This document shows, piece by piece, positions 1 through 46,381 of a stretch of DNA of 46,381 bases; within the stretch, counting starts at the first letter, position 1, and the number at the start of each line of letters is the position of its first letter. The translations under genes and the position numbers were made by a program. The stretch spans positions 1 through 46,381 of IMG/VR virus record IMGVR_UViG_3300023223_000459. One strand, given 5' to 3'. The stretch is from a virus. The notes under the pieces were generated by a model. That model did no database searches and had not been told where the DNA came from. It worked only from the letters and a program-made list of their open reading frames with translations.

Positions 1-41
1 AATTAAGATTCTTTAGGATTGGGTTTTTGTGCCAGAATTGC

Positions 42-98
42 GAGTGGGCTACCTCCATAATATGTTACTGATTCTAAAGGTAGGTTCTAGGGGGGTGG
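42..98 (+). repeat. Terminal inverted repeat, left copy (57 bp)
   Basis: Positions 42-98 are the exact reverse complement of 46325-46381, with no mismatch over 57 bases; the match stops at base 99 (AG here against CA in the other copy). The right copy reaches the last base of the window, while the left copy starts 42 bases in, so the true repeat could be longer on the right. No gene overlaps it. If the molecule is circular, the two copies would be arms around a 41-base spacer (positions 1-41), whose AATT at 1-4 could also pair with AATT at 36-39. It could be a telomere, an origin hairpin or an assembly fold-back. Confidence 0.9.
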
Positions 99-121
99 AG
101 CTAGAATGATTATGTAGGAGG

Positions 122-136
122 GAATGACTGTCATTC
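122..136. repeat. Palindrome, candidate operator
   Basis: GAATGAC and GTCATTC form 7-base arms around one base (T129). It is a perfect short palindrome in the left non-coding region, of a size typical for a dimeric DNA-binding protein. No binder is identified. Confidence 0.5.
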
Positions 137-161
137 TCAATTGGATGGTGGGCCCCGGTCC

Positions 162-178
162 TGGCATTGATGATGCCA
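162..178. repeat. Inverted repeat TGGCAT-N5-ATGCCA
   Basis: Six-base arms at 162-167 and 173-178 with a 5-base spacer, in the non-coding left end. It is possibly an operator or a small hairpin. Confidence 0.4.
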
Positions 179-210
179 TTTCTCACAGATATAGGGTCTC
201 ACAGGGTACA

Positions 211-228
211 TTGGCTCATATGAGTCAA
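211..228. repeat. 18-bp near-palindrome
   Basis: TTGGCTCAT and ATGAGTCAA are reverse complements except for one position pair (214/225). The core CTCATATGAG is perfect. The related string GCATATGAGAC recurs at 289-299, so this may belong to a family of protein-binding sites. Confidence 0.45.
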
Positions 229-285
229 TCAAGCAGACGAGATGGGGTAAACTAGCCTACACATAGACCCAATGGACAGGGAATT

Positions 286-340
286 GGTGCATATGAGACT
301 AGTTGCCAAGGGTATACGGGTGCACATGTGACAAGTTTGC
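286..340. repeat. Two imperfect direct repeats (iteron-like)
   Basis: Positions 286-306 and 319-340 share the pattern GGTGCAyATGwGACwAGTTkGC, starting 33 bases apart (about three helical turns). The central CATATG and CACATGTG are themselves palindromic. Direct repeats phased on the helix in a control region can be replication iterons or operator arrays. Only two clear copies are present. Confidence 0.4.
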
Positions 341-441
341 ATAGTGGAATAGCCCATACATATCATATAGTTAGCGGAATCGATCAGAATTCAGTCAAAT
401 AGGCATGTGTATGGATTTTGCCTTTACCCCCTGTGTCTCTT

Positions 442-470
442 TTGACACACTTATCTATTATCTCAATAAT
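442..470 (+). promoter_or_regulatory. Early promoter (sigma70 type)
   Basis: A perfect -35 box TTGACA at 442-447 and AATAAT (5/6 to TATAAT) at 465-470 are separated by 17 bases. It lies about 80 bases upstream of the first gene, and all following plus-strand genes are tightly packed. It is the only strong promoter I see before 14916, so it probably drives the whole early arm using host RNA polymerase. Confidence 0.65.
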
Positions 471-551
471 ATCAGGCATTTAGGACCTAATAGCTCTATA
501 AATAGGTGAGGTATTTGAACTGTTGGCATGCTGTCTGCAGTAGAGATGGGT

Positions 552-764
552 ATGAAAACGAAACACACTGACAATTGCTCGCGAGTCTTCAAGAATTACG
601 ACCTCAGCTGCCCGAGGTGTCAGGAACTGGCTGCAGGCTCAGCCCCCAGAAAAGGTTGGGGTCCTAGTGAAGACCAGAAGCGACTGGCAAGTCTAGCAGT
701 ATTCTGCTTCATATGTTCTTGCCACAGGAAATGCATTCATGGCAAAATCACTTACACAGATTAG
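552..764 (+). CDS. Small early Cys-rich protein (CSRVF...CPRCQEL family)
   Basis: 70 residues. The N-terminus has HTDNCSRVF and then CPRCQEL with a downstream GWG, a pattern I recognise from small hypothetical proteins in many phages. Two more Cys (CFICSC, then C) near the C-terminus suggest metal binding. The ATG at 552 is preferred over 528 because family members start just before HTDNC. Neither start has a strong ribosome site. It is the first gene behind the early promoter. Function is unknown. Confidence 0.7.
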   Translation: MKTKHTDNCSRVFKNYDLSCPRCQELAAGSAPRKGWGPSEDQKRLASLAVFCFICSCHRKCIHGKITYTD

Positions 765-775
765 AAGGAGACTTT

Positions 776-994
776 ATGAAGACCAAGACTCGAGAGAAAT
801 GGGCACGTAATATTGAGTTTCTGAAAGACCAGCTAGACGGCACACTACTCATGCTAAGCAAGCCGGGTGTCAATTATGATGATATCAATTACGAACTAGG
901 AGCACTCAGGTACAACATTCTAGCAGCTGCGCTCCTACTCACAGCAGAGAAGGACAGTAAACTGGCAGCCATAGCCGAAGGGAATCTAGCATGA
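776..994 (+). CDS. Hypothetical helical protein
   Basis: 72 residues, mostly helical and charged, with no recognised domain. The start at 776 has a good ribosome site (AAGGAG, 6 bases upstream), so the longer reading from 713 is rejected. Its stop overlaps the start of the next gene (ATGA-type coupling), which places it in the early operon. Confidence 0.65.
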   Translation: MKTKTREKWARNIEFLKDQLDGTLLMLSKPGVNYDDINYELGALRYNILAAALLLTAEKDSKLAAIAEGNLA

Positions 995-1308
995 TACAAA
1001 CAGAAGAGAACTCTGAAGCCTACCAAGGCTGGAAGAATCGAGAGACCTGGGCCACTAGCCTGTGGCTCTCAAATGATGAAGAACTCTATCGAACAGTGGA
1101 AGAGATGGCCACACAGGCCAAGCTAGGCAACCAAGAGACTCCTGGTCTAGAAATTAGAGAGCTGGCCGAAGAAATTGAAAGTTTTTTAGAGAATGATCTC
1201 AAAGGATTAGTTGGTCCAGATTCTGAGTTAGTGCTTATGTTCGAGGACATCGGCTCTCTGTGGCGTGTGGACTGGTATGAAATTGCTGAGAATTGGCTGG
1301 CGGAGTAA
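991..1308 (+). CDS. DUF7249-like phage protein
   Basis: 105 residues. The segment YQGWKNRETWATSLWLSNDE matches the start of a family of small phage proteins of unknown function (W-x-N-x-E-T-W ... LWL-x-ND), which I associate with DUF7249. The rest is acidic with a helical centre and a C-terminal W-rich stretch. It overlaps its upstream neighbour by 4 bases and the next gene by one. Confidence 0.7.
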   Translation: MIQTEENSEAYQGWKNRETWATSLWLSNDEELYRTVEEMATQAKLGNQETPGLEIRELAEEIESFLENDLKGLVGPDSELVLMFEDIGSLWRVDWYEIAENWLAE

Positions 1309-1484
1309 TGGAACACAAGCACAGGAGACCCTTTACATGCTGCTGTTCGGTGCAAGCTCTAGAACCAGATGATGAGTGCCCCCGACATTCTGGGGGAGAA
1401 TGGCCTCCTAGATGTGAAACTTGTGGACAATTTATGCCGTGGAATATAGAACCAACTGGACAAGATAGGAAGGAGACCCTATGA
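1308..1484 (+). CDS. Hypothetical Cys-rich small protein
   Basis: 58 residues with TCCC, a lone Cys in DECPRH and a CETCG knuckle, so zinc binding is plausible. ATG 1308 overlaps the TAA of the previous gene; a TTG at 1293 could extend it. No family is recognised. Confidence 0.5.
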   Translation: MEHKHRRPFTCCCSVQALEPDDECPRHSGGEWPPRCETCGQFMPWNIEPTGQDRKETL

Positions 1485-1521
1485 ACTGGTTTAGCATGGA
1501 CTTTGGAATTGGACCAAGACG

Positions 1522-1716
1522 ATGACATTAGCACAGAAATGTAAGAAACTGGGGAAGACCGTGGCAAAAATGCACAGGAGAACCGAGAAAACTACTAATC
1601 AGATCCTAGGATCAAATAGAATTAAGCTCGTGGCCAGAGCCTGGTCCTTGAACTCTATGCCAAATCTAGGGGATGGCAAACATTGGTATCGATACCGAGG
1701 AAGAGGGAAGGGATAG
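1522..1716 (+). CDS. Hypothetical basic protein (weak call)
   Basis: 64 residues, strongly basic. It is the only sizeable frame in this gap of the early operon. The ATG at 1522 lacks a ribosome site; a GTG at 1561 preceded by GGGGA is an alternative start. It may not be expressed. Confidence 0.35.
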   Translation: MTLAQKCKKLGKTVAKMHRRTEKTTNQILGSNRIKLVARAWSLNSMPNLGDGKHWYRYRGRGKG

Positions 1717-1720
1717 GGAA

Positions 1721-1879
1721 ATGAAGAGGCTAGATTTGACACGTATTACGTGGTATGCTGGGGAGCAAGTAACATTAACGCACATAGATGGTGAAAGAAT
1801 CAGACTTCTTTTGACCAGTGGCGCAATTATATGGACACGAAAAGATGACCCAAAACTAGGACAGAAGGAAACGAAATGA
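1721..1879 (+). CDS. Hypothetical small protein
   Basis: 52 residues (MKRLDLTRITWYAG...), beta-rich, with a run that suggests a small barrel (VTLTHIDGERIRLLLTSGAIIW). ATG 1721 follows purine-rich AGGGAA sequence and sits just after the preceding stop; an upstream ATG at 1673 is less likely. It overlaps the next gene by 4 bases. Function is unknown. Confidence 0.55.
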   Translation: MKRLDLTRITWYAGEQVTLTHIDGERIRLLLTSGAIIWTRKDDPKLGQKETK

Positions 1880-2277
1880 ATAATGAATTTGCACTAAAAT
1901 TGGCTAGAATGCTGAGAGAATCAGAGACATTTAATCAGAGAAGTTGGTTTTGCGACATAACAGATGAGTATCCTTGTGGCACCCCGGCTTGTGTTGCTGG
2001 ACACGCAACTATTCTTGATGGGTGGGAGACAGTTATAAACGAAGATGTGAATGAGTGTGATTTAGGATTGGTTAAATTTGAACAAGGTAAATTACGCTTA
2101 TCAACAACTATGACTGCGGCACGACAAGCTCTTGGGCTTTCAGAACAGGAATCTCATAGGCTATTTGGGGGGAATACTCAGCATTTTTGGCCAGAAGGGC
2201 ACCGGAAAGAAAATCCCACAGGAGAAGACGCCGCTAGGCTACTAGAAGCTCTAGTTGCAGGAGAAGTGTCCCTGTGA
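1876..2277 (+). CDS. Phage protein with CGTPACVAGHA motif
   Basis: 133 residues. The CGTPACVAGHA motif, followed by ALGLSEQE, LFGG and a late WP, is a signature I know from hypothetical proteins in many phages and some bacteria. The Cys-Gly-x-x-x-Cys plus His arrangement could bind metal, but no activity is established. It is part of the tightly overlapped early operon. Confidence 0.65.
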   Translation: MNNEFALKLARMLRESETFNQRSWFCDITDEYPCGTPACVAGHATILDGWETVINEDVNECDLGLVKFEQGKLRLSTTMTAARQALGLSEQESHRLFGGNTQHFWPEGHRKENPTGEDAARLLEALVAGEVSL

Positions 2278-2426
2278 AGAATAGCCCCGGCTGGCGCAAT
2301 ATTGGCTGGAAACTCAAATCTCAGAAACACTCACGCCCAAATCCATTGGAAAAAGGCATAGAGGATGTCATAATATTCTTACTAGGAATCTTGGTAGCAA
2401 CAGTCGTATGGGCACTGAAAGGATAA
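2274..2426 (+). CDS. Single-pass membrane microprotein
   Basis: 50 residues starting at GTG 2274, overlapping the preceding TGA (GTGA). A basic N-terminal half is followed by one hydrophobic segment at about residues 30-47 (DVIIFLLGILVATVVWAL). The 4-base overlap matches the coupling used throughout this operon. Function is unknown; small early membrane proteins can be host-takeover factors. Confidence 0.55.
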   Translation: MKNSPGWRNIGWKLKSQKHSRPNPLEKGIEDVIIFLLGILVATVVWALKG

Positions 2427-2430
2427 GAAC

Positions 2431-2799
2431 GTGGCAAAGATGAAAGACAGAGAACTTCATGGCAAATGGGTAACAGGTCTCAGGGACAAAGAGAAATACC
2501 AGCAAACGACAGACACCCTTAGGGACAGTAGTGGATTCTATTGCCTAGGAGTCTTGTGCGACGTTGCAAAAAAGAGCTGGACAAAAGAGTTTAAGAGCAG
2601 CGCCTATGACCCGAAAAAGTATACGTTAAGACAAATGGGGGGATTGCCTCCTTGGCTGGCTGGCAGGTTTTTTGGGGCTGAAGAACACGCTGCTGGCCCT
2701 GTAATCACTCTGGGCGGCGAGGAGGCCACCTTAGCTGATCACAATGATGCGGGACGAACCTTCGAGGAAATTGCCCAGGCCATTGAGGATCAGTTATGA
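2431..2799 (+). CDS. Phage protein of the 'FYCLGVLCDVA' family
   Basis: 122 residues. KWVTGLRDKEKYQQTTDTLRD ... FYCLGVLCDVA ... LADHNDAGRTFEEIAQAIE matches a common phage family in which the FCCLGVLCD and NDxG-sF-EIAdyIE motifs are constant. Function is unknown. GTG 2431 has an AGGA ribosome site; ATG 2440 is an alternative. It overlaps the next gene by 4 bases. Confidence 0.7.
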   Translation: MAKMKDRELHGKWVTGLRDKEKYQQTTDTLRDSSGFYCLGVLCDVAKKSWTKEFKSSAYDPKKYTLRQMGGLPPWLAGRFFGAEEHAAGPVITLGGEEATLADHNDAGRTFEEIAQAIEDQL

Positions 2800-3023
2800 C
2801 AAATACTGAGTGGAACCAGCTCAAGACAGATCATGAGAAGCTGGGGCAATATGTAGAGGACCTAGAAGCCTCCCTATTGTGGGCCCACATTGAGGTTTTT
2901 GAGCTTGAGAAAGAGGCGCGAGACTTTAAGCGAAAGATTGAAAAGCTAAATAACCAACTTGGTGACTTAGAAGACGAGCTTTATGGTGCGGGAGAGTCTG
3001 GAGGTTGTCATGCTTGCAGCTAG
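2796..3023 (+). CDS. Hypothetical coiled-coil protein
   Basis: 75 residues. Heptad-like Leu/Ile spacing over residues about 8-65 predicts one long coiled coil, and it ends in GGCHACS. It is coupled to the gene upstream by an ATGA overlap. No family is recognised. Confidence 0.6.
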   Translation: MTNTEWNQLKTDHEKLGQYVEDLEASLLWAHIEVFELEKEARDFKRKIEKLNNQLGDLEDELYGAGESGGCHACS

Positions 3024-3219
3024 GATCTCTACTAGAAGATATAGGTATGAAACTGTCAGCGAGATTGAGGGCAGACCTGAGGCTGTCCAGAAAGCGGCAC
3101 AGAACATCATAGAGCAGTATGACCCCGAAGGCTATGGCACTATGGTGCTACCCAAAGTAGAGGAACTCGCTATGGGCCAAATCAGGGTATATGTAACTCG
3201 CTGGAATCACTGCGACTAG
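3010..3219 (+). CDS. Hypothetical small protein
   Basis: 69 residues. ATG 3010 is chosen because GGAGG lies 5 bases upstream; the longer reading from 2983 has no such site. It contains an alternating beta and helix pattern (AVQKAAQNIIEQYDPEGYGTMV, quoted here only as a description of an amphipathic helix and turn). It overlaps its upstream neighbour by 14 bases. Function is unknown. Confidence 0.6.
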   Translation: MLAARISTRRYRYETVSEIEGRPEAVQKAAQNIIEQYDPEGYGTMVLPKVEELAMGQIRVYVTRWNHCD

Positions 3220-3228
3220 GAGGAAGAA

Positions 3229-3474
3229 ATGAAGAAAAGAAGCAAGAAACTGTGGGCAGCTCCAGAGGGCCGAAACCCTAGCTATTATGTGGCTATTTAT
3301 GAGAAAAAGCCAAAACAACTTGATGATGATTTTGATGACTTTAATTGGAAAGGAAGAGTTTTAGATGATTTTTGCCCTTTTCATTTTCGCAGAATCTTTG
3401 GCAAGCCGTCCGCCTCATGGAGCACTGACACTCCCGAACCCGTAGCATTTCGCATTGTAATGGAGGATAAATGA
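3229..3474 (+). CDS. Hypothetical protein
   Basis: 81 residues with a basic start (MKKRSKKLW), an acidic DDDFDDF patch and a beta-rich remainder. AGGAGG a few bases upstream of ATG 3229 is a strong ribosome site. Its stop overlaps the next start (ATGA). No recognised domain. Confidence 0.65.
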   Translation: MKKRSKKLWAAPEGRNPSYYVAIYEKKPKQLDDDFDDFNWKGRVLDDFCPFHFRRIFGKPSASWSTDTPEPVAFRIVMEDK

Positions 3475-3713
3475 AAGCTAAACCTGGAATGAAAGTGTGG
3501 ACAAAAAGTGGAGGAGGACCCTATATTGTAGTGACTGTGAGTTTGTATGATGTGGGACTTGTAGCAAAAAATGGTCTTTGGGATGGCACTGCCGAAGCTA
3601 GCTATTACACAAGAGAAGAAGGTTATTTTGAGGTGGGGTATGAAAAGATAACCACCAAACCTCCCATGAGTCCTGAAGATTTCTCTGTCACTTCCCCCTG
3701 GGATGACGAATGA
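3471..3713 (+). CDS. Hypothetical protein, paralog A of a duplicated pair
   Basis: 80 residues: KPGMKVWT near the start, a V-rich beta core (YIVVTVSLYDVGLV), YEKITTKPP and an end in SPWDDE. The gene at 3846 shares KPGMKV, the central beta strands, YNEIMTERPEP and SPWEDED at the same spacing, so the two are tandem paralogs. The fold may be a small beta barrel. Function is unknown. Confidence 0.65.
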   Translation: MKAKPGMKVWTKSGGGPYIVVTVSLYDVGLVAKNGLWDGTAEASYYTREEGYFEVGYEKITTKPPMSPEDFSVTSPWDDE

Positions 3714-3853
3714 GAGCCGTAATGTGCGAGCGCTGCGACTCATACTGTGAGATAGATGATATAGGCGGTGCTGGCTGGTGCTATGAGTGCAATGATGAGC
3801 CAGATGTGGCGCTAGAGAACTCTTGGTATTACAAGGAGAAGATAAATGACTAA
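3710..3853 (+). CDS. Small zinc-ribbon-like protein
   Basis: 47 residues with MCERC and, 17 residues on, CYEC, a classic two-knuckle zinc ribbon. ATG 3710 overlaps the TGA of the gene before it, and its TAA lies inside the start of the next. It sits between the two paralogs 3471 and 3846. Confidence 0.6.
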   Translation: MRAVMCERCDSYCEIDDIGGAGWCYECNDEPDVALENSWYYKEKIND

Positions 3854-4088
3854 AGTGAAATTGAAGCCTGGCATGAAGGTAGAGTGGTGCGGCAATGAAT
3901 ATTATGTAAAAGCTCTTAGTGAGGATCATGTATATCTTGTGTCAATACTTACACGATTGTTACTGGCTTTATCTTATTTATTTCAAAAAAACTGGATTGT
4001 AACTATACCCTATAACGAGATTATGACTGAGCGGCCTGAGCCCGATTTGGTGCCAGTCTGTTCCCCTTGGGAGGATGAAGATGACTGA
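3846..4088 (+). CDS. Hypothetical protein, paralog B of a duplicated pair
   Basis: 80 residues, related to the protein at 3471 (shared KPGMKV, a Y-x-V-KALSEDHVYLV strand pair and the terminal SPWEDE). It differs by a hydrophobic insertion in the middle (residues about 35-48, SILTRLLLALSYLF), which could form a short membrane helix or a buried helix absent from its paralog. Confidence 0.65.
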   Translation: MTKVKLKPGMKVEWCGNEYYVKALSEDHVYLVSILTRLLLALSYLFQKNWIVTIPYNEIMTERPEPDLVPVCSPWEDEDD

Positions 4089-4632
4089 AATTCCCTGGAT
4101 CTGGCAATGCACAGTGTGCGGCAAAGAAAAACTGCCCTCCAACAAAGAATACCAAAACGGCAGCCTCTATGACTTTAACCGGAATTCTCCTATATGCGAA
4201 AGCAATAACATCCACCCTAGATCTCCCCAATACCCGTTAGGTCTTCTGATGACTGCCACTTCGGCTACTATTACCCCGACTACTAAGTGTCCCAAGAAAG
4301 ACTGTGGCTCTAAGGATGTGGCAGAGTTCCATGGTGGTCCTTGGTCTGATGCCTGGCACTGTAAAGCCTGTGGCAAAGTTTGGCAATCTAGCACCCCGGG
4401 ACAAGCTCCCTTAGACCCTTTCGAAGCGCCACTGGTGTCAGTAGACCCTGATGAGATTCCATGGTTGGGACCTGAGACTAATGAAGAATGGGAAGACTTC
4501 TACCAGCAGACTCGACAAGTAGTAGAGGATCAGGACCTGTGGCCAGCGCAGAAAGAACCTGCGTGCTACTGCCCAACTCCACAAGCTCATGACACTAGCT
4601 GTGACTGGAAGAAATGGAAGGACAGGCAATGA
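4081..4632 (+). CDS. Hypothetical protein with three Cys clusters (zinc ribbons)
   Basis: 183 residues. Cys pairs appear at CTVCG near the start, then CPKKDCG and CKACGKVW in the middle (a typical zinc ribbon, also found in DNA- or RNA-binding proteins), and CYC plus a late Cys near the end. ATG 4081 is preferred to 4075 because GGAGG then lies 6 bases upstream. Function is unknown; a nucleic-acid or transcription-related role is only a guess. Confidence 0.6.
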   Translation: MTEIPWIWQCTVCGKEKLPSNKEYQNGSLYDFNRNSPICESNNIHPRSPQYPLGLLMTATSATITPTTKCPKKDCGSKDVAEFHGGPWSDAWHCKACGKVWQSSTPGQAPLDPFEAPLVSVDPDEIPWLGPETNEEWEDFYQQTRQVVEDQDLWPAQKEPACYCPTPQAHDTSCDWKKWKDRQ

Positions 4633-4898
4633 AAATTATCTGTCGGGGTGAAAACAAAAATGTAGTGTCTCCAACTTATGGAGATCTAGTGGGTTGCCTG
4701 ATTGCTTTTGTTCCCAATGGGGTGCCCCGGCTAATTGTTTGGGCTCAAGGGACATCAAACCAGCAGATTCGTATGATCTATTTAGGGAATAAAGATGATA
4801 TGAGAAGCGCAATAGGAATAGTAAATGCGAGTAATTACCCTCCTACGCAGGCTAAAATCTATCGGGATGTAGAGCTGATATACGGGGGTGAGGGATGA
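4629..4898 (+). CDS. Hypothetical protein
   Basis: 89 residues, beta-rich, no family recognised. ATG 4629 overlaps the preceding TGA (ATGA) and has AAGGA upstream; an in-frame ATG at 4614 would add five residues. Confidence 0.6.
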   Translation: MKIICRGENKNVVSPTYGDLVGCLIAFVPNGVPRLIVWAQGTSNQQIRMIYLGNKDDMRSAIGIVNASNYPPTQAKIYRDVELIYGGEG

Positions 4899-4908
4899 GG
4901 ATCAGATT

Positions 4909-5181
4909 ATGAGTGTCCCAGACTGGACAGACATGAATGCCCCAGTAAATGCTATAGAGTGCCAGAAGTGCAACTATGTAATTAGGTCATTCTCCCGACA
5001 CGACTTCAAGAGCTGCAGCTGTGGTGCTGTTTTTGTGGATGGAGGAGAGGATTACCAAAGAATTGGGGGGCATAAAGATGATTGGGAACGTATTCTCACT
5101 CTTTCGCAATGGGTAGAGGCTCTAGAAGAGCGAGACGTATATGTAGGAACTAAGTGGACACAATGGAGGCTAGATGAGTAA
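4909..5181 (+). CDS. DUF7695-like zinc-ribbon protein
   Basis: 90 residues. CQKCNYVIRSFSRHDFKSCS followed by CGAVFVDGG and D-Y-x-R-IGG matches a small widespread family (CxxC-x-d-x-I-x-S-x-x-RHDFxxCxCG-x-x-VDGG) that I associate with DUF7695. Four Cys form a likely zinc site. ATG 4909 has a GAGG site 8 bases upstream; a GTG at 4888 is an alternative start. Function is unknown. Confidence 0.7.
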   Translation: MSVPDWTDMNAPVNAIECQKCNYVIRSFSRHDFKSCSCGAVFVDGGEDYQRIGGHKDDWERILTLSQWVEALEERDVYVGTKWTQWRLDE

Positions 5182-5374
5182 AAGACACCTAAGAACCCAA
5201 ATGAAGCACAATGCTGAACAGAGTCTGATAGCTTGGTTTCGTGAAAGAGCTATAGAACTCTATGAAGAAGATTCTGTGTATTGGGCCCAAGCGCCAAGGT
5301 TCATGGATCAGATGCTAGATGAGTGGAAACTAGATGTGGACTACGAGAACTGGGAGAAAGAAAATGACAAATGA
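5174..5374 (+). CDS. Hypothetical helical protein
   Basis: 66 residues, basic at the start (MSKRHLRTQMKH), then acidic and helical with many Trp (ends WEKENDK). It overlaps the gene before it by 8 bases and the next by 11. No family is recognised. Confidence 0.6.
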   Translation: MSKRHLRTQMKHNAEQSLIAWFRERAIELYEEDSVYWAQAPRFMDQMLDEWKLDVDYENWEKENDK

Positions 5375-5747
5375 CGAGCTGGAAGGCGCTTTATTGGAAT
5401 GTGTTCGGGAAGCTCTGGGAGACACTACCCAGACACTAAAAAAACAAACCGAGAAATTGAGAATACGAATGGAAGCGGACCCGGCTCTTATGGCGGATTT
5501 CTTAGCAATTGATAAAGAACTTGGAAAAGACCTGGAGAGCGCTATTGAAGCTAGGACAAAGGTGGCCGAAGATATGATTTTTGCTGGAATGCTGGGGGTA
5601 TTATGTGGAACTTATGAGGCTATGAAGCAAGATCAACCCCCGGGAGTCTCTACAGATTCAATTTTCAATAATTATTATAGATCTGCGAGCACTCTTGTTC
5701 TAGAAACGGGAATAGTTCCCCCAAAAACCGGAGAGACTGTTCACTAA
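5364..5747 (+). CDS. Hypothetical protein
   Basis: 127 residues. Two charged helical segments (residues about 5-40 and 50-75) are followed by a small-residue-rich helix. ATG 5364 has GGGAG upstream, whereas the reading from 5334 lies inside the preceding gene. Function is unknown. A 149-base gap without a gene follows. Confidence 0.6.
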   Translation: MTNDELEGALLECVREALGDTTQTLKKQTEKLRIRMEADPALMADFLAIDKELGKDLESAIEARTKVAEDMIFAGMLGVLCGTYEAMKQDQPPGVSTDSIFNNYYRSASTLVLETGIVPPKTGETVH

Positions 5748-5861
5748 GAGACTAACAGGAGAATAGACTTTGGGCATAACAGGCACTTGGCCTCTTCAGG
5801 TTCTTTGGTGGTAAGCCAATGAGTATTACAAGAGCTACAGGCTAGAATGTGCGTGTCCATA

Positions 5862-5876
5862 GTGTAAATATTACAC
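5862..5876. repeat. Palindrome GTGTAA-ATA-TTACAC
   Basis: Six-base perfect arms in the gene-free stretch 5748-5896, just upstream of the gene at 5897. It could be an operator. A TAGAAT hexamer (5843-5848) sits before it, but no good -35 box is present, so I do not call a promoter. Confidence 0.4.
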
Positions 5877-5896
5877 GGTAATCAGGAGGAAGTCAA

Positions 5897-6046
5897 ATGA
5901 AAACAGGCGAAGATCTCTGGATAGAAGAAATACACGCCGCATCAGGTAGTCTAAGCCATATGAAAATAGGGGGGTTACGTGATAAGGCCGGAAAACTCAC
6001 TAAAATAAAAATTTCTATGCCAAAAAAAGAAGAGGAAGAAGAGTGA
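5897..6046 (+). CDS. Small acidic-tailed hypothetical protein
   Basis: 49 residues starting at ATG 5897 with a strong AGGAGG site upstream. A Gly/Lys-rich middle precedes a terminal KKEEEEE tail. No family is recognised. Confidence 0.55.
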   Translation: MKTGEDLWIEEIHAASGSLSHMKIGGLRDKAGKLTKIKISMPKKEEEEE

Positions 6047-6053
6047 TTTTGCT

Positions 6054-6083
6054 TCACTATCGGCCATCTCTGATGGCCAGTGA
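6054..6083. repeat. Hairpin GGCCATC-TCT-GATGGCC
   Basis: Seven perfect pairs (6062-6068 with 6072-6078) around a 3-base loop, extended by CACT/AGTG outside. There is no T-run on either side, so it is not an intrinsic terminator. It lies in a stretch with no convincing gene (6047-6145) and may affect RNA stability or translation of the following gene. Confidence 0.5.
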
Positions 6084-6145
6084 CACCAAGAATAGGGTAA
6101 TGGCACAGACTGGGCAGAATAGAGAAGAGTCTAGGGAGGACTATT

Positions 6146-6277
6146 ATGGGAGTTGATGCAATTCTTTGGCTAGATAATCTGGGTGAGCTGAATGAGAAAG
6201 AGCTGGCGGAAATGGACAGGCAACTAGTTCACAGATACGGAGAAAGTTTCTTTGGAGGTTATACCGACAATCGGTGA
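6146..6277 (+). CDS. N-terminal part of a split phage protein
   Basis: 43 residues: MGVDAILWLDNLGEL, then NEKELAEMDRQLVHRYGESFF. This resembles the start of a phage family (MGADAxLWVxN--ELTxxEL--Ls--L---fG). In members I remember, the reading continues to RYYGEGYERGD. Here a TGA stops it, and the rest is found in the -1 frame from 6274. The start has GGGAGG upstream. Confidence 0.5.
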   Translation: MGVDAILWLDNLGELNEKELAEMDRQLVHRYGESFFGGYTDNR

Positions 6278-6405
6278 AACAGTATCTGAAATCTTCAGAA
6301 GATTTTTATTATGAGGGGCCCCAATTTCCCTGCATTGAAGTTAATATTTGGCCAAGATATTATGGTGAGGGGTATGATCGTGGACCTGGTGGGGATCTTG
6401 TCTAA
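6274..6405 (+). CDS. C-terminal part of the split phage protein
   Basis: 43 residues in the -1 frame relative to the preceding piece, opening with a GTG that overlaps its stop (GTGA). It ends NIWPRYYGEGYDRGPGG, the conserved C-terminal motif of the same family. Possible readings are two coupled subunits, a frameshift-expressed single protein, a mutation or a sequencing error. I see no canonical slippery heptamer at the junction. Confidence 0.5.
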   Translation: MKQYLKSSEDFYYEGPQFPCIEVNIWPRYYGEGYDRGPGGDLV

Positions 6406-6408
6406 TTA

Positions 6409-6747
6409 ATGCTCTATTTCAAGACTAAGTATACCGGTGTGCGTGTGTGGTATGGAGGCGATTGTGACACGGATTTGATTGAAATGACACAAAAAGAACT
6501 GGACAAGATGTGGGAGCATTGGGTAGATGTGGGGAATTTGCCCTATCGAAGAGAGTGGGACGATTTTCACTCAACAAATTGTTTTCAGACTCCTGATAGA
6601 AATTGCCCTAGGTGTAAGGTAAAATTGATAAGAAACGGGTGTAGGGGAACTTCTTTTGCTGCGATGCATTGTGAGTATTGCAATTTCAGAGAAGATACTC
6701 GTGATGCCGGTGAGACTTGGAAAGGGCCTTTCCATGAAGAGGTATAG
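6409..6747 (+). CDS. Hypothetical zinc-ribbon protein
   Basis: 112 residues. The C-terminal half has CPRCKVKLIRNGC and CEYCNFRE, i.e. two knuckles of a zinc ribbon. The first half is acidic and aromatic. It overlaps the helicase start by 14 bases. Being directly before the replication genes, it may act there, but nothing shows its role. Confidence 0.6.
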   Translation: MLYFKTKYTGVRVWYGGDCDTDLIEMTQKELDKMWEHWVDVGNLPYRREWDDFHSTNCFQTPDRNCPRCKVKLIRNGCRGTSFAAMHCEYCNFREDTRDAGETWKGPFHEEV

Positions 6748-7891
6748 CCAGATAGAGGAGGACTTGCCACTGATTCTGCCAGTTACTGAGTGGATAGCAA
6801 CCCCCCAGATTGAAAAGAAGTGGCTGATGGAGGGTCTTATACCACACCGCGGTATAGGCTTTATCACTGGGCCAGCCAAGGTGGGTAAGTCCTACACTAT
6901 GCTGAGATCCTGCAGTCAAATAGCTCTGGGCCAGGGGGATAGTAAGTTCCGTGTTCCGGAGCCGGCTAGGGTCCTAATCATAGAACAGGAGAGCACGCCC
7001 AGGGATCTCGCCTCTAGATTACACAAAGTCTGGACCGGTCTGGGAGTAGATCTCACAAGACACTTCGGAACTATTGAACATCGTGGCAAATCTGAGAAGA
7101 CTGTCTGGTCTAAGATAGCGGAGGGGGAACAGGCTAAGCTACTGCAGGAAAACTTCCTTTTCCAGTATGAGCCTTACATCAAACTAGACTGGATAGATCG
7201 GCGCGGCAAACAGAAGTGGCTAGAATGGCTCTACAATAAGCTAGAGATCTATAAGCCAGACATGGTAGTGCTGGACCCCCTCTCACATATGCACAACGCC
7301 AACGAGAATGACAAGCGAGAGATGGATTACATCTTTGATATTCTGCGGGTAACTCGGGCCAGGTTTGACTGCACCGTCATGAGTGTCTATCATGTAAGGA
7401 AATCAAATCCTCTGTATGGAGTGCAAGATATCGATGAGGATATTCGCGGAACTAGTGCCTTCTCGGGACTCTATGATGTTCACATAGGACTCAGGCCCTA
7501 TAAGGAGAAGAAGAATGACCCCATCGAGAAAGAGAGAATCTTCCTGCACACTAAGTTCCGCGAGGCTGCCTACAAAAAATATGAGATCAAGTGGCACATA
7601 CCGAAAGACGACACAAGCCCAGCGCAGCTATACTATGTGGAAGAAGAAACTCCAGAAGAGAAGACTGACCCAGACCAGCTAGCAAAGAGAATTCAGGATA
7701 CGGCCAGGGACTTGGCGGGGCACTTGGCGGATAAGAAGAGCATGACAGATAGAAAACTAATAGCCTACTTGAAGAAAGACTATAGGGACGGGGAGGTGGA
7801 TATTGTGATCAATACTCTAGCAGAGGACGGGCAGCTGGTATCTGAGAGAGAGAATGGCAAACTGATATGGAGGCTGGAAGGACAAAAATGA
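6734..7891 (+). CDS. RepA/DnaB-like replicative helicase (AAA_25 type)
   Basis: 385 residues, RecA-fold ATPase. Walker A GPAKVGKS is at 46-53 and Walker B MVVLD at 177-181, followed by PLSHMHNANEND, as in RSF1010 RepA-like hexameric helicases and phage primase-helicase C-domains. The C-terminal 50 residues resemble a winged helix (MTDRKLIAYLKKDY ... LAEDGQL). It likely unwinds the fork ahead of the PolA-type polymerase. No primase domain is fused and I find none elsewhere. The start at 6734 has GGAAAGGG upstream; 6656 would read into the previous gene. Confidence 0.8.
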   Translation: MKRYSQIEEDLPLILPVTEWIATPQIEKKWLMEGLIPHRGIGFITGPAKVGKSYTMLRSCSQIALGQGDSKFRVPEPARVLIIEQESTPRDLASRLHKVWTGLGVDLTRHFGTIEHRGKSEKTVWSKIAEGEQAKLLQENFLFQYEPYIKLDWIDRRGKQKWLEWLYNKLEIYKPDMVVLDPLSHMHNANENDKREMDYIFDILRVTRARFDCTVMSVYHVRKSNPLYGVQDIDEDIRGTSAFSGLYDVHIGLRPYKEKKNDPIEKERIFLHTKFREAAYKKYEIKWHIPKDDTSPAQLYYVEEETPEEKTDPDQLAKRIQDTARDLAGHLADKKSMTDRKLIAYLKKDYRDGEVDIVINTLAEDGQLVSERENGKLIWRLEGQK

Positions 7892-7998
7892 ATGGAGATA
7901 TTGCCGACGGTCTAGGGTGCTTATTTGCGTGCCTTGGGATCTCAATTTTAATTATAGCGGTAGCCTTAGCAACTGTAATTGAGTCGGGGGGCCTATGA
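7888..7998 (+). CDS. Single-pass membrane microprotein
   Basis: 36 residues, overlapping the helicase stop (ATGA) and the next start by 4 bases each. A long hydrophobic segment (residues about 10-32, GCLFACLGISILIIAVALA and on) makes it an inner-membrane peptide. The perfect fit between two genes argues that it is real. Function is unknown. Confidence 0.55.
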   Translation: MNGDIADGLGCLFACLGISILIIAVALATVIESGGL

Positions 7999-8189
7999 GT
8001 GACAAGCTAACAGAAAAGAAACTGTGGAAAAAGCCAGAAGAAGAATCCTGCAAACTGTGTCGGTTTTATATAAAAGATTTTTGGGGGGATGTCGGTCAGG
8101 GGTATTGCAGATATGGGAGCCCTAACCCCGAGTTTCCCAAAGTATGGGTCGCTGATTGGTGTGGTGATTTTGAGAGGGGAAAGACATGA
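7995..8189 (+). CDS. Small Cys protein (CxxCRFY...YCR...WCGDF)
   Basis: 64 residues: CKLCRFY, then GYCRYG, PNPEFP and DWCGDFE. This four-Cys pattern (CxxC-x-F ... CR-x-x-P ... WCGeF) is common in small phage and bacterial proteins and is likely a zinc or Fe-S site. Function is unknown. It is coupled on both sides by 4-base overlaps. Confidence 0.65.
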   Translation: MSDKLTEKKLWKKPEEESCKLCRFYIKDFWGDVGQGYCRYGSPNPEFPKVWVADWCGDFERGKT

Positions 8190-8518
8190 CAGATAACAAA
8201 CCAAAAACAGCTGAAGAATGGAAAAGTAAATGGGAAGAAACCAGACACAGGAATCAAAGTCTAGATCACGCCAAAACTGCAGCTGAAGAGGAGTTGTATA
8301 ATGCAAATGAGAATAACATTACACTGCTTGGGGAGAATCAGAGACTTCGAGAACAGCGAGATGAGCTGGCTCAGACGTGCAAGTTTATAGTTTGTGCGAA
8401 TGAGGTTGCTGCGGTTATGTCAGCGGAGTATGCTGGTGTGGATCTAGATTGGAAAAGGTGTGGAAAGTGTGCCGGGTGCAAAGCCCAATCCTATCTGGCA
8501 GAGAGTTCTGATGAGTGA
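8186..8518 (+). CDS. Hypothetical coiled-coil Cys protein, paralog of 18268
   Basis: 110 residues. It begins [12 protein letters not shown], has a long coiled coil with QRDELA and ends CGKCAGCKAQSYLAE. The protein at 18268 shares the opening [14 protein letters not shown] and a terminal [12 protein letters not shown], so the two are paralogs with different coiled-coil lengths. The C-terminal CxxC-x-x-C may bind metal. Confidence 0.65.
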   Translation: MTDNKPKTAEEWKSKWEETRHRNQSLDHAKTAAEEELYNANENNITLLGENQRLREQRDELAQTCKFIVCANEVAAVMSAEYAGVDLDWKRCGKCAGCKAQSYLAESSDE

Positions 8519-10067
8519 GCTTCTAGTTACTCCATCTCCCGTGTCTTGGCTCTGGAATGTCAAATTCCCATGGGAAGACTCAGAGAGATTCCTGGCATTG
8601 AAATCTCTAGTGAAAGTCCCTGGCAGTCGGTGGCAAAAGGGATCCAAGAGCTGGCTAGTTCCACAGGAAGTGGTGGAAATGATAGAACCAATAGCTCAGA
8701 AAATGGACTACAGAATTAAGTGGGAGGATCCAGATGAGCCTATCTTGCGGCATCTCTCTGACAAGTATGACAAGCTATACCCATTACAGCAGGAGGGTGT
8801 AGATGAGGCTTTATGCCAAGATGCTGCCTGGCTATTCAATGATGAGATGGGCTGCGGCAAGTCCCCGCAAGTAATAGAGGTTCTCAAGGCTAGAGGTGCC
8901 AAGAGTATTCTGGTTGTGGTCCCCGCTATGGGGCGCCGAGTCTGGTGGAATCCCAAGAGACCTGAAACCTCTCACCTAGGAAAATGGTGGCAAAATCACC
9001 CAGAAGTCAAACTCATAGAATCTGGAGAACAGGCCGCGGCAGGCAATTGGTATGGAATCTCAGTCTGTTCCTACAGACTCCTAGGGAAGCTCGCTCGGCC
9101 AGCATATCTGGACGCTATCATCTTTGATGAGGCCCACTATCTCATGAGTAAGGATTCGCAGCAATCTATGGAAGCGGGACTCTGGACCAAGCAATTTCCC
9201 AAAGCCTTCAGACTACTCATGACTGGCACACTCATCACCACTAGACCAGATTCCATGTGGCACCCGCTTGACATAGCCTGGCCCAAGCGCTTTGGGTCTT
9301 ACTACGAGTTTCGTGGCCATTATATGCAGGAGAGGCTTAATGATGCTGGCTACCCAGTCTGGGACACTCCCAACCCAGCAAAAATTTACGAACTGGAACA
9401 AAGGATCAAGCGGGTATCTTCTCGTATTACGAAGAGTGACCTGGCAGGTCTCTTGCCCCCCTTCTCTGTGCAATTGCAACCGGTAGACAATCACATGGTA
9501 GCCGCCAAGCAATGGATAGAGGATCATTTGGCACAGGGGGCTAAGCATCTCATCTTGTTCACCTACTGGCGCAAGTCTGCCGAGAACCTGGCCAAGAGTA
9601 TCAGTATGCACACTGCCGGAAAGAATGCCCCCGAGGTGGTCCAGTTTCATGGCGGGCAGACTCCTGTCAGACGGCACAACCTAGTAGATCATGCTAAGAG
9701 CTGCGAGAGATCCGTTATCATCTGCACCATAGATAGCACCAAGGAAGTAATTGACTTGACACATGCCCGAAATGTGTTGTATGCTGAAATCTTAGGCAAT
9801 CCAGCAACAATGGCACAGAGCCTTGGGCGACTCAATCGACTCAGCTCTCAGGAGAACACGGACATTACAGTCTTTACTCGTGGTGAGGATGATGTGATAG
9901 CTTTATCTCTAGCAGAGAGGATAGTGACGCATAGCAAGATCATCCGGGCAGGTAGCAATGAAGAAGCACTTAAGGGAGTGCTGGGGGAATTGACAGCAGA
10001 AGGAATGCCAGAACAAAAAGCACAGGAAATGATATCAGAAATCATGGACACGATAGGAGACTATTAA
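8511..10067 (+). CDS. SF2 DNA helicase (SNF2/HARP-like)
   Basis: 518 residues. An N-terminal HARP-like segment (residues about 12-70: LWNVKFPWEDSERF, then VPGSRWQKGSKSWLVP) precedes a two-lobe SF2 motor. Motif I is DEMGCGKS (111-118), motif II DEAH (206-209) and motif III LMTGT (236-240); QFHGGQ and QSLGRLNR (motif VI) are in the second lobe. Such phage enzymes remodel forks or drive branch migration like UvsW. ATG 8511 overlaps the previous stop by 8 bases. It lies between the replicative helicase and the recombination nuclease, in keeping with a repair or replication role. Confidence 0.8.
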   Translation: MSELLVTPSPVSWLWNVKFPWEDSERFLALKSLVKVPGSRWQKGSKSWLVPQEVVEMIEPIAQKMDYRIKWEDPDEPILRHLSDKYDKLYPLQQEGVDEALCQDAAWLFNDEMGCGKSPQVIEVLKARGAKSILVVVPAMGRRVWWNPKRPETSHLGKWWQNHPEVKLIESGEQAAAGNWYGISVCSYRLLGKLARPAYLDAIIFDEAHYLMSKDSQQSMEAGLWTKQFPKAFRLLMTGTLITTRPDSMWHPLDIAWPKRFGSYYEFRGHYMQERLNDAGYPVWDTPNPAKIYELEQRIKRVSSRITKSDLAGLLPPFSVQLQPVDNHMVAAKQWIEDHLAQGAKHLILFTYWRKSAENLAKSISMHTAGKNAPEVVQFHGGQTPVRRHNLVDHAKSCERSVIICTIDSTKEVIDLTHARNVLYAEILGNPATMAQSLGRLNRLSSQENTDITVFTRGEDDVIALSLAERIVTHSKIIRAGSNEEALKGVLGELTAEGMPEQKAQEMISEIMDTIGDY

Positions 10068-10477
10068 TGGAAGCAAAAAGACCAGAAAAACTATCAGTGA
10101 AAATAGACCAAATCGAGTTCGATCAGTTGGGTAGTGAACCCTTATTTAATCTGAAAGAGTTATCTGACAAAATAAGAAATATTGAGACTAAATATAAGGG
10201 CTATGAAATTGATGGGGGGCGCATCGAGGGAATAGAGTTCGAGATAGAATACGAGACAGAGTGGGACGGCCACATTCTAGAGGATATGACTTTCACTTTT
10301 TATGTCTTCAGAAGGGAAACCCAGGAAGAGTTTGAGGCTAATGTAGAGAAAGAAAGGGCAGACCAACTTAGGCAAGCTAAGTCTCGGATAGAATACCAAA
10401 ATCTTGTGGATTACAATAAGTATCGGGAGCTAAAGAAAAGATTCGAGGGAAGTCCTCAGGAGCTGGCAGATGAGTGA
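10067..10477 (+). CDS. Hypothetical acidic protein (possible paralog of 10470)
   Basis: 136 residues. An N-terminal beta-rich part (IEGIEFEIEYETEW ... MTFTFYVFRRE) leads to a charged helix ending LKKRFEGSPQELADE. Its start overlaps the helicase TAA by one base. The next gene has the same architecture and a similar ending, so the pair probably arose by duplication. Function is unknown. Confidence 0.6.
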   Translation: MEAKRPEKLSVKIDQIEFDQLGSEPLFNLKELSDKIRNIETKYKGYEIDGGRIEGIEFEIEYETEWDGHILEDMTFTFYVFRRETQEEFEANVEKERADQLRQAKSRIEYQNLVDYNKYRELKKRFEGSPQELADE

Positions 10478-10868
10478 TCTGGAAGAAACTGCCACTCACC
10501 TGAAATACTGGCACTGGCAGATAGCCGAGGTTTTGAGTGGGACTGTTGATGAGGTGGCGGCCCAATTGGCCGCATGGAAAACAGAGTTTCTTGGAAAAGA
10601 AATAGGAATATCACAGTATAGTGCAGCTGGAAGTGGTATGCCCGATAGAATGGAAGTTTTTACTGAGATTTCAATAGAGTCCACAGAATATGGTTGCTAT
10701 GAGTGTTCTAGCAAAGATTTATATCTGGTATTAAGTAGACCTCTCACTGGAGAGGAGTTGTATAAACGAGCCTCAGAAAAACGAGAAGAAGAACATAAAG
10801 AAAAGTTTAAGGAACATGGGGAATATCTGCGCTTAAAGAAGATATTTGAGGAGGATTCTGATGAGTGA
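10470..10868 (+). CDS. Hypothetical acidic protein (possible paralog of 10067)
   Basis: 132 residues with a helical N-terminus, a beta-rich middle (MEVFTEISIES ... DLYLVLSRPLTGEEL) and a charged C-terminal helix ending EYLRLKKIFEEDSDE. It resembles its upstream neighbour in layout and in the L-KK-x-FE ending. It overlaps both neighbours by 8 bases. Function is unknown. Confidence 0.6.
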   Translation: MSDLEETATHLKYWHWQIAEVLSGTVDEVAAQLAAWKTEFLGKEIGISQYSAAGSGMPDRMEVFTEISIESTEYGCYECSSKDLYLVLSRPLTGEELYKRASEKREEEHKEKFKEHGEYLRLKKIFEEDSDE

Positions 10869-11709
10869 TCCCAAAATCCTAGATCTAGCTGAACTGTTCT
10901 CTGCGGGTGGCGGCTCTGGTTGGGGAGGTTCTTTCTGGCAAGCTCAGCTCTATTGCCCACTTAAATACGAATTGAATCAGAAAACTGGTAGGGATACTGG
11001 TCCTGCAGCTAGGGGAGGGACTCTCTTTCACAAGCTGGCAGAAATCTATCACAATGGCGAGTGGGAGGACTGGGCCTTTCCTCTAGATGAGTTTGAGGTC
11101 AAGCCCGATCTTGCAGCAGTATGGAACACGTTCAAACTATACAAAGAAACTTTTGGACAAGACGGTCTAGGAGAAGTTCTAGGCTGCGAAGTCCTATTGG
11201 AGGCCACAGATGAATCCATGGTCGGTATCCTTCCATTTACAGCCAAAGTCGATATGGTCGTTAGAATCTCTGAGGACACGGCGGCCCAGCTCGAAGAGAA
11301 GTTTGATCTCGTCATCTTGCCAGGACTCTACCTGCTCGACTGGAAAACCAAAACCAAAAAGCCCAGTGTCACCATCTTCGACACTTTCCAAGGAGCCCTG
11401 CAAGTAAATTCCTACCAAATGTTGTGGAATGCCCTACACCCAGATGACCCTTGTCTCGGCATGCTAATCATCGGAGTGATCCATCCCACTAAGACTCTAC
11501 CGGCAAGACTGTGGGACAAGGGAATAGAGATCCTGCCCAGCCCTGGTCCCGCTAAGCAAGCGAAAGTAAAGGGAATTCTAACAGCAGCTCGGCAGCACTA
11601 TGACGTATTTGGGCCAGAGTATCCGAGACCTAACAACTGTTACAACTGGAACAAGCCCTGTGTTTTCCTAGTAGATGGAAGCTGCAAGGGATATCAGGAG
11701 GCCAGGTGA
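10861..11709 (+). CDS. PD-(D/E)XK nuclease with probable Fe-S cluster (Cas4/RecB-like)
   Basis: 282 residues. RGGTLFHKLAEIYH supplies the motif-I His/Glu helix; FTAKVDMVV and LYLLDWKTKTK supply the catalytic D...D-x-K. One Cys near the N-terminus (LYCPLKYEL) and three at the C-terminus (NCYNWNKPC and GSC) match the iron-sulphur arrangement of Cas4/AddB-type exonucleases. It probably resects DNA ends for the Sak4/SSB recombination pair downstream. ATG 10861 overlaps the previous stop by 8 bases. Confidence 0.75.
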   Translation: MSDPKILDLAELFSAGGGSGWGGSFWQAQLYCPLKYELNQKTGRDTGPAARGGTLFHKLAEIYHNGEWEDWAFPLDEFEVKPDLAAVWNTFKLYKETFGQDGLGEVLGCEVLLEATDESMVGILPFTAKVDMVVRISEDTAAQLEEKFDLVILPGLYLLDWKTKTKKPSVTIFDTFQGALQVNSYQMLWNALHPDDPCLGMLIIGVIHPTKTLPARLWDKGIEILPSPGPAKQAKVKGILTAARQHYDVFGPEYPRPNNCYNWNKPCVFLVDGSCKGYQEAR

Positions 11710-12356
11710 AAATCGGAAAACGAAGAAAGTTCAGACCGTATGAGAACAAGATTGGCCAAGTATGGTTCACTTCTGATACCCATTTCGGACATAGAGGTAT
11801 TCTAAACTTCATGGAAAGGCCTTTCACTAATCTTGAAGAACATGACAGGTGGATGATTGACTCCTGGAACTACTACATAAAACCCAAAGACGTGGTATTT
11901 CATCTAGGGGACCTCAGTTTTCTAAAGGCAGACGAGACCACAAAGATTCTCAAGCAACTTCAGGGGCATAAACACCTTATTTTTGGAAATCACGATAAGT
12001 GGTATACCCCCACACAGCACATAAGGTTTTTTGACAGCGTGGGATTCTATGAGGAAATCATGGTCTGGAATGGTAGTGAAAACGAATATCAGCATATTGT
12101 GCTGAACCACTTCCCATATGAGACGTGGCACCAAAGGCACAGGGGATCTTGGCATTTACACGGTCACTGTCATGGGACACTGCCAAAAGACGAGGGGCAA
12201 TTGCGCCAGGATGTGGGGCTGGACACAGAAGAGGCTATGCTATTTCCTATGTCCTTTGACCAACTTCGAGGTATTATGAAAACTAGAACTATAAGACCAG
12301 TGGACAGCCACGAGCGGAGAGAAGATGACGACAGCCAAATTTCCCAAGAACAGTGA
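11706..12356 (+). CDS. Calcineurin-like metallophosphoesterase (1 of 3)
   Basis: 216 residues. The motifs are in order: DTHFGH (D24, H26), HLGDLSF, GNHDKW, NHFPYETW and HLHGHCHG, which together form the full dinuclear-metal site of the family. GTG 11706 overlaps the nuclease stop and has AGGAGG upstream. The overall type (FTSDTHFGHRGIL) is that of phage and bacterial phosphoesterases of unknown substrate. Two other family members (14213 and 23930) are encoded here, so they probably act on different substrates. Confidence 0.85.
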   Translation: MKIGKRRKFRPYENKIGQVWFTSDTHFGHRGILNFMERPFTNLEEHDRWMIDSWNYYIKPKDVVFHLGDLSFLKADETTKILKQLQGHKHLIFGNHDKWYTPTQHIRFFDSVGFYEEIMVWNGSENEYQHIVLNHFPYETWHQRHRGSWHLHGHCHGTLPKDEGQLRQDVGLDTEEAMLFPMSFDQLRGIMKTRTIRPVDSHERREDDDSQISQEQ

Positions 12357-13149
12357 CGATTTCCTAGTAGATGACTGGGTAATGCTCTATGGCCCCAACA
12401 ATGCTGGTAAGTCCATAGCAGCACTATCACTCAGCGACTACTGGCCAGACCAGGTCCCTACTAAGGAGCCTAAGTTCCTGGAGGATGTCTTTGTGCTGCA
12501 GTTTGACAAGGGTGCCCTGTCAGGTCTGGGAGAGCTGGGTCTCGATGCCCCTAAGGTCAATCTCCACCGGATATCCGATTTCAATAAGTTCAAGAGAGAG
12601 ATGTATAAGTATCTGGCTGTGGTAGCCAAGTCTCCAGAGATCAAAGTCATAGTTCTAGACACTGTCACGCAATTTAACAACAGACTCTTTGCCCACTACT
12701 TTGGCTTGCAGACTGGGGATGAGCCCCCCGCAGTGAAGGACAAGAATAGCCAGAGGAATTGGGGTAAAGTTAGAGAAGAGAACCTGAGGCTAGTTGAGAC
12801 CCTGTCTTGTATGAAACCTCATGTGGTGGTTCTCGCTCAACACAAAGACATCAGCAACCAAGATGACGACAAGAGACGGGCCAAGGCCATGGGAGACTTC
12901 TCAGATGTGCCGGGTATTATCCCAGACATCATTGGCTCAGCTTACGGAATCTGGATCAGTGCCTGTAGTCTAGTTTTGCCCATGGGATCTAAGGTTATCG
13001 GGGGTAAGACTCAACGGCAATTCCAGGTTAAGGGTACGGGTGGGGCTCTAGGGAAGAATAGATTCCAACAGAGCTTGACAAATCCCACAGAGCCAGCTAA
13101 CCTTAGACTACTATTTCAGAAAATTAGAAAATCAGCAGAATCTTTCTAG
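12325..13149 (+). CDS. Sak4-like RecA-fold ATPase (AAA_24)
   Basis: 274 residues. Walker A is YGPNNAGKS near residues 22-30; a Walker B-like IKVIVLDTV and VVVLAQH follow, matching phage nucleotide-binding proteins of the Sak4/AAA_24 type that anneal or recombine single-stranded DNA. The next gene has an SSB-like tail, the usual Sak4 partner. The start overlaps the phosphoesterase by 32 bases. Confidence 0.75.
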   Translation: MTTAKFPKNSDDFLVDDWVMLYGPNNAGKSIAALSLSDYWPDQVPTKEPKFLEDVFVLQFDKGALSGLGELGLDAPKVNLHRISDFNKFKREMYKYLAVVAKSPEIKVIVLDTVTQFNNRLFAHYFGLQTGDEPPAVKDKNSQRNWGKVREENLRLVETLSCMKPHVVVLAQHKDISNQDDDKRRAKAMGDFSDVPGIIPDIIGSAYGIWISACSLVLPMGSKVIGGKTQRQFQVKGTGGALGKNRFQQSLTNPTEPANLRLLFQKIRKSAESF

Positions 13150-13161
13150 GAGGACACTTAT

Positions 13162-13923
13162 ATGTCAGTAGATTTCGCAAACTATAATTTTGAAAACATG
13201 ACCAGTGATGAGCTGATTGCATCCATTAAGTTGGATGGCCAAGAGCGCAAGAAGAGGTTTCGGGGGCCTACTCTTGATGAAGCACATGTCTATGAATTTG
13301 ATATCCAGAAGGGTGTCAGCGACATCAGCAAGAACAAGTTTGATAAAAAGGGCGACGTCATTGGTGGGGGCCAACCCTATGTGCGTTTCACCTGTGCTCC
13401 GCTGGACTTTGAGGGCAATGTGCGCAGAACCCGGGCCTCTTTTCTCTTGATGCTACCTCTTAGATTGCCTTCCAAGGCATTAGAGGCCAAAGAGAAGCAA
13501 TTAGTAGACAAGGGTTTTCAGGAGGCTATTCCTGCGGGCGGGATGGTCCAAGTGCCAGATGTGCCTAAGCCTTTCGTATTTACTGGGTTCCGACGCTACT
13601 TGAAGGCCACTGGCCGAGGTGCGGATCTACCGCCGTATCCCCAGTTTGACAATGACACTAAGATCTGGACGCATCCCGATACCGATATTGAGATTAGTGG
13701 AGACGAAGCAGAAGAGATGAAGGCAGCCTGTAATACCGTAGTGAAGCAGATGGCGACTCATATTGCCAGTAACATCGACTCGGAAGTGACTGACAACTAT
13801 AGGTTTTTCGGCACAGTGAAAGAGAACAATAATGGCTACTTTGAGATCAAGTCTATTTTCCAGACCCCGAATGACGACCAAGCAGTAGAACGATTCGAGA
13901 ATGATGACGAAGTGCCCTTCTAG
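13162..13923 (+). CDS. Putative single-stranded DNA-binding protein
   Basis: 253 residues. The protein ends in an acidic tail closing DDEVPF, almost identical to the DDDIPF tip by which bacterial SSB proteins recruit partners. The middle is beta-rich (PYVRFTCAPLDFEGNVRR, FLLMLPLRLP) and suits an OB-like fold, but no SSB core motif is plain. A very strong AGGAGG site precedes ATG 13162, suggesting high expression, and it follows a Sak4-like ATPase. The role rests on tail and context. Confidence 0.65.
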   Translation: MSVDFANYNFENMTSDELIASIKLDGQERKKRFRGPTLDEAHVYEFDIQKGVSDISKNKFDKKGDVIGGGQPYVRFTCAPLDFEGNVRRTRASFLLMLPLRLPSKALEAKEKQLVDKGFQEAIPAGGMVQVPDVPKPFVFTGFRRYLKATGRGADLPPYPQFDNDTKIWTHPDTDIEISGDEAEEMKAACNTVVKQMATHIASNIDSEVTDNYRFFGTVKENNNGYFEIKSIFQTPNDDQAVERFENDDEVPF

Positions 13924-14212
13924 GCAGAAAGGTGGTGCCCAATGCACTAGCCCAATCAGGAAACTCTTACAGGGAGCTACTGAGCGGGACACGGAAAAGT
14001 TCTCCCGCTGGTAGACCGGGTAATGTCTACCTGACCCAGGCTAGGAAATCTGGAGAGAACCCCTGACCCCGCAGTTGTGCTGAGGGCTTGACCTAGAGGG
14101 GACGTCCTATAGATTTCTGTGAATGAAGTAGTGATACGGGGATGCAAGGTTAAGCTTCAAAGCTGCTTGTGGGCTCATGACCCACCCTGGGACCAGAAAG
14201 AGGAGAGTCTGA
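13924..14212 (+). ncRNA. Candidate structured RNA in a 289-base ORF-free stretch
   Basis: No open frame fills this gap, unusual in an arm where genes overlap by 4 bases. It contains several hairpins: AGCGGGA/TCCCGCT (about 13983-14009), GGTAGAC/GTCTACC (14010-14031), AGCT-TCAA-AGCT (about 14153-14164) and GTGGG/CCCAC (14168-14184). The last one ends about 30 bases before the phosphoesterase start. It does not match the riboswitch, tmRNA, RNase P or group I intron core motifs I know. It could be a free small RNA or a leader controlling the gene at 14213. Confidence 0.45.
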
Positions 14213-14899
14213 ATGATAGTGATAGGTGATATTCATGGATTGCCCAAGACCCTAGAAGCCTTAATGAAGAAGTGTCCCGATGATCCTGATGGGTTCTGCT
14301 TTGTAGGGGATCTCATAGATAGAGGGCCAGACTCTAGAGCAGTAGTCGAGATTGTCAAAGAGGGGGGCCATCACTGCGTGAGAGGAAATCACGAGGATAT
14401 GGCGCTGGATCATCTGAGACGAGAACACAAGAGTAGACTCTATCCTCAAGGTTGCTGGCTGTGGAATGGTGGCGAGCAGGGGCGAGCCTCTTATGGACCA
14501 GCGGATGAGGGGTTAGACGAGCATTTGGATTGGTTTGAGACTTTGCCACTTCATTTAGACTTTCCAGATATAGGACTCTTCGTCTCTCATTCTGGTGTGA
14601 GGCCTTATGGTCCCCTGACTAGCTATGATATCTCTAGATATGCCACCACGCTGGCCTTGACTGAAGAGGATATTAATGAATCAGTTCTGTGGTATCGGGG
14701 CAAGCCTGCTCGACTAGAGGATAGATTTCACATATTTGGGCATACGCCCGCAAAAAAGCCAATCATTACAGACTATTACGCGAATATTGATACTGGTGGC
14801 GTTTATAATAGGAAGGATTTCAAGTTCTTGACAGCACTACAATATCCCTCAATGGATATAATCCAGCAGGAGAATATTGACGGGGAACTTTCTGACTAA
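14213..14899 (+). CDS. PPP-type metallophosphatase (2 of 3)
   Basis: 228 residues, close to the length of lambda phosphatase and PrpE. The motifs are GDIHG (D6, H8), GDLIDRGPDS, RGNHED, VSHSG and FGHTP, the classic signature of the serine/threonine and dinucleotide polyphosphate phosphatase group. Lambda-type enzymes remove phosphate from proteins; PrpE/ApaH relatives cut Ap4A. The sequence does not decide between them. The start has GAGGAGAG upstream, and the gene follows the structured 289-base gap. Confidence 0.85.
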   Translation: MIVIGDIHGLPKTLEALMKKCPDDPDGFCFVGDLIDRGPDSRAVVEIVKEGGHHCVRGNHEDMALDHLRREHKSRLYPQGCWLWNGGEQGRASYGPADEGLDEHLDWFETLPLHLDFPDIGLFVSHSGVRPYGPLTSYDISRYATTLALTEEDINESVLWYRGKPARLEDRFHIFGHTPAKKPIITDYYANIDTGGVYNRKDFKFLTALQYPSMDIIQQENIDGELSD

Positions 14900-14915
14900 T
14901 TCTATCGTCTATACC

Positions 14916-14944
14916 TTGACACTGCCCCCCTGGCAGGATATCAT
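14916..14944 (+). promoter_or_regulatory. Consensus sigma70 promoter with an internal palindrome
   Basis: TTGACA (14916-14921), a 17-base spacer and TATCAT (14939-14944, 5/6). The spacer itself holds CTGCC-N5-GGCAG (14922-14936), so a dimeric repressor bound there would block RNA polymerase. It drives the two-gene unit 14979-16361, which ends at the terminator at 16418. Confidence 0.75.
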
Positions 14945-14978
14945 TTCACTTTGTGATCACATTTTAGGAGAATAATAT

Positions 14979-15578
14979 ATGGCAGATGACCCAAAAGCAG
15001 TAAGAAAGGCAGTCACACAAAGTGGGAAGCCTCTCGCAAATACACCTAATCTTACCTTTGCAATTGAAGAATTATCAGACAGAGTGGCCGCAGCAACTGA
15101 GACCAAAGAAATCAGGCGTCTTCAAGATGACCTGAGAATGACCACATACCAAGTGAGGCGTCTCGCAGACTGTATGGCTACTGCCCTTAGTGGTGATATA
15201 AGTATCATTCCAGTAGGAAATAACAGGCCAGTCAGTGCTGCAGTCCTCAATGCCGCTAGTTCTCACACAGAGAGAGTCACCTTCAAACTAGAAGATTCCA
15301 ACGGGGAACAGCATGTCTGGTGTTCGGCACTTCCGGGCCATGTTCTTACTGGCGGAGAAGCTGTGGCTGACGCAGATGTAGCTGCTCCTACCTTGACTCT
15401 AGTCTCTATTGAAGAGGGGGCTGTCACAGTGGATGCGGCATTTGATGTGGATTCTGGAGCAACTAAAACTTATGTAGCAGCTGAAACTCTTACCGCTAAG
15501 CTCCAAACATCAGCTACTGATGATTATATGACTCTCCCGACATCTCCTGGAACCCATACTTTTAATATTATTGCTTAA
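14979..15578 (+). CDS. Hypothetical protein, possible structural or decoration protein
   Basis: 199 residues. The N-terminal third is helical (ELSDRVAAATETKEIRRLQDDLR); the rest is a repetitive beta region rich in Thr, Val and Ala (TLTLVSIEEGAVTVDAAFD), typical of Ig-like or fibre domains. It has its own strong promoter and a TAGGAG ribosome site. It is on the plus strand, away from the minus-strand virion operon. Function is unknown; an abundant secreted or virion-attached protein is a guess. Confidence 0.6.
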   Translation: MADDPKAVRKAVTQSGKPLANTPNLTFAIEELSDRVAAATETKEIRRLQDDLRMTTYQVRRLADCMATALSGDISIIPVGNNRPVSAAVLNAASSHTERVTFKLEDSNGEQHVWCSALPGHVLTGGEAVADADVAAPTLTLVSIEEGAVTVDAAFDVDSGATKTYVAAETLTAKLQTSATDDYMTLPTSPGTHTFNIIA

Positions 15579-15596
15579 CCTCGGAGGAAAACCCAT

Positions 15597-16361
15597 ATGG
15601 GACAAATTAACTATTGTATAACTATGAAAGCGTCTGCTGTTGGGACGGATGTCAGAAATGGCATTGTCTCTAACTTAAATGGTCAAGGCGTTGACACCGC
15701 TGCTGCAAGTCCCGTCTTTTTTGATGGCAAACTTGTTCAAGTAACTATCACTCTACCTGATACCCCGACCAATAGAAGTAAAGCAGACGGAGCTATTCTC
15801 ACTAATCCTGGTGTTGCTACCACCTTCAAGGGACCGCCCCTGTTGTCGGTTAATAACCTAACCAGCATCTCTTTCAGTGGCTCACCCGCTCTGGCAACTG
15901 GTGATGTTATCAGCGTCTACTCAATTAACCCCTCACTTATCCCGAACTTCACCACTTTGAATAGAAGTTTGCAGCTATCCGGAAATGGCTTCCAAAGATT
16001 AGGACAATTGAAATCTACTGGTTTCACCTCAGATTCGGCTAATCCCGACACGAGTCTACAGACTGGCACAATTGTCATTATGAGTCATGGTGGGACTTAT
16101 GGGGCGACCGCCCCTAAGGCTGCCAGACTCTTTACTGACACGGACATCACACTAAATCATGATGCAACTACCTCCCAAATCACTCTCAATGGAACTATTA
16201 CTGTGCAGGCGACCACTGTCACGTCTAATGATTCCGAGTTCTCTGTTTGGTGGGATGGTCAAGCTAATGTCTATAAAGAGGCCGAAATTGCCAATGGTGT
16301 CCAGATTCTTGGTGGCCAGTCCTATAATGATGCATTCACTGCGACTCCACTTGGACTCTAA
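15597..16361 (+). CDS. Hypothetical beta-rich protein, partner of 14979
   Basis: 254 residues, Ser/Thr/Asn-rich and beta throughout (GDVISVYSINP, TTSQITLNGTITVQATTV), low in charge, as in tail-fibre or decoration proteins. It lacks a signal peptide. A CGGAGGA site precedes ATG 15597. It forms a two-gene transcription unit with 14979 between a promoter and a strong terminator. No family is recognised. Confidence 0.6.
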   Translation: MGQINYCITMKASAVGTDVRNGIVSNLNGQGVDTAAASPVFFDGKLVQVTITLPDTPTNRSKADGAILTNPGVATTFKGPPLLSVNNLTSISFSGSPALATGDVISVYSINPSLIPNFTTLNRSLQLSGNGFQRLGQLKSTGFTSDSANPDTSLQTGTIVIMSHGGTYGATAPKAARLFTDTDITLNHDATTSQITLNGTITVQATTVTSNDSEFSVWWDGQANVYKEAEIANGVQILGGQSYNDAFTATPLGL

Positions 16362-16417
16362 AATCTAACCCCCCAACCGGCTCCTAGGCAGAAATGTTTA
16401 AGATCTATTGGACTGAG

Positions 16418-16446
16418 AACCCCGCCCTTGTGGTGGGGTTTTCTTT
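16418..16446 (+). terminator. Rho-independent terminator
   Basis: AACCCCGCC (16418-16426) pairs with GGTGGGGTT (16432-16440), with one G-T pair and a 5-base loop, followed by TTCTTT. It closes the 14979-16361 unit. The next promoter overlaps it. Confidence 0.85.
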
Positions 16447-16456
16447 ATGCTATACT
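16428..16456 (+). promoter_or_regulatory. Extended -10 promoter overlapping the terminator
   Basis: TTGTGG (16428-16433), a 17-base spacer and TATACT (16451-16456), with TGC directly before it (extended -10). It starts a transcript for 16475 onwards. The -35 box lies in the terminator loop and 3' arm, so stop and restart signals share the same DNA. Confidence 0.6.
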
Positions 16457-16474
16457 GATCCGAAAGGAGCTACT

Positions 16475-16696
16475 ATGAAAGACATGTTTGGGAGACCCCT
16501 GACCAAGGGAGATACTGTCCTATGGGGCACTACACGGGGTCTCAGACTAGGTTGGGTCACAAAAATAGCAGATACAAGCTTCCCCCTTCAGGTCAGAATA
16601 CTCTATCCCCCTAAGCCAGACAGTAGAACAGGAAAGTATTCCTACTCGCTCAAAAGATCTGATATGATTGTCAAAGTGGGAGGTATTGAACTCTAA
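16475..16696 (+). CDS. Hypothetical small beta-rich protein
   Basis: 73 residues ([18 protein letters not shown]...), resembling small SH3-like barrels: [32 protein letters not shown] 16475 has AAGGAG upstream; the longer reading from 16394 would include the terminator and is rejected. Function is unknown. Confidence 0.6.
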
Positions 16697-17016
16697 TGGC
16701 ACCCCTAATAATCCTAATTTGGTTGCACTTCGTGGCAGATTTTGTGTTGCAGAGTGACCAAATGGCTAAGAATAAGCGTAAGAGCAACAAATGGCTGGCA
16801 TTTCATGTGGTGGTGTATTCCCTACCCTTGCTATTCTTTGGGCCTCTCTTTGCCTTGGTAAATGGGTTGGCGCATTTTGCCACGGACTGGGTAACTTCAC
16901 GATGGAGCAGTAGATTATGGGCCAAAGGAAAGGTTCATTGGTTCTTTGTGGTAATAGGATTTGACCAGGCAATCCACATCAGCACATTACTACTAAGCTA
17001 TGAGGCACTGAAATGA
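16696..17016 (+). CDS. DUF3307 membrane protein
   Basis: 106 residues. [17 protein letters not shown] at the start, H-x-x-x-Y-S-L-P and a late FDQAIHI match DUF3307 (HFxxDFxLQ ... K ... H ... DQxxH). There are three or four hydrophobic segments (about 3-20, 34-62, 80-102). The conserved His and Asp could bind metal in the membrane. Function is unknown. Confidence 0.7.
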
Positions 17017-17564
17017 GTGAGTATAAGTTACCAGACGGACTTCGCGGCAGTTATTCAGGATCTATGAGCCCTCAGCCGTCCGCAGCTACGGCTGCCAGTC
17101 CTGAACCTTCCAAGCATAAAACTCCTGAGCCTAGAGTCTATGCTGATGCGGCTGGCCATGTGTGGGTGGGAGAAGCCTACCCGGGAAATACGGTGCAGAA
17201 ACTCGAAGGATCTAACCTTTCTGATATGTTCCTTGATGGTGAGCCAGAGCCGGGTAAGAAATTTGATGCAGACAAACCTCGCTATGAGCTGGTGCCCTGG
17301 GACGCCCTAGATGAGGTCACGAAGGCTCTCACTTTAGGTGCTGCGAAGTATGCTGATGATAACTGGCGCCAAGTCAAACCGCTAAGACGCTATTTGGGGG
17401 CGGCTTTCCGGCACTTATCCCAGTGGGCCCAGGGAGAGAGGTATGATTCTGAGACAGGTCTTTCTCATCTGGCTCATGCTGGTGCCTCGATCCTATTTCT
17501 ACTCGCCCGAGAGGAGGAGACCCATGGAGGAGAAAAAGAAACTGTCCAAGATGTGCCTGAATAA
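17013..17564 (+). CDS. dATP/dGTP diphosphohydrolase-like protein (MazZ-related)
   Basis: 183 residues. After a low-complexity Pro/Ser N-terminus (about 1-80) comes [40 protein letters not shown], then [17 protein letters not shown]. This is the pattern of the dATP/dGTP diphosphohydrolase N-terminal family (PF18909), related to MazG and to MazZ of 2-aminoadenine phages. It would trim dATP or dGTP pools. No PurZ is in this window, so Z-DNA synthesis is not indicated. Confidence 0.75.
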
Positions 17565-17718
17565 GCGTAGATATCCCACCGAGAAAGATGCCAGGTTTTT
17601 TGGGGACTTCACTTGCTGGAGTGGTGGAGGTCCTATGAGAATCTATGAGTGTCCACACTGTGACGGCTATCATCTCACAAGCCAAGGAGTTCCCAATGAC
17701 TTGCATCATAGGGCTTAA
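17524..17718 (+). CDS. Small zinc-knuckle protein ([10 protein letters not shown]...YECPHCDGYHLT)
   Basis: 64 residues: [16 protein letters not shown], then YECPHCDGYHLTSQ. This is a widespread small phage and bacterial protein type in which a C-x-x-C-x-x-x-H ends in HLT. The start at 17524 has GGAG-rich sequence upstream; it overlaps the previous gene by 41 bases and the next by 23. Function is unknown. Confidence 0.65.
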   Translation: MEEKKKLSKMCLNKRRYPTEKDARFFGDFTCWSGGGPMRIYECPHCDGYHLTSQGVPNDLHHRA

Positions 17719-18271
17719 GACCGACACTGGCACTGTCATCCTAGGCGCCGATAAGAGAACCTCTCTAGGTGAGGATCAATATGTAGATGGAGGGGCCCCT
17801 AAGCTCAAGCAGATAAAACCCTGGCTCACTATTGGCACTGCTGGCAATGGCCGACCCTCACAGATTATACTAGACCAGCTCAAACCCCCCAAACCTGCCA
17901 AAAGAAACCCGAAAGAATATCTTTCTTTGCAATTGATCCCTGCCATGCGAAAGTGCCTTGTGGCCCACGGAATTGACGCCAATGATCTTCTCCAGTGTTC
18001 TGAGTGGCTCATAGCTATAGGGCTTAAGCTCTTCTATTTGGGGGAGGACTGGCACTACTATGAAATAGAGAAGTTTGACTGCATAGGATCTGGGGGGGAT
18101 ATAGCTTGGGGAGCCCTGGGCATACGAGACTATGAGGACAAGGCCATCGGGGGAGTGGACATAGAGTATGCTATCTTCTTGGCTTCTCGCAGGAAACCCT
18201 CAGTAAGCACAACCTGTGACCTAATTTACCAGAAAATTCTGTATAGAACAGAGCAGGGGAAAAAGAAATGA
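17696..18271 (+). CDS. Proteasome/HslV-like Ntn-hydrolase peptidase
   Basis: 191 residues. Starting at MTCIIGL (AAGGAG upstream of ATG 17696), it aligns by eye with HslV. Thr2 would become the N-terminal nucleophile after Met removal; GADKRTSLG matches the HslV GDGQATLG segment (catalytic Asp), APKLKQI provides the active-site Lys region, and IGTAGNGRPS matches AGFAGG. No HslU-like unfoldase is in the window, so it may self-assemble, use a host ATPase or act as an amidase instead. Catalysis is inferred from conserved positions only. Confidence 0.7.
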   Translation: MTCIIGLKTDTGTVILGADKRTSLGEDQYVDGGAPKLKQIKPWLTIGTAGNGRPSQIILDQLKPPKPAKRNPKEYLSLQLIPAMRKCLVAHGIDANDLLQCSEWLIAIGLKLFYLGEDWHYYEIEKFDCIGSGGDIAWGALGIRDYEDKAIGGVDIEYAIFLASRRKPSVSTTCDLIYQKILYRTEQGKKK

Positions 18272-18567
18272 CCGATAAGCCGAAGACAGCCGAGGAGTGG
18301 TTTAAGGAGATTTTGGATCTCGATTTTGAGCAGCTATCAGTCGCACGTGAAAATGTCATGATGAAAAACATCTCCCATTTAGTCAACAAAGTCGTCGAGG
18401 CCGTAGCGCAGCGGGATGAGTTGGCGGAGTTTACTATAGATACTTATGGCTGCCTGACGCAATACGAACCCACTATAGAACTTTGCGGAGACGACGATTG
18501 TCTGGGCTGTAAAGCTAGAACCTACCTATCAGAAAGGAAGAAATTAGATGCCACTCAAGAAGGGTAA
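18268..18567 (+). CDS. Hypothetical Cys protein, paralog of 8186
   Basis: 99 residues: [12 protein letters not shown], a short helical stretch with QRDELAEF, and [17 protein letters not shown]. The same three blocks occur at 8186, where the coiled coil is longer. ATG overlaps the preceding TGA. A metal-binding role for the Cys triplet is plausible. Confidence 0.65.
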
Positions 18568-18718
18568 ATCCAAAAAGACAATCAGCGAGAACATCTCAAC
18601 ACAAGTTAAAGAAGGAGTTCCACAGAAGCAAGCAGTAGCTATAGCTCTGGACAAAGCAGGGAAGTCTCGCAAGACGAAAAATAAGAAAGATAATCCCGGA
18701 CACGGTAGGAAGAAATGA
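18548..18718 (+). CDS. Small basic phage protein ([16 protein letters not shown] type)
   Basis: 56 residues. [16 protein letters not shown], then [19 protein letters not shown] and a Lys-rich tail. This pattern (SKK-x-x-S-x-N-I ... GxPQKQAxAIAL-x-KAG) is common in phage genomes near structural or replication genes; function is unknown. It is strongly basic, possibly nucleic-acid binding. Confidence 0.65.
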
Positions 18719-18861
18719 TAGGCAGATTCTTGTGCTGGTTGGGGTATCATAGGTGGGGCACAATAACCCATCATGACGAGGGATCTAAGAAGGTTTACAC
18801 CCTTTTTTGTGCTAGGCCCAATTGCACAGAACCACTTGCTAAAAGAATATTTGGAGAATAG
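18715..18861 (+). CDS. Small protein LCWLGYHRW...CARPNC
   Basis: 48 residues, overlapping the previous stop (ATGA). [14 protein letters not shown] followed by a CARPNC element is a known small-protein pattern (CxLGxHxW ... CxRxxC) in phages and bacteria, likely metal binding. The TAG at 18859 is followed one base later by the next start. Confidence 0.6.
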
Positions 18862-18862
18862 T

Positions 18863-19078
18863 ATGCCCCCACCAGAAAAACTAAATAAGCTTTGGAACCA
18901 GAGATCCTCAGATACTGCTGCTCCTATATTGTGTGCTGTATGTGACGGCTTGATTTCCTTTGGTAGCCCGTGTCCCACTGAGAAGATCAAGGGAAAATCT
19001 GTCAGTATTGCTAGCCACACAGTGCCCCATGCTCATTTTGGAAAACAAGACTGTAAGCACCACACAATAGGAGATTAG
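18863..19078 (+). CDS. Hypothetical Cys/His-rich protein
   Basis: 71 residues with CAVCDG, SPCP, HTVPHAH and CKHH: enough Cys and His for one or two zinc sites. ATG 18863 has GGAG upstream; a start at 18773 would overlap the 48-residue gene in another frame and is rejected. Confidence 0.55.
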   Translation: MPPPEKLNKLWNQRSSDTAAPILCAVCDGLISFGSPCPTEKIKGKSVSIASHTVPHAHFGKQDCKHHTIGD

Positions 19079-19081
19079 AAC

Positions 19082-19315
19082 ATGCCGCCCACACAAAGAA
19101 AAGATTTGCCACAGGCTGCCAAGGATGCCCTTAAGGGAAAGATCACACCTGTCAAGACTGAGATTGCCACCCTGCAGACTACTGTCGCGGCTCTTATCAA
19201 TGAAGCTATGGACAGGACAGATTATGGCATGGCTGCTATGGTCTTGAGACAGGGGACTGAGATTTTGCAGCAATTAGATGATCTACTGACTTCTCTAGAT
19301 AATGAGCTGAGCTAG
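19082..19315 (+). CDS. Hypothetical helical protein
   Basis: 77 residues, helical, with regular hydrophobic spacing (ATLQTTVAALINEAM, EILQQLDDLLTSLDNEL) predicting a coiled coil. No family is recognised. It lies just before the polymerase. Confidence 0.55.
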   Translation: MPPTQRKDLPQAAKDALKGKITPVKTEIATLQTTVAALINEAMDRTDYGMAAMVLRQGTEILQQLDDLLTSLDNELS

Positions 19316-19389
19316 TGCAGGAAATTCTCTTCGCTGGGGGACTTATCCTATTACTATACTGGCTTCTTTCTTTAGTCCCAAATGACTAA
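19315..19389 (+). CDS. Possible membrane leader peptide coupled to the polymerase
   Basis: 24 residues from GTG 19315 (overlapping the previous TAG), one hydrophobic helix (ILFAGGLILLLYWLLSLV). Its stop overlaps the polymerase start by 8 bases. The polymerase ATG has no ribosome site of its own, so translation through this peptide could deliver ribosomes. It is very short and unproven. Confidence 0.35.
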   Translation: MQEILFAGGLILLLYWLLSLVPND

Positions 19390-21802
19390 GGCTCCGCTGG
19401 CCCTATGCTCTGAGTGTCCTCTACAAGAGAGACCTTGTGTGCTAGGTAAGTCTAGTCATAAGGCACACCCTCGCATAGCCATTGTAGGGGATCATCCCTA
19501 TAAAGTAGACATAAATAAGAAGGTTCTGTTCCGTGGCTCTGATGGCTATTTCCTAAACGACCTCTTCAAAGAACTAGGCTGGTCCAGGGCAGACCTAATC
19601 CTTACCAAAGCAGTTCTGTGCCAACCGCCTCCCCACTTCAAAAAGAAACTATGGAAACCCGCCCTAGATGCCTGCAGACCAAGACTAGTAGCAGAGCTAG
19701 AGAGCCTGGCAGACAAGTCCCTGATTCTGGTGTTTGGGTCAGAAGCTCTTAGGACGCTTGCGCCAAGTAAGAAGTCTGCCAACGGCTGGCAAGGATATCC
19801 AGTAAACGACCAAGATCTCATAGAGCCCCTTCGAGGGAGGGACCTGATCGTATACCCCATGAGGTCTATTCGAGAGGTTCTGGCAGATCCTATTCACTAC
19901 CCGGCTTGGCGCATAAGGCTCTTCAGGGCTAGAGATTGGCTAAATGGCAAACCCCCCGCACACCGCTGGTCCAAGATTATCACGCAAGAAGGACCTGAGA
20001 TGGTCAAAGCCCTAGAGGAAATTCTCGGGAGTGGAGGGCCGATAGGAGTAGACGTAGAGACCATTGGTGACACAGTATTTGACTCTAGGATCAGGTGTCT
20101 AGGGGTGGCAAATACGAAACTGGCAGTCTCTGTCATGTGGCCCCCGGAGAACTCTGAATGTGAGCGGCTGATGCGTGCTTTATACGCTGGACCCCTAGAG
20201 AAGGCGCTGCAGAACAGGAATTTCGATAGACTGGCCTGTAAGGCCAATGGAATCACTCTGTCAGGGCCCTACTTTGATACGCTGACTGCCGATTTTGCGC
20301 TGAACACTCGAGGTAGGCATGCCCTGGGGGAGATAGCAAATAGAGAGTTTGGTTCCCCTAGATGGAAGACCGAGTTCCAGAATAATGACCAAGACCTCAA
20401 GGGCTCAGAACTCTGGGCTAAGGTGGACATAGAGAAACTGAAGACCTATAACGCCAAGGATAACTACCAAACTATCCTACTTCGGCACTCTTTCAAAGCC
20501 CAGCTAGAGGCAGATTCTGTCGCTTCGAGCACCTATGAGATGTCGATGGCACTCTCTGAAGTAGGCATAGCCATGACAGAGGTGGGTATCCAGGTAGACC
20601 TAGAGAAGAGAAAAGAACTCACAGACCTGGCCACCGAGACCCTAGAGAAAATAGAATCTGATTTGGGAGCCACATTGGATGATGTGGGATTTGACTGTGA
20701 GGACCCGAGACGCTTGGCTGCTAGTCCTGCCCAACTGAAGAAACTCTTCTACTCTCATTTTGGCCTGACACCTAGAGTGTTCTCTAAGGACACGGGCTTG
20801 GCCAGCACAGATCACGAGGCCCTCTTCCAGATCCAATCCACCGGAACCACAGAAGCCAAGAGAGTAGCTAAGATCATATCCGCACACCGAGGCTGGTCGA
20901 AACTGAAGAACACCTACCTAGTAGGCGCCCCCATTCATGCTGATGGCTGCTTTCATCCTCACTGGAAATTTGAGCATGTCATTACCTTTAGAGCCAGCTG
21001 TGAAGACCCTAATATGCAGAATTGGCCCAAGCCCCATAAGAAGGAAATCGATGGGAAGGTGAAAGTCTTACGGCCAGGGCTCAGAGGACTCATCAGGGCC
21101 AGAGACGGCATGTGGCTAGTGAGGGCAGACAAGAGCCAATTGGAACTGAGAATCATTGCCGCTGTTAGCGGAGATTCCACCCTTCTAGAATTCTATCGAA
21201 TTGGAAGAGATGTGCATGGCTATCTATCGGCAGAAATGAATGGGACACCCGAGGACCAGGTGCTCAAACATCAGCGAGACTTTGCCAAGGTCTTTAACTT
21301 TGGAGATAACTATGGGTCTAGTGCCCAGACTCTTCTGAAACAGGGCCTAGAGACCTTTCCAGGTCTAACCCTAGTGGCCGTAAAGCGAGTTCAGGAGGTG
21401 CGGCGCAGACTATTTCCTGGCATCTTTGAGTGGCAAGAGAAACAGAAGAAGCGAGTCAGAGACTGTGGATATGTAGAGATGCCTCTCTCTGGCCGCAAGC
21501 TGCACTTCTACCTGAACAAGTTCAAGCCCACAGAGATGTTCAACTATCCAATTCAGGGCACAGCCGCAGATCTGATGAATCCCGTCATGCTAAAGGTGGC
21601 AGAGAGACTGCGGTGGGATAAGGGCGAGAGTTTGCTGGCCCAGGTGCATGACGAGCTATTGCTAGAAGGACCAGATCCTGATAGACTGGTAGATATACTT
21701 AAAGAGGAAATGCCTCAGGCACTAGAGATTTGTGGGAATCATATGGAATTTCCAATTGAGGTAAGTGTGGGTAAGAACTGGGAAAAAATGGAGGAAGTAT
21801 GA
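19382..21802 (+). CDS. Uracil-DNA glycosylase-like/DNA polymerase A fusion
   Basis: 806 residues, three parts. Residues 1-190 resemble Fe-S uracil-DNA glycosylases: Cys 9, 12, 80 and 98 suit a 4Fe-4S cluster, but the family GE-x-PG motif reads GDHPY, so activity is uncertain. About 215-390 is a 3'-5' exonuclease with DVET, NRNFD and YNAKD. The polymerase A domain has PNMQNWP, motif A DKSQLELR, motif B AKVFNFGDNYG and motif C QVHDEL, all essential residues present. There is no 5' nuclease. It is the replicative polymerase, perhaps with a built-in uracil sensor. Its start lacks a ribosome site. Confidence 0.9.
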   Translation: MTKAPLALCSECPLQERPCVLGKSSHKAHPRIAIVGDHPYKVDINKKVLFRGSDGYFLNDLFKELGWSRADLILTKAVLCQPPPHFKKKLWKPALDACRPRLVAELESLADKSLILVFGSEALRTLAPSKKSANGWQGYPVNDQDLIEPLRGRDLIVYPMRSIREVLADPIHYPAWRIRLFRARDWLNGKPPAHRWSKIITQEGPEMVKALEEILGSGGPIGVDVETIGDTVFDSRIRCLGVANTKLAVSVMWPPENSECERLMRALYAGPLEKALQNRNFDRLACKANGITLSGPYFDTLTADFALNTRGRHALGEIANREFGSPRWKTEFQNNDQDLKGSELWAKVDIEKLKTYNAKDNYQTILLRHSFKAQLEADSVASSTYEMSMALSEVGIAMTEVGIQVDLEKRKELTDLATETLEKIESDLGATLDDVGFDCEDPRRLAASPAQLKKLFYSHFGLTPRVFSKDTGLASTDHEALFQIQSTGTTEAKRVAKIISAHRGWSKLKNTYLVGAPIHADGCFHPHWKFEHVITFRASCEDPNMQNWPKPHKKEIDGKVKVLRPGLRGLIRARDGMWLVRADKSQLELRIIAAVSGDSTLLEFYRIGRDVHGYLSAEMNGTPEDQVLKHQRDFAKVFNFGDNYGSSAQTLLKQGLETFPGLTLVAVKRVQEVRRRLFPGIFEWQEKQKKRVRDCGYVEMPLSGRKLHFYLNKFKPTEMFNYPIQGTAADLMNPVMLKVAERLRWDKGESLLAQVHDELLLEGPDPDRLVDILKEEMPQALEICGNHMEFPIEVSVGKNWEKMEEV

Positions 21803-21981
21803 CAAACGAAGAAGTAAGAGACAAAGTAGAATGGGAGGGTCTAGGTTATGCGGTAACTAATTACATGTCTGAGAAAGACATAAAAGATCCAGAGCTAAAA
21901 GTGTTATGGAAAGCGGCCCGTGTTGCCATGAAAGAATTAGAGAGTTTCTTAAACGCTATTCCTGGAGGAGAGGAAGTATGA
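21799..21981 (+). CDS. Hypothetical small acidic protein
   Basis: 60 residues, helical and acidic (DKVEWEGLGYAVTNYM ... AMKELESFLNAIP). ATGA overlap with the polymerase stop; GGAGGA upstream. Function is unknown. Confidence 0.6.
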   Translation: MTNEEVRDKVEWEGLGYAVTNYMSEKDIKDPELKVLWKAARVAMKELESFLNAIPGGEEV

Positions 21982-22220
21982 TCTCATTACTATTAGCCCC
22001 CCTAGTTGTAATTGGGCTCTCTTGTGGCGTTTACTCCCCTAGAGGTGGGATGAAATTTCAAGAAGTGAGTTGTGTGTCTAGCCTTAGAATAGATGGACAT
22101 CGATACGTCTGTGATGCCTTGGATAATCCTTGTTCGGTAGTTTCAAAAACACGAGCCCTAATTTGTGATGATGCAACCATTACACTGAAACACTTGGTCT
22201 GTGCAGGAGAGAAGAAATGA
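21978..22220 (+). CDS. Small exported or membrane-anchored Cys protein
   Basis: 80 residues. Residues 1-16 are hydrophobic (MISLLLAPLVVIGLSC), resembling an uncharged signal segment; LSC is not a good lipobox. Six Cys in the mature part suggest disulphides and a periplasmic location. AGGAGAGGAAGT precedes ATG 21978. No family is recognised. Confidence 0.55.
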   Translation: MISLLLAPLVVIGLSCGVYSPRGGMKFQEVSCVSSLRIDGHRYVCDALDNPCSVVSKTRALICDDATITLKHLVCAGEKK

Positions 22221-22489
22221 GTGATGGGAAACCTGGGGGACTATCTGAATATGGGTGGGTATTTGCCGTTACCGAGACTTGGAAGTTTGCCAGACGAGCA
22301 GCTCTAGATGAGGTAATTGCCGAAGCCGAGAAGCTTCAAGATAATTGCCAAGAAAGAGCTGACAGAAGGGATGAGAAAGAGATCTTTGCGAACTACTCAG
22401 GGATGGTGACAGGATTTGGGGTGATTGCCCGGTTCTGCAAGGAAAAACTAGAAGAGCTGGACGAGGAGGATTCTGATGGCAAGATTTAG
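22217..22489 (+). CDS. Hypothetical helical protein
   Basis: 90 residues, mainly charged helix (AALDEVIAEAEKLQDNCQER) with a Gly-rich bend and an acidic end. Overlaps both neighbours. Function is unknown. Confidence 0.6.
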   Translation: MSDGKPGGLSEYGWVFAVTETWKFARRAALDEVIAEAEKLQDNCQERADRRDEKEIFANYSGMVTGFGVIARFCKEKLEELDEEDSDGKI

Positions 22490-23336
22490 ACCAGATTTCA
22501 CAGGAGTGCCAGAATACCTAGTAGAGACTAGTCAGTCGCTCTCTCGCTGGTTTGAGACTCACTGGCAGGGCAAGGACTGGGCAGATCAGGTGTGTAGGCG
22601 CTGGGGCGCCACTAGTTGGGGTCCTGTTAGGCAGTTCATACACGGTGATAAGATGCTAGATGTCAATGTGCTCAGGCGCTGTTCTGAAGATACGGGAATC
22701 ACAGTGGATGACCTGCTCAAGCATGCCGAGGTTGCCACTCTGTTAGATGAGTATGTGGTAGAGCCAAAGATCTTCCGAGGCAGTCGGCCAGCCAAGAACC
22801 CGATTAAGATGGGCTTCGTGGTATCGGCTAGGGCGGCCAAGCATTATATCGAACAGAACTTCACCAAGGGACAACTAGCTCTTCGTCTCATATCCGACTA
22901 TGACTTTTCAGAGGTGGTCTTACCTAGAGAGACTTTTAGAGCACCTACAGGTATCTACCACCAAAAACTAGACAGCAGAGCAGGCCAAGTTCAGTTTCTT
23001 CCAGACAATCTTCTAACTATGGGCCTGCAAATAGAGTTTATTACCATGGGATCCTATGGGGAGATAGTAGCCCACGTCACGAATATGACAGACACTGCTA
23101 TGCACCTAGAGCCAGGATCCCTGCTAGGATGGGTAACTCCTGTGATATACCCAGTGACAGAATTCCACGTATACTTCAAACCCACAGCAAAGGAACTTAG
23201 AGATGAGCGTAAGGAGAGGAAGAGAGCGGCAGAGTCAAAGGGAAGAAAACCAGTCGATAAAGAAGGAACTAGTGGAAGCAGCAATCGAGATAAATACCCT
23301 GAAGCGGATAATCGATTCCCAAACCCGGCAGATTAG
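22476..23336 (+). CDS. Putative HTH regulator fused to a dUTPase-like domain
   Basis: 286 residues. Residues about 15-85 look like a Cro/C1-type helix-turn-helix (DQVCRRWGATSWGPVRQFI, HGD, then LRRCSEDTGITVDDLLKHA). Residues about 145-225 resemble the trimeric dUTPase/dCTP-deaminase beta fold: AGQVQFLPDNLLTMGLQIEF, then YGEIVAHVTN and HLEPGSLLGWVTPV, the place of the family's GEI...N...GdriaQ. The catalytic SGLA-type motif is not evident, so it may bind a nucleotide without cutting it. The tail is charged. Domain calls are by pattern only. Confidence 0.45.
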   Translation: MARFRPDFTGVPEYLVETSQSLSRWFETHWQGKDWADQVCRRWGATSWGPVRQFIHGDKMLDVNVLRRCSEDTGITVDDLLKHAEVATLLDEYVVEPKIFRGSRPAKNPIKMGFVVSARAAKHYIEQNFTKGQLALRLISDYDFSEVVLPRETFRAPTGIYHQKLDSRAGQVQFLPDNLLTMGLQIEFITMGSYGEIVAHVTNMTDTAMHLEPGSLLGWVTPVIYPVTEFHVYFKPTAKELRDERKERKRAAESKGRKPVDKEGTSGSSNRDKYPEADNRFPNPAD

Positions 23337-23589
23337 TTCTCAATTGATTGAGGGCTTCAGCCAGGAGAAGGTCCTAGACGAGGCTCGTAGACTGATAAAC
23401 TCTTGTGAGAGACGAGTAGAAGACAAGAAAGAATGGGTAGAGAGACGAGATCCCTTCACCCAAAGTATGCTGTTTCATGTCAAGACTAAAGAGATGCTGC
23501 AAGATCCAGTATTCTTCTCTAATCTCAAGGACTTCAGGGACCTAGAGATCAAGATCAATAGACTGCTAAAGAAGAAAGAAGAAAACTAG
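23203..23589 (+). CDS. Hypothetical coiled-coil protein
   Basis: 128 residues from ATG 23203, or 105 from GTG 23272, which has AAGGA upstream and leaves a smaller overlap (65 instead of 134 bases) with the previous gene. Long charged helix over most of its length, ending NRLLKKKEEN. No family is recognised. Confidence 0.55.
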   Translation: MSVRRGRERQSQREENQSIKKELVEAAIEINTLKRIIDSQTRQISSQLIEGFSQEKVLDEARRLINSCERRVEDKKEWVERRDPFTQSMLFHVKTKEMLQDPVFFSNLKDFRDLEIKINRLLKKKEEN

Positions 23590-23933
23590 TGGCGTTTGAT
23601 TATGTAAATTTTTCTACTCTCTGCTTTTCTTGCAAGGAACCCATGGGAAATAGGGAGGATGCCTCTGACAAACACGGTAAAAAATCCTGGTTTCAAACAA
23701 AGGGCGGGCCTAACCACTATTCATACATGAACTGGCAAGATCTAAGTAATGGTTCTAGAATTTATTCCTCATGTCCTAAGTGTGCTAAGTGGCACGAGTT
23801 TGAGGTGATCAGAACACCCTACGCAGAGCAAGAACTTCAGAAGGTTGAGGACATACGGCAAAAGGTGATGACTGTCTTAGAACTGACTGATGCCATAGAT
23901 GTGAGATATATTGAAGAGGAAGATGAGAACTAG
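23589..23933 (+). CDS. Hypothetical zinc-binding protein, last gene of the plus arm
   Basis: 114 residues from GTG 23589 (overlapping the preceding TAG). CFSCKEPMGN and CPKCAKWHEF give two CxxC knuckles 43 residues apart; the C-terminal half is helical and acidic. Its TAG overlaps the TAG of the minus-strand gene in a shared CTAG. Function is unknown. Confidence 0.6.
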   Translation: MAFDYVNFSTLCFSCKEPMGNREDASDKHGKKSWFQTKGGPNHYSYMNWQDLSNGSRIYSSCPKCAKWHEFEVIRTPYAEQELQKVEDIRQKVMTVLELTDAIDVRYIEEEDEN

Positions 23934-24679
23934 ACTGAGTAGAGTTTTCCCTTCACCCAGCAAGAATACTTGCCCTTATCCACCACTATCAACTTCAGGT
24001 CTATATAGATGTTCTGGGTTCTAGTATCTAGACCCACTAGTGAGAAGGCCAAGGTCCAATCTCTATAAGCTTTCACCCTATGAGTGTAGTCGATCTGATT
24101 GGCATCTCCTAGCCATCCATTACAGACAGACACGTGGGTTTCTCCTACCGCATTTCCCTCGGCTATAAGCTGTGCTCTGTGGGCATGTCCCACCATTACA
24201 TTATGCTGGTAGTCCTGAAGCGTAGCGGTGGCCACGTGTTTGCCAGATCTGCCAGTGGTGTGCGTGATATTGAGCTTGCCGATCTTAGTGGCCCTTAGGT
24301 AGGGCACCACTTCCCAGCCAGCTTCTGAAAATCCTGTCTCATCATCAAAGGATCTTCTACTCGTCAGCTCAGGCGTGTTCTTCTTTATATATTCTTCGTA
24401 GCGGTCTTCGTGATTACCTAGCGTAATGATCTTACGTTTGGCGCCTAGCTTATCTAGTTGTTTCCTGGCCGTTTCCACGGCCACAAGTTCCTGGTCATAG
24501 GTTAGTCTGTGGGGATCCTTCGTATAACGACTTATCATGTAATTGTCAGCAAAGTCTCCTAGAGATACTAATCCATAGGGTTTGAGATCCTTTGCAACTT
24601 TGAGAACTAGCTTCCAGGCTTTCTTATTTACGTAGGGATGGTGGCAATCGGGTATGATGAGCCAGGTCTGTAGGGCCAC
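23930..24679 (-). CDS. Metallophosphoesterase (3 of 3)
   Basis: 249 residues. DCHHPY (D11, H13), SLGDFADN, LGNHEDRYEEY, THTTG and GHAHRAQ make a full calcineurin-like site, of the phage type that often lies near late genes. The GTG start at 24679 follows directly on the TAA of the holin extension with GGAG seven bases upstream. It is the last gene of the late arm, so it is expressed with lysis genes, unlike the two early relatives. Substrate is unknown. Confidence 0.8.
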   Translation of the reverse strand: MALQTWLIIPDCHHPYVNKKAWKLVLKVAKDLKPYGLVSLGDFADNYMISRYTKDPHRLTYDQELVAVETARKQLDKLGAKRKIITLGNHEDRYEEYIKKNTPELTSRRSFDDETGFSEAGWEVVPYLRATKIGKLNITHTTGRSGKHVATATLQDYQHNVMVGHAHRAQLIAEGNAVGETHVSVCNGWLGDANQIDYTHRVKAYRDWTLAFSLVGLDTRTQNIYIDLKLIVVDKGKYSCWVKGKLYSV

Positions 24680-25092
24680 TTAGAATCTCCAGGTGAACCC
24701 CAAGCCTACCTTCGGCTTTAGAGTCTTCAGTGAAGTGCCGGCGTCTATGGCCAGATTCATACCCTGTGCTATTGGGATATAGAGCTGAGCGCCTAGAGTC
24801 TTACCATCAGTAGTCAGGGCTATGCCTCTTTTGGGGGCACTCCCGCTAGTTACTTTTTTTCGGAGGTTGCCTCCGCTGCTGCAGTCAAAGCACTGGCCTT
24901 GGCCGCAGTAGATTTCCCTAGTGTGCGTGATGCCGTGTAACCCATAGCTGTCAAAGCAGATGCCACAAAGGCCACAATCGTGCCCTCGACAGACTCTAGG
25001 CCAATAGCCCCAGATGCCAGCGCTGCTCCTACTAGGATTGCTACTAGACTTAGCCAAAATTCTGTGGTTTTATACCCTGGTTTTGATTCCAT
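24680..25092 (-). CDS. Holin-like protein with predicted -1 frameshift extension
   Basis: Proposed product of 137 residues: the 80-residue holin-like protein plus 57 residues read in the -1 frame (VTSGSAPKRGIALTTDG ... VGLGFTWRF). The extension has no plausible start codon before an internal Met. The zero frame ends A AAA AAG TAA (heptamer 24859-24853), with GGAGG (24874-24870) exactly 10 bases upstream, as in E. coli dnaX. The extension is beta-like and ends in Phe after alternating hydrophobics, as outer-membrane barrels do. Frameshifting itself is inference. Confidence 0.55.
24850..25092 (-). CDS. Holin-like membrane protein (unshifted product)
   Basis: 80 residues. MESKPGYKTTEFWLSL, then hydrophobic segments at about 12-31 and 37-53 and an Ala/Lys-rich tail ending EKK. 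KPGYKTTEFW is the opening of many small phage membrane proteins annotated as holins. It lies directly after the amidase (28-base gap) with CTAGGAGAG upstream. It would sit in the inner membrane and release the amidase. Its last codons form a slippery site (see the fused product). Confidence 0.65.
   Translation of the reverse strand: MESKPGYKTTEFWLSLVAILVGAALASGAIGLESVEGTIVAFVASALTAMGYTASRTLGKSTAAKASALTAAAEATSEKK
24853..24875 (-). promoter_or_regulatory. Candidate -1 frameshift signal (dnaX-like)
   Basis: Reading the minus strand: CGGAGG-CAA-CCTCCG (24875-24861, a perfect 6-bp hairpin that contains GGAGG), then seven A and G, giving the heptamer A AAA AAG in phase with the holin frame, then TAA. 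In dnaX the elements are AGGGAG, 10 bases, A AAA AAG. Only a weak downstream stem is visible (GTGCC/GGCAT, about 24815-24835). Confidence 0.6.
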
Positions 25093-25120
25093 TTGTCTCT
25101 CCTAGTCCGCTAAGCGGTTC

Positions 25121-25564
25121 TTATTGGGGCCCTCGCAATAGGGCTCTAAAATCCTCTATTCTGAACATTGGGCAGGTCTTAGTTTCATCAAACTGATAGT
25201 GGCCAAAGACTTGCTCTATTGGAATAGTATACTTGGTTCTGAGTCTATTTACAAGGAAAAGTGCTTTACGTAACTGTGCAACAGTAAAGAGGTAATCAGT
25301 GCCAATAAGGCATATCCCCAACGAATCCCTATTGTGGCCCCTGGCATGGGCTCCGATAACGCCTTCGTCTCGTCCCTTTTCCACCACCCCGTCTTGAAGG
25401 TAGGAGTATTCTTGTCCTGATTTGGGCCTTCCATTTGTGATGACATAGTGATATCCTATACCATTCCAGCCTTTCTGTCTATGCCAGGAATCTATCTCAG
25501 CCGCATTACCCCAGCTAGAGTCTGAGCAGTGCAGTATGATCTTAGTAAGGGCTCTTCCATTCAT
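25121..25564 (-). CDS. N-acetylmuramoyl-L-alanine amidase (endolysin, Amidase_2)
   Basis: 147 residues from ATG 25564, close to the 151 of T7 lysozyme. Zinc ligands are His12 (ILHCSDS), His122 (GHYQF) and Cys131 (KTCP); Tyr40 and Lys129 sit where the T7 catalytic Tyr46 and Lys128 are. It cuts the amide bond between muramic acid and the peptide stem of peptidoglycan. It has no signal peptide, so it needs the holin. AGGAG lies 11 bases upstream; ATG 25684 would extend it into the metallopeptidase gene. Confidence 0.85.
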   Translation of the reverse strand: MNGRALTKIILHCSDSSWGNAAEIDSWHRQKGWNGIGYHYVITNGRPKSGQEYSYLQDGVVEKGRDEGVIGAHARGHNRDSLGICLIGTDYLFTVAQLRKALFLVNRLRTKYTIPIEQVFGHYQFDETKTCPMFRIEDFRALLRGPQ

Positions 25565-26183
25565 TGGGTCTGACACTCCTGGTGATGGGCGAGACTTGGT
25601 TAAAGAGGCCATGAAAGCGTGTATTCTTGAGAAGATATCTGTCCAGTCCAATTTGCTCAGCAGCCGCTTCCAATTCAGTCCCATGTAGATAAATTCCCTT
25701 TTTCTTCTTTTCTATCTCTTCGTGTTCTCTGTAGCCTGCCCGATGGATGATGTAGTGGCCAATCTCGTGTGCTAGAGTTGATCCCCAGGTCCACTCATTC
25801 TTTCTCAATGTCACAAATATTACTCCGCCTTCTGGGGCATAACCCACAATCCACCAACCTAGGGGTTCTTCGTCCCGTGGAAAGATATCGATATACTTTG
25901 ACAAAAAGATGAGAGTCATGCCCTGAGTGGTACCTTCTGGCGCACCAAATCTGGTCTCTACCCCAGCAGCTCTTTCATCCACATAGTATGGAGGTGGGCA
26001 ATCCGCTTCATACTGATAGACATAGATGCCTCTAGCTGTGGTGTAACAGTATTTGGCGTTTTGGGCTGCGGTAGTTACGACTACTTCATCTGAGAAGTGT
26101 GGTCTGTGATAGTATTTGTCAATCAGTGGTGAGCAAGTAGCAACTACCAGCAGGGTTAAGAGACCCACTAGTAATTTTTTCAT
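25542..26183 (-). CDS. Exported zinc metallopeptidase (HEIGH), possible lipoprotein
   Basis: 213 residues. The N-terminal MKKLLVGLLTLLVVATC is a signal sequence; Cys17 could be lipidated, although Thr at -1 is unusual in a lipobox. HEIGH at 139-143, preceded by a beta strand (GVIFVTLRKNEW) and followed by YREHEE, gives a typical zincin site. It is placed between adhesin-type genes and the amidase, so it may help lysis or digest an envelope protein. AAGGAG precedes ATG 26183. No family name is assigned. Confidence 0.65.
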   Translation of the reverse strand: MKKLLVGLLTLLVVATCSPLIDKYYHRPHFSDEVVVTTAAQNAKYCYTTARGIYVYQYEADCPPPYYVDERAAGVETRFGAPEGTTQGMTLIFLSKYIDIFPRDEEPLGWWIVGYAPEGGVIFVTLRKNEWTWGSTLAHEIGHYIIHRAGYREHEEIEKKKKGIYLHGTELEAAAEQIGLDRYLLKNTRFHGLFNQVSPITRSVRPNEWKSPY

Positions 26184-26191
26184 GATACTCC

Positions 26192-26542
26192 TTATGCGGC
26201 GGGATCCAGTTTGTTCGTGGCTTCGAGTTTCTTGAGACTTAGTGTGGCAAGTTCGGCATCAATATCGGTGGATTCACCAATAAGTCTGTTCTTCAATACC
26301 CAGGTGTAGGACACACTTTGTAAATCTAGTTCAGTTTTGAGTGCGGTTGCGTCTGCGGTGCTGATGGCCCCGTTGCTCATATACTGGTCTACTGCTATCT
26401 TAATATCACCAGAGGCATTCACTCCCACGTCAAACCAATCCGCCTCACCACTGCCCAAGGCAGTTCTCACCGCGTCATTAGACTTAGTTTGGTCCGCTGC
26501 GGCCACTATGCACAGTAACTCAGAATCAAATGAAGTAGGCAT
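26192..26542 (-). CDS. Hypothetical virion-region protein
   Basis: 116 residues, helical in the C-terminal half (TALKTELDLQSVSYTWVLK ... ELATLSLKKLEATNKLD). Strong GGAG upstream of ATG 26542. It lies between the LamG-like protein and the lysis genes. Function is unknown. Confidence 0.65.
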   Translation of the reverse strand: MPTSFDSELLCIVAAADQTKSNDAVRTALGSGEADWFDVGVNASGDIKIAVDQYMSNGAISTADATALKTELDLQSVSYTWVLKNRLIGESTDIDAELATLSLKKLEATNKLDPAA

Positions 26543-26550
26543 ATATTCTC

Positions 26551-27384
26551 CTAGGTTGGAAAGGTGAATCCGTATCTATCCCCGAGGTAGGACTCTAGAG
26601 CTAATCGTTGACACATAGTAAGGACAGCGTTCATAACAATGACTTCGGCTAGTTGACCGTCAAAGAAATCTACTTCTGTGCTAGTTTTCCAGCAGCCAAA
26701 ATGAAAGCGTTCATTCTCACTCATATCACCAAACCAATGCCCGTCATCTCCACCCGAAGTGGAGGTGTGATTAAATAGAACGCCATCTCTCTCGAAGACA
26801 TAAATAGAGTCATCGGATTGCCACCGGTCAATTTGACGGGTGTTGTCTGCGTGAGGAACTAAGAGTGGTGTTATGCTCTGTTCTGCATCTGAATGGAATG
26901 CCGGATCTTTATGGAACATTTGAATGTCATTGAGGCCATATTTAGATGACCAGAACATGTATGAGAAGGGCCCAGGCGCACCATCTTGAGTAACCGAAAT
27001 CAGAGCGTGATTTTTTGATGGGACATCTTTTGCATGAATTAACCAAATTTCGCCTTGAGTATCTGATGTCCTATAGGGGTTTAGATCTCGCAGAAAATCG
27101 TTTCCCCCATCGAAATCAATGGAAGACTGGCTGTTGAATCTAGTATCTGCTGCTATACGCACAGGTCTTTTGGGGTTGACGGTTTGGATCATGTCCACAC
27201 TGCCTACCTGGTCTACCCAACCACCTATAGGATCTCCATCCCCAGCTACTGTTGTGAGGCCAGAATCCTGGAATACTCCTAGATCTGCTCTCCACCAACC
27301 TACTGTGGCGGCAATTTGATCCGGGGGTAGAGGTCCCATAGCGACTCCCCCAGCAAGTTTGAGCCATTTTCTAGTGTCTGACAT
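26551..27384 (-). CDS. LamG/concanavalin-like adhesin or tail protein
   Basis: 277 residues. After a short N-terminal part comes a jelly-roll pattern: WWRADLGV, GWVDQVGSVDM, a repeated SIDFDGGNDFLR, then DGQLAEVIVMNAVLT and LESYLGDRYGF, the standard ending of LamG-like (concanavalin) domains. Such domains bind glycans or surface proteins in phage tails and fibres. CTAGGAA precedes ATG 27384. Confidence 0.7.
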   Translation of the reverse strand: MSDTRKWLKLAGGVAMGPLPPDQIAATVGWWRADLGVFQDSGLTTVAGDGDPIGGWVDQVGSVDMIQTVNPKRPVRIAADTRFNSQSSIDFDGGNDFLRDLNPYRTSDTQGEIWLIHAKDVPSKNHALISVTQDGAPGPFSYMFWSSKYGLNDIQMFHKDPAFHSDAEQSITPLLVPHADNTRQIDRWQSDDSIYVFERDGVLFNHTSTSGGDDGHWFGDMSENERFHFGCWKTSTEVDFFDGQLAEVIVMNAVLTMCQRLALESYLGDRYGFTFPT

Positions 27385-27392
27385 GCTAATTC

Positions 27393-27800
27393 CTAGCTCG
27401 AGAGTGTGATATCGAGAACTGTGTCACCACCAGCTTGGGCACCCGCAGTAATCTTCAAGAACGCACAACCAGCAATGGCAAACACTTCAGGAGCCGCTAG
27501 GGTGAGACTCTTTGACGCAGCTGCCGTAATGGACAGGTCTGCCCCCATATTGAAAACCGTAGTGTAAATCCCGCTGGGGCTTCCAATCACAAGATCTCCA
27601 CCCAGACCCCTAATCTCTGGTTCATGTGTAGAGGCCTCAAAGCCAAGAATTACCCCGTCAAAATCAGGACCCGTCTCAATACACATGGTTATATAATCTC
27701 TGAAGTCTATAGCTTCGTTGCTCACAGTCCCTGTGTCGGGAATGGTAACTCGAATTTTCTTCTTCAGAGGACTAGTAGCCTCTGAGCTTGTTCTTGCCAT
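27393..27800 (-). CDS. Hypothetical beta-rich virion protein
   Basis: 135 residues from ATG 27800 (GGAGATT upstream), beta-rich and Ala/Gly/Thr-rich (GDLVIGSPSGIYTTVF ... GGDTVLDITLSS). Probably a tail or decoration protein because of its neighbours and composition; no family is recognised. Confidence 0.6.
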   Translation of the reverse strand: MARTSSEATSPLKKKIRVTIPDTGTVSNEAIDFRDYITMCIETGPDFDGVILGFEASTHEPEIRGLGGDLVIGSPSGIYTTVFNMGADLSITAAASKSLTLAAPEVFAIAGCAFLKITAGAQAGGDTVLDITLSS

Positions 27801-27802
27801 AT

Positions 27803-28111
27803 CTAATCTCCTAGAAAATGTAGTGCTAACTGGATGACGAGAGGAATTGTGCAGGCTGCTCCTAAGATCCAAGATTGTTTGTTTTCCACAGCCCGAACTC
27901 GCTCCTCAAGTAACTTGTCGGCATCTGTAATCTCTTTGAGGCCTTCTGCCTGATGAGACTGGTTGTTCTTAAGAACCCCCACATCTAACATGAGAGCGTC
28001 CATCTTGGTATCCAAGGTCTGCACTGCGTCATAAATTCTATCTGCGTGATTCTCGCCCAAAACTTCCTCCTCACTAAGCAGTCTCAGCCTATTAGATGCC
28101 ATATTTTCCAT
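27803..28111 (-). CDS. XhlA-like membrane protein
   Basis: 102 residues. A charged helical part (VQTLDTKMDALMLDVGVLK, EERVRAVENKQ) is followed by one C-terminal hydrophobic segment (SWILGAACTIPLVIQLALHFL), the layout of XhlA haemolysin-type holin partners. It could be a second lysis membrane protein. Starts at 28111 or 28102; the longer reading into the neighbour is rejected. Confidence 0.6.
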   Translation of the reverse strand: MENMASNRLRLLSEEEVLGENHADRIYDAVQTLDTKMDALMLDVGVLKNNQSHQAEGLKEITDADKLLEERVRAVENKQSWILGAACTIPLVIQLALHFLGD

Positions 28112-28121
28112 CTTAGTTCTC

Positions 28122-29225
28122 CTAAATAATGACAATCTCAGCGAAACTAGGACTAAGTGTCCCAGCTGCATAGGTCAAATTTCTAGCCCCTGGATTGAGT
28201 GAAAAGCGAAAATCTTGCCCCCCAGCCACAGCGATTGGCCCAAACCAGATATCCCAAAAGAAATGATTGAATCCCTGATTCATGACAATACGCTCGGCTA
28301 TAGTCACCCCGCTAGCAGCTCTAAGAAACCATTGTGGGGCAGTTCCCAAAGGGCGCCTTAAACCTCCGGAAAACCAGGTGCCGGGTGCGGTTGCGGCTCC
28401 GGCTATAATAGTTCCTGTAGTAGGAGCCGATACAGATGTAAAAGCGTGTCTAGCTTGCAGTTCTACTGTCTCATTCTTGAAAAGTTTAACCGTGCATGAC
28501 ACATTGACCACCATAATATTAGTGCTTGGCGGTAAAATACCGCTTTCATGATAATCCTTTCCTCCACTTACTACAAATTTGAAGCTTCCGCCGGTATCTC
28601 TCACTAAAAATTGGGTATCAACATCCTGTGTTGTTCCAAAAATATCCGCATCACCAATCCCAGTGGGTTCCATAACGAGACGACCTTCAAAACTATAGAT
28701 CCCATTTACTGGGGCCGTATATTTACCGGTAACTGTGTTATAATCAGATACTTGATCAAATGCACCAGTGCTAGTATCATTGTCACACGGAACCACCACA
28801 ATAGTAGCATGGGGAACTAGGGTTATATCATTGAGAAGAATGGCCCTAAAGCTACTATCTTCTGTCAGATCATCTGAAGAAGCTCCAGTTGTCATATCCA
28901 AATAGATATGGGCAATCATCTGGCCACTAGTTATTCCTGCAGGGATTGTCAGATCATCTGCGACCGTGTCCCACATACTGAGAGGGTCGGCGCTCACACT
29001 ATCAAACTGCAACTGAGTCTCTGTGTTTGCCGGAAGAAGTTTGGCTGCAGCATTGAATAACCTAGCATTGGCCTGTGCTCCCTGAACAAGACCTATATCA
29101 TCCAATGTCTCAGCTAGGGCTTCTGCTGCTCTCTTAGCTCTAAAGTCATTCTCAAGACCATGCCGCCAGCCCTGAGCCTTCTTGGTCAGTAGATTCTTTA
29201 TGAATTGTGTCTTATTGATTGGCAC
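28122..29225 (-). CDS. C1q-like head or tail fibre protein
   Basis: 367 residues. The N-terminal 70 residues are helical (virion anchor). Around 165-300, DYNTVTGKYTAPVNGIYSFE followed by long beta strands (NIMVVNVSCTVKLFKNETVELQARH) matches C1q/TNF-like jelly rolls (tGxFtaPvxGxYxF). These trimerise in phage fibres. The C-terminus is beta-rich. It overlaps the preceding large gene by one base. Confidence 0.65.
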   Translation of the reverse strand: MPINKTQFIKNLLTKKAQGWRHGLENDFRAKRAAEALAETLDDIGLVQGAQANARLFNAAAKLLPANTETQLQFDSVSADPLSMWDTVADDLTIPAGITSGQMIAHIYLDMTTGASSDDLTEDSSFRAILLNDITLVPHATIVVVPCDNDTSTGAFDQVSDYNTVTGKYTAPVNGIYSFEGRLVMEPTGIGDADIFGTTQDVDTQFLVRDTGGSFKFVVSGGKDYHESGILPPSTNIMVVNVSCTVKLFKNETVELQARHAFTSVSAPTTGTIIAGAATAPGTWFSGGLRRPLGTAPQWFLRAASGVTIAERIVMNQGFNHFFWDIWFGPIAVAGGQDFRFSLNPGARNLTYAAGTLSPSFAEIVII

Positions 29226-32200
29226 TACTCTTGAATCCTCTTAGAACCCTCTCCAGCAAGTTGGGCTGCTCGTCTGAATAATTCCTGCTTTCTGATTTCC
29301 AATTCTCCTAGTTTCTTAGCCCGTTTATCTGGATCCTGTATTCTCAAGGCATTAGTCATTTCGCCAGCAAACCTATTAAGGGATTTTTGCAATTCATTCT
29401 TCTTCTGGCTTTTGACCTCAATTGCTGATAACTGCCGAAACCTCTCTGGGTCTGCCTGCAACACTTTTATCCCTGTAAAAACATCAATAGCTTCTTGAGT
29501 GAAGGATTTCTGCTGCCCCAAGAACCCGCGTCCCTCAGTTTCTAAATTCCTCTGCAGTCTCTTGAAACCAGATCCCAAACCGGGTGTAAGGCTGGGCACT
29601 GCCGTTTCAATAGCAGAACTCATAAAGTTCTCTATCCCATTCTCGCTAAAATCCTGAGAGGCTCCTCCTCTTTGCATAGCAAAACCACTAGTTAGGAAAT
29701 TACCCGCAAAGGTCTTGGCCAATCTAAAAGCTCTTTCGTCTCCATCCTCTAGATCTTCAGGGGCTCTGAAATCAGAGAAGATATCCCCCAGAGGAAAAAT
29801 ATGTGTCAGGTCTACCATCTGAGGTCTACCCTTATCTGTGAACCCGGCCGAGAATGGCACAGGAACCAGGATTTTATTGGGAAACCTATATTGTTTCGGC
29901 ATGGCCTTCTTAGCTTGCTGAATTGACTTTCTATCGGCACCTGTAAGAGACCAGCCCCATTGATGATAGGCGGTTAAACCCCCTATAACACCCGCAAGTC
30001 TCATGGGGTGATTATTGGACAGGAAGGAAAAGTTACGAATAGCCTCCACAGGAAAAGACATATAGGGAGCAATAACAGATTGAACCTTAGGAAACTTTCT
30101 TCCAACTCTCGCTAAGCCAAAAGCCCGGGGAACCTCACTAAATGTAGGAAATGTCCCGGCAACTATTTGCCTGGCGGATGCCTTAGTCATTTGAGATTTG
30201 ACACCACCAAAGGCTCTGCCAGCATCTATGGTGCCCCGAGTCGCTTTCAGATACATGGCTGCTTTGTAGATTGAGTCTGTCCAGGTGAATTTGTTGGCTG
30301 CCAACTTCTCCCCAGAGAATGCTAGGTCCAACATCTTGTCCCATACCCCAGCTAGTTTTCCAGGTCTCCTACCCGTTTCTCTAGCTTCTTCTCTGGCCAG
30401 CTTCTTCAAAATCTGCTTGGTGGGAACATCCACAAAACCCCTACTATAGCCTGACTCGATTAGTTCTCTACCCAGATCACTCTTCGGGTTTCCGAGACCT
30501 TCTGCAGCTAGTCGATACCATTGGACATTCACAGGATTCAAGGGGTTAATGTCGGCAGACATAGCGAAGAAAGAGTTGCCCACAAATGATCTCATGTAGG
30601 ACGGCGGATTACCCACAACCTTGAACAGCTTCATCTTACTGATTAACTTGTCTACCCAGTCATGGCTCATAGTCTCAGACAGAATTACGTCTTCCACAAC
30701 AGCTGCAGTAGAGATGGGCATAGGCTTGCCAATTAGGGGGCCGAGTATTCTCTTCTGAATAGGACTGATATTGGCCGGATTGAATACTGTAAACGCCTCA
30801 TCTGTCACCTCGCTCACAACTGGCAAACTAGCTGCCACCTCGCGCGCAAAATCATTCTGCAGGACAGCCCTTCTAACATGAGATAGTGTGTTAGCCGATG
30901 CCAGAACTCCATCATTTACAAGACCCAAGTATTGTCGAATTGCGGGAGAGAGTTTGGCCCTCTGCAGGAAAGAACTGGTGTTAAGACTTAGTGCTCCAGC
31001 ACCCTCTTCAAGTAGTGGGGAACTAGATGCCCCAAGAGCTTGGTCTAAAATGCTGGCGGACTCCTTCTGGGAAACTCCATTTAGTCGTGAATAGTCTTTG
31101 ACGGCTTCCTGATAGACACTTTGTGGGCCCTTATTTATTTCCCCCGGAATCAGATTGGCTAGGTAACTATTTCTGAGATAAATGTCGGCATTGTTCTCAA
31201 CAATTTCTCTCTCAATAAGCCCCCTGTCTACTGCTTCATAGCCTGCCCCAAGAATCCTACCACGATAGTCTTTCAAAATACTGTGAGCTTCCTTGGACGT
31301 AAGAGCACTAAGGGGGGCATCTCCCCTAAGAACTTGACCTAAGACAAGTCTCTCCGACAATTTAAGTGTCTCTGCCCCAGAGACAGCTAGATCTTCTAGA
31401 GAATTTTCCAACAGAGTCGTATTCGATTGGTATCTGCGAGCAGCACTGACCACCAACTCATTGGAGCCAAACATGCGCGTCACTTCACTTCTTACTACGG
31501 TGGGAATTCTATCGAAGATCTGTCCAGATAAGGCCCTACTGTAATCTTCTGCGAACTCGCCCAATTCAGCTAGATCATGAGTGAAGGGAACCCGGGCACC
31601 TCTAGATCGACCGGCCAGTATTTCCTCTGTCTTCTGGTTAGCGTCTCTGATAATTCTTGCTCTTTGGAGAGGATTCTTTTTGGCAAGGGGATCAAACTCT
31701 GCGCCAATTGCACCCATGGCCCTGATTCTAGCAGACACTCTTTCATTGATTCTAGCCGTAGCGTCTGGAATGCCCCCTCTAGCTGGAGGAGTAATGGCAA
31801 GTCCTCGAGCCCTGCCTGTAATATCCGGAATGTTTGGATTTGTCAGGTCTTCAATCGTGACTAGTCCCAGTCTCAGCCTGTTTAGCATCGTGGGATCTAG
31901 TGTGCCACTGAATCTGAGAATACTCTCTCCGGCTCTCTTGGCCAAACTGACACCACCAGCAATTAGTGCAGGACCAGCAAAACCAATAGCGCCAGCTAAT
32001 CCAATCCTAGCAAGTCTGCCCCCGGCAGTATCTTCTGTTCCTAGGGTGGCACTAATCCCTTCGAGGGTGGCTTGTGTGCCTAGGGCCTCGCCAGTTATTG
32101 CGCCAATTGGTTGGGCCGCACGAGCCTCTGTGAGAGCTGTTCTCAACCCAGATAAAGTCTTAGGAATAGCGGCACCTGCCCGGAGAGCTGGAGCCAATGC

Positions 32201-32761
32201 AATACCCACCTCTACTGGTGCTGTGGCCATTAGAGGGCCAGTAACTTCTCCTGCTGCTTGTGCTGCTGCTGTGAGTGCTTGTGGTATAGCCCCACCTTCT
32301 ACAATTCTCTCTTCGGTGGCCGGGTCAGCAAAGAATGGTGTGTCTCCCGCTACTCCTGGAATACCTCTAGCTGCCGCTGTGGCAAATATGTCTAGACCAG
32401 ACAGTGTGGGGGACTTCTTAGGACTAATGGACTGTTGGCGAATAGCTTCAAGGATCTGTGTAGAGACTGGCTCATCTGCTTGCCTCTGTAAGTTTAGGGC
32501 TCTCTGCCGTAGTGGTTCCTCTTTGAGTTTAAGTTTCTTGAGAGCCTGGGGGCCCTTTTCTCTTAGGGTAGTCAGGGATGCAGCTGTAAGTGCCTGATCC
32601 ACTTGAACAGAGGACAAACCTTCTTGACGAGCGACATCTATTGCACTAGCAAAGACCGGAAAATCCTTAGCTAATTGGGCAAAGGCCTCCTCTTCTGCGC
32701 TAGTGGCAGTCTCTTGCACGACAGCAGTAGCCAGTCTCTGGAATTTATCCGTGTGGGGCAC
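29225..32761 (-). CDS. Large internal virion (DNA-ejection) protein
   Basis: 1178 residues. Ala/Leu-rich helical protein with hydrophobic patches (about 180-275, GLAGAIGFAGPALIAGG) and a conserved-looking block near 880-960 (YMSFPVEAIRNFSFL, then HPMRLAGVIGGLTAYHQWGW). Size, position after the tail-tube genes and amphipathic character resemble T7 gp15/gp16-type ejection proteins that form a channel through the envelope. No lytic transglycosylase motif is seen. Confidence 0.65.
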   Translation of the reverse strand: MPHTDKFQRLATAVVQETATSAEEEAFAQLAKDFPVFASAIDVARQEGLSSVQVDQALTAASLTTLREKGPQALKKLKLKEEPLRQRALNLQRQADEPVSTQILEAIRQQSISPKKSPTLSGLDIFATAAARGIPGVAGDTPFFADPATEERIVEGGAIPQALTAAAQAAGEVTGPLMATAPVEVGIALAPALRAGAAIPKTLSGLRTALTEARAAQPIGAITGEALGTQATLEGISATLGTEDTAGGRLARIGLAGAIGFAGPALIAGGVSLAKRAGESILRFSGTLDPTMLNRLRLGLVTIEDLTNPNIPDITGRARGLAITPPARGGIPDATARINERVSARIRAMGAIGAEFDPLAKKNPLQRARIIRDANQKTEEILAGRSRGARVPFTHDLAELGEFAEDYSRALSGQIFDRIPTVVRSEVTRMFGSNELVVSAARRYQSNTTLLENSLEDLAVSGAETLKLSERLVLGQVLRGDAPLSALTSKEAHSILKDYRGRILGAGYEAVDRGLIEREIVENNADIYLRNSYLANLIPGEINKGPQSVYQEAVKDYSRLNGVSQKESASILDQALGASSSPLLEEGAGALSLNTSSFLQRAKLSPAIRQYLGLVNDGVLASANTLSHVRRAVLQNDFAREVAASLPVVSEVTDEAFTVFNPANISPIQKRILGPLIGKPMPISTAAVVEDVILSETMSHDWVDKLISKMKLFKVVGNPPSYMRSFVGNSFFAMSADINPLNPVNVQWYRLAAEGLGNPKSDLGRELIESGYSRGFVDVPTKQILKKLAREEARETGRRPGKLAGVWDKMLDLAFSGEKLAANKFTWTDSIYKAAMYLKATRGTIDAGRAFGGVKSQMTKASARQIVAGTFPTFSEVPRAFGLARVGRKFPKVQSVIAPYMSFPVEAIRNFSFLSNNHPMRLAGVIGGLTAYHQWGWSLTGADRKSIQQAKKAMPKQYRFPNKILVPVPFSAGFTDKGRPQMVDLTHIFPLGDIFSDFRAPEDLEDGDERAFRLAKTFAGNFLTSGFAMQRGGASQDFSENGIENFMSSAIETAVPSLTPGLGSGFKRLQRNLETEGRGFLGQQKSFTQEAIDVFTGIKVLQADPERFRQLSAIEVKSQKKNELQKSLNRFAGEMTNALRIQDPDKRAKKLGELEIRKQELFRRAAQLAGEGSKRIQE

Positions 32762-33468
32762 TATTCAGTGACTCCGGAGATTGCGTCTAGTATAGCTTTT
32801 TGAAAGGGATTTATACCGCCAGCTTGTGGGGGAGCCTGTGGAACCTGCGCATCTGGGGGTGCTTGCTGGCTAGTAATAGACTCAATTAGACTTCTTAGTC
32901 CAGGATTCTGTGAAGAAAGCTGGTCAAGCATTGCGTCTGCTAGTTTCAGCTGGCTCTGGGCTGTCTGAGCTGCTTGTGGAGTCTGAGGCAAATCGAATAT
33001 ACCTTGTTTCCGAGTAATCACGTCCACAGCATCTTGACGAACCCGAATAGCAGCCAGTAACTGTTCCTGTGGAGATTTACCCGAACCCCCACCAGCTTTG
33101 CGCAACTTGCCGGCAAAATCTGAAGCCTCTTTGAGACTAAGATCCCCAGTAAAGAAATCGGTTCCTAGTTCCTTATTCAAAACTTTGGCCCTTCCCTCAC
33201 CCAGAAGTCTGAGACCTTTACTTGCTTTTGGCAGCGCCTTAATAGCAGATAGTGCCCTTGAAGCTGGAGCCTCCTGCAGCTCTGAAACTAGAGGGGATTC
33301 TGCCCCAGGAATTAACGCCTGGAGCGTATTCTCTCCGAGTGGAGCCAACTGGGCCTCTATGAGTCTTTGCCGCAACTCGTCTTGCCTAGTTTGGCGCTCA
33401 CGCTGTTGGCCTTGCTGCACTCCCTGGAGAAGTCCTTGCCCTGCTGATCCTAAAGTATTAAAACCCAC
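32761..33468 (-). CDS. Internal virion protein, Gln/Ala-rich
   Basis: 235 residues. Starts MGFNTLGSAGQGLLQGVQQG with a Gln/Arg-rich helix, then helical segments and a Pro/Gln-rich linker before INPFQKAILDAISG. Short Gly-rich and Gln-rich proteins of this kind accompany the large ejection protein. It overlaps both neighbours (one base at 32761, 11 bases at 33458). Confidence 0.6.
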   Translation of the reverse strand: MGFNTLGSAGQGLLQGVQQGQQRERQTRQDELRQRLIEAQLAPLGENTLQALIPGAESPLVSELQEAPASRALSAIKALPKASKGLRLLGEGRAKVLNKELGTDFFTGDLSLKEASDFAGKLRKAGGGSGKSPQEQLLAAIRVRQDAVDVITRKQGIFDLPQTPQAAQTAQSQLKLADAMLDQLSSQNPGLRSLIESITSQQAPPDAQVPQAPPQAGGINPFQKAILDAISGVTE

Positions 33469-34258
33469 CTAGTCCTCCGAATAGACTGAAGAGTCCCTGA
33501 TTACCTGCCCCGGAAAATAGCCCCGCTCTCTGTAAAGCCCTCAGTCTGGCCAATTCAATCTGGGGATTTGTTAAACCTGCTCCCGCTTCTGCTTGTGCTC
33601 CCTGAGCACCTTGCCCGCCCGTTGCTGCTGACCCAAAAAGTCCCGGATTTTGAAGACCAAAAATTGTTGAGCCAAACTGCGCTAGCTGAGCATCTCTGCT
33701 TTGAGCCTGTTGTAATTGCTGCTGGAGTTGTTGCACATTTCTCTGTGCCCCAAATAACCCACTTTGGTCTAACTGATTCACCGCATCTTGGGCTGCCTTA
33801 GCAATACCTGACGCCAATGCTGGACCTCGAATTCCCTGGGCAGTCAAGGCTTGTCTGGCAGAAAGAGTGGCCTGTTGAATAATTCTTTCTCTCTCCTTTT
33901 TTCGGGCTTCTTGGGCTTTTTTTTCTGCTGATGCCAAATCGGCCTGCTGGAAGCCTGTGCCAATTCCGGGGATTTGTCGAGCAAAGATACCTAGTCCCTT
34001 ATTAGGCTCAAAGGCTCTTTCTGCACTACGGAAAATGTCTCCAGGACTTTGCCCCCCAAGGAGTCTCCTACTTATATCTCCCCCTCCCGCAAAAAGACCA
34101 AGGCCAGTTCCAGATAGTAAACCTCCGGGAATAATGCCTCCTAAGAGACCTCCTAAGCCGCCAAGCCTAGAAGCCCCAGCGCCTCCTGGCGCAATCTGTC
34201 TACTTAATTCTCCCAGACCAACTGTGCTCAGTAATCCAGGTGCTGCTGCTGCTGCCAT
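33458..34258 (-). CDS. Internal virion protein, Gly/Ala/Gln-rich
   Basis: 266 residues from ATG 34258, which has AAGGAG upstream and overlaps the TAA of the acetyltransferase; the longer reading to 34315 is rejected. The N-terminal 80 residues are a hydrophobic Gly/Leu/Ala-rich run (GGLGGLLGGIIPGGLLSG), followed by a Gln-rich helix (NVQQLQQQLQQAQSRDAQ). This suits a membrane-active ejection protein. Confidence 0.6.
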   Translation of the reverse strand: MAAAAAPGLLSTVGLGELSRQIAPGGAGASRLGGLGGLLGGIIPGGLLSGTGLGLFAGGGDISRRLLGGQSPGDIFRSAERAFEPNKGLGIFARQIPGIGTGFQQADLASAEKKAQEARKKERERIIQQATLSARQALTAQGIRGPALASGIAKAAQDAVNQLDQSGLFGAQRNVQQLQQQLQQAQSRDAQLAQFGSTIFGLQNPGLFGSAATGGQGAQGAQAEAGAGLTNPQIELARLRALQRAGLFSGAGNQGLFSLFGGLGGF

Positions 34259-34749
34259 TAGTAACTCTCCTTCCATAGTTTTACGCTGTAAATCTTCCAC
34301 CCCTTGGAAGTCCATCTAGAAATCTGCCGCTCACTAGCTACTGCTTCCATCTCTTGGATGGGAACTTCAATACCTGTCCTTGCTTCCCAGTCTCTTTTCC
34401 ACTTGAAGAGTTCTTCTCCCATCGATCTTGCCACACCTGCTTTGCGCTTTTCAGGAACCACAATAAGATCATCAACGATAAAATAGTAGCTAGGCCTACC
34501 AAACACCCTAAAACGAATTCCCCCATGTATTGCTCCAATCACTTCTCCCCTATCTTTGGCCACTAACACCACATCATCAGCACTTTGAAGTTGTGCCAGA
34601 AACATTTGAGCAATACCCAATTTTGTGTCGTTCGTAATGTCTATTACTGGATAGGGTTCCTTCATAGTGCTCTGTTCTTCTTCTATTAGTTTAGCCTTCA
34701 TTTCCAAAAGAGGAATCAGGTCTTCGGCTTTTGCTAGACTGATATTCAT
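34258..34749 (-). CDS. GNAT-family acetyltransferase
   Basis: 163 residues. YYFIVDDLIVVPEKRKAGVA with the helix RSMGEELFKWKRDW is motif A of GNAT enzymes (V-x-P-x-x-R-x-x-G-x-[GA]), although the usual second Gly is Ala. It would use acetyl-CoA; the target is unknown. ATG 34749 overlaps the previous stop (TAATG). Embedded between a fibre gene and ejection genes, it could modify a virion protein or ride in the operon for host takeover. Confidence 0.75.
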   Translation of the reverse strand: MNISLAKAEDLIPLLEMKAKLIEEEQSTMKEPYPVIDITNDTKLGIAQMFLAQLQSADDVVLVAKDRGEVIGAIHGGIRFRVFGRPSYYFIVDDLIVVPEKRKAGVARSMGEELFKWKRDWEARTGIEVPIQEMEAVASERQISRWTSKGWKIYSVKLWKESY

Positions 34750-35291
34750 TATCTTACCCACTCATACCAAGCTGATACCCCATCTGAATAGTATCCCGCC
34801 TTAGCGAAAGCTCCCAGTGCAGCGGCCTTAGTGGCGGCATCTTTAGTGCCTGCAACCTCTGACTGGTCTGCACCAGCGGGATCTAACAAGATATTGAAAG
34901 CCCCACTAGACTCATTCTTGAGTATGATTGTATACCCGGCAGGAACACTGGCAGCTAGTGGAAAAGTCACAGTTCTATTGGCTGTAAGTGCTGGAAAGAC
35001 TATGAGTTGATCTCCTGTTTGGAACACGTAATTTGCATCAGCGACTGCAGTCCTATTGAAGGCCATACCTCCACCAGTGACCACAGTATCCGTATAGACT
35101 GTATCAGCCCCAGAATCTGTGGTAGCAGCTGTTCCCGCAATTCTATCTGCTGATAAGCCTGCTACTGGGACATTGGCGTCTCCTATGTTATTATTGACTA
35201 CTGCCGAAACTGCCTGGAAATTCGCCTCAACCTCATCCCCATCTGCTGTAGTAGCATTAGAGAAGATGTTTGGGTAATTTAGTGTTGCCAT
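34749..35291 (-). CDS. Tail fibre-like or decoration protein
   Basis: 180 residues. MATLNYPNIFSNATTADGDE, then VEANFQAVSAVVNN, opens like phage tail-fibre or baseplate-associated proteins. The centre is beta-rich (LTANRTVTFPLAASVPAGYT) and the end is WYEWVR, common in short fibre proteins. It follows the tail-tube genes directly. Confidence 0.6.
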   Translation of the reverse strand: MATLNYPNIFSNATTADGDEVEANFQAVSAVVNNNIGDANVPVAGLSADRIAGTAATTDSGADTVYTDTVVTGGGMAFNRTAVADANYVFQTGDQLIVFPALTANRTVTFPLAASVPAGYTIILKNESSGAFNILLDPAGADQSEVAGTKDAATKAAALGAFAKAGYYSDGVSAWYEWVR

Positions 35292-37264
35292 TACGTGGCC
35301 TTCCTATTGATAATCTGAGAGCGAAATTTGACATCTGAAATAGCTAGTCTTCCGTCACTCTCTTCTTCTAGCTTGAATTGGAATATTCTTCCTCTAAGTC
35401 GTCCAGGACTCCTCTCAGTATTAAGCGTAAAACTTTCCTTGGCTGCAGTCCAAAGCGCACTGCCCCACTGAAAACCTCCCCATAAAGTGCCCGGCGCTGA
35501 GATTGGGGTAACGAATTGCTGCCCTTGAGTGACCTGATTACTTGTGGAATGGACTTCCACTGTGGTTGTGACTGTAGTGTTTTTGGTCGTCGCGATTCCC
35601 TCATCGATGGCCTTGAATACCTTTTCGGTGTGCGCGTCGCCGTGATCAATCTGTGGGCTTTTTGCCAATACTTTGATGTCTTGGCCATCATCCGTGTAGA
35701 GGTTTCTTTTCGAGACTTGGAATATTTTTGGTGCATTTGCAGAAGCTCCGAATACTTCATCATTATCAAGAGGACCCTTGGCTATAGTAAAGTCACTTAT
35801 AGCTTGTCCCTTATGATCACCACTCCATTTGGTTCCAAAATCACGCTCCTGTGGATTGAGGTTTCTGAGATCTGCCCAGAATTGGACAGTAGGCACGATA
35901 GCTCCTAATATATCCCGAGTCGGAATACTGAGCTTATAGAAACCCTGTTCATAGACTGCCGCAGCCCTTGAAAGTTGGTGCAGTGTGAGATTACGCAAGT
36001 AGGGTCTAATGGCACTCCCAATATCTAGGGGTCTCATAGCCACTGGATCTATCAGGTAAATTGTCTTATCAGTGCCCACGAAGACAACTCCTTTGGGAGT
36101 TCTCTCTACTGCTTTAGGGGCTGTGGTGCCCACATTTCCAGAAGAGATAGTTCTGAAAGATGTAATACTCTCATCCTCTTCTACTGGGGGCAGACCATCA
36201 AAGATCACTACCTTCTTGCGAGTGAAGGCTACTAACTGGCCCTTAATACCTTGGGCATCTGTTTGAGCTGTCATGATCTCTACTGCTGTAATAGGCTCGT
36301 CTAAAGAATCACCTACCTGAACAATTGCCCCAGCACCAAGAATGCTAGAATCAAACTGATTACAGAAGCCAAGACTATGGATGTGAGCTGTATCTGAAGA
36401 ACTGGATCCTGCACCCACAATCTTATTGAACCCGCCTAAGACTAGACTTCCATTATAGATAGTGAGATCTCGCACTTCAGTTGGGACAAAGAATTCGTCA
36501 TTACCAGCCTGCCTATCAGTTTGCTTCTCATACATAATAGGTCTGACTACAGCAGCTGCTTTAAGATTCCAAATATTGCCAGATACAACTGGGTTTACTG
36601 TAAGAGCAAAGAGGCCATCTATTTGGTTCGTGACAAACGCATTGGTAGCCGAAAAACCGACCGTAGGAGAACTAGGATTTCCCCCAATAAACATTTGCTG
36701 ATCAGAGCCATACTCTTGGAAAGCCCAGACACCATCAACTACCGTAGTGACAGCATTAGCTTCCCGAGATAGAATCTGAATCTTAGGAGCCGCTAGTGAC
36801 CTGTCTACAAGGAAGATCTCATCTGGAACACCAGCTATTGTAACGCCAAAGTCCTTAAGAAGATCCAGGAAGTTACTTGGAGCCCTTCCCATAGCTATAG
36901 CGCCCATCAGGGTAGCCACAGGGGCTCCTCTAAACGTCAGGGTGTCTAGTCCTACTATGTGATCAGCGATGATAACAGGAGTTAGAGTGAAAGGATTGAT
37001 CTTTGTGAAAGAGAAACCCGTAAAACCATTTCCTGAAAGTAGTGTAATTGTGAAGCCTGGGGCCAGATCATCATTCTGATCATAGCGAGTTTCTACCTGA
37101 TTGAAGGCTACAACTGAGCCTTCTCGTTTCACTAATCTACCGGGAACCCTACCATAGAAATTGGTGAGTCTTTGCCAGGATGACGGAGCGCGCACGCGCG
37201 TATCTACTTCTAGGTCAACCCCATCGAAGATACGGAAACTGAAAGAGACATCTCCCTTGGCCAC
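35291..37264 (-). CDS. Tail tubular protein B-like (nozzle)
   Basis: 657 residues, beta-rich. It follows the tail adaptor, and the opening FDGVDLEVDTRVRAPSSWQRLTN plus NFYGRVPGRLVKREG fits the long tail stabilisation or nozzle proteins of podoviruses. Inner repeats of the form YNGSLVLGGFNKI suggest beta-propeller blades. GTG 37264 overlaps the stop of the upstream gene. Confidence 0.65.
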   Translation of the reverse strand: MAKGDVSFSFRIFDGVDLEVDTRVRAPSSWQRLTNFYGRVPGRLVKREGSVVAFNQVETRYDQNDDLAPGFTITLLSGNGFTGFSFTKINPFTLTPVIIADHIVGLDTLTFRGAPVATLMGAIAMGRAPSNFLDLLKDFGVTIAGVPDEIFLVDRSLAAPKIQILSREANAVTTVVDGVWAFQEYGSDQQMFIGGNPSSPTVGFSATNAFVTNQIDGLFALTVNPVVSGNIWNLKAAAVVRPIMYEKQTDRQAGNDEFFVPTEVRDLTIYNGSLVLGGFNKIVGAGSSSSDTAHIHSLGFCNQFDSSILGAGAIVQVGDSLDEPITAVEIMTAQTDAQGIKGQLVAFTRKKVVIFDGLPPVEEDESITSFRTISSGNVGTTAPKAVERTPKGVVFVGTDKTIYLIDPVAMRPLDIGSAIRPYLRNLTLHQLSRAAAVYEQGFYKLSIPTRDILGAIVPTVQFWADLRNLNPQERDFGTKWSGDHKGQAISDFTIAKGPLDNDEVFGASANAPKIFQVSKRNLYTDDGQDIKVLAKSPQIDHGDAHTEKVFKAIDEGIATTKNTTVTTTVEVHSTSNQVTQGQQFVTPISAPGTLWGGFQWGSALWTAAKESFTLNTERSPGRLRGRIFQFKLEEESDGRLAISDVKFRSQIINRKAT

Positions 37265-37950
37265 TAGAAATTAATTCCAAGATCAAAAAAGACTGAGGGC
37301 TCCATCTCTAGCTGAATAGCATTGGATCTTCCTCTGGTATCAATATTGGCTGCTACTGCCTGAACCATCTTGTCTCGCATCTGCTCAAAGATACGGGTCT
37401 CTATGATTTCAGAGTCATACTGCTTAGAGAAAGTGGCTATTGCCTGGACAAGTGATTGGGAATCTGGCCAATCAGGAATCAGGGGATCTCCCCCTACTCC
37501 GATTGCAATTGGGTCTGGCTGCCGGAAATACCACAAAGTTCCTGAGACGGATGTGGCCGGAGTAGGCACTAGAAGAACCGAAGTTCCATTGGGATTCACA
37601 GCATAGACTTCTGGCTCAGCAGTATTTCCACTTTCAGCCTCTTGCAGACTGCGTCTCTCTAACTGGGTGTGGTCTCTCTCTACTAAGAAGTTGGGTGTGT
37701 CATTAAGTCGAATGTTCGCCACAGCGCCGCGCCTAAGATCAGCAATAGTAGTAAGATCAATATTAGCGCCAGAACTGGTAAAAGTAGTAGAAACCCGCAG
37801 AAATGGCCAATCATGCGCAGCATAAAGCTGGTCCAAGAAACCATTGAGGAAATGCCCTGCTTCAGTAAAGATTTGAGGATTGCCGGCAAGTTCCAGTCCT
37901 CTTTTGATAATTTCTCCTCTATTGAAAATACCATCCTGAGCTACAGCCAT
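37264..37950 (-). CDS. Tail tubular protein A-like (tail adaptor)
   Basis: 228 residues. FNRGEIIKRGLELAGN at the start, LYAAHDWPFLRV, an LRRGAVANIRLND segment and GTLWYFRQPDP match T7 gp11/P22 gp4-like tail adaptor proteins. It would join the portal to the nozzle at 35291. Confidence 0.7.
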   Translation of the reverse strand: MAVAQDGIFNRGEIIKRGLELAGNPQIFTEAGHFLNGFLDQLYAAHDWPFLRVSTTFTSSGANIDLTTIADLRRGAVANIRLNDTPNFLVERDHTQLERRSLQEAESGNTAEPEVYAVNPNGTSVLLVPTPATSVSGTLWYFRQPDPIAIGVGGDPLIPDWPDSQSLVQAIATFSKQYDSEIIETRIFEQMRDKMVQAVAANIDTRGRSNAIQLEMEPSVFFDLGINF

Positions 37951-37964
37951 ACGGCCCTCCTAGA

Positions 37965-38405
37965 CTATCCGATTTGAAACTTCGCAGTGTCTTCAAATTC
38001 ACCTCGGTCAGTTCGCTGTTCGTGAACTCTGCGTCTCTCTAGACGAGAATGAATTACGTGAAACTCATACGTGGTGAGGCGCTTCATGCGCGTTTTCTTT
38101 TGGTTGCCAAGACCCTTGACATTCTTAGCCTCAGAACCCAAATCAACTACCCAGAAATAACCCTCATACTTAAGGTTATTTATTTTGACCAACTTCTCTT
38201 TAGGGATGAATACCCTATTCACGACTGGGTTACCCTCAAAATCTACATGATCTTGAAACAGGAAATTTCTATCAGGAATTAGTGGCACTTCGGGAGACTT
38301 CGGCTCATCAGTCTTAGCTTCCTGAACAGGTTCCCGAGAATCTTTCTGGGGTTCCGGCGAGTCTTTTTTGGGTTCTGATACTTGGTCTTTCTTTTCTTTG
38401 TCCAT
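37965..38405 (-). CDS. Hypothetical charged virion-region protein
   Basis: 146 residues from ATG 38405 (GAGGG upstream); a GTG at 38456 would add 17. The first 45 residues are a Pro/Glu/Lys/Asp-rich disordered tail, followed by a folded part (KINNLKYEGYFWVV, RMKRLTTYEFHVI) and a basic end. It lies between capsid and tail adaptor, where head-completion proteins are found. Confidence 0.6.
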   Translation of the reverse strand: MDKEKKDQVSEPKKDSPEPQKDSREPVQEAKTDEPKSPEVPLIPDRNFLFQDHVDFEGNPVVNRVFIPKEKLVKINNLKYEGYFWVVDLGSEAKNVKGLGNQKKTRMKRLTTYEFHVIHSRLERRRVHEQRTDRGEFEDTAKFQIG

Positions 38406-38483
38406 GTGTCCCTCAATGTAAGGCTCCCCCCGAGAGTCAGATGACCTTTCGACCACCTAACCCTGGGAGGGACCTATTAATTA

Positions 38484-39809
38484 CTAACTGAATGCGCTTC
38501 CAGCTTCGATACGACAAATGAAGTTATCATTCAGAATCTTAGCGGCTTGGAACCACTTAGAACTGATGAAGTCCTTCTGATCGAGAGGGTCGAATTTACT
38601 TCTTCCCCTGGGAGCAATACCAGTTTCCAATCTACCAGCGTTGATGTCAGTAACATCGTAAGCGCCACGACCAAATGCATACCCAGTGTAAATGGTCTCA
38701 CCAGAAGTCAATGCTTCAGGCGGGGTAGCAGCGGCGGCAGGTCCAGGACCATACAACTTAATACCCGTAGTAGCACCAGCCTCAACATTCTCGTCAACTA
38801 GTCTTGCGGTAGCGGGAGAAGTAGAGGTATAGACGTTATAGACTCTGCCTGTGGTGGCCGCTGTAAAGTCAACTGAGACATCAAAAGGAGCAGCATCTGT
38901 AGCTGAATCAGCCGTGTAGATGATTTCCTCTAGTTGTCTTTTCTTGTCTTTAGCAGTGATAATCACAGTAGCAGTCACGCCACCAGCGAATTGCCCTGCA
39001 CCAGGCGCATCAGTAACCACCAGTCCGTCTGTTACCGGAAGACCTGGATTGGTGAACTCGTGCGCGAAGTTAGTGGCTACTAGTGTAAAGCCTTCCCACT
39101 GGAAACTTCTCATGGGAGAATCCTCGAATCGGGTCCCTGCGGGAGTGCCTCGAATCAACGAATCTCTCAGATCAGTATCAGCCCTCATATCAAGGAACAT
39201 CCTACTATGTCCAACGAACATGTAAGTATTACCCTGGAACATGGGAGCCCTACCAGCTACGCCATCTGTGGTCTCTAGAGAGTTCAGACAGCTCAGGAGA
39301 TCCTGGCTAGTAATGACATCAGCGGAGGTTAATGCAGCTCTATTGGCCGCGCCTCCTGCGAATCGAACAGTAGTGCCTTCAATGAGGGCATCCTGTGCAA
39401 CTTTGTCTCGTGTTTGTGTGGTGGTTTCGGCTACCTGTCGGCCAGCTTCTGTCAGCACATTGTGGTTGGTCTCAATTCGGAGTTTATCCGTAATAGCAAC
39501 CAAGACACCATACTGACTTAGCGTGGACTCAATCTTGTTCAGACCGAGCTGACTCTCAGCCGGCGTAGTGCCTTCAGTGAGAGTTCCATTAGGTAGATCT
39601 AATCGGTTATAGCGAATCCAGCGGACAGTGTCACCCAAACCCGTAGGCATGGCACTTCGAGAAGCGAACCTCTCAAAGACTGCGTCACGCTGGCCAATTT
39701 CTAATAGTTCTTTCCGAAGCCAGACATTGACACGAGCCTCTGTAAACTGGACGGAACCCGTCGAGCTAGTAAGACTCGTAGTCTGGTTGGAAATAGGGGA
39801 AACAGCCAT
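38484..39809 (-). CDS. Major capsid protein (N4 gp56 family)
   Basis: 441 residues. GLGDTVRWIRYNRLDLPNGT, LTEGTTPAE, then STLSQYGVLVAITDKLRIE, VLTEAGRQVAETTTQTRDKV and ALIEG match the N4-gp56 family of HK97-fold capsid proteins in order. A Thr/Ala-rich insertion (about 285-380) probably forms an outer domain. It follows a scaffold-like gene. The protein forms the icosahedral shell. Confidence 0.85.
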   Translation of the reverse strand: MAVSPISNQTTSLTSSTGSVQFTEARVNVWLRKELLEIGQRDAVFERFASRSAMPTGLGDTVRWIRYNRLDLPNGTLTEGTTPAESQLGLNKIESTLSQYGVLVAITDKLRIETNHNVLTEAGRQVAETTTQTRDKVAQDALIEGTTVRFAGGAANRAALTSADVITSQDLLSCLNSLETTDGVAGRAPMFQGNTYMFVGHSRMFLDMRADTDLRDSLIRGTPAGTRFEDSPMRSFQWEGFTLVATNFAHEFTNPGLPVTDGLVVTDAPGAGQFAGGVTATVIITAKDKKRQLEEIIYTADSATDAAPFDVSVDFTAATTGRVYNVYTSTSPATARLVDENVEAGATTGIKLYGPGPAAAATPPEALTSGETIYTGYAFGRGAYDVTDINAGRLETGIAPRGRSKFDPLDQKDFISSKWFQAAKILNDNFICRIEAGSAFS

Positions 39810-39854
39810 GTGTTAGAATCCTCCGAGGACCCTAGTGACTGAGAAGCAAAGAGA

Positions 39855-40547
39855 CTATTTTAGACCGTAATCTAGACGACCAATCTCTTTTAGCATATCA
39901 GCAGACGAGAGGTCCTCAAATTGTTTGGGCTCTTCTGGCTGACCAGATGCTGGAGATGCCGTTTGAGCCGCCTGGTTTTGTTGTAAGACTTGAGTCTGCA
40001 CAGCTGCAGCAGTTTCCTGCTTTTGCTTAAGTGTGTCCTCTTGCCTTGAACCCAAGACGTATCTCAAAATCTCCTGCCGTGTGACATCGACACCCTTTGC
40101 TCGAAAATTAGCTAGACCTAACTCGACTTCATTCCTGAATTCCGGGGTAGCCTCTTTATAGGTTTCCCAAAATGCATCGTGGTCGGTTCTATCTAGACCT
40201 TTCTCAATCTTGCTAGTCACAGGCCCCATGGCCTCACTGACTGACTTTTGGACAGCCTGATTGATTAGCTTCGTAACCTCGTCCTCTTCATCAATCACAC
40301 CGGGTGTGGTTTGGGTCTGAGGGGGGTTATAGGCAGCAGTTTGAACAATTTGCATTGCTTCTGCCAATTGAGCTTCGGTTGCTTCTAATTTCTCCTGGAT
40401 TGCTTTCTTGTCACTATTGACCTCCTGAAACCGACCATAAGGAATAGTTGCAGGTGGCCCATCGGCAGGTGCCGGAGCTACGTCTACTTGTTCCCCCTGG
40501 GCGGCTGTAGGAGTTTGACCCTCTGGGGTCTGACCATCTTCGGCCAT
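39855..40547 (-). CDS. Capsid scaffolding protein
   Basis: 230 residues. Acidic, Gln/Pro/Ala-rich N- and C-termini flank coiled coils (KKAIQEKLEATEAQLAEAM). No folded enzyme domain. Its position directly before the capsid gene and its composition are those of scaffolds. It is the first gene behind the candidate late promoter at 40629 and has AAGGAGG upstream. Confidence 0.7.
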   Translation of the reverse strand: MAEDGQTPEGQTPTAAQGEQVDVAPAPADGPPATIPYGRFQEVNSDKKAIQEKLEATEAQLAEAMQIVQTAAYNPPQTQTTPGVIDEEDEVTKLINQAVQKSVSEAMGPVTSKIEKGLDRTDHDAFWETYKEATPEFRNEVELGLANFRAKGVDVTRQEILRYVLGSRQEDTLKQKQETAAAVQTQVLQQNQAAQTASPASGQPEEPKQFEDLSSADMLKEIGRLDYGLK

Positions 40548-40628
40548 TTACGCCCTCCTTTGTCATTGAACGACCTTTACGTTGTCACCACGCTGTCATT
40601 TAACGGTAGACAGACACCTAATAGCTTA

Positions 40629-40663
40629 GATGTAAGTATATATTACATAGTTCCCAAAAGCAA
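40629..40663 (-). promoter_or_regulatory. Candidate late promoter of the capsid operon
   Basis: On the minus strand, TTGCTT (40663-40658), a 17-base spacer and TATACT (40640-40635). The same 35-base block, with 25 identical positions (TTGC, TTTTGG/GGAACT, TTACATC), recurs at 45643-45677 before the terminase operon. It lies about 90 bases before the scaffold gene. Confidence 0.6.
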
Positions 40664-40693
40664 GTAAAAACTACACAGCTAAGAAAATCTCCC

Positions 40694-40727
40694 AAAAGGC
40701 CCTCAATAAATAGGGAATTCTAGGGCC
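40694..40727 (-). terminator. Rho-independent terminator after the portal operon
   Basis: On the minus strand, GGCCCT (40727-40722) pairs with AGGGCC (40703-40698) around an 18-base loop, followed by TTTT. It closes the terminase/portal operon just before the capsid promoter. The loop is long, so strength is uncertain. Confidence 0.55.
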
Positions 40728-40747
40728 ACAAAGGGGCCAGAGTGTGT

Positions 40748-41011
40748 CTAGATACTCAACTTGGTGTTTAGGACATTGTCAGACTCAATTTGGACAACCT
40801 GTTCCCCGACTTCTGAGGGAAATTGGCGAATCCAAGATAGAGCCTGGAGCTGTCCCTGGATATGGGCTAATTCTCTAAGGTCTTTAGCACCTAGATCCAC
40901 ACTTACCAATTGCTGGGTATAGTCTCGGATCTTATTGTCAATCTCTGCTTGGAGAGCTGCCCAAAAAACACTATTAGCCCCATCTGCTATCACATTGTCA
41001 GTTTTTGCCAT
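40748..41011 (-). CDS. Hypothetical helical protein after portal
   Basis: 87 residues, helical (FWAALQAEIDNKIRDYTQQL, then ELAHIQGQLQALSWI). CTAGGAGAG upstream. Small helical proteins between portal and scaffold are common and often unassigned. Function is unknown. Confidence 0.65.
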   Translation of the reverse strand: MAKTDNVIADGANSVFWAALQAEIDNKIRDYTQQLVSVDLGAKDLRELAHIQGQLQALSWIRQFPSEVGEQVVQIESDNVLNTKLSI

Positions 41012-41021
41012 TTGGTCTCTC

Positions 41022-42875
41022 CTAGATTTCTGGTATAGTATTCACTGCTCCCAAATCACCTACTGCACTGGTTGGGGCTACACCACCTCCTGGGGCTGCA
41101 CCCAAGAGAGCTTGCCCCCCTAGAGACGCATCAGTTTGTCCTGGATTGGCTGCCCCTTTACCCCTAGCACTCTCTGCTGGACCTCGAAGCTGTTCTGCCT
41201 CTAGTTTAGCTTGATCTGCTGCTGCTCGCTCTCTAATCTCTGATCCTACCAGCCAGCGGAACTTGTAATCTCCCACGATCTGCTCAGGGGTCATCTCCAA
41301 TTGGGGTGCCCCCGTAATCTCGACGTGAGACTTAAATGCTCGGAATTGTTGCTCTAATTCATGCCACATGTCCAGCATAGGACCCATGACAGATCTCTGG
41401 AGAACCTTGGCCATGATGTTCACACCTAGTTGAGCACCTGACTGAGCACCTGCTATCTCCGTGGCCGATGTTCCCTTGGGACCTAATCTGCCCTGCAAGA
41501 TGGGAGGCGCATTCATGGAATCCTGAATCATGCCCGAAACAATCTCTAGAAGAGCAAAGGCTGAACCAGAGGTATCTGGAATCTGAAGCATCTTAAGGAT
41601 ATCTTCGGGTTTCTGGGTTCCCTGGATGATAGCCCGCGGAGCCACACGAAGTTTCTTAGGATCTCCCGCAAGAGCTGTCCTATTGACTACCATCATCTGG
41701 TTATTCTGGAACCTAATGCTGTCGGCTCCTTGAGAAGCAATAGCATTGGCAATATAGGCCAGATGTTCCACTACTTCAATAAGACCCATTCCGTAAGCAC
41801 TATCAGGCATATCCATTACCCGCCAAAGCAGATAGGGAGGTTTCTGATGCCAAAAGGGATTCTGCCTAATGGTCAAGATAACATCTCCTAGGAACACGAT
41901 CTGACAGTCAACTTCGATTCCATTTCCATAGAGGTCAAATTTGCCCCAGGCTTCAGTGATCTTAAATACACCTCGCTTGGCAGCCTCGACATCTTGGGCA
42001 TTATAGCCCATAATATTCAATCTTCGCTCAATCTCTGATTCTAGACGAGAGTCCCCCACAGGAGTAGCAGAACTCTTGGGAAATTTCTCAATCATTCTCT
42101 TGACGCGCTTGACATCATGATAGATGCCCTTACGCTCCATACCCAATAGATGATTCCAGTCTACTTCAATTTGCTCGAAGAAGAATCTGACATCATCAAT
42201 GTCCCGGGCTGTCGTGGGGCTCATATAGAAGCGAAGCATGTCCACAGACTTGAAAGTGGGTCCTTCGTATCGAAAAATCTCTCTTTCCTCCACTGTAAAT
42301 CCGCTTAAGCTAGCATCTAGACCTCTCTCGGCATCATTGAAGAGTGATCTGGGTCTATAATTCCTGGAACTGATAGTCTTCCACTGAATCTTGGCAGGAG
42401 CAGTTCCATAGATAATACCCTGTCTGACAAAATGGGCAATATTTCTCTCAATCTCAGACTGGCGCAGATTGTGTCTCTGTAACTGGTAAAGGGGGAATAT
42501 CTCGGCGGCCTTCTCTTGCATGAAGAGAGGATCTTTACCCTCAATCTCGAAATTATCCAGGGATACAAAGGGAAACATCTCTCCCAGGATATGAGTCACT
42601 ACGGTCTCTACAGACTTGAAGATAGTGGGCACTCGCATATTGAGACCCCCCTCATAGAGCCAGACATCAGGTCTATTCTTCCAGAGTGCGAAATAGCGGT
42701 TCCATCTCTGCTGAATCTCTTGACGTGAATCTCTAGCCTGAAACCAGGCCGAGAACACATCTTGTTCTACTCTCTTTCTAACCTTGGAACTGGTGGCCCA
42801 ATTCTTGGGGTCTACTAGTCGAGGCAACTCTGCCTTGCCCTCATCAATGGGGACATTGAACAGTAATTCAGACAT
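41022..42875 (-). CDS. Portal protein
   Basis: 617 residues. Placed directly after TerL, with typical portal features: W-x-RYFALWKNRPDVW near the start, long helices, RAVAADQAKLEAEQ-like C-terminal helix and a Gly/Ala-rich tail. A MILE-like central region (GMGLIEVVEHLAYIANAIAS, then IRFQNNQMMVV) matches podovirus portals. Forms the dodecamer ring for packaging and tail attachment. Confidence 0.8.
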   Translation of the reverse strand: MSELLFNVPIDEGKAELPRLVDPKNWATSSKVRKRVEQDVFSAWFQARDSRQEIQQRWNRYFALWKNRPDVWLYEGGLNMRVPTIFKSVETVVTHILGEMFPFVSLDNFEIEGKDPLFMQEKAAEIFPLYQLQRHNLRQSEIERNIAHFVRQGIIYGTAPAKIQWKTISSRNYRPRSLFNDAERGLDASLSGFTVEEREIFRYEGPTFKSVDMLRFYMSPTTARDIDDVRFFFEQIEVDWNHLLGMERKGIYHDVKRVKRMIEKFPKSSATPVGDSRLESEIERRLNIMGYNAQDVEAAKRGVFKITEAWGKFDLYGNGIEVDCQIVFLGDVILTIRQNPFWHQKPPYLLWRVMDMPDSAYGMGLIEVVEHLAYIANAIASQGADSIRFQNNQMMVVNRTALAGDPKKLRVAPRAIIQGTQKPEDILKMLQIPDTSGSAFALLEIVSGMIQDSMNAPPILQGRLGPKGTSATEIAGAQSGAQLGVNIMAKVLQRSVMGPMLDMWHELEQQFRAFKSHVEITGAPQLEMTPEQIVGDYKFRWLVGSEIRERAAADQAKLEAEQLRGPAESARGKGAANPGQTDASLGGQALLGAAPGGGVAPTSAVGDLGAVNTIPEI

Positions 42876-42884
42876 TATTTTCTC

Positions 42885-44453
42885 CTAATCGGGTAAGATG
42901 ATTCTGGGTGGGCCAGCTGCTATAAGCATATCCCCACCTTTGCGAGTGGAGGAGTCCCAGTCAGATTTGCCATAGGCGCCAAAGAGATTCTCTCCCAGAT
43001 AACGCACAGCATCAGCAAGATGTTCCCAATAGCCATCTTTATTGGGTTTAGCTTGAATACGGCCGTCTCGTGTAATTTTGTAATGATAGCCATATGCTAG
43101 GGTATTTGAGAGAACGGGGCATTGACGCTGGTGGATACGTAGGCGGGCTTTTGGAGGTGTGCCAGAGAGTTCTGCAAGTAGGCCTCGGATCAGATCTATT
43201 CCATCTTCGACTCTCCTATGTGGAATACTGCCCACATCTATGCCCAGTGAGGCGAGAATCTTAAAAGTGCTGGGTCCCTTGTCAGAGGCTTGCTGGCCAG
43301 CTGGGTCTCCATAGTAGATTACGTCATGCTTGTGACGAGGAAACTTTCGCTTTATGTAGTCTAGAGTGCCCAGGCCAAATTCCTTGGCGGATATATCTTC
43401 TGGGAAATACTCTCCTAGGATAATCAGACGAGAATACTCATCCACTTGAGCGAAGATGGCTGCTGGGTGATGATAACCGAAGTCCATGCCCACATAAATT
43501 GGCCGATAGGGATTGAGTCTCAAGTCACTATCTAGATGAATATCTGGATCAAAATCAGTGCCATATACTGGCTTACCCTTGATATCTGCCCCATCCTGGC
43601 CCAGCAGAAGCATAGCCCTCTTCACTGGATCATTCTTATACTTTCTCTCTAGCTTCTTAATGTAATTGGGCGGCAGGAAGGGGTTGTCATAGGTGGAAGA
43701 CCTGAGAATCATCAGATAGGGGTCCTCTCCGTGTCCTTCCAGTAATTGCTGCTCTCGTATCTTCTTATAGACCCACATGCCCTCAATTGGGGGATTTGTG
43801 CAGGCTATACCAGCATTGATAGGCACAGTTTGGCGACGAGTAGAATCCTGAAGTGTAGAGTAGGTGATCTCGCGCAACTGGACAAGCTCATCTAGATAAT
43901 GCCAGCCGTATTCCTTCCCTTTGAAGGTGTTCTCAATTGCCACGTCGTCTAAGTCCGGTTCCTGCTTGATCTGAATGGTGCTGGGTTTGCCAGTAGTCCT
44001 TACTATAAATTCCCAGGTAGAGCCGACCTGTTTGGGGCCATCAAGTAGGACAGCAGCATTGCCGTCTGTGACCTTATCTGTGAGTCTGAGGAGTTCATCG
44101 ACTAGGTAGGCTTTTAGCTCATCCCAACGCTTACGGACCATGATTCCATAATTGTCAGGATAAAAAGTGCTGAGAGCAAGACATGTGAAGAGGGCCCATG
44201 TGGTCTTGGCAGAGCCGCGACCTCCCACCAATAGACGATCTTCCCAAAAGTTTGTGGAGGATGGAAGCTCAAAGGGATTGAGTTCGCGTTGCTGAATCTT
44301 CCTAGCAGTGGGGAGGTCCACTCCATGGAAGGCTGAGAAGGGATAGGGATTCTTCTCAAATACATAGGCAGAATTATAGAAGTCCATAAGGCCTCTATGT
44401 GCCTGAGTCGTGAGGTTCTTGCCCCCAGCACCAAATTTACTACTAGTCACCAA
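42885..44453 (-). CDS. Terminase large subunit
   Basis: 522 residues. The ATPase has Walker A GGRGSAKT (77-84) and Walker B-like WHYLDE (about 198-203). The nuclease has GMDFG, VIYYGDPAG and HLADAVRY, the three Asp positions of the RNase H-like fold. It pumps and cuts DNA into the capsid. Upstream lie small genes and a TerS candidate. The presence of a nuclease means DNA is cut at packaging, a point to weigh against protein-capped linear ends. Confidence 0.9.
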   Translation of the reverse strand: MVTSSKFGAGGKNLTTQAHRGLMDFYNSAYVFEKNPYPFSAFHGVDLPTARKIQQRELNPFELPSSTNFWEDRLLVGGRGSAKTTWALFTCLALSTFYPDNYGIMVRKRWDELKAYLVDELLRLTDKVTDGNAAVLLDGPKQVGSTWEFIVRTTGKPSTIQIKQEPDLDDVAIENTFKGKEYGWHYLDELVQLREITYSTLQDSTRRQTVPINAGIACTNPPIEGMWVYKKIREQQLLEGHGEDPYLMILRSSTYDNPFLPPNYIKKLERKYKNDPVKRAMLLLGQDGADIKGKPVYGTDFDPDIHLDSDLRLNPYRPIYVGMDFGYHHPAAIFAQVDEYSRLIILGEYFPEDISAKEFGLGTLDYIKRKFPRHKHDVIYYGDPAGQQASDKGPSTFKILASLGIDVGSIPHRRVEDGIDLIRGLLAELSGTPPKARLRIHQRQCPVLSNTLAYGYHYKITRDGRIQAKPNKDGYWEHLADAVRYLGENLFGAYGKSDWDSSTRKGGDMLIAAGPPRIILPD

Positions 44454-44634
44454 AAGTCATCCCAAAATACTTACCCCACCAACTTTTTGCGGATGGAATT
44501 GTCTTTTCACCAAGACATCCAGCTGGTAAGTCTATTTTTCGATATTTTTCACGTGGCCATACAAGTTTAACTACTGGTTTAATTTTTATCTTGAATTCTC
44601 GACGGAAAAGTCTCCAGCCAGAAAGTCTATTCAT
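44443..44634 (-). CDS. Hypothetical basic protein (weak call)
   Basis: 63 residues from ATG 44634, strongly basic (RRFRREFKIKIKP-like). It overlaps TerL by 11 bases and the gene before it by 8. No good ribosome site and no family recognised. It may be real because no other frame fills this gap. Confidence 0.4.
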   Translation of the reverse strand: MNRLSGWRLFRREFKIKIKPVVKLVWPREKYRKIDLPAGCLGEKTIPSAKSWWGKYFGMTFGD

Positions 44635-44872
44635 ATTTAAGTCCCAACGTCTCAACATACTCTGGGTCCAAATACGGATTATCATTCACACCCTCAAACG
44701 TAAAAGTCGAAGTTGTGGTGGAAGTCACATACTTGTGATTCCCACAACATGGGCAAGGAACACAGCGAGGTTGATCCTGATAGTTCGGATGCACTGGACA
44801 AGGTGGAATTGGCCCCACCATCAGCCATACTTGATTACAATTACAGACTAAATTCATATAGGTCTCACTCAT
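44627..44872 (-). CDS. Small Cys-rich protein
   Basis: 81 residues with CNCN, CPVH, CVPCPCCGNH: enough Cys and His for two zinc sites, followed by a Thr-rich strand. CTAGGAGAG-type ribosome site. Function is unknown. Confidence 0.6.
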   Translation of the reverse strand: MSETYMNLVCNCNQVWLMVGPIPPCPVHPNYQDQPRCVPCPCCGNHKYVTSTTTSTFTFEGVNDNPYLDPEYVETLGLKYE

Positions 44873-44880
44873 TTTCTCTC

Positions 44881-45063
44881 CTAGTTAAGATACCCTTCTT
44901 CATCCTCACTCTCCTCGAATACGAATCCACCGCATTCTCCCCAGCAGGTTGGACAGATAGGTCCTCGGCCAGTATAGAGCCATATCTCTAGATCTTCTTC
45001 CCCATGGAAAGCCTCGTGGGAGCATTCGATGCAGGTTTGTTGGTCCTTCTCTCTATTCGTCAT
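44881..45063 (-). CDS. Small Cys-rich acidic protein
   Basis: 60 residues: CIECSHEAFH and CPTCWGECGG give a zinc ribbon, then a strongly acidic tail (EESEDEEGYLN). It overlaps the TerS-like gene by 11 bases. Function is unknown. Confidence 0.6.
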   Translation of the reverse strand: MTNREKDQQTCIECSHEAFHGEEDLEIWLYTGRGPICPTCWGECGGFVFEESEDEEGYLN

Positions 45064-45547
45064 GTGGGTCCTCTGGCAGAGGCAAAATACTCTTCTTAGT
45101 TAGGGTCAAGGGCTCTTCAATCACTATCGTGGCGCCCACCGCAGGGATCTCTACTCTAGCGCCGCCAGGTGCCGGGATGGCTATGAATTGCAGGTTGGGC
45201 ATGTCTATCTGTTTCTTGTCAGTTCTACCCTCTATCTCATCTAGTTGTTTTTGGGCCTGTAAGGCCAACCTAGCCTTTGTATCGGCTGAGACCTCTCCTA
45301 GTGCCAGGGCATCTGCGCCAGCGTCTAAGAACGCCTGATAGAAGTTTCGCCACTCACCTAGTCTCTTCTCTGCTAAACCTAGAGCTTGGGCGTGATAGGT
45401 CATCTCTCTACGAGCAGTCTCGTGGTGTCCTTTGGGATCTATGATCTTTGCCAGTTCCGTTTGTGGGGTGCCTCGCTGGTAGAGTTCTTCAATTAGAGCC
45501 CGTTGCGGATGCTGACAGATGACACACTTATCCTCGTAAATGGCCAA
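45053..45547 (-). CDS. Small terminase-like protein (TerS candidate)
   Basis: 164 residues from TTG 45547. CVICQHPQRALIEELYQRGT, then PQTELAKIIDPKGHHETARR, resembles a zinc knuckle plus helix-turn-helix, followed by a long helix, as in proteins placed before TerL. The frame stays open for 24 more codons to an ATT at 45619 with GAGGG 5 bases upstream, which would add a basic tail (KKRKSTRKKAKKK). The start is therefore unsettled. The TerS role rests on position. Confidence 0.55.
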   Translation of the reverse strand: MAIYEDKCVICQHPQRALIEELYQRGTPQTELAKIIDPKGHHETARREMTYHAQALGLAEKRLGEWRNFYQAFLDAGADALALGEVSADTKARLALQAQKQLDEIEGRTDKKQIDMPNLQFIAIPAPGGARVEIPAVGATIVIEEPLTLTKKSILPLPEDPHDE

Positions 45548-45642
45548 GTGCCGCCTTGTAGAAGAAGAGGACTTCTTCTTGGCCTTCTTTCTGGTAGATT
45601 TTCGCTTCTTTTGGGTAATATCGTCCCTCTTTTAGCCTATTT

Positions 45643-45677
45643 GATGTAATTTTTACACACAAAGTTCCAAAATGCAA
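45643..45677 (-). promoter_or_regulatory. Candidate late promoter of the terminase operon
   Basis: 35-base element, identical at 25 positions to the block at 40629-40663, including GATGTAA at one edge and GCAA at the other (plus-strand reading) and the AGTTCC core. It lies upstream of the first late gene. Its -10 region (AAAAAT) is poor for sigma70, unlike the downstream copy, so a phage-specific activator may be needed. Confidence 0.5.
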
Positions 45678-45679
45678 GC

Positions 45680-45700
45680 AAAAAGGACCAAAATAGTCCT
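45680..45700 (-). terminator. Weak terminator-like hairpin before the late promoter
   Basis: On the minus strand AGGAC (45700-45696) pairs with GTCCT (45688-45684), followed by TTTTT. A five-pair stem is weak. Together with the next element it repeats the terminator-then-promoter order seen at 40727-40629. Confidence 0.4.
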
Positions 45701-45824
45701 ATTTCATGACAAAAAGAACCGGTAACCCCCCAAAACCCACCGGGAACTAGCAGGGAACTCTAGATTTGCCACAGAATGCCCAGAATTCCCCTAGATCTGG
45801 TGCTAATCTCTTAACTCAGCGGGA

Positions 45825-45846
45825 TGTGGCCAGTTCCCTGGCCACA
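45825..45846. repeat. 9-bp perfect hairpin, loop TTCC
   Basis: TGTGGCCAG and CTGGCCACA are perfect reverse complements around TTCC. There is no T-run after it on either strand, so it is not a terminator; it may be an operator or origin element. Confidence 0.65.
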
Positions 45847-45913
45847 GAATCTACAGATGTCGGGTATCCTTGCCAAACATAGCAGGAATTCCCGTGTAGT
45901 CTTACTGAAAATA

Positions 45914-45927
45914 GATCAAATTTGATC
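45914..45927. repeat. 14-bp perfect palindrome GATCAAATTTGATC
   Basis: A perfect palindrome with two GATC sites at its ends, in the right non-coding region. The size is that of an operator for a dimeric regulator. The HTH protein at 22476 is one conceivable binder, but nothing links them directly. Confidence 0.6.
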
Positions 45928-46027
45928 AGTATCTCACGTGCTGCGGTGCGTCATTGCGCGAGGCATCCTAAAGAGAACCCGCGCCCAGTGAGGAACACTT
46001 CGGTATTTCTATTCGCGATGCATATGA

Positions 46028-46085
46028 ATGCCGGACCGCCGTTCTGAGTGGCCCCCCAAGGGCCCAGCGAAGTCGCGGTTCCGGC
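46028..46085. repeat. Large nested hairpin (58 bases)
   Basis: Outer arms TGCCGGA...TCCGGCA with CCGC/GCGG continuing after a one-base bulge; inside, TGGCCC...GGGCCA forms a second GC-rich stem. The arrangement is stable as RNA and could extrude as DNA. Confidence 0.55.
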
Positions 46086-46154
46086 ACAAAGCAAAACTAA
46101 TAAACCTATATATTACATATAGATATCTCTTAGGTATGGGGTCTCTATACCCCG

Positions 46155-46169
46155 ATTTATAATATAAAT
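46155..46169. repeat. AT palindrome ATTTATA-A-TATAAAT
   Basis: Perfect 7-base arms in the most AT-rich stretch of the window (about 46100-46190), next to GC-rich hairpins on both sides. AT-rich unwinding blocks flanked by repeats are typical of origins. Confidence 0.5.
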
Positions 46170-46193
46170 TTATTGAAAATAGAAAGACTTGTC

Positions 46194-46250
46194 GTCGCTT
46201 TGCGTGCTGGGTGATTTGGCCGGTAGGGCCCTCACCAGTCCGTCAGCGAC
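46194..46250. repeat. Nested three-step hairpin (57 bases)
   Basis: GTCGCT (46194-46199) with AGCGAC (46245-46250); inside, GGTGA (46210-46214) with TCACC (46232-46236); inside again, GGCC (46218-46221) with GGCC (46227-46230). Three stacked arm pairs in this order are unlikely by chance in 57 bases. It could be a folded RNA or a cruciform. Confidence 0.55.
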
Positions 46251-46324
46251 TCTCTGTCGCATAGAACATGTTTCAGCTTACAGGAAAAGTGGAGAGAAGT
46301 CAATATAAAAATAGACCTAATTTG

Positions 46325-46381
46325 CCACCCCCCTAGAACCTACCTTTAGAATCAGTAACATATTATGGAGGTAGCCCACTC
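46325..46381 (-). repeat. Terminal inverted repeat, right copy (57 bp)
   Basis: This is the exact reverse complement of positions 42-98 and ends at the last base of the window. The copy lies in non-coding DNA next to the structured right end. Because the window stops inside the repeat, any outward extension cannot be seen. Confidence 0.9.

Follow-up and report, generated by a model that had tools for sequence, protein, structure and literature searches.

The window, by which we mean the whole stretch of viral DNA that was analysed (46,381 nucleotides), carries on its minus strand a small holin-like gene between an amidase endolysin gene and a metallophosphoesterase gene. The holin-like frame ends GAA AAA AAG TAA and so contains an in-frame A AAA AAG heptamer, a point on which the sequence agrees with the preliminary description. 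The features found at this site are as follows, in the direction of the minus strand:

25121-25684, minus strand: endolysin, Amidase_2 (N-acetylmuramoyl-L-alanine amidase; Pfam 1.6e-13, PHROG amidase 4.4e-33), directly upstream of the holin-like gene
25099-25103, minus strand: AGGAG, ribosome-binding site of the holin-like gene, read from the sequence
25092-24850, minus strand: holin-like 0 frame, 80 aa, with ATG start, TAA stop and hydrophobic segments at residues about 14-32 and 35-52
24861-24875, minus strand: inverted repeat CGGAGG-CAA-CCTCCG, which could fold, competing with the Shine-Dalgarno-like element
24874-24870, minus strand: GGAGG, Shine-Dalgarno-like, exactly 10 nt 5' of the heptamer
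24859-24853, minus strand: slippery heptamer A AAA AAG, in frame, abutting the 0-frame stop on its 5' side
24850-24852, minus strand: 0-frame stop TAA, read from the sequence
24680-24853, minus strand: -1 frame extension, 57 codons plus TAA, identified by codon score, with a predicted four-stranded beta domain
24683-24709, minus strand: C-terminal VGLGFTWRF, a G-x-x-Phi-x-aromatic ending which resembles an outer-membrane beta signal and is common to all extensions
23930-24679, minus strand: metallophosphoesterase gene, whose GTG (24679) abuts the extension stop TAA (24682-24680)

The -1 frame had been described as 57 codons long, with no start codon before an internal Met and with its end at the GTG of the next gene, and we found this to be correct; read together with the 0 frame it gives a fusion of 80 + 57 = 137 amino acids. 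The codon score of the extension is 0.166 per codon, compared to a mean of 0.179 (sd 0.069) for the genes of this phage, and 0/600 off-frame windows reached it. This gene-like codon usage means that the -1 frame is very probably translated. Stop-codon read-through is excluded because the extension sits in the -1 frame, and a fusion of the tail-chaperone type was rejected as there is no tail context.

As had also been noted, the GGAGG lies exactly 10 nt before the heptamer, the spacing range used for stimulatory Shine-Dalgarno elements being 6-17 nt (PMC4066793), and the exact pattern GGAGG-N10-AAAAAAG occurs only once in the window. The GGAGG can pair with the CCUCC which follows it to form a 6-bp hairpin (-8.1 kcal/mol), and no significant RNA structure was found downstream of the window heptamer (z +0.9). 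Slippage in the window would rely, if anything, on the GGAGG, itself maskable by the hairpin. The suggestion that A AAA AAG is the most efficient slippery site stands in part: it is among the three most efficient motifs in E. coli, together with CCCAAAG and GGGAAAG (up to 54%), but the highest measured figure, 54%, belongs to C CCA AAG with a pseudoknot (PMC4066793).

Searches of viral contigs with the holin-like half gave hundreds of relatives, the first query alone matching at 292 places. Most of these are 60-75 residues long and stop without a heptamer, with a minority being longer. Four loci which were found by a search blind to the extension (L053, L059, L074 and L076) all carry a -1 extension directly after the stop, ending GVRYRW, GVNFKWDW, GVRIKW and GVKVKWKW respectively. 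A fifth extended relative, L083, came from the next search, and the neighbouring upstream gene as query gave five more extended genomes: L221, L223, L224, L225 (= L226) and L227. Loci on the same contig are paired as L053/L159, L059/L084, L074/L085 and L076/L082. Thus ten related phage genomes, making at least eleven uncultivated phages with that of the window, share the layout of holin-like frame, heptamer and -1 extension; the relatives' heptamers lie 0-12 nt before the 0-frame stop and their extensions run for 55-76 codons, ending G-x-x-Phi-x-aromatic. When the window terminase was used as query no close relatives were found, and a search with the window extension alone gave none either, whether among viral contigs or among named phages. 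Among genome contigs there were eight holin relatives, none of which was extended (0/8). In named phages neither the holin half nor the fusions had a convincing match, which is weak evidence of absence because the BLAST low-complexity filter may hide such hydrophobic proteins; the three weak matches inspected (H28, H29 and H42) were off-gene or unrelated.

The heptamer itself differs between genomes, being AAAAAAG in the window and L085, AAAAAAA in L221, L223, L224 and L225, CCCAAAG in L082, L083, L084 and L227, and AAACCCT in L159. A heptamer was present within the last eight codons of 11/11 extended genes versus 2/120 distinct unextended relatives from viral contigs (Fisher P = 2e-14, a value which is overstated as related sequences are not independent). 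Both the heptamer and the surrounding amino acids have changed across lineages with slipperiness being kept, which points to selection for slippage. In L082, L083, L085 and L159 the heptamer is preceded, either directly or after one intervening base, by a TGA in the -1 frame, which therefore opens there.

Alternatively, the extension could be an independent small gene on which ribosomes reinitiate at an internal start once they have terminated at the holin stop. Some relatives do have an ATG or TTG inside the extension, and stop-start coupling is common in phages. However, the L084 extension contains no ATG, GTG or TTG at all, the sole start candidates in L082 and L083 are TTG codons inside the domain, and the only ATG of the window extension is the 32nd codon after the 0-frame stop, where starting would drop 31/57 residues. 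This reading also fails to explain the heptamers in 11/11 genes and we rejected it as highly improbable. Among the relatives which keep the extension, none was found to have lost the heptamer or to encode the extension independently, behind a start codon of its own.

The seven consecutive A in the window, and the long A runs in some relatives, are prone to indels and to polymerase slippage, and could indicate an indel error, a decayed gene or transcriptional rather than ribosomal slippage. We consider this very unlikely. CCCAAAG and AAACCCT are not homopolymers, and their presence in several genomes excludes a sequencing indel as a general explanation; moreover the eleven genomes agree, the two separate contigs L225 and L226 have an identical slippery site, and purifying selection acts on the extension. 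The L082 and L083 extensions differ by 12 synonymous and 3 non-synonymous changes (dN/dS 0.066), a pattern which reverses when they are read in the other two frames. More distant extension pairs gave dN/dS values of 0.09-0.16 where dS was unsaturated, and the -1-frame values among four relatives were 0.066-0.158 where computable.

Of the elements which had been proposed to act together, the heptamer class and the -1 frame are kept in the relatives, and the GGAGG at its spacing is confined to the window; the relatives show other heptamers or a downstream hairpin. A hairpin starting 6 nt after the heptamer is kept in L082, L083 and L227 (z -3.4 to -4.6), L084 has a weaker downstream hairpin, and in several other extended relatives a stimulatory element is weak or absent. 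Comparison of the sequences establishes the heptamer, the coding nature of the -1 frame, the conservation of both and the shared C-terminal motif. The two forms of 80 and 137 residues which the preliminary description had put forward are strongly supported by this comparison (ten relatives, 11/11 heptamers), and we have high confidence that a programmed -1 frameshift would give a two-form holin-like protein.

Two further observations were made at the relatives' loci. In L223 (5479-5643), L224 (5498-5656) and L221 (5470-5619) a further small single-transmembrane ORF begins in the 0 frame immediately after the holin stop, overlapping the -1 extension. It ends QPPPR[DE] in L223 and L224, whose copies are 68% identical, is absent from L225, and stayed open in only 2-13% of trials in which the extension was recoded synonymously, and this stretch of L221, L223 and L224 may code three products. 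L228, which came from the same search with the upstream gene as query, has the same neighbourhood, with a holin-like gene (5203-5460) which has neither an extension nor a heptamer near its stop; this is either a natural loss or the ancestral state.

We also examined the predicted fold of the extension, which had been guessed to end in an outer-membrane beta signal. The single-chain AlphaFold model of the L083 extension has four strands (pLDDT 87), and a Foldseek search of the PDB with this model placed the trimeric-autotransporter anchors of Hia (three entries), AtaA and YadA in the top ten, with TM-scores of 0.74-0.80 over 52-58 aligned residues and a best E-value of 2.5e-3; it should be noted that the E-values for the anchor matches are only about 1e-3. 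Against the BFVD viral library the top matches of the same model were phage proteins with YadA-type anchors. In a single one-to-one comparison, a profile of the extension aligned with the phiEco32 anchor with the C termini in register (E 0.002). The two main extension sequence groups proved to be related (hhalign E 6e-5), and each predicted strand is hydrophobic on one face and polar on the other. The anchor family was absent from the Pfam matches of all 11 extensions, and a PDB sequence search with the extension profile found nothing. For the window extension the AlphaFold model also has four strands (pLDDT 75) with the same alternation of faces. This model did not retrieve anchors in Foldseek, and hhalign comparisons with the other extension groups were non-significant (E 0.26 and 0.046), such that no homology is claimed; the basis for assigning this fold in the window is therefore the layout, the length, the pattern of strands and the C-terminal motif. 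Together, the shared C-terminal motif and the structural matches of the relatives support the beta-signal guess, and the extension is likely to be an outer-membrane-type anchor domain, as predicted from these models.

The 0-frame product has two hydrophobic segments, is shorter than about 100 aa and adjoins the endolysin. Its best match to a holin family is weak (PHROG, E 0.13), as are the matches of its relatives to several PHROG holin families (best E 0.0008 and 0.0011), and we treat it as a putative holin on the basis of its position, its size and these weak family matches. The window phage has an SU10-like portal and adaptor and is therefore podovirus-like; as such phages eject channel proteins and the holin family matches are weak, the gene could instead serve DNA entry or another envelope step, with the fusion as a membrane protein for that purpose. 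This is improbable given that the window gene directly follows an amidase endolysin, that an M15 peptidase endolysin lies close downstream in L082, L083, L084, L085 and L227, and that the named PHROG matches of the unextended relatives are nearly all holins. A phosphoesterase is also found shortly downstream in L082, L083 and L227.

Other small proteins were seen near these genes. The product of 25542-26183 (minus strand) in the window has a lipoprotein-like N terminus (VVATC) and a weak match to an M78/IrrE-type metallopeptidase, overlaps the amidase start and is possibly another envelope-acting lysis factor. The product of 27803-28171 (minus strand) has a coiled coil and a C-terminal hydrophobic segment, is weakly XhlA-like (E 0.049) and may be a second lysis protein of the membrane. 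Just upstream of the frameshift gene in L083 (4772-5008), L084 (4771-5004) and L085 (155-391), and at similar places in L082 and L221-L228, lies a conserved small protein (MEDSATTAALVGVV...) with an N-terminal hydrophobic segment and a coiled-coil-like tail, which is probably no i-spanin because its charge pattern suggests a cytoplasmic tail. Outside the lysis region, 21906-22220 (plus strand) of the window may encode a small lipoprotein (internal ATG, MISLLLAPLVVIGLSCG...). Positions 19382-21802 (plus strand) of the window encode an 806-residue protein which joins a uracil-DNA glycosylase domain, a 3'-5' exonuclease and a family A DNA polymerase.

No match to the Rz-type i-spanin (PF03245) was found at E 1 in the window or in 12 related records, some of which are fragments. 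A lipobox scan of the window returned only the 213-aa peptidase-like protein and one protein of the replication half, besides two implausible short frames. The fusion has no signal peptide and no lipobox; it has an N-terminal hydrophobic pair and a beta C terminus, with no C-terminal transmembrane helix. The holin half has positive charges at both ends and none or few between its segments, and by the positive-inside pattern an N-in/C-in topology is therefore predicted, with both termini of the holin cytoplasmic. The anchor would therefore stay in the cytoplasm until the membrane is breached by the holin. This predicted topology argues against simple spanning of the envelope by the long form. 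The long form may insert in another way, or else its anchor may gain access to the outer membrane only once triggering has occurred, in which case the two lysis steps would be coupled by that alone.

A cytoplasmic tail is also what would be expected under the chief rival explanation, in which the frameshift is real and the long form regulates the holin. It would be an antiholin or a timing subunit, with its beta tail slowing or nucleating holin assembly. Frameshifting makes the long form in a fixed, low proportion to the short one, and paired holin-like proteins which tune lysis timing are known (PMC13056207). However, regulation leaves unexplained the strands with alternating faces of outer-membrane type, the free G-x-x-Phi-x-aromatic C terminus kept in 11/11 and the match to autotransporter anchors, and we consider it rather unlikely.

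The reading which we prefer is of a holin together with a minority holin-anchor fusion that acts like a one-piece spanin. Two lysis proteins would be made from one start. Most ribosomes would halt at the TAA to give the 80-residue two-segment holin-like protein, and a fraction would shift into the -1 frame on A AAA AAG, aided in the window by the GGAGG 10 nt upstream, and read 57 more codons to give the 137-residue fusion. The part added would be an amphipathic beta domain of four strands, of the same type as the anchors of trimeric autotransporters (Hia/YadA) and closing with a beta signal. After the endolysin and holin have acted, the holin half would keep the fusion in the inner membrane, and the fusion would insert its anchor, probably as a trimer, into the outer membrane and help to break or fuse the membranes, which is a spanin's job carried out without a lipoprotein. 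Export of the fusion, its trimeric state and its action at the outer membrane are steps that we infer. We judge this reading as a whole to be evenly balanced, and spanin-like action of the long form in particular to fall slightly short of that. More tentatively, the phage proteins made from these genes may form a new class which acts in lysis at the outer membrane, with a trimeric beta-barrel anchor joined to a holin by frameshifting. One gene would then set both the inner-membrane hole and, in a fixed ratio, a linker between the two membranes which takes the place of lipoprotein spanins.

Among the Gram-negative phage genomes surveyed, about 13% lack a recognisable spanin, in some not even a candidate lipoprotein is present, and how spanin-less phages disrupt the outer membrane is an open question (PMC6139136). 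If true, the fusion class could account for some of the phages without a detectable spanin. It is a conserved candidate for an undescribed phage route onto the outer membrane, and one which gene callers overlook, since the part for the outer membrane lacks a separate start codon. With it, lysis genes would join the known uses of productive -1 frameshifting, and a fixed-ratio device would be seen to link lysis at the inner membrane with lysis at the outer one. As a decoding device it belongs to a known kind, and its use in a lysis gene was not found in the literature searched, in which no paper joined 'holin', 'programmed frameshift' and 'slippery'. The available part of a large frameshifting review does not mention holins, and papers which pair 'holin gene' with 'ribosomal frameshift' are, by their titles, genome surveys.

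Like the unimolecular spanin gp11 of phage T1, the fusion is a small lysis-region protein of similar length with a beta-rich part, and it would have to link the inner and outer membranes; unlike gp11, it has no N-terminal lipoprotein signal, is made by frameshifting and has the reverse order, with inner-membrane segments N-terminal and the outer-membrane-type part C-terminal (PMC6139136). Lacking the lipoprotein signal, it falls outside the definition of a spanin, although its action may be similar. The extension is predicted to share with the trimeric autotransporter anchors (Hia, YadA and AtaA, and the phiEco32 adhesin) four strands per chain and an aromatic C-terminal beta signal, but it follows a two-segment inner-membrane protein rather than a Sec signal peptide and stalk. 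The phiEco32 anchor gene differs further in being free-standing and far from the holin, with a signal-like N terminus and collagen-like repeats. The extension is not a Pfam YadA anchor, there being no profile match, though it may work like one. In the lambda S105/S107 holin one gene likewise gives two membrane products, in that case from two starts and differing by two residues, whereas here the C termini differ by 55-76 residues through frameshifting. As in the -1 frameshift cassettes of E. coli dnaX, IS3/IS911 and phage lambda G-GT, an X_XXY_YYZ heptamer lies in the overlap, with an upstream Shine-Dalgarno-like element or a downstream hairpin, and slippage sets the product ratio; unlike in those cassettes, the heptamer stands here at the very end of a holin-like gene, where it appends a membrane-anchor-like domain.
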